Source: a virus. Taken from it: DNA of 25,419 nucleotides. The notes beneath the pieces are model-generated. The model was not told the origin of the DNA and did no database searches. It saw only the letters and a program-made list of their open reading frames with translations. A program made the translations under genes and the position numbers. The first letter of the stretch is position 1. Each line of letters opens with the position of its first letter. This document shows, one piece after another, positions 1-25,419 of the stretch. Location: the IMG/VR virus record IMGVR_UViG_3300044705_000051, positions 1 through 25,419 of that record; one strand, 5' to 3'.

Positions 1-958
1 TGAAAGGCGAGAACAGAGGAAAGCCAAACAGGCCCGCCACACAGAACGCGACGACCGCGAGCCATTCAGGCTCGGCAGGCGTTCGGCTGAGCCATCCGAC
101 AAAGCCTGCGGCAAGAAGTGCACCAATCGGTCCAAGCTCAAAGAGGATTTCCAGGAGATCATTGTGGGCGTGCCATGCACGTAGATGCAGGCCGATTTGC
201 CCCTGACCGAACTCGTTAGCCAGCGCATGATATGAGCCAACACCCCGCCCCAGCCAATCGACGCCCGCCCATGTGTCTGACCAAATCAAAGATCGGATTG
301 AAAGTGAGTTATCGCCAAGATGAATTGCAGCAGCGACAGAACCGGCAATAACAAGAACGATAAATGATCCTACACCCCACGCTTTCGATCTTTTCCAGAG
401 CCAGAGAGTGAAAGAGCAGCCAGCCCCTAAAATCGCGCCCTTACATCCAGAAATAGCCAAAGCGATTAGAACAGGAATCAGCAGAACCCAAAGACCGCTT
501 GCGAATGTCAATGCCGCGACCATCGCAGCGGCTTCGCCCATCAGGTTTTTGTTTCCGAACAGACCAGCAGGCCCAACCACTCTCACATTCTCGATGGGCT
601 CAATGCCGAATGCCTGAAAGGCTGCAATAAAGGCTGAGACGGCAATTCCAAGTCCTGCGCCGATGTAGACCGGCCGCATATTCCGCGTCTCAGCCCCGAT
701 ACAAAACGCAACAGCAACAATCGTGTACTGAATGAGCCTATTAGCTCCGTCATAGAACACAGGCGTCCATAACAGGCTCAGACAGGCCCACCCCATGAAC
801 GCCAGACCAATCCAATGCGCCGGAGTTAGCCTGATCTTCTTTGCAAGCAGAAAGATGGGCAGAACTGCTGCCGCCAAGGCCCAACGCGGAGCAATGGCGG
901 CAGCCGATATTCCAGGATAGACGACGACGGCTATTCCGAAGACGAACAGCCCGAGCAT
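1..958 (-). CDS. O-antigen ligase/polymerase-like membrane protein (partial)
   Basis: An open frame of 319 codons runs leftward from ATG at 958 to the window edge, so the C-terminus is missing. The product is strongly hydrophobic with many predicted membrane helices. It carries signatures of the O-antigen ligase/polymerase (WaaL/Wzy_C) superfamily: a GLFGNKNLMGE loop near residue 133, an RSLIW segment near 225 followed by a G-rich loop, and a periplasmic-type loop with HAHNDLLEIL, then an ELGPIGALL helix. The family joins or polymerises undecaprenyl-linked glycans at the periplasmic face of the inner membrane. The start is coupled to the upstream gene by TAATG. In a phage late operon this suggests serotype conversion. 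The family is confident; ligase versus polymerase, and the substrate, are not known. Confidence 0.85.
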   Translation of the reverse strand, partial: MLGLFVFGIAVVVYPGISAAAIAPRWALAAAVLPIFLLAKKIRLTPAHWIGLAFMGWACLSLLWTPVFYDGANRLIQYTIVAVAFCIGAETRNMRPVYIGAGLGIAVSAFIAAFQAFGIEPIENVRVVGPAGLFGNKNLMGEAAAMVAALTFASGLWVLLIPVLIALAISGCKGAILGAGCSFTLWLWKRSKAWGVGSFIVLVIAGSVAAAIHLGDNSLSIRSLIWSDTWAGVDWLGRGVGSYHALANEFGQGQIGLHLRAWHAHNDLLEILFELGPIGALLAAGFVGWLSRTPAEPEWLAVVAFCVAGLFGFPLFSPF

Positions 959-1437
959 TACTGTGCGGTCGTGCGTGCCACTTCGACCATGTTCGTTCCG
1001 TCACCGACGAACGTCAGCATGAAAATCTTGCCGCTGGTCGTTCCTGTCGTGAGCGAGCCGGTCGTCTTGAACTTAGCGCCACCGCTGACGGTATAGCTCG
1101 TCGTGCCGGACGTGAGGATTTCGATATGCGCCACAACTCCGGTCGGAGCGGAGCTTGCTTCCAGGCTGAGGATTGTTGCCGGCGTCAATTGGAAGAAGTC
1201 TGCCGATGCCGGATTGACGGAAACCGATGCCGACGATGACAGGATCGTGCCCGTCAAGGCATGCGTCCTGCCATACTTGTTGATGGCGTCCGGAGTGGTC
1301 TGAACGGACAAAGGCCCGCTCACGATATTGACCAATTCCGTACCGGTCAGGGTGGAAATGATCTGCGTGCCCTGCCCCCAGGCGGCAAAGCCGACAACGG
1401 CAAGGATCGCAGACAGGATTGCGATTCTGAGTTTCAT
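958..1437 (-). CDS. Secreted/tail-appendage-like protein with signal peptide
   Basis: 159 residues. The start at 1437 is chosen because AAAGGAAA lies just upstream and the previous gene stops 10 nt before; an in-frame ATG at 1464 would overlap that gene. Residues 1-23 look like a Sec signal peptide (MKLRIAILSAILAVVGFAAW). The rest is Ser/Thr/Gly-rich beta-type sequence. Its C-terminal third (SGTTSY, KTTGSLTTGT, GKIFMLTFVGDGT, EVARTTA) resembles the C-terminal beta domain found on many phage tail or appendage proteins. It follows the capsid genes and ends in a TAATG overlap with the O-antigen-ligase-like gene. It could be a virion appendage or a secreted conversion protein; the sequence does not decide. 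Confidence 0.7.
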   Translation of the reverse strand: MKLRIAILSAILAVVGFAAWGQGTQIISTLTGTELVNIVSGPLSVQTTPDAINKYGRTHALTGTILSSSASVSVNPASADFFQLTPATILSLEASSAPTGVVAHIEILTSGTTSYTVSGGAKFKTTGSLTTGTTSGKIFMLTFVGDGTNMVEVARTTAQ

Positions 1438-1447
1438 GGGTTTTCCT

Positions 1448-2041
1448 TTAGGCGTTGGCCGCATCGCCCGAAGGCTGTTTCGGCTCGGTTGCCATTGGGG
1501 GAGTTGGACGGTTCATGCGCTTGCCCGCGATTTGCGGATGCGCCTGCATGCCAGTGGCCCGCTGATCGCGATGGCTGACATCCTTGAAGTCGCCTGCCGA
1601 CATCGGCGGGATATGACCCTGGTTGAGCGGAGCCACAGTCTTGACCGGATCGGGGATACGGTTTCCCGCCCGCTTCATTTTCAATTCGCCGGCCAATTTG
1701 ATGACACCGGCCCACCACACAGGATGCGGCTGGACAGGCTCTCCCTCTCTAGGAGCAAGCAATGCAGCGGCTTCCTGAATGTCCGCTTCGTCCAATTTTC
1801 CGGCGATGATCGGAAGGCTCGCTTCCCACCGATTGAGACGTTCAGCAGCGGCTCTGTTAAGCGGCTGCATGTGTTCGTTCGGGGTGATGTCGGTTTGCAG
1901 TTCTGTACCGGCCTCCCACAACGCAGGAGGTCCGCCCGGTTTGCCGAAGAAGCAATCGGCCAAGAGACGGTAGACCGGAGCGGTGACGCGCGTTCCATCG
2001 TCCGCGACGTAGGCTTCCGGCAGATGCGAGTGCTCTGACAT
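1448..2041 (-). CDS. Hypothetical phage protein downstream of capsid genes
   Basis: 197 residues. The start at 2041 has AGGA five bases upstream of the ATG. The N-terminal two thirds look globular (PVYRLLADCFFGKPG, LNRWEASLPIIAGKLDEADIQEAAALL, WWAGVIKLAGELK). The C-terminal ~60 residues are rich in Pro, Gln, Asn and charge and are probably disordered. No signal peptide, membrane helix or known catalytic motif is visible. It lies directly after the capsid cement gene, separated by a strong RNA stem-loop, in the position where BPP-1-like phages carry head-completion or head-to-tail genes. A role in head completion is only a positional guess; I do not recognise the family. Confidence 0.75.
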   Translation of the reverse strand: MSEHSHLPEAYVADDGTRVTAPVYRLLADCFFGKPGGPPALWEAGTELQTDITPNEHMQPLNRAAAERLNRWEASLPIIAGKLDEADIQEAAALLAPREGEPVQPHPVWWAGVIKLAGELKMKRAGNRIPDPVKTVAPLNQGHIPPMSAGDFKDVSHRDQRATGMQAHPQIAGKRMNRPTPPMATEPKQPSGDAANA

Positions 2042-2069
2042 GAGATGTTCCTGTTGAAGCGCGGACGAT

Positions 2070-2095
2070 CCTGTCCCGGCCTAAACCGGGACAGG
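2070..2095 (-). other. Strong RNA stem-loop after the cement-protein gene
   Basis: A perfect 10-bp inverted repeat (CCTGTCCCGG, 6-nt loop, CCGGGACAGG) sits in the 70-nt gap between the cement gene and the next gene. On the transcribed (minus) strand no T-run follows, so it is not a standard intrinsic terminator. It could be a 3' stabilising or processing hairpin for the abundant capsid and cement mRNA, or a partial terminator. Confidence 0.6.
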
Positions 2096-2111
2096 AGACG
2101 TTTCAGCGCGG

Positions 2112-2663
2112 TTAGGCTGCCACCGTAAAGTTACTCGGGTATTTTACGAGAGTGGCCTGACCATCATCGCCACCCATCGCAACGTCGGCTGTGACCTTGC
2201 CGGTGAGCATCGGTCCGGTTGCCACGACATAGTTCAGGACGACAAAGCGCGGGAGCGCGGCGGCGACCTGACGATGCGGCCAGTCGAACGAGAAGATGCG
2301 GGTAGAGATGGTCAGCGCGGTCACTGCGATCGCGTCGGTTTCCGCATACGTCACCCACGAATACCCGTTCAGCGTGCCGGAACCGGAGTCCTGTGCACCC
2401 TGGAACGCGATTTGCAGCGTGGCAGCACCGCCGGCCGTGAAAGCCGCAATGGCCGTGCCGACGACACGCGGCACGCCGGCAGTCGAACCGATGCCGAAGT
2501 CTTCGCCAAACACGCTGGCGTTGCCGATGATCGAGGCTGGCGTGCTGTAGGCCGAAGCCGAACCGTTGGTCGCGCCAGCCAGAAGATCGATGGCGTTGGT
2601 CGAAAGCGCAGAAGACGTGACAGCCTGCGCGTTCGAGAACTGGAGGTTTTTATCGAGCAACAT
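2112..2663 (-). CDS. Capsid cement/decoration protein (Bbp16-like)
   Basis: 183 residues. The start at 2663 follows an AAAGGA site about 8 nt upstream. The protein opens MLLDKNLQFSNAQAV, is Ala/Gly/Ser/Thr-rich, and has a repeated beta pattern (AAATLQIAFQ-type strands, LTISTRIFSFDWP, RFVVLNYVVATGP). This fits the Bbp16-type cement proteins that stabilise the BPP-1 capsid by binding between capsomers. It sits immediately downstream of the major capsid gene with a 24-nt gap, the same order as Bbp17-Bbp16. Length and context fit; family assignment is from memory of the fold and opening residues, so the exact decoration role is inferred. Confidence 0.72.
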   Translation of the reverse strand: MLLDKNLQFSNAQAVTSSALSTNAIDLLAGATNGSASAYSTPASIIGNASVFGEDFGIGSTAGVPRVVGTAIAAFTAGGAATLQIAFQGAQDSGSGTLNGYSWVTYAETDAIAVTALTISTRIFSFDWPHRQVAAALPRFVVLNYVVATGPMLTGKVTADVAMGGDDGQATLVKYPSNFTVAA

Positions 2664-2687
2664 GGTGTGTGTGTCCTTTCCGTCCGC

Positions 2688-3725
2688 TTAGACGATGCGG
2701 CTTTCGGTGTTGAGGAGCTGATCGACGATGCCGAACGGAATGTTGCGGAAGTCGAGGATGGGAGCGCCCGCGTACTCACGCGAGTTGATGAGCACGTTCT
2801 TGTCGCGGATCGCCTGGATGGCCGCATACTCGGCCACGGTGCGGTTCCAGTAGAACTTGAGGCGAACCGGCGGCTCGTAGCCGTTCGGCGCGTCGGTCTT
2901 GGTGACGCCCGAAATGCGCCGGCCGGCAGTCGGCAGCCGCATGACGACCTTGGACAGAATTGCGAAAATGTCCGGAGGCGTTGAACCGGCAAGGCCCGCC
3001 GTGGTCGTGTCGATGTTCGCGACACGCACGTTGTAGCGCCAGTCGGTCACGGCAAGGCCAAGCTCCCACTCGATGAGCGAAGTGAAAGCCTCGAAGCGGT
3101 TGTTGCTCGAATCGAAACCGGGGACGATATCGCCCTTGTTCTCGAAGACGAGGCCCGCTTTCGAGCCTTTGCCGTAGATGCCAAAGGTGGTGCGCTCGCC
3201 CCAACCGACAAGCAGGATGGAGGCGTTGGACGAACCCGTGCCGCCGGCATCGAACACGTTCTGCGCCGACTGAGCGGTCGAAGACGTGACCGTGTTGTAG
3301 TACGGCATGATGCCGGTGAACTGCTCTGGATTGACCCACGAATTGCCGTAGATCAGCGTTGATGCCTGCTGCTGCGAAAAGCCCTCGAAGTGCGCGAGGT
3401 CTTCTTGCTCACGCAAGGCTTTCTCGTTTCCGCCGATCATCGCCATGCGCTTGTCCACCTGGGAGTAAGCGCGCAGCAGGGACAGGCCGAATTGCACCTG
3501 CGCCGCACGGGACGCGGTGTACGGAGTGCCCTGATAGAAGCGGATGTACGTGCCCTTGGGCAGCGCGGTACGCAGGGTCGCGAGATGGCCGGTCGGCAAA
3601 TTGCCTTCGACCATCGGGAGATCGTCAACGATCTCGTTGCACTGCGACAGCAGTTCGCTCATGTACATGAGCTTGCCGCCGGGGTCCATGCGCCGACCGA
3701 GATCGGCGAGTGAGACGTTAGCCAT
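2688..3725 (-). CDS. Major capsid protein (BPP-1 Bbp17-like)
   Basis: 345 residues. It begins MANVSLADLGRRMDP, continues with DDLPMVEGNLPTGH and LPKGTYIRFYQGTPYTASRAAQ, and has a central GIYGKGSKAGLVFENKGDIV region and a C-terminal FDFR/NIPFG-type end. These are the hallmarks of the BPP-1-like major capsid family (HK97 fold) rather than the P22 or T7 type. It lies between the scaffold-like gene upstream and the cement gene downstream, as expected. The ribosome site is weak (GAAAGA before ACACACAATG). No prohead-protease-like delta domain is visible, consistent with use of a separate scaffold. Many copies would form the icosahedral shell. Confidence 0.88.
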   Translation of the reverse strand: MANVSLADLGRRMDPGGKLMYMSELLSQCNEIVDDLPMVEGNLPTGHLATLRTALPKGTYIRFYQGTPYTASRAAQVQFGLSLLRAYSQVDKRMAMIGGNEKALREQEDLAHFEGFSQQQASTLIYGNSWVNPEQFTGIMPYYNTVTSSTAQSAQNVFDAGGTGSSNASILLVGWGERTTFGIYGKGSKAGLVFENKGDIVPGFDSSNNRFEAFTSLIEWELGLAVTDWRYNVRVANIDTTTAGLAGSTPPDIFAILSKVVMRLPTAGRRISGVTKTDAPNGYEPPVRLKFYWNRTVAEYAAIQAIRDKNVLINSREYAGAPILDFRNIPFGIVDQLLNTESRIV

Positions 3726-3760
3726 TGTGTGTCTTTCTGTTTGACGGACTCGTGCGGGCT

Positions 3761-3776
3761 CACGCCGTCAGGCGTG
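3761..3776 (-). other. Small stem-loop between scaffold and capsid genes
   Basis: A perfect 6-bp inverted repeat (CACGCC, 4-nt loop, GGCGTG) lies in the 79-nt gap upstream of the capsid gene, one of the larger gaps in an otherwise overlapping operon. No T-run follows on the minus strand. It may set the scaffold/capsid mRNA ratio through processing, but it could be incidental. Confidence 0.35.
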
Positions 3777-3804
3777 GCAAACACAAAATCCGAATGGGGT
3801 TGAG

Positions 3805-4680
3805 TTACTGCTTGTCGGCGTACATCACGTCCTGGAAGGACGCGCGGCCGGCTCGGGTTGGCGGATTGGCAGGGATGATTGGCCTGTTCTCGTATTTCTC
3901 GAACAGATTGTTGAGTACGCGGACAAGACCGACGTAGTTACCCACGCCAGTACGATCGAGCATCTGGAGAAGATCGGACACTTGCTCTTTCGAACCGCCG
4001 TACTGCTCGATCATGTATTTCGCTTGACCGAGCGACGTGAGTTCGCGATTGCCGCCTAGATCGGGGTCGGTCTTGAACTCCGATTTCAGCTTGTCGGTGA
4101 ACTCTGTCCAGACCTTTCTTTGATGCTCTTGTTGCTCTTTTACGATGCGCCGTGTCTCGGCAACGTGAAAGTCCAAAAGCTTCTGCGCCCTGTCCTGATG
4201 CGAAAGATTTGCATCGTCCAGAACGTCGGTGAACTCCTTGACCCGTTTACTGTCGAGCGTGATCCCGTCAGGGACCTTGAACGCTTCGTACTCTCTTGGC
4301 TGTGCCTTGGCAGAGCCTTCCTCTGCCGGAGCGGTTTTGGCCTCGACCGTCTTCGCTTCCTCTGTTTTCACAGGTTCGGCGGGTTCGGATTTGGCCTCGA
4401 CCGGGGCCGGCTTGGCTGCGTCGTCTTCCGACTTCGCGCCAGTCTCCGAAGCTTCCTTGGTTGGAGGCTTCGCCTCTACCGTCGAGAGTAACGACGGCGT
4501 AGCTTTATAACCTTCTGCCTCTGGAGCAGCCGCTTCCGGAGCGGGAGCTGCGGCCTCTGGAGCAGCCGCAGCCTCTACAGGCGCGGAAGCAACCGGGGAG
4601 GCGGCACCCGTGCTTCCGGCCTCGACCGGAGGCGTCGCAGCCGCGCCAGCCTCGGTTGAGGGTGTGTTCTCAGTCGTCAT
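3805..4680 (-). CDS. Putative capsid scaffolding protein
   Basis: 291 residues, start at 4680 preceded by AAGGAG. Residues 1-135 are low-complexity Ala/Glu/Pro/Thr sequence, highly acidic and probably disordered. Residues ~140-275 are charged and helical (KRVKEFTDVLDDANLSHQDR, FHVAETRRIVKEQQEHQRKV), with a short basic C-terminal tail (NPPTRAGRASFQDVMYADKQ). An acidic disordered N-terminus, a helical core and a basic tail directly upstream of the major capsid gene are typical of phage scaffolds, which bind capsid subunits through the basic tail and leave the procapsid. Its start overlaps the end of the Bbp19-like gene by 11 nt. Function is inferred from composition and position. Confidence 0.75.
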   Translation of the reverse strand: MTTENTPSTEAGAAATPPVEAGSTGAASPVASAPVEAAAAPEAAAPAPEAAAPEAEGYKATPSLLSTVEAKPPTKEASETGAKSEDDAAKPAPVEAKSEPAEPVKTEEAKTVEAKTAPAEEGSAKAQPREYEAFKVPDGITLDSKRVKEFTDVLDDANLSHQDRAQKLLDFHVAETRRIVKEQQEHQRKVWTEFTDKLKSEFKTDPDLGGNRELTSLGQAKYMIEQYGGSKEQVSDLLQMLDRTGVGNYVGLVRVLNNLFEKYENRPIIPANPPTRAGRASFQDVMYADKQ

Positions 4681-5098
4681 TCTTTCGCTCCTTCGCCTCG
4701 CGTAATTCTTTCTGCTCTTTCAGCATCTTCAAATAGAGATCGGTTGAAGCATCCATTGCAGACAGCATGATCTGCTTGCCGACGTTTTCCTCACCCAACT
4801 TGAAAAACGTCCGATTGACGCTCTCGGTATCTGCTGGCGTGCTGTAGATGTGACAGCGCTCAAGCAGACGATAGAGCGACGCCCGCCGCTGCGGCGTTGA
4901 CATGCACATCTGCCAGAAATCGCGGTCTTCCCGTTTCTGCCGGCCGCTTTCTTTCTTGGCCGCCTCGATATGACGCGGATCGCTGGCGTCGAAACCCTGT
5001 GGACGCTCTGGCTTGTCTGGAACAATCGGACGGCCAAATTCGTCAGCCTGACCGGAGAGAGAGACGAGAGGCTTGTCTTTCGTCTCCTTTTTCGCCAT
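4670..5098 (-). CDS. Bbp19-like phage head-morphogenesis-region protein
   Basis: 142 residues. The core from about residue 65 to 115 (MCMSTPQRRASLYRLLERC, then FKLGEENVGKQIMLSAMD) matches the pattern of the Bbp19-like phage domain: a short helical stretch with an ST-P-xG/R-R motif, a conserved Leu-Leu-Glu-Arg-Cys, a Phe/Glu-Gly/Glu-x-x-N-V-G motif and a helical tail. The N-terminal 60 residues are Lys/Glu/Asp-rich and flexible. In BPP-1-like phages this gene lies between portal and capsid, as here. The biochemical role of the domain is not established as far as I know. Its start overlaps the upstream stop (TGATG), so translation is probably coupled. Confidence 0.72.
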   Translation of the reverse strand: MAKKETKDKPLVSLSGQADEFGRPIVPDKPERPQGFDASDPRHIEAAKKESGRQKREDRDFWQMCMSTPQRRASLYRLLERCHIYSTPADTESVNRTFFKLGEENVGKQIMLSAMDASTDLYLKMLKEQKELREAKERKNDD

Positions 5099-5490
5099 CA
5101 GTTGAGTTTCTTCTTTTCGTGCAAAACGGTTCGGGCAACATTTTCCAATTCAGGATCGGACTCGACCCAGGCCAGAAGCGCGCGGATCATCGTGCAATCG
5201 TTGCCAAATCCAGTCCTGTCCAGCCATTCCGAAAACCCCGGCATGCCGCCGTTAAGCGCGAACATCATCGGGTCCATCAACTTGATGACCTGCTGCAATT
5301 TCTGTTCAGACCCAAAGTATCTGACCGCTTCCGGCAGCCCTTCTTTTGATGGGCCATTAGCGAGCGCATGCGTCATCAGAACAGCAGCCTTTGGACCAGC
5401 GCCTTTTGCAGCTGCCATCAGAGCTGTGCGGATGCGCCGGTCTACTTCATGGACCGGGATATGAGAGTCAGCCCTAAGCTTTGCGACCAT
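5098..5490 (-). CDS. Hypothetical protein, portal-scaffold interval
   Basis: 130 residues, mostly alpha-helical by composition, with short predicted helices such as RIRTALMAAAKG, EQKLQQVIKLMD and IRALLAWVESDPELENVARTV. No membrane segment, metal ligands or recognised catalytic motif. Both ends are coupled to neighbours: the start overlaps the upstream stop (TGATG at 5488-5492) and its own stop overlaps the next start by one base. This tight packing between portal and scaffold genes argues for a real gene with a morphogenesis role, but the family is not recognised. Confidence 0.7.
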   Translation of the reverse strand: MVAKLRADSHIPVHEVDRRIRTALMAAAKGAGPKAAVLMTHALANGPSKEGLPEAVRYFGSEQKLQQVIKLMDPMMFALNGGMPGFSEWLDRTGFGNDCTMIRALLAWVESDPELENVARTVLHEKKKLN

Positions 5491-5996
5491 CAGTGGATCA
5501 GCTTCTTGCCCGCATCATCTGGGCTAAGGATCGGCTTTCTCGACACGCTCTGGCTCAACTGCTCGACCTGATGCGCGATCTGGAGCCATTGGATTTCCGA
5601 GCGATGCACAACGGCAATCTGCCTCGCCCCGCCGGCTGCTTGTTTCAGTCCCTCCGAAAATCGCTTGCGCGCATCGAGCCATTCCATGCCCTGCCCGATT
5701 ACGTCACCGGTCTGCTTTTCATAGGTATCCGAGATGCCCGCCATATCGACGGCAACACGCCTGACCTGATCGAGCCGTGAGGCCATAGCAAGCCACATCT
5801 GCGCACGCGACGGCTCTTTCTTGGCGCAGTGCTTCGCCGCATCGGCCGCGATTTTCAGGCCCTCTACGACGCGCTCGTAGGACTCACGCTCGCGCATCAT
5901 CACTGCCTTTGGATCGGGCAGCGGGTTGCCTTCCTTATCCCTGACGATCAGGTTGTTGGCCTCATCGTCTTTTGCGATTTGTTCGGCTTCGCTCAT
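5490..5996 (-). CDS. Hypothetical helical protein immediately after portal
   Basis: 168 residues. It is hydrophilic and helical (ESYERVVEGLKIAADAAKHC, AQMWLAMASRLDQVRRVAVD, EWLDARKRFSEGLKQAAGG), with an acidic N-terminus. Its ATG overlaps the portal stop (ATGA). No signal peptide, HTH or enzymatic motif is evident. The position directly downstream of the portal suggests a head-assembly accessory or internal-protein role, but this is only positional. Confidence 0.7.
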   Translation of the reverse strand: MSEAEQIAKDDEANNLIVRDKEGNPLPDPKAVMMRERESYERVVEGLKIAADAAKHCAKKEPSRAQMWLAMASRLDQVRRVAVDMAGISDTYEKQTGDVIGQGMEWLDARKRFSEGLKQAAGGARQIAVVHRSEIQWLQIAHQVEQLSQSVSRKPILSPDDAGKKLIH

Positions 5997-7828
5997 TGCA
6001 GCCCCGCATTCGGCATGCCGCTCGGGCCAAGCATCTGGTTCAACGCTTCAAGCCCGCCGCCCTGCGCAATATCGGCAAAGTTGCTCGCCGCAGTCGAAAC
6101 ATCCCGCACGGCTGGAGCTGCGTCTTTCAAGTGCTGCGCTGCCTGAGCCTGCTGCATCTGTTTCTGACGTACCGCCCTGATCTGCTTCACTTCATCGTCG
6201 CTGCGGATCAGTTTGCTCGGGACGGTCATGTCCTCGGCATATTCGTCAATGTAGGCGTCTTCGTTGATCTTATCGAACGCCTCGACCTTGCCAGCCTTGG
6301 CAAATCCACCCACAACATTCAATAACCGTTCCATGCCGGCCGTCTTCGCCGCTCTCTGAGCCAGCGTGAGCATCGAAATATATTCGATTTCGATAGGCAC
6401 ACCGCGCATCGAAGCTGGCTTTGGAGGAAGCATGCCGCGCTTGGCCATGATCGAGGCAATGCGCTTGATCGCCATGCTGGCGCCTTCGGTCTGAAACTTC
6501 TCGATGACCGGGCCAAGCTCCTGCATCTTTTCGTTCTTGCGCTCCGCAATTTCCATTTCGTTGCGTGGCTGAACTCCCTCCATTTGAGAAATCATCATAA
6601 ACAGGTCGTTGTAGAATCCTTCCTGAACCCTACCCTGCAACGCCTGGATTTGACCGAGCATGCCCTGGATTTCAGGGGTGACTTCATAGATCGGCCGCAT
6701 GCCACCTTTGGCCACGTCCGCAACGTAAGTCACCGCACCTGGAAGAATCGACGCTGGCTGGTTCTTTAACGCCATGTCCGCCTGCATCGGAGGTCGGATT
6801 TGCTTTTCGATGGCCTCGGCAAGCCGCTTCTGCATCAGATAGAGCTGCTTGATATCGGGCAGCACATCCATTCCGACCGAGCGGCCATACGCATCGTTCG
6901 ACGTGGTTTCCCAGCGCGGGCAGATATACGGCTGCTCGGTAAATCCGCGCATCGAGACAGGGCGCGGGCTCGACTTACCCCACAGCCAGTAGACTTCCCG
7001 ATAGGTGAAATTACCAGGAACGACCCCGAGGCGCTTTTTCTCCTGCGCCATGCTCTGAGCCGGGAAGTTCGGTTCGATCGCGTGCGCGACGACTTGCTCC
7101 TTTTCGAGAGAGCCGCCTTTATTGTTCCAGTCGTTCTGAATCTCGGGAGGCAGGTTCTCCAGCCCGAAGAACTCGACCATCTGGAACGTGGTCATTACAA
7201 AAGTGCGATAGAACGAATTGACCCTGAAATCGCCGCCGTTAGCCAGATAGTATTCGCCCGCACACGGGTTGTAGCAGCGGATTACGTCTTTGAAGTCCTC
7301 GTAGATCAGCATCGGCGCCGTGCCGAAGCAAACCAAGTCCTGAAATAGTTGCGTCAGGCTGTCGTAGAAGTTCGATCCCGCCATGATCGTATAGATGCGA
7401 GTTTCAACTTCATCATACCAAAGCTGCCACTCGCGCGGGATTTTGACGTTCGAGATGCCTGGCTTGAGCTTAAACCAAGGGCGTGACGGTGAAGTCAGCC
7501 CGCTCATCAAACCCGCAGCACAGACCCGGAAGGCTTTGACGACGGTCGTATCTACAATGTCACGGTTGATCTCCCGCCCACGGATCATCGTGTTGGGCGT
7601 AATCAGCCAGTGATAGCGACGGGGAAGGATGTTTGCCGCGAGATCGGCCCAATGCGTCCACCAGGACAAGCGCCAGTCACGAAGGGCCGCTAACCTCCGC
7701 TCTAAGTAAAGCCTGAAATCCTCCCACGACTGATCGGAGGTTTGGTCTTTCGGAACGACAATGGCAGGCGTTGCCGCAAGCAGAGAATTGTTCGCCTGCT
7801 CATAGAACGCCGTGCTTTCCCGAGCCAT
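5993..7828 (-). CDS. Portal (head-to-tail connector) protein
   Basis: 611 residues, the usual size of podovirus connector-type portals. The N-terminal half contains hallmark segments of this family: WRLSWWTHWADLAANILPRR near residue 53, a DTTVVKAFRVCAAGLMSGLTSP segment near 95, and RPWFKLKPG. A WETTSNDAYGRSVGMDVLPD region near 310 and LYLMQKRLAEAIEKQIRPP near 335 follow; a Gln/Ala-rich C-terminal helical stretch matches the barrel/crown. Twelve copies would form the ring at the unique vertex that docks terminase and the tail. It starts by TAATG coupling to the Pro-rich gene and ends by ATGA overlap with the next gene. Assignment is strong from length, motifs and context. Confidence 0.9.
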   Translation of the reverse strand: MARESTAFYEQANNSLLAATPAIVVPKDQTSDQSWEDFRLYLERRLAALRDWRLSWWTHWADLAANILPRRYHWLITPNTMIRGREINRDIVDTTVVKAFRVCAAGLMSGLTSPSRPWFKLKPGISNVKIPREWQLWYDEVETRIYTIMAGSNFYDSLTQLFQDLVCFGTAPMLIYEDFKDVIRCYNPCAGEYYLANGGDFRVNSFYRTFVMTTFQMVEFFGLENLPPEIQNDWNNKGGSLEKEQVVAHAIEPNFPAQSMAQEKKRLGVVPGNFTYREVYWLWGKSSPRPVSMRGFTEQPYICPRWETTSNDAYGRSVGMDVLPDIKQLYLMQKRLAEAIEKQIRPPMQADMALKNQPASILPGAVTYVADVAKGGMRPIYEVTPEIQGMLGQIQALQGRVQEGFYNDLFMMISQMEGVQPRNEMEIAERKNEKMQELGPVIEKFQTEGASMAIKRIASIMAKRGMLPPKPASMRGVPIEIEYISMLTLAQRAAKTAGMERLLNVVGGFAKAGKVEAFDKINEDAYIDEYAEDMTVPSKLIRSDDEVKQIRAVRQKQMQQAQAAQHLKDAAPAVRDVSTAASNFADIAQGGGLEALNQMLGPSGMPNAGLQ

Positions 7829-8067
7829 TAGGCCGTTTCACCCAACAGTGAGGCTCTTGCGGTAGGAGGCGCTACCAAATCTCCTTGCATCGACGTTCGC
7901 ACCGTTCCGCCAGCGCCAGCTCCAGCCGCACGTCTGGCCTGGTCCTGCTGGTTTTGCCCTGCCTTGCCTACGCCCGCGTCAGCCATCGTCGCTGGGATAG
8001 GAGGCGGTGGCGGCGGGGGAGGCGGAGGCGGAGGCGTTGGTACGGAAGGAGAGAATAGAGCGCCCAT
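7828..8067 (-). CDS. Polyproline-containing small phage protein upstream of portal
   Basis: 79 residues from the start at 8067, chosen because AAAGGA lies at proper spacing and the previous gene stops 12 nt upstream; an in-frame upstream start at 8115 would overlap that gene. The product opens MGALFSPSVP, then has an unbroken run of about 12 prolines, followed by a Gln/Arg/Ala/Gly-rich tail ending near LLGETA. Small proteins with an MG-x-LF start, a proline tract and a Leu-Leu-Gly end occur next to portals in many podoviruses and siphoviruses; their role is not clear to me. A polyproline run of this length would make ribosomes stall without EF-P, so its expression may be EF-P dependent. Confidence 0.7.
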   Translation of the reverse strand: MGALFSPSVPTPPPPPPPPPPPPIPATMADAGVGKAGQNQQDQARRAAGAGAGGTVRTSMQGDLVAPPTARASLLGETA

Positions 8068-8078
8068 CGGCGTTCCTT

Positions 8079-8321
8079 TCAGGATCGTGCGAACGGATCG
8101 TAATCGGAGCGCCACAAATCAGACCTGCGCTCGGCCATTTCAATTTCGATCAAGACCTGCTCACGGATATCGAGCTTCGGCATCATCTCGGCTACTTGCG
8201 CTGGCGGCATTTTGTAGCGCGTGGCCACATAGTTCACGCGGTCGAGTTCGGCGCTGGGGTCACGAAGCGCCGGCCTGAGCGATGGCCTGTTGTCTGCATG
8301 CGGATGCTTGAGGATTTGCAT
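8079..8321 (-). CDS. Small phage protein with terminase-like C-terminal peptide
   Basis: 80 residues from ATG at 8321, whose TGATG overlaps the tailspike stop (a GTG at 8324 is an alternative). The sequence is helical and charged (PSAELDRVNYVATRYKMPPA, DIREQVLIEIEMAERRSDL). It ends SDYDPFARS, almost the same as the end of the terminase nuclease ORF 5.4 kb upstream (ADYDPFAKL). The DNA encoding both tails is also similar (18 of 20 bases). It lies directly upstream of the Pro-rich and portal genes. No family recognised. The shared tail may mark an old recombination junction or a shared binding peptide. Confidence 0.68.
   Translation of the reverse strand: MQILKHPHADNRPSLRPALRDPSAELDRVNYVATRYKMPPAQVAEMMPKLDIREQVLIEIEMAERRSDLWRSDYDPFARS
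8088..8107. repeat. Left copy of 20-bp imperfect direct repeat flanking the tailspike/acyltransferase cassette
   Basis: TGCGAACGGATCGTAATCGG differs from 13537-13556 at two positions only. Both copies encode the DYDPFA end of a protein read leftward. They bracket the fibre and acyltransferase genes, so they may be a recombination scar. Confidence 0.6.
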
Positions 8322-10384
8322 CACTGCCCTGCGCAGACATAATCGACCTGATTAGACGACGTGCCTGTCTGCGTCAGGATGATAGAGGTCGGAGCGACAG
8401 CATATTGCATCGTCGCGAGATTGGCCCGCCACGTCACGGCACAGTGCGGAGAGGCGGATTTGGTGGTGACGAATGTCAGCGTACAGCTCGTCGGAGCGCC
8501 CGTCCCCATCGTGACCGTGCCGGCCAGATCGGTGCCGGAAATTGCTGGGCTCGTTCCGCATGAGGAAAGGCCCGGAGCCGAACCGGAAAGACCGATGCTT
8601 CCCGTGATCGTCGGATTGGTAGCGGTCAGCAGCCCGTCCCAGCCTGTAGAACCGTTGGTGTTGTAGTAAGGAGAACCATCGCTGCGCAGATAGACCGAAC
8701 CGCGCGCTGCGGAAAGCGTTGGAGCACCGGAGCCGAAGAACGTGCCGAAATTGGCAGTAGAGGAAAATGTATTGCCCTTGCCTCCTGTCCCGCCCGCTGG
8801 GATTGCCGTGCCGCTATACGCCTTCATCCCAGCTAGATTGTCGATGCCGCCTGAGCCTATCCAGGCGTCTGTCCAACGCAATAAACTTGTTCCGTTGGAA
8901 AACGTATCGCTTAAATTGGGCGTCATCGGCCCATAAAGACCAATACCGAAGGCGGTTGAATTTGTCGCTGTGGGGTTGCCGAACACCTTGCGTGAAAAGT
9001 TAACAAGCCCGTTTGAATCTCCTATTGATATAATGCCAGCAGGAACGTTCCCGCCAGACCACCAAAACGTATCAGTCGGCGGTTTCGACGCCCCACCGGG
9101 CCACGCTCTAAAATTCCATATGTTGGAATCTCCGACCTGAACCTTGAAGGTTGCCGTCGTTCCGCCGAACGCCCCCGCATAATCGGTGTCCAGAATGTTG
9201 AAAATTTGTCCCGATGCATCGAATCCAGAGACATCGAGGAATGTCGAGATCGTCTGGTTAAACACATTCTGAAACGTATAAACGCCGCCGCCGGCACCTT
9301 TCATCGTCACAATCGCGTTGACCGTCCCTGATCCAGCATTCTCCACATGCAGGCCGTTAACGACTAGACTTTTAACAGTCGTGTTGCGGTCATCATCGAA
9401 TAAAATACATTGAGACGGATTGCCACCTTCGCAAATGGCATTGATGATCCGAACGCCGTCAGTGGCGTGAATATAGAATGACGCTAACTCTCCGTTGGGC
9501 GAGCTATCGCGAACATTGTTGTATTCAGTATCGTTGGACTGAGAATTATTGCTGTTTGCCCCTGTCCACTGCCCCTCCCTGGCAATCATGCAATAGCTGG
9601 TTATATTATTGCAGCGAACGTTCGTGACCTTCGCATTCAACGCGAATTGCAGATCGAGGCCGATATCCAGCGCCCACGAGAACAGCATCCCGTGGATGAA
9701 CGAGCCGTAGCTTGCTCCTAGACGGATGCCGGTAACGCCTGTCGCCATCTGGACGCCAGTCAGCGGATTAATGCCCGTGATCTGACCGCCAGAGAAATCG
9801 TAAAGCGCAGCTACGGTGTTCTCAGCGCAGGTAATTCCGCCCGACTGACAGGCCGGGAAACGGTCGAACATGACCATATTATTTGTCGCCGGGAAGAATT
9901 GCGCCCCGGCGAACTGGAACTTGATAATCGGCTGCCCACCAGTGCCGCCATTCTGCACAAACGGTGGTATCACACATGATGTCGTTAGTTTGTATGACCC
10001 GCGCGAGGCGGTGAGCGTGCCGCCGGTGTGGATTTCAAACGAGTTGAGGGCGGCGGTACAGGCAGCGCCGCTGTCACTTACTCCGTTCGGATCAGCGCCA
10101 TACCAGACGATATTGGTGTAGCCGAAGATGGCTGAGCAAGTATTGGGGGTGGCAGCACAAGCCGCGTTGATCGCGGCCAGAATGACACTCTGGAGATTGT
10201 TGATGGCGTTCTGAACGAAGCCAGTCGAGGCGCATCGATTAGAGTTATCCCCAAGCGCGGCAGTCGAACAAACAACGTTCTGCGCGTAAGCCGGGGTCGG
10301 CTTCCACGTTGGGATCGTTAGGCTGAGCGTGAGGAGAAGCACCCCTGCGACAAGCACGCAGAGGATGCGCTTAAGTAGGTGCAT
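8321..10384 (-). CDS. Tailspike/tail-fibre-like protein with pectate-lyase-type beta-helix and signal peptide
   Basis: 687 residues. Residues 1-35 look like a Sec signal peptide (hydrophobic LLKRILCVLVAGVLLLTLSL, cleavage near AYAQ), unusual for a tail protein. After a short linker comes a pectate-lyase-3-type entry motif near residues 91-125 (NIVWYGADPNGVSDSGAACT), followed by ~300 residues of right-handed beta-helix-like repeats rich in Asn, Gly and Ile. The C-terminal ~200 residues include collagen-like and beta-sandwich segments (FGTFFGSGAPT, SVYLRSDGSPYYNTNG, AISGTDLAGTVTMGTG) common at the ends of fibres. Beta-helix tailspikes bind and often cleave surface polysaccharide. No active site can be assigned. 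The ribosome site is weak. Confidence 0.75.
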   Translation of the reverse strand: MHLLKRILCVLVAGVLLLTLSLTIPTWKPTPAYAQNVVCSTAALGDNSNRCASTGFVQNAINNLQSVILAAINAACAATPNTCSAIFGYTNIVWYGADPNGVSDSGAACTAALNSFEIHTGGTLTASRGSYKLTTSCVIPPFVQNGGTGGQPIIKFQFAGAQFFPATNNMVMFDRFPACQSGGITCAENTVAALYDFSGGQITGINPLTGVQMATGVTGIRLGASYGSFIHGMLFSWALDIGLDLQFALNAKVTNVRCNNITSYCMIAREGQWTGANSNNSQSNDTEYNNVRDSSPNGELASFYIHATDGVRIINAICEGGNPSQCILFDDDRNTTVKSLVVNGLHVENAGSGTVNAIVTMKGAGGGVYTFQNVFNQTISTFLDVSGFDASGQIFNILDTDYAGAFGGTTATFKVQVGDSNIWNFRAWPGGASKPPTDTFWWSGGNVPAGIISIGDSNGLVNFSRKVFGNPTATNSTAFGIGLYGPMTPNLSDTFSNGTSLLRWTDAWIGSGGIDNLAGMKAYSGTAIPAGGTGGKGNTFSSTANFGTFFGSGAPTLSAARGSVYLRSDGSPYYNTNGSTGWDGLLTATNPTITGSIGLSGSAPGLSSCGTSPAISGTDLAGTVTMGTGAPTSCTLTFVTTKSASPHCAVTWRANLATMQYAVAPTSIILTQTGTSSNQVDYVCAGQ

Positions 10385-10412
10385 TGCGGTATTGGGAAGT
10401 TCCGAGTAAACT
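10384..10412 (+). promoter_or_regulatory. Weak candidate promoter for the opposite-strand acyltransferase operon
   Basis: TTGCGG (10384-10389), 17-bp spacer, TAAACT (10407-10412): 3/6 and 4/6 matches to sigma70 boxes. It lies upstream of the only rightward genes in the late region, which need their own promoter to be expressed in a lysogen. The match is weak. Confidence 0.28.
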
Positions 10413-10443
10413 CTGAAAATTCTTCGAGCCGTTGAGCGTTGCT

Positions 10444-10641
10444 ATGTTTCGTTGGGCTAAGCAGGGACTTCTCAGAGGCGATTTCACTGCCCTGCAAAGG
10501 CCGAGCGATGCCGACCCTCAACGCTTATCCCGCCTGCTAGAACGCGGCTTTGTGCGGCAGAGCAAATCGGGCATGAAGCGGACGTTTCGCGGTTGGATCG
10601 CGCTCAAACTTCGCACGATAGAGCGCAGGTTTTCCGATTGA
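10444..10641 (+). CDS. Small basic winged-helix-like protein coupled to acyltransferase
   Basis: 65 residues from ATG at 10444 (a TTG at 10432 is also possible). The frame stops in TGATG overlapping the acyltransferase start by one base, which suggests translational coupling and argues that it is translated. It is very basic. The segment QRLSRLLERGFV, then SGMKRTFRGWIAL resembles the recognition helix and wing of winged-helix regulators (L-x-x-L-x-x-x-G-hydrophobic-V ... T-x-x-G-x-x-A-L). No strong ribosome site is visible. It could be a small regulator of the acyltransferase/GNAT pair or merely a leader ORF. Confidence 0.5.
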   Translation: MFRWAKQGLLRGDFTALQRPSDADPQRLSRLLERGFVRQSKSGMKRTFRGWIALKLRTIERRFSD

Positions 10642-11699
10642 TGCGCCACAAATCGTATATTGCCCTTGACCTGTTGCGTGCTGGAGCGGCCATCGCCGTT
10701 CTACTGACGCATGCGAGAGGATTTACTTGGGTCGAGTATGCCGCACTTCCGCCCTCTCAGCATACGCTGACTGTCCAGGCTTTCTTTTTTCTGACCCGTG
10801 TTGCGCACGAAGCCGTGCTTGTGTTCTTTGTCCTGAGCGGTGCGTTGGTTGGGGGCCAGATCATCCGCCGCACAATCGAGGGACGATTTTCTGTCTCAGA
10901 CTACGCCATTGACCGCGTTACGCGAATTTTCATCCCCCTAATTCCAGCCTACATCGTCGCAGTTATCGTGCAAAGTTTTGTCCTGCATGCCCCGCCGTCT
11001 CTGGCATCTTTCATAGCCAATGTAACGGGACTGAACGGTGCGTTCGCCCCGACTATTGAGGCTGACGTTCCCTTATGGTCGCTCGCCTACGAAATTTGGT
11101 TTTACGTGCTTGGCGGATCGCTTGCGCTGATACTCACGAAGCCAAGTGCAGCGGCATTTGCAGCCATGTTCGCGGCCTTGGCAGTGTTTTCCGTTCTTGA
11201 TGCTACGCTGTTGCTATATTGGACAATGGGAGCACTAGTAGTTCTGCTGAAAACGCCCGCTCGCGACAGCCGCTTTTTGGCCATTGTCGGTACCCTGTTA
11301 GCAGCGATCGGATGCATAACTTACGAACTTTCCTCCGGCTCGCATTCGTTTGCACAGTTCACATTTCTTCCCGGCCACATACCTCAATTTCTGCTTTGCG
11401 CCGGAGTAACTCTCACCCTTCCGTTTCTGCACAGCGACGATGTTCAGAAGAGGTTAGCCCGACTCGAAAAGCCAGCCTCTTTTCTGGCCGGAATGTCCTA
11501 CACGCTCTACTTGATGCACTATCCAACTTTGTATGTACTCTCTCTCGTCATGCCAAAGTCAGATCACATAGACATTACATCTCTATCGTTCTTCCTCTTG
11601 CGAGCAGGTATTTGTTTTTTAGTCGCAAGGTTGTTTTACCTTCTCTTCGAGAAAAACACAGATGCGGCGCGACAATGGTTCAGGCGTATCCGACAATGA
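10641..11699 (+). CDS. Acyltransferase 3 (OafA/YrhL-like) membrane O-acyltransferase
   Basis: 352 residues from ATG at 10641, just before MRHKSYIALDLLRAGAA. About ten hydrophobic segments are visible. Family signatures are present: Arg13 and a catalytic-type His24 (LLRAGAAIAVLLTHARG), a FFVLSGALVGGQIIRR segment near residue 75, and a late MSYTLYLMHYPTLY helix. The family moves acyl groups, usually acetyl, onto cell-surface polysaccharides across the inner membrane. It reads against all neighbouring phage genes and is coupled at both ends (TGATG in, ATGA out). Phage-borne members change O-antigen and block superinfection; with the O-antigen-ligase-like gene at the left edge, lysogenic conversion is the likely role. 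The acyl donor and target are unknown. Confidence 0.87.
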   Translation: MRHKSYIALDLLRAGAAIAVLLTHARGFTWVEYAALPPSQHTLTVQAFFFLTRVAHEAVLVFFVLSGALVGGQIIRRTIEGRFSVSDYAIDRVTRIFIPLIPAYIVAVIVQSFVLHAPPSLASFIANVTGLNGAFAPTIEADVPLWSLAYEIWFYVLGGSLALILTKPSAAAFAAMFAALAVFSVLDATLLLYWTMGALVVLLKTPARDSRFLAIVGTLLAAIGCITYELSSGSHSFAQFTFLPGHIPQFLLCAGVTLTLPFLHSDDVQKRLARLEKPASFLAGMSYTLYLMHYPTLYVLSLVMPKSDHIDITSLSFFLLRAGICFLVARLFYLLFEKNTDAARQWFRRIRQ

Positions 11700-12286
11700 T
11701 CGAAACCATTTCGCCGCGCTCGCCGGATTGGCTGTTCGCTCAGATCGCCTGGATTTACGAGAGCGAACTATCGATCGGTTTGCTACCAAAGCTCGGCAAT
11801 TTCTTTCTCAAGCGGTTTTTTAGGGCCGCTGCGAGATACGGAATCCTGATAGTGCACGTAGAGCACAAGGCGTTTGTGAACGGATTTGTCTTAGGTAGCG
11901 CCAACTCGAAGCTGTTCTATGCGCGCATGCTGTTGCGGCTCTGGCCGTATATTCTTGCCGCCGTGCTCCGCTCGCCGCAAATCAGACACCGCGCGAAAGC
12001 GACCGGCTCGTACATCGCGAAGTCTGACGTTTCTCTGCCTAAGGCCGAACTACTCAGCATCGCCGTGTCGCAATCAAATCAGCGACGCGGCATAGGCGCT
12101 GAACTTGTGTCTGCATTGGAGCGCAGGTTCGCCGCTCTCGATGTCTGCAAGTATCGCGTCACCACTGCGAAGGAACAGACTGGAGCTATTGCGTTCTATC
12201 GTAAGCGCGGCGGGCTAGTCGTGTCAGAAACAAACGTTGGCGGATTGCCTGCCGTCACGTTCGTTATGACTGGATGGCATGGTTAG
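11696..12286 (+). CDS. GNAT-family N-acetyltransferase
   Basis: 196 residues from ATG at 11696, which overlaps the acyltransferase stop (ATGA). The open frame extends further upstream, but that part overlaps the acyltransferase out of frame. The GNAT acetyl-CoA-binding motif A is clear near residues 119-140: a beta strand LLSIAVS followed by QRRGIGAELVSALE (Q/R-x-x-G-x-G/A). Motif B-like sequence follows (YRVTTAKEQTGAIAFYRKRGG). The N-terminal half is amphipathic with hydrophobic stretches (LLRLWPYILAAVL). Its stop overlaps, by three bases, the end of the convergent fibre gene. It is probably an acetyl-transfer partner of the acyltransferase in surface-sugar modification, but GNAT substrates cannot be read from sequence. 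Confidence 0.82.
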   Translation: MIETISPRSPDWLFAQIAWIYESELSIGLLPKLGNFFLKRFFRAAARYGILIVHVEHKAFVNGFVLGSANSKLFYARMLLRLWPYILAAVLRSPQIRHRAKATGSYIAKSDVSLPKAELLSIAVSQSNQRRGIGAELVSALERRFAALDVCKYRVTTAKEQTGAIAFYRKRGGLVVSETNVGGLPAVTFVMTGWHG

Positions 12287-13068
12287 GGCATCGGGACGCC
12301 AACAACAAATACGTCTCCAGTCCCAGCAGCCCCTTGCGGCACGGTTACCCTAAAATATAAAGTCGTCCAATCAGCACGAATAGTTGTATTTGTCCCCGCC
12401 AGTGCCCCGATCGCGCCGTTGGTGTCATGACCCGTAGCAACTATTGCACTCAACGCCGTAGGGCCTGCCAGTGCAGTTCCGCCCGCACTTGCCGCCGTAT
12501 AAAGCGCCGCTGATGAAGAATTTAAGGCACCTGACGCCCCATAGACTACGACAAATCTTGGCTGATACGTTGTGAAGCCAGCCGGAAGCGTTATGGTAAT
12601 CGCTGTATCGGCAACAGAATTAAAATCAATGCCTGCGGCCGAACCCAATACGTAAAAACCGCCAATTCCTATGTTGGCTACTCCAGACGATGTTTTCAGC
12701 GTCGTCCCATCAACCTGCAAGATGCCCTTTTGCGACGACGAGCCCTGCTGAACGGAGCCACACGACACCGTGCCGCTTGCCGTCACACCTGACGCAAAGG
12801 TCGTGCCTCCGCCGCAGGCATTGGTCGTGACTAAAGTAAAGTCGGTGCCATTGGATGCAGCACTCAGCGACGTGCCGTTGCCTTTAGCAATCCCGTTCGG
12901 AATAGCCGCGCCGCCGACCTTCGCAACGGTCGGATTGGGGTAGGTCCCGCTCAGATCGCCGCCGGCTGCTCCGGTCGGAGAACCGCCACCGCCGCCCGAT
13001 GGCGTAATGGTCTGCGCCTGCGCAGACGCGCACAGCAGTGCAAAGATAAATGCGAGTGTTCGGATCAT
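12283..13068 (-). CDS. Tail-fibre-like secreted protein with phage GDLSGTYPNP repeat
   Basis: 261 residues. Residues 1-18 form a Sec signal peptide with an AQA cleavage site (MIRTLAFIFALLCASAQAQ). A Gly-rich stretch then leads into GDLSGTYPNPTVAKVGG, a motif typical of phage tail-fibre shafts. The C-terminal half is a predicted beta domain (TITLPAGFTTYQPRFVVVYG ... LYFRVTVPQGAAGTGDVFV). Its ATG overlaps the upstream stop (ATGA at 13065-13068), and its stop interlocks with that of the convergent GNAT gene. A signal peptide on a fibre-like protein is odd and is shared by three other proteins here. Confidence 0.72.
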   Translation of the reverse strand: MIRTLAFIFALLCASAQAQTITPSGGGGGSPTGAAGGDLSGTYPNPTVAKVGGAAIPNGIAKGNGTSLSAASNGTDFTLVTTNACGGGTTFASGVTASGTVSCGSVQQGSSSQKGILQVDGTTLKTSSGVANIGIGGFYVLGSAAGIDFNSVADTAITITLPAGFTTYQPRFVVVYGASGALNSSSAALYTAASAGGTALAGPTALSAIVATGHDTNGAIGALAGTNTTIRADWTTLYFRVTVPQGAAGTGDVFVVGVPMP

Positions 13069-13517
13069 TGGTTCGAAACCACGAATACGTCGCTCGTGGC
13101 ATCGGAAGCGACGATCACCTTGCTCGCGATCACACCCCAGCTCCCGACCGAACAGTTGATTGCTTGGCCGTTGGTCAGCACGAACGACGTGGATGTATCG
13201 GATGGAGTTGCTGAGCCGAAGAACACGAAGCCCTTCGTACCGCTACCTGAGTTCACATATTGAATCGTGCACCCGGAGCGCACCGTCGAAGCAAGCAGCG
13301 CTTCCGAATAGACGTTCGGCGCTGTCGTCGTGACCTTCTTTTGCGTCGTGCTCAGCGTGAAGCATGACGACGCACCCGTGCCCACGAGGCACCCAGGCTG
13401 CACCATCTGTGGGAACGACTGAGCGACGGTCTTCGCGCTCGGCCACAAACAGAACGCCAAAAACGCGGCAATGGCCACGTTCCACGCCCAGAAGCGTGCG
13501 TTGGATTCGAGTTTCAT
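13065..13517 (-). CDS. Secreted beta-rich protein, possible fibre/appendage component
   Basis: 150 residues, start at 13517 preceded by AAGGG. Residues 10-34 form a signal-peptide-like helix (FWAWNVAIAAFLAFCLWPSAKTVAQ) after a charged start. The mature part has four cysteines (GC, SSC, GC, NC), so disulphides in the periplasm are possible. It ends in a predicted beta pattern (NGQAINCSVGSWGVIASKVI, DVFVVSNQ). It follows the terminase nuclease ORF by 10 nt and overlaps the next fibre gene by ATGA. Possibly a fibre-cap or chaperone-like partner of the downstream fibre protein, or a secreted conversion factor; no family recognised. Confidence 0.65.
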   Translation of the reverse strand: MKLESNARFWAWNVAIAAFLAFCLWPSAKTVAQSFPQMVQPGCLVGTGASSCFTLSTTQKKVTTTAPNVYSEALLASTVRSGCTIQYVNSGSGTKGFVFFGSATPSDTSTSFVLTNGQAINCSVGSWGVIASKVIVASDATSDVFVVSNQ

Positions 13518-13527
13518 AGGAAAGCCC

Positions 13528-14271
13528 TTAGAGCTTTGCGAAGGGATCGTAGTCGGCTTGGAAGCGATGCCCGTTTAGGCTCATCGCCCAGAGATCAGCA
13601 GGACGAATGCAGGCTACCGACAAGCCGGTCATGCTCAGGTAGCGCGTGCAATCCATGAGATGGTCGTTTTCCTTGACGACCTTGCCTTTTTCATCGCGCC
13701 TGTAGATGCGGAACTCACGCAGCCAGTTCTGCAATGTCCGAAAGACTTTCAAACGCCCCGTCGATAGCCGCGTCCAGACTTCGTAAATCCCGGCCTCGAC
13801 TGCGTTGTTCGCAATGGTCAGGTTAAGCCCGAGCTGCTTGTATTGGGCCAGAAGCTGTTCACCATCCCCCTGCTGCCTTCCACGAGACGCCGGATCGATC
13901 ACGCCAGGTATCCACTCGCCGCGCGATTTGATAGCTGCGGCATGGATGGGCGGCTTTTCATTGCCGACGTAATGCTCGTTGTAGAGGTAGGCTACGTCGT
14001 TGTCCCGATCTATTGCTGCCCACAACGCAGCCGTTCTATTCCAACCCACATCGAGTGCGTAGGCTTGCGCCATCCAATCAGGGATTGGGAACGGGTCAAC
14101 GAGAATGTCCGCTTCGCTTACCGGATAGATCGCGCCTGAGCCGAGAAGCGGAACGCCCTTCGTGCGTGCGTCAAGCTGATGCGGCGGAATCGACGCTCTG
14201 AGTTCTGCTTTCTGCGCCTCAGAAAGATGAGGTACGTCGTCCCAAGTGATCTGTTCTGTGTACCGGCTCAT
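13528..14271 (-). CDS. terL: Terminase large subunit, nuclease portion (split ORF)
   Basis: 247 residues with the RNase-H-like nuclease of a large terminase: first acidic strand ALDVGWNRTAALW near residue 72 (Asp74), IDPASRGRQQGDGEQLLAQY near 125 (Asp126), and a final ENDHLMDCTRYL segment near 201 (Asp207 likely catalytic). The opening ITWDDVPHLSEAQKAELRAS and PHQLDARTKG segments are normally continuous with the ATPase in one protein of about 490 residues. Here the ATG overlaps the ATPase stop (ATGA), so the gene is split at the ATPase-nuclease linker. The product cuts DNA during headful-type packaging. It ends in DYDPFAKL, echoed in the 80-residue gene at 8079. Confidence 0.88.
   Translation of the reverse strand: MSRYTEQITWDDVPHLSEAQKAELRASIPPHQLDARTKGVPLLGSGAIYPVSEADILVDPFPIPDWMAQAYALDVGWNRTAALWAAIDRDNDVAYLYNEHYVGNEKPPIHAAAIKSRGEWIPGVIDPASRGRQQGDGEQLLAQYKQLGLNLTIANNAVEAGIYEVWTRLSTGRLKVFRTLQNWLREFRIYRRDEKGKVVKENDHLMDCTRYLSMTGLSVACIRPADLWAMSLNGHRFQADYDPFAKL
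13537..13556. repeat. Right copy of 20-bp imperfect direct repeat
   Basis: TGCGAAGGGATCGTAGTCGG, 18 of 20 identical to 8088-8107 in the same orientation, both at the 3' ends of leftward genes. The 5.4 kb between holds the tailspike, fibre and acyltransferase cassette. Confidence 0.6.
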
Positions 14272-15017
14272 GCCGGCGCCATGTCGGGCAAAAACCTGAG
14301 CACAATGTCACTCAGCCCGGACAATGGCGTAAATGTGCCGATCATAATCCCGTGCCGCGTCATCAATCGTACAAGGCATTCGTCGTACACGTCCGATGGA
14401 GGCTCCTCATCGAGCCAGATCACATCTTTCGCCGTGCCCTGGAATTTCTTTCGCCCCTGGTCGTAAGACTTGAACCCGAGCAACGACACACCGCCTGACT
14501 TATGCTGTATCCGCGCCGTGTCCATGGCGCCCGGAACACCAGACCGCTTCGTCGGCTCACCTACAATTTCAGCGGCAGGGATCAGACCACACCCCATCTG
14601 ACCGAGTGGACCCATCAAAGCGGCCTGAACAATGTCGCGCGTCGTCTCCGACGTATCGCCCGCAGCCCACGCTTCAATAGGCTCCTCGAACCGCCGGCCT
14701 TCCCACCACTCCGGGTAGTCGCCGGTTAAATGCAGCGTGGTCTCATATCCACCCAACCCCCACGTCTTTCCGACGCGGTTAGCGGCAATACACGACCGCT
14801 CAGTGTGAACGGCGCCAGCTTTGAAGAACCTCAGATGCTTCGGATATAGCTCCCGCCTCAGCGGACCCGTCTCCGGGTAGAGACGGTAAATCTGCGTCCG
14901 CTCCCACGTCTGTTGCCTTTCCTCCAGCAGTTCCAACAACTCCTCCTTGGCCTCGACCGGCAAGGAGCTGATGAATGCGGGAGTCAATCTCTCGGACAGA
15001 TCGGCGGGGAGTAACAT
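14268..15017 (-). CDS. terL: Terminase large subunit, ATPase portion (split ORF)
   Basis: 249 residues. Walker A AANRVGKT lies near residues 78-85 after an RFFKAGAVHTERSC lead-in. Walker B VIWLDEEP is near 199-206, followed by a TFTPLSGLSDIVL coupling-type motif. This is the packaging motor ATPase, which pumps DNA through the portal. It ends RFLPDMAPA, then TGA overlaps the nuclease ORF start. The ATG at 15017 sits 218 nt inside terS in another frame. The GGA upstream is very close to the ATG, so initiation may be weak or coupled. A T5 tract 24 nt before the stop is a possible slippage or sequencing-error site, but a slip there would alter the conserved RFLPD end. Confidence 0.9.
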   Translation of the reverse strand: MLLPADLSERLTPAFISSLPVEAKEELLELLEERQQTWERTQIYRLYPETGPLRRELYPKHLRFFKAGAVHTERSCIAANRVGKTWGLGGYETTLHLTGDYPEWWEGRRFEEPIEAWAAGDTSETTRDIVQAALMGPLGQMGCGLIPAAEIVGEPTKRSGVPGAMDTARIQHKSGGVSLLGFKSYDQGRKKFQGTAKDVIWLDEEPPSDVYDECLVRLMTRHGIMIGTFTPLSGLSDIVLRFLPDMAPA

Positions 15018-15342
15018 CTTCCTTTCGCTGTACGTAGTGGCCTGACAGTTCGGCCTTGAGCTTTAGCGCACCGTTAGCCGCTGAGAACTGATTTGCTGCA
15101 GCTGCCTTCTCTTGCAGTTCGGCCGCCTCGTTCAACAGGCTCTCCAGCGTGATCTCGGCTTTGGCCGCTACTCTGCCGTTTATTTCCGTTATTCGGGCCT
15201 GTATTTCCGGTCGCTTCGCTAATTGCGCAGCGTTGCTGTCGTTCGGCTTATAACCGGCTGTCTGCTGGGCCTCTATCTGCGTGCGGCCCTTGGCTAATTC
15301 CTGCGCGAATATCTCGTGTTTCGGGTTTTTTAGAACCGGCAC
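14800..15342 (-). CDS. terS: Terminase small subunit
   Basis: 180 residues, GTG start at 15342. The N-terminal NPKHEIFAQELAKGRTQIEA and AGYKPNDSNAAQLAKRPEI segments match the terminase-small (Terminase_2) DNA-binding HTH. A helical oligomerisation segment follows (ITLESLLNEAAELQEKAAAA), then ALKLKAELSGHYVQRKEDVT. Small terminase rings recognise the pac or cos site and stimulate the ATPase. The C-terminal 72 residues, including a Gly/Ala-rich tail, lie in 218 nt that also encode the start of terL in another frame. Usually these genes overlap by a few bases, so this overlap is long. Confidence 0.87.
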   Translation of the reverse strand: MPVLKNPKHEIFAQELAKGRTQIEAQQTAGYKPNDSNAAQLAKRPEIQARITEINGRVAAKAEITLESLLNEAAELQEKAAAANQFSAANGALKLKAELSGHYVQRKEDVTPRRSVREIDSRIHQLLAGRGQGGVVGTAGGKATDVGADADLPSLPGDGSAEAGAISEASEVLQSWRRSH

Positions 15343-15346
15343 GGCT

Positions 15347-15433
15347 CTATGCTGCCTCTGCGCTATACAACGGCTGCCAGATCAGCGTAAGAATGCCCAT
15401 GATTATTGCAATGCAGCAGATGAGGATGAGCAT
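15347..15433 (-). CDS. 28-residue single-membrane-span peptide
   Basis: ATG at 15433 overlaps the RHH-gene stop (TGATG), and the frame ends TAG at 15347, five bases before the terS start. The product MLILICCIAIIMGILTLIWQ plus PLYSAEAA is one hydrophobic helix with a short polar tail. Coupling on both sides suggests it is translated. Possible roles are a small holin-like, antiholin-like or membrane-anchoring peptide; none is supported by a motif. Confidence 0.55.
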   Translation of the reverse strand: MLILICCIAIIMGILTLIWQPLYSAEAA

Positions 15434-15882
15434 CAGTCTACCGCCATGGTTTGAGTGCCTACGCGTTCGATGCGCCCGCTCTTTTGACCGTAGCTGGGCA
15501 ATGGCGCGCGGCGAAACGGGAGAACGCCTAACTCATTGAGCATTTGTTCTTCCGGGGTTGGTTCTTGCGGTGCGCGGTCGCGACTTTCGATGAAGCCGGT
15601 TCTTTCCGCTTCGGCTAAGCGTGCGGCAACCAATTCGTTGATGTCCGGCTGTTCCATCTGCTCTGGGAAGGCTACTTGTGGCTCCCGCTGCCACTCCTGT
15701 TCTAATTGAGGTTCGGGCGGTACCTCCGCCTCGACAGCGCGAGCTGGCGCTACCGTCATGGCACCGAATATCCTGTCTTTCAGCCATGCCGAGACTGTCT
15801 GACACGCTTCCTCCGCCTGAGCACGCACCCAAGCGTCTTCCTCTGCCGATACTCTCAGGATGAGACGGGGTGATTGTGCCAT
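15433..15882 (-). CDS. Ribbon-helix-helix-type protein upstream of terminase
   Basis: 149 residues. The N-terminus RLILRVSAEEDAWVRAQA, then QTVSAWLKDRIF is the strand-helix-helix pattern of ribbon-helix-helix DNA-binding proteins (alternating residues in the strand, then A-x-x-x-x-x-T/S-V-S-x-W-L). Residues 50-149 are Glu/Pro/Gln-rich, acidic and probably disordered, with a conserved-looking MLNELGVLPFRRAPLPSYGQ stretch near the end. Position at the head of the late operon suggests a late regulator or a DNA-binding packaging helper. No clear ribosome site precedes the ATG. Confidence 0.68.
   Translation of the reverse strand: MAQSPRLILRVSAEEDAWVRAQAEEACQTVSAWLKDRIFGAMTVAPARAVEAEVPPEPQLEQEWQREPQVAFPEQMEQPDINELVAARLAEAERTGFIESRDRAPQEPTPEEQMLNELGVLPFRRAPLPSYGQKSGRIERVGTQTMAVD
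15434..15445 (-). promoter_or_regulatory. ops-like 12-mer (possible NusG-paralogue pause site)
   Basis: On the minus strand this reads GGCGGTAGACTG, matching 10 of 12 bases of the E. coli RfaH recruitment element ops (GGCGGTAGCGTG), including the invariant GGCGGTAG and final TG. It overlaps the end of the RHH gene upstream of terS, in the same transcript as the phage NusG paralogue. It may be chance. Confidence 0.25.
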
Positions 15883-15955
15883 GTTCTATAAGGTACCAGC
15901 AGTACACATGGTTGGGGGAGGGGGAGCCAATCTGCGGGGATCGCGGGGAGCGCGA

Positions 15956-16084
15956 TCAAAGGAGCGCAAGAAGAAGTGCAATAGCTGGGATAATTGCGAG
16001 CCCGATCAAGAGAGCATACACGCCGCGCGGGGCACCCCATTCTTCTCGCATAAGTTCGTGGATTTGCTCGTTATCGAGGATCAT
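15956..16084 (-). CDS. 42-residue single-span membrane peptide
   Basis: ATG at 16084, stop TGA at 15956. The first 20 residues are polar and acidic (MILDNEQIHELMREEWGAPR). The rest is one hydrophobic helix (GVYALLIGLAIIPAIALLLA) running to the C-terminus, giving a tail-anchored topology. It is the only open frame of note in the 420-nt stretch between the RHH gene and the 74-residue gene, and lies just after the intrinsic terminator. The ribosome site is poor. Small holin-like or antiholin-like proteins have this size, but nothing proves it. Confidence 0.45.
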   Translation of the reverse strand: MILDNEQIHELMREEWGAPRGVYALLIGLAIIPAIALLLALL

Positions 16085-16138
16085 GCTTGGCCGACCAAAC
16101 CAGCCCTTTGCCGATCGTGGGGCGCAGAAAAACAGCCC

Positions 16139-16159
16139 AAAAATCCGTCCGGTCGGACG
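16139..16159 (-). terminator. Intrinsic terminator before the late operon
   Basis: On the minus strand, stem CGTCC, loop GACC, stem GGACG is followed by GATTTTT. The inverted repeat extends to 6 bp with a 2-nt loop (CGTCCG/CGGACG). It lies between the NusG-paralogue/74-residue genes and the late genes, so late transcription must start downstream or pass it. Confidence 0.6.
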
Positions 16160-16301
16160 TTCTAGGCTGCGACACCCCCGGCATATTAGCCTTGTGGAAG
16201 GGGCGCGTTTGAAATCCTCGATCCGGCAATTCTGTCCGGCATTAGAAAATCAAACTGGAACTAAAATATCATCCGCGGGTTATAGCGCAATTGAACATTG
16301 C

Positions 16302-16526
16302 TTAAATTTGACGGCCTATCCCGGACTCGCCACATAGTTCCGACAGCCTAAACTTGAAACTGCTCTCTGTAGTCATATGCCGCAGATCAACATGAATGTT
16401 CTCGGCTAATACCGTGCCGTCGTCCTTGCAGGAAATAGAACCTTGAGGGGCCATTCTATAACCGGCAAAAAACGCCGCTCCCAAAAGCCCGGTTAGCAAA
16501 CAGTAGGTTAGAATCGCCCGCAACAT
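16302..16526 (-). CDS. Small membrane-anchored/secreted protein
   Basis: 74 residues, ATG at 16526 after a strong GGGGGAGG. Residues 1-24 form one hydrophobic helix (MLRAILTYCLLTGLLGAAFF), followed by a short polar periplasmic-type part with two cysteines (SISCKDDG, SELCGES). It starts 12 nt after the NusG-paralogue stop, so it is in the same operon. No spanin, lipobox or enzyme motif is evident. It might be a small envelope protein such as a superinfection-exclusion or lysis-control factor. Confidence 0.65.
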   Translation of the reverse strand: MLRAILTYCLLTGLLGAAFFAGYRMAPQGSISCKDDGTVLAENIHVDLRHMTTESSFKFRLSELCGESGIGRQI

Positions 16527-16538
16527 CCCCGCCTCCCC

Positions 16539-17081
16539 CTACGCCACCTTCTCCAAATAACATGGCTCAATCGTGCTTGTGACCTGCCGACCGAGAAAAT
16601 TCAAGAGAATTTCAACCCTGTGCTTGGCATTCGCGTTTTTCACCTTGGCAAAGAACGTATCCATAGGGCTGCCGTCTTTCTTGATCTGTACGGTGTCGCC
16701 TATGCCGAATGACAGGTTTTTCACGGTGTAATCGAATGCCCCGGCCGCTTGCGCTCTTTGTAGAGCTTCGACCTCTCCTCTCAACCTGACCGGAATCCGG
16801 TTGTTGCTCAACAGATCAATGACGCCCGGTGTCGGCAGTATCAGTTCTTGCCAATCCTCCCGCTCAACATCGAAGGCGACGAATACGTAGCCGGGAAACA
16901 AGGCCTGTTCGATGATCACGCGCCGCTTCGCCACAACCTTCCTGCGACGCATTTTCGGAACATAGGCGTCGAAGCCGACCCGGATCATCTCTCGCTCAAT
17001 CTCGAACTCATTCTTGGCAAAGCAGGATATTACATACCACGCCCGACCAAGAGGAAAGCTCATCGGAATGTCATGCTGCAT
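16539..17081 (-). CDS. NusG/RfaH-family transcription elongation paralogue
   Basis: 180 residues, the length of a full NusG. The NGN domain spans ~14-100: opening WYVISCFAKNEFEIE, QALFPGYVFVAFD near 59 (the RNA-polymerase-binding PGYV signature), and PTPGVIDLL near 83. A KOW domain lies ~126-180: FGIGDTVQIKKDG, FFAKVKNANAKHRVEILLNF, LGRQV. Such proteins bind the polymerase clamp and alter pausing or termination. The ATG at 17081 has GGGG upstream and overlaps the LexA-like stop by 11 nt. It is the last replication-side gene but one before an intrinsic terminator and the late operon, so a late antitermination role is likely by position. Host NusG is normally encoded in the secE-rpl cluster, not here. 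Confidence 0.88.
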   Translation of the reverse strand: MQHDIPMSFPLGRAWYVISCFAKNEFEIEREMIRVGFDAYVPKMRRRKVVAKRRVIIEQALFPGYVFVAFDVEREDWQELILPTPGVIDLLSNNRIPVRLRGEVEALQRAQAAGAFDYTVKNLSFGIGDTVQIKKDGSPMDTFFAKVKNANAKHRVEILLNFLGRQVTSTIEPCYLEKVA

Positions 17082-17418
17082 CGCTTACCCCAAGTGCGTT
17101 GCGTAGAATCTCATTCGTCGCTTCATCTATCGGCTTGTCATGCTTGCGCGCGTACCGAGCCGCAAGAAAGTGCGTGTCAGGCTCCAACTGTACCACCCTG
17201 CCCTGCGGGACTAATTCGATGCTCCGGTGCTTTCCAGGCACTCGTTTGATGTATCCCGCATCCTCGATCGCTTTGACGAGCCAGTGAGCGTTTGCGGGCG
17301 ATTTGAAGCCTAATTCCTTCGCTATCTCCCGCAGCGCAGGAGCGACCCCCTTCGTCTCGATCTCCGACCGAATGAAGTTCAAGCAGTTTTGCTGCTTAAG
17401 GCTGAGAGGGTATGTCAT
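17071..17418 (-). CDS. LexA-type DNA-binding-domain protein without peptidase
   Basis: 115 residues. Residues 5-62 match the LexA N-terminal winged helix (LSLKQQNCLNFIRSEIETKG, PALREIAKELGFKSPANAHW, IEDAGYIKRVPGKHRSIEL). The S24 peptidase half is absent. Instead the C-terminal ~40 residues (VQLEPDTHFLAARYARKHDK, then IDEATNEILRNAL) have a ribbon-helix-helix-like or short helical antitoxin-like pattern. ATGA coupling links it to the gene upstream and its end overlaps the NusG paralogue. It cannot self-cleave, so it may be a plain regulator or may compete with LexA at SOS boxes. Function is inferred. Confidence 0.78.
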   Translation of the reverse strand: MTYPLSLKQQNCLNFIRSEIETKGVAPALREIAKELGFKSPANAHWLVKAIEDAGYIKRVPGKHRSIELVPQGRVVQLEPDTHFLAARYARKHDKPIDEATNEILRNALGVSDAA

Positions 17419-17624
17419 TTTGCCGCTTCACCATGCGTCTCGCATTGAAGCAGAAAGCGGTATTGATAACCGAGAGGGCTGCCCACATTTGCTACGCGCG
17501 CAGCCTTTATCTTTAACACCTTGCCGTCAACGCAAGTAATCCGCCCTTCCTCAAGGGTCGCGTCCCGAATCGTAACCGCCGCATAAAGCGGCAGTTGGTC
17601 ATAGCTATAAACCGGAACGTCCAT
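17415..17624 (-). CDS. Small hypothetical protein
   Basis: 69 residues. ATG at 17624 lies 20 nt inside the end of the formyltransferase, and the stop overlaps the LexA-like start (ATGA). The sequence suggests a small beta-rich domain (LPLYAAVTIRDATLEEGRIT, VDGKVLKIKAARVANVG, YQYRFLLQC). No family recognised. Tight coupling on both sides supports it as a real gene. Confidence 0.65.
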   Translation of the reverse strand: MDVPVYSYDQLPLYAAVTIRDATLEEGRITCVDGKVLKIKAARVANVGSPLGYQYRFLLQCETHGEAAK

Positions 17625-18207
17625 GGCCTATCTCGTCCCTGATTTTGTCGAATGCGCCAGCCGTCATGCTCAGCTCGGAGCCGAGTTCTGCTACGTCGCC
17701 ACACAACGTCTCGTAACCGAGCGGCAAGAGCGGCCAGATCGATTCCGATTCAGTTCGCTTGTGCATAGAGCCACAGGCAGGCTGGACCTTCGGCGTGATC
17801 CCGCTTCGCCTGATCTGCGGCCATGTGTCGGCAAACAGTCGCTCTACTTCCATCCTGAGCCTGGCGTAGCTGCTTGCCAGCGTGTCAGACGGATCGAATT
17901 GAACCTCGCGCTGCGCCATGATCGGCCCGGTATCCAATCCCGCGTCGATTAGATGGATGCTGACGCCCTTCGGCGTGTGCTCGATCCACGACCACAGGTT
18001 AGGCTCGGCTCCCCTATTCCAAGGTAGTAATGAGATATGCAGATTGACGATCCGGCCTGCATATCGGCTCAGCATCGGCTCGCAAATCCGCTCACGATGC
18101 CCGTAGCAGACAATCCAGTCTGGGTCGGTTTTGACCTCCTTGTCGCCGCTCAGTTCGAGCGTGCGCGCAATTGAGGCCGGATATGGGGAAAGGATTTGGA
18201 CCCGCAT
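17605..18207 (-). CDS. Formyltransferase-family protein
   Basis: 200 residues from ATG at 18207, six bases after the upstream stop, with GGGA upstream; a longer in-frame start would overlap the previous gene. It has the Formyl_trans_N fold core: Asn55 and His57 in NLHISLLPWNRGAEPN, and Asp92 in HLIDAGLDTGPIM, matching the Asn-His-Asp triad of 10-formyltetrahydrofolate-dependent formyltransferases. It lacks the C-terminal domain that binds tRNA in Met-tRNA formyltransferase, and has a short Cys/Ser-rich C-terminus instead. Substrate is unknown: amino sugars (as in WbtJ/VioF-type enzymes), a nucleotide or a protein. In phages these occur near replication genes. Confidence 0.85.
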   Translation of the reverse strand: MRVQILSPYPASIARTLELSGDKEVKTDPDWIVCYGHRERICEPMLSRYAGRIVNLHISLLPWNRGAEPNLWSWIEHTPKGVSIHLIDAGLDTGPIMAQREVQFDPSDTLASSYARLRMEVERLFADTWPQIRRSGITPKVQPACGSMHKRTESESIWPLLPLGYETLCGDVAELGSELSMTAGAFDKIRDEIGHGRSGL

Positions 18208-18212
18208 TTTCG

Positions 18213-18575
18213 TTATCCCAGCACGCCCGGCGCAAAGCAGTAGTCCGTGTGGTACTCGCCAGTTTCCATGTACCACCATATTGCGCTTCCCGTCGGATTG
18301 CCGCCTTTAAGCACCATGTAGGCGGGGAGAAAATGCAGCTTGCCGTTAAGGCTGAGCACCACTGATCCGTCCGCATTCAAAACGTAATTCCCGTCATACC
18401 GATGTGCGTCCGATTCCAAGCAACAGCTCTGGCCTACCCCGTTGTGCTGCGCGTCAAACCACGCCTTGTATGGGGAATTGGCATAGCGCCCGTCGTCTCG
18501 CGCCTCCGCCTTACACATCGCCAGAATGAACAAACTCAATAAGGCCACGCCTACGCCTACGAGGCGGTATGGCAT
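18213..18575 (-). CDS. Secreted hypothetical protein
   Basis: 120 residues. Residues 1-25 are a Sec signal peptide (MPYRLVGVGVALLSLFILAM, CKAEA cleavage region); there is a Cys after LAM but no proper lipobox. The mature part has a CC pair (GVGQSCCLESDAHRYDG), beta strands (NYVLNADGSVVLSLNGKLHF) and an aromatic C-terminus (AIWWYMETGEYHTDYCF). This Cys/Trp/Tyr-rich small secreted type is common in Rhizobiales genomes and their prophages; function unknown. It is likely periplasmic, a candidate lysogenic-conversion gene. It ends six bases before the formyltransferase. Confidence 0.68.
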   Translation of the reverse strand: MPYRLVGVGVALLSLFILAMCKAEARDDGRYANSPYKAWFDAQHNGVGQSCCLESDAHRYDGNYVLNADGSVVLSLNGKLHFLPAYMVLKGGNPTGSAIWWYMETGEYHTDYCFAPGVLG

Positions 18576-18631
18576 TTGATAAGCTTCCTTACATTGTTCG
18601 TCGTGAAACGTTGAATTTGCATGTCAGCCCT

Positions 18632-19477
18632 TCATGCGGCCTCTGGTTCGTAACCGTGTTTTCTCAATAGATCGCTAGGCGCACGACACCCAGAATATCC
18701 AGGCTCAGGTCCGAGGCTAAGAGGCCAAATCTTGTTGCTGGCGTACATCGACAAAAACTTTTCCCACTCCGGTTCAGCCGGCGAAGCCGCCCGAGAAGCT
18801 TGCTGCGCGTGAGCATCGCGGATCGCGGCGTCGAAGTAAGAAAGTGTTGAAATTGAAGGCTTTCTTCCGATGATACCAGTTATCACCGGCAAAATAATTT
18901 CAGGTCGATAGCCCTGTGCAATCCACACATCGACTCGCGATGTGTCCGGTGTGTTTGGAGAATTTGCTTTCTCAAACGCCTTTACGATGCTGACTTTCAG
19001 CTCAACAGAAGGTTCGCGAGCGCGCTCTTGCTTCCTTCCTTCTCCCTCTCCTATTCCATCCTCCATCTCCATCAGAGAGGGTTTTTCCGTACCAGTACCA
19101 AACTGGTTCTCCACCGCTTCCGAACTTCCAGCAGTTAAACCAGCGTAAGTTCCTAACTCATCCGGAAACGGGAGTTTGAAAGTAGGCTTTTTTGGCTTCT
19201 GGTAGCGGCAGAAGTTGCGCACACAGCCGTAGCTCTTCCCTCTAACTTCAAACATTTTCACGCAGCCGAGCTGCTCGTACTCATCCAGGATGTCTCTAAA
19301 ATCGACGTTATCGGCCGGAAAAATGCGCGCCTTGAGCACGAGAGGCTTCCACTCAAAGACCCCATGATCGTCACACTCGGTCCACAGCAATGGCCACGCC
19401 GCCTTAGCGGCCATAGACATGGACATAAAGGCTTCGTCGGAAGCCATGCCTGGATGTACTGACCGGATGCGCGCCAT
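18632..19477 (-). CDS. Replication-organiser-like protein (probable helicase loader/initiator)
   Basis: 281 residues from ATG at 19477, which overlaps the helicase stop by one base (TGATG) with GAGGAT upstream. The N-terminus (MARIRSVHPGMASDEAFMSM, TECDDHGVFEWKPLVLKARI, VRNFCRYQKPKKP) is the winged-helix-like replication domain common in phages of Rhizobiales. A Glu/Gly-rich linker (~125-170) leads to a DnaT/DnaD-like C-terminal helical domain (VSIVKAFEKANSPNT, VDVWIAQGYRPEIILPVITG). The order helicase-then-this gene suggests it loads the helicase at an origin. A purine-rich tract and an inverted repeat fall inside the gene, as in lambdoid O genes. Confidence 0.75.
   Translation of the reverse strand: MARIRSVHPGMASDEAFMSMSMAAKAAWPLLWTECDDHGVFEWKPLVLKARIFPADNVDFRDILDEYEQLGCVKMFEVRGKSYGCVRNFCRYQKPKKPTFKLPFPDELGTYAGLTAGSSEAVENQFGTGTEKPSLMEMEDGIGEGEGRKQERAREPSVELKVSIVKAFEKANSPNTPDTSRVDVWIAQGYRPEIILPVITGIIGRKPSISTLSYFDAAIRDAHAQQASRAASPAEPEWEKFLSMYASNKIWPLSLGPEPGYSGCRAPSDLLRKHGYEPEAA
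19091..19107. other. Inverted repeat beside a purine/pyrimidine tract inside the initiator gene (possible origin)
   Basis: ACCAGT-ACCAA-ACTGGT is a perfect 6-bp inverted repeat, next to ~45 nt of nearly pure pyrimidine (purine on the coding strand) at about 19028-19072. Phage initiator genes often hold their own origin. No clear iterons are seen, so this is speculative. Confidence 0.25.
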
Positions 19478-20892
19478 CAGTTCATCCTCACCAAATCGCG
19501 TACCGCCGACGCGCCAGCATGGCAAAACACGTCAACCGTTCCGGTCTCGCCCATGCGCTGCTTCGCAATGATAATTTCCAGTTTGTTTTGGCAGGCCATA
19601 AGATTTGCAGCCGCTTCTGGGCTCGGGTCTTTTGAGAGGTAATAGGCTTCCCTGAACAGCAGCAGCACCGTGTCTGCATCCGCTTCGATGTCGCCGGACT
19701 CGCGCAGATCGGCCAGTTCTGGCCTCTTATCCGCTCGGTCTTCGACCTTGCGGCTGAGCTGGACAAGCAGGATCACCGGCAGGTTCATGTCCTTGGCGAG
19801 CGATTTCAGGCCTGCCGTGATCTCTCCGACCTCATAGACACGCTGGCCACGATACCGCTCCGACGCGCGCACAAATTTGAGATAGTCGATAGTGAGAAAT
19901 GCCAAGCGCTTCCCGGAGCGCTCGCACCGCGCTTTCCAGGCTCGCGCCCGTGCCGCAATCTCACCAACAGTCAGGTTTGAACTGTCGTCTATAATCAGCG
20001 GCAGATTGCGCGCGTCACGCTCAGCTTCAAACACCCGCTGCGCTTCATAGTCGGAAAGCTGGTTTTGCAGAATTTGCCCGGCTGAGAGCGGATTGGTAGA
20101 ATTGTAGAGCATGTCCGCTGCGATGCGGGCAGTGATTTGCATCTCGCTCATTTCGAGGGAAAAGACGCCGCCGGCATATCCGGCCCTGGCGGCCTGTCGC
20201 GCGCAGGAAACGCCTAGTATCGTCTTGCCCATCCCCGGACGACCGCCCACGATGATTAGATCGCCGGCCTTGAAGCCGCCCATCAGCTTGCGGTCTAAGT
20301 CGCGCAAGCAGGACGGCACGGCTTCGTCTATGATCTCCCCGGCTCTTTGCCGTCCTATCCGATCGACCAGGCTTGCCACGCCCTCCCCTACCGAGCGAGA
20401 GGATGTCTTGCGGCCCTCTAGCGCAGCGCGCGTGCCGTCCAACTCGGAAATCAGATCGGCGATCAGATCGCGGGGGCGAATGCCTGGAGCGCTTGCGAAC
20501 TCGCTTGCCGACTGGCACCGCGCGATAATCAGGCGAAGCGCCCAGAACTCGCGGACCTGCTTTGCGGCCTCGATAACGTAGTTCGCCGTGCAATAGGTGT
20601 TCGCGGCTAGATGTGCGAGGTACTGGCGCATGGTGAACTCGGGCGAGATTTTCTCGTTACCGAGCAGCACTCCAAGCGTCACCGGATTGACCGGCTTGCC
20701 ATCCGTCGCAAGTGAGGCCATCGCCTTCCAGATTGAACCATGCACAGGCTCGCCAAAGTGCTGTTCCTCAAGCACCGTCATGGCCGCATGAACGCACGGA
20801 TATGACAGGCACGCGCCCAGCAATGCACGCTCAGCCTCCGCCGAATTACCGGCGAGCTGGTGCATATCCTCTGGCTTCACGAGTGCGTTCAT
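19477..20892 (-). CDS. dnaB: DnaB-like replicative helicase
   Basis: 471 residues from ATG at 20892, which overlaps the GcrA-like stop (ATGA); an in-frame upstream start would overlap that gene. A DnaB N-terminal helical domain is present (NSAEAERALLGACLSYP, VLEEQHFGEPVHGSIWKAM). The RecA-like core has Walker A GGRPGMGKT near 216-224, a FSLEMSEMQITAR helix, Walker B FLTIDYLKFV, a VILLVQLSRKVEDR motif and a DLRESGDIEADADTVLLLF motif. This ring helicase unwinds DNA 5' to 3' at the phage fork. It is followed by the organiser-like gene that probably loads it. Confidence 0.93.
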   Translation of the reverse strand: MNALVKPEDMHQLAGNSAEAERALLGACLSYPCVHAAMTVLEEQHFGEPVHGSIWKAMASLATDGKPVNPVTLGVLLGNEKISPEFTMRQYLAHLAANTYCTANYVIEAAKQVREFWALRLIIARCQSASEFASAPGIRPRDLIADLISELDGTRAALEGRKTSSRSVGEGVASLVDRIGRQRAGEIIDEAVPSCLRDLDRKLMGGFKAGDLIIVGGRPGMGKTILGVSCARQAARAGYAGGVFSLEMSEMQITARIAADMLYNSTNPLSAGQILQNQLSDYEAQRVFEAERDARNLPLIIDDSSNLTVGEIAARARAWKARCERSGKRLAFLTIDYLKFVRASERYRGQRVYEVGEITAGLKSLAKDMNLPVILLVQLSRKVEDRADKRPELADLRESGDIEADADTVLLLFREAYYLSKDPSPEAAANLMACQNKLEIIIAKQRMGETGTVDVFCHAGASAVRDLVRMN

Positions 20893-21479
20893 TGTGCCGC
20901 CTGACAATAAAAAGCAGCCGCCGCTTGCGAGCCGTAGGCATGCACAAGCCCATGAAACTCGCAGTACGAGCCGTGGATACCTTTGACCGGCTTGCCACAG
21001 AATTTGTAATTCGCATCGCCGTAGGGCCAGCGGCATTCGCGCGGGCCTAAGTCGGAGAGCATCTTGCGCGTTTCCGGCGCGGAATATGTGTCCTCGTCCG
21101 GGATAGATTCGACCGGGAAAAGATTGCCTTGTGCCAGCATGTATTCGCGCTGCGCTTTCATGCGGCCCGCACGCGACATGCCAGAGGATGATGGCAGCCT
21201 AAATCCGCTGGCTCGCTTTAACCGAGCACGTTCATTGCGCCGCTCGCGCACTTTCGGATAGCGCTGCCGCCACTTTCCATCGCAGGCCCGCGCCGGCCAT
21301 TTCATGCGGTTGCATTTTCCGAGCACGGCATTGCGAGTAAGCGGTATTCTAAATTCATCGTAGAGTGCGCAGGCAATCTCGCGATGCGACAACTCCGCGT
21401 CATAGTGCTTACGCAGGGCTTCCATAATGCCAGGTGTATGCCACAATGAGCTGCGAGGTTTGCCCTTGTCGTCGCGCAT
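20889..21479 (-). CDS. GcrA-family cell-cycle regulator homologue
   Basis: 196 residues. It has the GcrA pattern: an HTH near residues 25-62 (ELSHREIACALYDEFRIPL, then LTRNAVLGKCNRMKW), a long basic linker, and the C-terminal signature DLGPRECRWPYGDANYKFCG followed by YCEFHGLVHAYG. In Alphaproteobacteria GcrA binds sigma70-RNA polymerase and CcrM-methylated GANTC promoters. This copy has an insertion in the HTH loop (YDEFRIP) and a longer linker than I expect for host GcrA. Coupled by ATGA to the helicase. It may redirect host polymerase or time replication with the cell cycle. Confidence 0.85.
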   Translation of the reverse strand: MRDDKGKPRSSLWHTPGIMEALRKHYDAELSHREIACALYDEFRIPLTRNAVLGKCNRMKWPARACDGKWRQRYPKVRERRNERARLKRASGFRLPSSSGMSRAGRMKAQREYMLAQGNLFPVESIPDEDTYSAPETRKMLSDLGPRECRWPYGDANYKFCGKPVKGIHGSYCEFHGLVHAYGSQAAAAFYCQAAQ

Positions 21480-21483
21480 GCTG

Positions 21484-21858
21484 TTATAAGCCTTTAAAAT
21501 CTATGCAAAAGCGCGCATAGTTCTCTACGATCTCTTCGCCTGCTTCGATGTCCCGGAGAGCAATATCGTCACAATCAATGGTGTTATCCTGACAAGCGAT
21601 GTTGCCAATAGGATGATGGTTTACGAAGCGCGCATCGTCGCCGCACAGCATGTAGAGATCGGGCGCTATCCTCGAAGCGTAGTGCAACATAAAATCTCGA
21701 AGAGGCTGCGGCATTCGCTCCACTGCCTGACACGACAACAGCACATCTATCGCCGGGTTGTATTTCCACACAAGCGAGCCTTCACGTATCCTGTCCTTTG
21801 CAAAAAGACCGATACCGTGGATTTTGCTCTGGGCTACGTATGTTGGAACTAGCAACAT
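21484..21858 (-). CDS. SET-domain protein (possible lysine methyltransferase)
   Basis: 124 residues, essentially one compact SET domain. KIHGIGLFAKDRIREG near residues 12-27 is the SAM-binding G-x-G-x-F-A start. GDDARFVNHHPIGNIACQ near 73-90 carries the N-H motif, and ALRDIEAGEEIVENYARF near 100-117 holds the catalytic-type Tyr114. No post-SET zinc cluster is present. The family transfers methyl from SAM to lysine on proteins. Gene order puts it between an HTH gene (4-nt gap) and the GcrA homologue (4-nt gap). The ribosome site is weak, so reinitiation after the HTH gene is likely. Targets are unknown. Confidence 0.85.
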   Translation of the reverse strand: MLLVPTYVAQSKIHGIGLFAKDRIREGSLVWKYNPAIDVLLSCQAVERMPQPLRDFMLHYASRIAPDLYMLCGDDARFVNHHPIGNIACQDNTIDCDDIALRDIEAGEEIVENYARFCIDFKGL

Positions 21859-21862
21859 CGCG

Positions 21863-22243
21863 TTAGGTCATCATTTGCTTGCGATAAAGCGCGCTGCGGA
21901 TGAACACCGGATCGCCGCAGATCGCGGCAGTGATACTCGGCACGATAGACAGCGCGCGGTCGCGCTCTTCAAGGACATGCGGCGGAACAGCTATTTGACT
22001 TTCGGGGATGGGCGCAGTCGAGAGACGCGGATTTTGCTCGCGCCATTTCACGCCGTAGGCCCGCTTACGCTCCAAAGCCGCCAGATTGAAGTGCAACAAC
22101 AGCGAAGCCTCACTAACCCCAAGCTTGCGCGCGATTTTTCGCCAGCCAAGAACGCCACCATGGCATTCATCGCCAGTCGTTCGTAGTCGCTTCGCTTGCG
22201 CTATCTGTTCAGGAGTCAAAGGCTTCGCCTTCGGTTGAGGCAT
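21863..22243 (-). CDS. HTH DNA-binding protein
   Basis: 126 residues from ATG at 22243, with GTGGAG six bases upstream; a GTG at 22255 is less likely since it sits in that ribosome site. A resolvase/terminase-like HTH is visible: LTPEQIAQAKRLRTTGD, GWRKIARKLGVSEASLLLHF. The C-terminal half is Pro/Glu-rich (PESQIAVPPHVLEERDRALS) and ends KQMMT. It is probably a small regulator of the early operon. No effector domain is seen. Confidence 0.72.
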   Translation of the reverse strand: MPQPKAKPLTPEQIAQAKRLRTTGDECHGGVLGWRKIARKLGVSEASLLLHFNLAALERKRAYGVKWREQNPRLSTAPIPESQIAVPPHVLEERDRALSIVPSITAAICGDPVFIRSALYRKQMMT

Positions 22244-22265
22244 GACAAACTCCACTGGTTACGGA

Positions 22266-22523
22266 TTACGCGGATAGAGGAACGACCTCATCCGGATTTG
22301 AGATTACGAGCGTCGGTTTCTGTGGAACGCGGTGCGCCGGCCTGATCTCTCGGCACAGCTTCTCGACCTCGGGCCAGCCTTCGATTGAGCCGATGGCGTG
22401 CATATACGCACGCACATAGCCGCGCATAATCTCGCAAGCTGGCTCTTCGCCGTAGAAGTTTGTGAGGCGTAAAGCTCTAGCGCCCGCTTCGTGGAAAGCG
22501 GATTCTTCGATGTTGAGAGGCAT
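22266..22523 (-). CDS. Small hypothetical early protein
   Basis: 85 residues, helical (ESAFHEAGARALRLTNFYGE, CEIMRGYVRAYMHAIGSIEG, WPEVEKLCREIRP), with a Pro-rich end. No signal peptide, HTH or metal motif. The stop is 22 nt before the HTH-gene start. Family not recognised; retained because it fits the leftward operon spacing. Confidence 0.6.
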   Translation of the reverse strand: MPLNIEESAFHEAGARALRLTNFYGEEPACEIMRGYVRAYMHAIGSIEGWPEVEKLCREIRPAHRVPQKPTLVISNPDEVVPLSA

Positions 22524-22588
22524 GTCTGCCGGCCCCCACCGACAAACGCAGATACAAGCGGCTTTACCCCGCCGCGAGAGACGCGATA

Positions 22589-23089
22589 TTACAATTCAGC
22601 AGTGCGAGCGCGCGGATCGACAAACACGTATCCGCGAACGTCGCGTACATGAATCCAAGACAGGTGATGCCCGCCGTTATAGTCTCTCACTTTCCAGAGA
22701 GAGCCGCCGACGTGCTCAACAAGCTGCATGACGTGGTGATGGCGCACGGCGACCGCTCCAGAATGAGCGTGTGTGTGCGGAAAGAACCGCGCCCAATTCC
22801 ATGCGAGGTTAAGGCGCTTATCGCTCAAGCCGAGATAGCGAGCTAAGCCGCAGCCGCAGTAGGCATGCGGACATCCGGCAGGCCTGCCGCCTATGAACTC
22901 CGCGCGATTGCCGTTCGCGTCGATATACCGCCGGTGATGCCTGTGGTGGTGATGTTTGTGCGGAACGAAACGATGTGCATGATGTTGGTGTTTATGTCGG
23001 GGTGTAGCGTGCGACTGCGCACAGCCGACAAGAGACACGACGCCAGCCAATGCCAGCCCTATCAGCATTTGCTTGCGGTGCGGGGTCAT
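22589..23089 (-). CDS. Histidine-rich lipoprotein, possible papain-fold (NlpC/CHAP-like) domain
   Basis: 166 residues from ATG at 23089, with GGGGAA upstream and ATGA overlap with the previous gene. A lipoprotein signal is clear: basic start, hydrophobic LIGLALAGVVSLVGC, lipobox Cys23. About 25 histidines occur, many clustered at residues 27-50 (HKHQHHAH, HKHHHHRHH). The C-terminal ~100 residues, with CPHAYCGCGLARYLGLSD, a Trp pair and VRHHHVMQLVEHVGGSLWKV, RDYNGG, resemble a papain-like fold with candidate Cys and His. This could be an envelope metal-binding or cell-wall-acting protein. Catalytic assignment is uncertain. An outer-membrane lipoprotein in the early region suggests superinfection exclusion as one option. 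Confidence 0.7.
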   Translation of the reverse strand: MTPHRKQMLIGLALAGVVSLVGCAQSHATPRHKHQHHAHRFVPHKHHHHRHHRRYIDANGNRAEFIGGRPAGCPHAYCGCGLARYLGLSDKRLNLAWNWARFFPHTHAHSGAVAVRHHHVMQLVEHVGGSLWKVRDYNGGHHLSWIHVRDVRGYVFVDPRARTAEL

Positions 23090-23268
23090 GCGTGGTTCCC
23101 CGCCGGACAGTTGCAGGCCGGTATTTGCAGGCCACGCCGACTGCATTCGTCTACCAGATCGGAAAATTCTGCCGCGCGCGTATCCCAGGCATCGCTGTTT
23201 TCAGCGACAGCGTTGTGCACCAAGCCGCGCGCAGCAGAGGTCCGCATGAGCAATTCCTGATCGGTCAT
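23086..23268 (-). CDS. Small hypothetical protein
   Basis: 60 residues, ATG at 23268. Both ends overlap neighbours by ATGA, which supports translation as part of a coupled cluster. The sequence is acidic and helical (TDQELLMRTSAARGLVHNAV, RAAEFSDLVDECSRRGL), with a short Cys-rich end (IPACNCPAGN). Family not recognised. Confidence 0.6.
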   Translation of the reverse strand: MTDQELLMRTSAARGLVHNAVAENSDAWDTRAAEFSDLVDECSRRGLQIPACNCPAGNHA

Positions 23269-23504
23269 GCCGCCCTCGCCATCGCCTGTGCTTGCCGCGC
23301 ATCCTCAAGAACGGCGACACGGCAGGCCGAAGATAAATTGTGCTGCGGGTATTTGACGCGGATGTCTTTGATCAGCGTCCCCACCGTGCAATTCGCGCGG
23401 CTGGCCCAATCGGTCAGATAGGCCCAGAACTCATCCTCAAGCGAGATCGAGGTTCTGAAGCCTGCAAGGCTCACGGAATGCTTTTGGATTTTGCTTTCGA
23501 TCAT
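23265..23504 (-). CDS. Ribbon-helix-helix DNA-binding protein
   Basis: 79 residues from ATG at 23504, with GGGGG close upstream and ATGA overlap with the previous gene; a longer in-frame start would overlap that gene heavily. HSVSLAGFRTSISLEDEFWA, YLTDWASRANCTVGTLIKDI is the typical RHH_4 domain of Alphaproteobacteria: a beta strand, then two helices around a conserved SLED-E-FW. Such dimers bind operator DNA. It may regulate the early operon. Confidence 0.8.
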   Translation of the reverse strand: MIESKIQKHSVSLAGFRTSISLEDEFWAYLTDWASRANCTVGTLIKDIRVKYPQHNLSSACRVAVLEDARQAQAMARAA

Positions 23505-23878
23505 GTTACCCCCTGATTTCGACTGTTGAGCAGCGCGACTATGCGCAGCGCCAATTCCAAATCCTGCCACCATTGAGCGGTAGAGCCGTGCATGAGAGCG
23601 GAAAGCCACTGGCGCCCCTGTTCCGAGCGCAAGAGCTGGACAATGAGATAGCCAGGCGGCTGGCGACGGTTCTCAGGCTTGCGCGTCGTGTATTTGTAGC
23701 AACTGCCTTCCGGAACACCTGTGACAAGGTGAAGCCCAAAACCGGCGTCTTTACCGAGCAGTTGCCGTGCGATCGATCCAAACCAATCGTCGCTGTCGGA
23801 TGCGACACCAACTTCACTGCCGTTCGCGACAGTAATCGCGCTCGCGCCTTGCGGCGCATGCTGTACGCTGTGCACCAT
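23501..23878 (-). CDS. Hypothetical protein, first gene after the cro terminator
   Basis: 125 residues, ATG at 23878 after a good AGGAG. Predicted mixed fold (DDWFGSIARQLLGKDAGFGL, GSCYKYTTRKPENRRQPPGY, LIVQLLRSEQGRQWLSALMH, LELALRIVALLNS). No family recognised. It heads a run of ATGA-coupled genes. No convincing promoter lies in the 60 nt between it and the terminator, so it is probably read by transcripts passing that terminator. Confidence 0.68.
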   Translation of the reverse strand: MVHSVQHAPQGASAITVANGSEVGVASDSDDWFGSIARQLLGKDAGFGLHLVTGVPEGSCYKYTTRKPENRRQPPGYLIVQLLRSEQGRQWLSALMHGSTAQWWQDLELALRIVALLNSRNQGVT

Positions 23879-23938
23879 GACGCGCTCCTACGCACTACTG
23901 GATACGAGTTACCGCGCTCCCCCAGCCCCCCGCGCGGT

Positions 23939-23976
23939 AAAAAAGCCCCCGCGTGCAACTGACAGCGCGCGGGGGC
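23939..23976 (-). terminator. Intrinsic terminator after the Cro-like gene
   Basis: A perfect 9-bp stem (CGCGGGGGC paired with GCCCCCGCG on the + strand at 23945-23953 and 23968-23976), 14-nt loop, followed on the minus strand by six T. It ends the short leftward cro transcript, in the place of lambda tR1. Nothing else of note lies between 23879 and 24020. Confidence 0.85.
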
Positions 23977-24020
23977 AGCCTTCATCGCGTCACGGGGGGA
24001 GGAATTGGACGCGATGGAAA

Positions 24021-24260
24021 TCATGCCGCGTGCTCCTGCGGCATTTCAAAGAACCAGCGATCATCCCACGATTGCCCGCGCTCGATAGCTGCGGCCCGAA
24101 TGCGCTGCATGTGCTCCTGGTTCGGCTTTGACTCGCCAGTCTCCCACCGCGAAACGGTGGCCTGATTAGCGCCCGCAATGGCCCCGAACTCGGCTTGAGG
24201 AATGCCGTCAAAGACTTTGAGCCGAATGTAGCTGATGGGTGTAGAGGCGGACTGCTTCAT
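24021..24260 (-). CDS. Cro-like HTH repressor
   Basis: 79 residues. A clear HTH_3/Xre fold: helix 2 QAEFGAIA, turn GANQ, recognition helix ATVSRWETGESKP, then LxxI-type helix. Its recognition helix shares the Q-x-T-x-SRW pattern with the divergent CI-like repressor, so both may bind the same 16-bp operators. It lies directly under a strong leftward promoter, with only eight bases between the -10 box and the ATG, so the mRNA should be nearly leaderless. No other start fits because helix 1 begins at residue 9. A terminator follows 45 nt after the stop. Lambda Cro is the obvious model. Confidence 0.85.
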   Translation of the reverse strand: MKQSASTPISYIRLKVFDGIPQAEFGAIAGANQATVSRWETGESKPNQEHMQRIRAAAIERGQSWDDRWFFEMPQEHAA

Positions 24261-24268
24261 GGGCGCGC

Positions 24269-24297
24269 ATTATGCGCACACGCATTCAGAACGTCAA
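24269..24297 (-). promoter_or_regulatory. Leftward early promoter (cro and lytic genes)
   Basis: On the minus strand: TTGACG (24297-24292), a 17-bp spacer, CATAAT (24274-24269). These are 5/6 matches to both sigma70 boxes. Operator 24271-24286 covers the -10 end and spacer, so repressor binding would exclude polymerase. Confidence 0.8.
24271..24286. promoter_or_regulatory. Repressor operator, left group site 1
   Basis: TATGCGCACACGCATT: half sites TATGCG and CGCATT around a 4-bp centre. It overlaps the leftward promoter. Confidence 0.78.
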
Positions 24298-24303
24298 GGG
24301 GCT

Positions 24304-24319
24304 TATGCACACGCGCATT
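24304..24319. promoter_or_regulatory. Repressor operator, left group site 2
   Basis: TATGCACACGCGCATT, same 6-4-6 design. Its centre is 33 bp from site 1, just upstream of the -35 box of the leftward promoter. Confidence 0.75.
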
Positions 24320-24330
24320 TGCAGCCCGCC

Positions 24331-24346
24331 TATGTAGAACCGCATA
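24331..24346. promoter_or_regulatory. Repressor operator, left group site 3
   Basis: TATGTAGAACCGCATA, with flanking bases extending the symmetry (CCTATG...CATAGG). Its centre is 27 bp from site 2 and 8 bp ahead of the CI-like start codon, so filling it could autoregulate the repressor. Confidence 0.68.
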
Positions 24347-24354
24347 GGAAAGGC

Positions 24355-24939
24355 ATGCAGCTTCTTGCGATTCTCCGTGAGATTCAGCGGGTGAAGGGCT
24401 GGAACCAAAGCCAGCTAGGTAACGCACTACGGGTTGACCAATCCACTATTTCCCGGTGGTATGGTAAGGGTCAGCGGCCTGACTTAGATCAAAGGGACCG
24501 CATTCTTGCGCTGGCACAGTCACTAGGAGTTGTAGATAATTCTACACAATCCTCTGACTTTTCGGTGCCGATCGTGGGGTATGTGGGAGCCGGTGGTCAC
24601 ATCCTCTTTGGAGAGGGTCAAGGACCGTTCGGAGAGGCGAGAATGCCTCCAGAGGGCGCTAAGGCGACCACTGTAGCGGTCCTAGTTCGTGGGGACAGCA
24701 TGTCCGGCCAGCTTGAGGACGGCTGGACAGTCTATTACGAAACCCGGAAAGAACCTCCGACCCCCGACCTTTACGGGAAGTTGTGCGTGATAGGCCTCCC
24801 AGACGGAGAGGTCTACATCAAGAAGCTCCTGCCAGGCAGCCAGCCGGGCACCTTCCACCTCCTGTCCGCGAATGCCGGGCCGTTGCTCGATCAAAAAATC
24901 CTCTGGGCCGCCCGCGTGACTTGGATCGCCCCCGTCTGA
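24355..24939 (+). CDS. CI-like S24-family prophage repressor
   Basis: 194 residues from ATG at 24355, with AGGAAAGG just upstream; an upstream in-frame ATG at 24235 would run through the operators and overlap cro. HTH at ~17-40 (NQSQLGNALRVDQSTISRWY). The S24 domain has Ser115 in VRGDSMSGQLEDGW and Lys156 (or Lys157) in GEVYIKKLL; a likely Ala79-Gly80 cleavage site lies in GYVGAGG. RecA-stimulated self-cleavage would free the operators, so the phage is probably SOS-inducible. It reads divergently from cro, between two groups of three operators. The -10/-35 of its own promoter is not clear. Confidence 0.9.
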   Translation: MQLLAILREIQRVKGWNQSQLGNALRVDQSTISRWYGKGQRPDLDQRDRILALAQSLGVVDNSTQSSDFSVPIVGYVGAGGHILFGEGQGPFGEARMPPEGAKATTVAVLVRGDSMSGQLEDGWTVYYETRKEPPTPDLYGKLCVIGLPDGEVYIKKLLPGSQPGTFHLLSANAGPLLDQKILWAARVTWIAPV

Positions 24940-24964
24940 TCACGGTTTCGTGATGTGGCGGTTT
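24939..24964 (+). terminator. Weak hairpin terminator after the repressor gene
   Basis: ATCACG-GTTT-CGTGAT is a perfect 6-bp stem starting at the stop codon, followed by GTGGCGGTTTT. The T-run is short and spaced from the stem, so termination would be partial. Confidence 0.35.
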
Positions 24965-24978
24965 TGCACCGTCGCATA
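24963..24978. promoter_or_regulatory. Degenerate repressor operator, right group site 1
   Basis: TTTGCACCGTCGCATA: right half is CGCATA, left half TTTGCA matches TATGCG at 4 of 6. Spacing to the next site (31 bp between centres) mirrors the left group. Confidence 0.5.
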
Positions 24979-24993
24979 ATTTTTCTGGAAATT

Positions 24994-25009
24994 TATGCGT
25001 CTGCGCATT
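24994..25009. promoter_or_regulatory. Repressor operator, right group site 2
   Basis: TATGCGTCTGCGCATT, the same 6-4-6 pattern. It ends on the -35 box of the rightward promoter. Confidence 0.75.
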
Positions 25010-25035
25010 GACGAGCCTATGCGTGTGTGCATAAT
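25008..25035 (+). promoter_or_regulatory. Rightward early promoter
   Basis: TTGACG (25008-25013), a 16-bp spacer, CATAAT (25030-25035): the same boxes as the leftward promoter. Operator 25018-25033 fills the spacer and part of the -10 box. It should drive the gene at 25129. Confidence 0.78.
25018..25033. promoter_or_regulatory. Repressor operator, right group site 3
   Basis: TATGCGTGTGTGCATA: half sites TATGCG and TGCATA. It lies between the -35 and -10 boxes. Centres of sites 2 and 3 are 24 bp apart. Confidence 0.78.
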
Positions 25036-25052
25036 GCTCCCATCACATCGGG

Positions 25053-25079
25053 CCTGCCGCGCACGTATCGCACGGCAGG
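25053..25079 (+). other. Leader RNA hairpin of the rightward early transcript
   Basis: CCTGCCG and CGGCAGG form a perfect 7-bp stem around a 13-nt loop. A second weak stem (GCGGG/CCCGC, near 25085-25103) follows. It lies within the ~85-nt leader after the rightward promoter. No T-run follows, so it is not a terminator. It could be a translational control or antitermination element. Confidence 0.45.
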
Positions 25080-25128
25080 TTCCGGCGGGGGCTTTCACCC
25101 GCACGTCGGTAGATATGGGGAGCGGGCA

Positions 25129-25419
25129 ATGCGGACCATCGAGCAAATCGACCAAGCGATTGACGCGAACCGCAACGCGATGAAGGCGCGGCTTCACTTC
25201 GATCCGAGCATGTCGAGCTTTAGCTGGCAGACCGCATGGGACCGCTGCCCTGATTTATGGAAGCGAGACCGCGAACTTCATTCCGAACGCTTTGAGGCAA
25301 TGGAAGTTCGCGACAGACAAGCGGAATTGGAACGTCGCCGCCAAGAACGCGCAGCGCGTTCCGCTGCAAAGAAATCAGCAAAATCACTCCAGCGCTGTCC
25401 CACTTGCGGCGCTCTGGCT
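25129..25419 (+). CDS. Rightward early protein, partial
   Basis: An open frame of 97 codons from ATG at 25129 runs off the window. GGGGAG stands six bases upstream, and the strong rightward promoter lies ~95 nt ahead. The visible part is helical and charged (RTIEQIDQAIDANRNAM, SFSWQTAWDRCPDLWKRD), with a basic coiled region (ELERRRQERAARSAAKKSAK), then CPTCG, the first half of a probable zinc ribbon. It is the first gene of the rightward operon, in the place of the lambda PL genes. Family not recognised; the missing C-terminus may carry the second Cys pair. Confidence 0.7.
   Translation, partial: MRTIEQIDQAIDANRNAMKARLHFDPSMSSFSWQTAWDRCPDLWKRDRELHSERFEAMEVRDRQAELERRRQERAARSAAKKSAKSLQRCPTCGALA

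Follow-up and report, generated by a model that had tools for sequence, protein, structure and literature searches.

A short region in a phage genome carries palindromic operator sites on both sides of a CI-like repressor gene, interlaced with promoter boxes (Table 1). It is most probably the immunity region of a temperate podovirus, working in a way reminiscent of the CI/Cro switch of lambda, and we give this reading a probability of roughly 0.87. The genome was analysed over a stretch of 25,419 nucleotides, called here the window. The sequence itself establishes the sites and promoter boxes, the order of the genes, the conservation, and a covariation with the DNA-binding domain of CI.

Table 1. 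Genes, promoters and operator sites of the putative immunity region, with one gene of a related locus
Feature	Position	Strand	Sequence or composition	Remarks
Cro-like HTH protein, 79 aa	24021..24260	-	PF01381 (HTH_3)	first gene of leftward operon
PR	24269..24297	-	TTGACG (24297-24292), 17 bp, CATAAT (24274-24269)	reads to cro
O1 (OR)	24271..24286	.	TATGCGCACACGCATT	1 mismatch; over -10 of leftward cro promoter PR
O2 (OR)	24304..24319	.	TATGCACACGCGCATT	2 mismatches; adjoins -35 of proposed cI promoter PRM
PRM (proposed)	24319..24348	+	TTGCAG, 18 bp, CATAGG	6 nt before cI ATG
O3 (OR)	24331..24346	.	TATGTAGAACCGCATA	2 mismatches; over proposed PRM -10, beside cI start
CI-like repressor, 194 aa	24355..24939	+	HTH and Peptidase_S24 domain	PF00717 above cut-off
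Possible third right-hand site	24963..24978	.	TTTGCACCGTCGCATA	2 mismatches; doubtful
O2' (OL)	24994..25009	.	TATGCGTCTGCGCATT	1 mismatch; final TT = first letters of PL -35
PL	25008..25035	+	TTGACG (25008-25013), 16 bp, CATAAT (25030-25035)	reads rightwards out of record
O1' (OL)	25018..25033	.	TATGCGTGTGTGCATA	1 mismatch; over PL -10
Mrr-type (type IV) restriction enzyme gene, 572 aa	3176-4894 in L042 / L045 (G009:C1)			between cI and OL

The CI-like protein has S115 and K156 and a putative cleavage site at A79-G80, which makes self-cleavage plausible. Its AlphaFold model has a pLDDT of 67 overall and a low-confidence linker, so that only domain-level matches were used; the best fold matches, of moderate confidence, are to lambda repressor (3bdn, 1kca, 1f39), and the N-terminal part of the model has four helices, with Q-S-T-I-S-R-W in the one at residues 29-37. 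A sequence profile search of solved structures gave matches to the HTH domain only, mainly HipB. The Cro-like gene is divergent from cI, and the leftward series of genes behind it includes a GcrA homologue, a DnaB-like helicase, a NusG-like protein, the terminase, an epsilon15-like portal and the major head protein. The left group of sites therefore corresponds to the OR of lambda and the right group to OL. A preliminary description of this DNA had proposed such a pair around the CI-like gene, and the arrangement holds, with OR in the cI-cro interval as it is in lambda. It had also called the phage podovirus-like, which agrees with the 37% identity of its portal to the portals of epsilon15 and SPN1S. 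The GcrA homologue and the hosts of more distant relatives point, indirectly, to an alphaproteobacterial host. The right (PL) operon is cut off by the end of the record at 25419. Elsewhere in the window, the minus strand encodes a SET-domain protein (PF00856, 21484-21858), unusual for a podovirus, a formyltransferase-domain protein in the early region (PF00551, 17605-18279) and a LexA DNA-binding domain without peptidase domain (PF01726, 17071-17418), directly upstream of the NusG-like gene (16539-17081); a similar stand-alone LexA DNA-binding domain occurs in the right operon of the related locus L015.

Six sites had been described as variants of the 16-bp word TATGCG-N4-CGCATA, and all six are found where they had been placed, with 1, 2, 2, 2, 1 and 1 mismatches to this word from left to right. 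The centre spacings (33 and 27 bp on the left, 31 and 24 bp on the right) are likewise as given there, and the boxes TTGACG and CATAAT are present in both PR and PL. At up to three mismatches the whole window is barely enriched (19 matches versus 12.9 expected); at up to two it holds eight matches versus a shuffle mean of 1.3. The best cluster in 300 dinucleotide shuffles had two sites in 120 bp and two in 900 bp, as against three and six in the window. Equally good matches were also looked for in the rest of the record, since the preliminary description had regarded their abundance as damaging; only 13011 and 22403 reach two mismatches, both isolated and within coding sequence.

Conservation is the second line of evidence. 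Searches with CI led to six other uncultured phages (L005/L014, L006/L015, L007/L017, L008/L018, L009/L019 and L016), with CI proteins 45-62% identical for the five aligned and 52% for L016. A matrix trained on the six sites of the window gave, at a score of at least 10, 29 matches in the 1,440 positions flanking the cI genes of the relatives versus one in 56,506 positions elsewhere; some matches overlap, and distinct sites are thus slightly fewer than 29. The motif is present in both cI flanks of all six. Among 12 control loci with a more distant or different CI, there were no sites beside cI and only two isolated far-off matches. With a matrix built from the relatives only, the first four ranks in the window are O1' (25018), O1 (24271), O2 (24304) and O2' (24994), in that order, at 20.5-20.9 bits, while the next best place reaches 12.6. 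The consensus over 35 sites is nATnC...GnATn.

The two remaining sites differ in status. O3 (24331) is weak by sequence, ranking 10th with the relatives-only matrix and 23rd when left out of the window's own, but is accepted as a site because its position is conserved. The site at 24963 (13th and 10th, respectively) shows no positional conservation among the relatives; the safe reading is therefore three sites in OR, two in OL and one possible. Of the two three-site groups originally described, the left one stands, its sites overlapping PR and the proposed PRM, and the right one is reduced to its two conserved members plus a weak, non-conserved third. A conserved third OL site was rejected, as the relatives have no more than GCATA half-sites at that place, partly as direct repeats.

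Sites and promoters also keep a fixed geometry. The centre of O3 lies at -16.5 from the cI ATG in five phages (window, L014, L016, L017 and L018) and at -18.5 and -20.5 in the other two; O2 is centred at -41.5 to -46.5 in six of seven, and O1 at -75.5 to -79.5 in six of seven and at -86.5 in L016. The position of O1 is kept in the relatives, weakly in L019. Spacings are 32-34 bp for O1-O2 and 25-27 bp for O2-O3 (six of seven phages each), and 24-26 bp for O2'-O1' in all seven, where O1' covers the -10. L016 has no recognisable O2, and three OR sites are therefore not universal among these phages. GTCAA between O1 and O2, TTGAC at PL and the junction of O2' with [CT]ATTGAC are found in 7/7 phages. 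So is CAT[AT]NN 6-10 nt before the cI ATG (exactly 6 in five of them), in most cases with a TTGNNN-like box 17-18 bp upstream that touches O2. PRM thus has the look of its lambda counterpart, with poor boxes of its own and a repressor site at about -42, and from its position we propose that the cI mRNA is near-leaderless. From O2 to O2' the distance is 690 bp in the window and 687-706 bp in five relatives.

An ORF search revealed a divergent Cro-like gene in L015-L019 too. An integrase gene lies to the right of cI in L015, L016 and L028; in the first two the PL operon leads to it, and that of L016 also holds ERF and YqaJ genes. In L019 (IMGVR_UViG_3300046782_000105, CI gene 5001-5597), the repressor has lost both catalytic residues, Ser (GDGM) and Lys (IRR), as well as the Ala-Gly site, while the operators are kept. 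Cleavage is therefore not universal in these phages, and L019 possibly represents a non-SOS-inducible version of the same switch. The cleavage sites of the L017 and L018 CI proteins are altered too.

How the switch may work can be sketched by analogy with lambda. We infer that CI and Cro bind to these sites, with an order of affinities among them. CI dimers on O1 and O2 would shut PR and with it the leftward cro-replication-late operon, and CI on O2' and O1' would shut PL and the rightward early operon. Bound at O2, which is centred some 42 bp upstream of the proposed PRM start and beside a poor -35, CI would stimulate its own synthesis, while O3, over the PRM -10, would allow abundant CI, or Cro, to turn cI off. 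Cro probably competes with CI for the same sites. Upon DNA damage, CI would be inactivated by S24 self-cleavage, so that an SOS-type induction is predicted.

More distant loci add to a natural series of variants. In Mesorhizobium phage vB_MseS-P1 (L028) and a Chelatococcus composti prophage (L011/L013), the CI homologue differs in its HTH and the operator differs with it: the word is TTCCCCA-N3-TGGGGAA-like, with sites upstream of cI and an OL pair 24-25 bp apart, its first member adjoining TTGAC; in L011, about 1 kb separates OL from the start of cI. With Cro alone as the query, L039, L040 and L042 were retrieved, each with sites upstream of cro. On the records of L039, a fragment, and L040, no S24 gene was found. 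L040 carries an integrase-family gene, and its sites on the cro side and at the right operon are within about 100 bp of each other, as a deletion of cI would leave them. In L042, OR and the OL pair are about 2.7 kb apart, and a single gene, the Mrr-type gene of Table 1, separates cI from OL. Lambda has rexAB in this interval, and the Mrr-type gene might be transcribed from the cI promoter and serve in prophage exclusion.

CI and Cro had been described as sharing the recognition helix Q-x-T-x-SRW; it is seen in both, in the form Q-x-[TS]-x-SRW, throughout the phages examined. As sole proof of a shared specificity it was rejected, as L041 and L043, with more distant Cro-like proteins (QATVSRW), have the helix but no ATGCG-type sites beside cro. 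In L031, TATGCG-N4-CGCATT occurs on the reverse strand at 5863, 5901, 7053 and 7078, where there is a PL-like promoter and, close by, a divergent cro-like gene; its repressor matches no Pfam family, and the near-identical operator word suggests convergence or an exchange of operators. At 657-696 in L033, a PL-like promoter and palindromes with a spacer of 3 (TATGCG-TTA-CGCATT) follow the genes for an S24-like repressor and a small lipoprotein-like product. L030 and L034, which came up with a promoter-operator pattern, are unrelated; they have a different palindrome, with structural genes.

Could the sites be something other than operators of this CI? That they are chance palindromes of GC-rich DNA is hardly conceivable. 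The lack of strong enrichment over the whole window at up to three mismatches is all that favours it, against the shuffle test at up to two mismatches and the conservation over seven phages. Chance is ruled out for five of the six sites, by the shuffles and the relatives' matrix or, for 24331, by position; 24963 alone could be due to it. Very improbable, too, is that the sites belong to another regulator (the phage GcrA homologue, its LexA-like DNA-binding protein, an XRE factor of the host) and flank cI by accident. GcrA- and LexA-DNA-binding-like proteins are indeed encoded by the window phage, but the operator word tracks the CI/Cro helix: it is changed in L028 and L011, where the CI HTH is different, and L028 encodes GcrA as well.

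Two other possibilities leave the CI operators intact and modify the rest of the lambda-like scheme. CI might bind all sites and Cro only one or a few, O3 for example, an arrangement known from the telomere phages phiKO2 and PY54. Among the OR sites of the window O3 diverges most, which fits; we nevertheless consider this unlikely, given the helix common to CI and Cro and the good sites retained by Cro phages without detected CI. It is almost an even chance, on the other hand, that OR and OL act independently, with neither looping nor cooperative binding. Paired clusters are maintained on both sides of cI, and the modelled C-terminal domain resembles, with moderate confidence, that of lambda CI, which forms octamers and loops OR to OL over about 2.3 kb; these points speak against independence. 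In its favour, OR and OL are separated by about 690 bp, about 1 kb (L011) or about 2.7 kb (L042), so that no fixed distance is kept, and 933W has a lambda-like layout that works apparently without repressor cooperativity (PMC3317979). Looping over some 690 bp is somewhat less likely than not. Helical phasing of the OR-OL distance was uninformative on this point: the distances, 679-706 bp over seven phages, are not numerous enough, and whole codons account for most of the differences.

A lambda-type switch remains the preferred reading, and the resemblance extends to details. As in lambda, cI and cro diverge around OR, cI reads towards OL and PL away from cI, an OR2-like site lies at about -42 of PRM, the proposed cI start is near-leaderless, and the S24 CI is predicted to have a lambda-repressor-like fold. 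Unlike in lambda, the operator word is 16-bp ATGCG-N4-YGYAT, OL has two sure sites instead of three, O1 of the window lies on the PR -10, and OR and OL are 0.7 kb apart instead of about 2.3 kb. Lambda operators measure 17 bp, and in phiKO2 a lambda-like layout goes with a different Cro specificity (PMC4997575). The immB region of the telomere phages N15 and phiKO2 likewise has operators of 16 bp, five in all with three at OR and two at OL, but differs in its motif (TA-N10-TA), in having OL upstream of repA and in a CB repressor without self-cleavage residues (PMC4997575); the phages described here have the consensus given above in place of T-A-N10-T-A, and the CI of the window keeps Ser and Lys. 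The Mesorhizobium phage vB_MseS-P1 (PP232116) has a homologous CI (38%), a small divergent repressor gene, an OL pair 24 bp apart adjoining TTGAC and a right operon that ends in an integrase gene. It differs in the CI HTH and the operator TTCCCCA-N3-TGGGGAA; its CI is annotated as LexA repressor and its operators are unannotated.

Operators of the ACAA/TTGT type are used by Rhizobium phage 16-3. There, too, the phage is alphaproteobacterial, and a C repressor acts on PL and PR (PMC3694467). The lambda-type layout and its parts are already known, as are the three OR and two OL 16-bp sites of phiKO2/N15 (PMC4997575) and the C repressor of 16-3 (PMC3694467). New are the operator word, an O1 placed over the PR -10, and the series of variants that nature offers. 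Somewhat speculatively, these switches may form a lineage, mostly of alphaproteobacterial phages, in which the half-site GCATA is the -10 of PR, PL and PRM, the cI and cro mRNAs begin near the AUG, and the DNA-binding domains of CI and Cro are swapped together with the operators as a cassette within a fixed promoter-operator frame.

A compact and fully readable lambda-type switch seems to exist in relatives of epsilon15-like podoviruses, beyond the classical coliphages. The variants, with OR-OL distances of 0.7, 1.0 and 2.7 kb, swapped repressor domains, Cro without detected CI and a repressor without cleavage residues, make it possible to explore what in the lambda design is indispensable, and the new operator/repressor specificity could be orthogonal to known ones.
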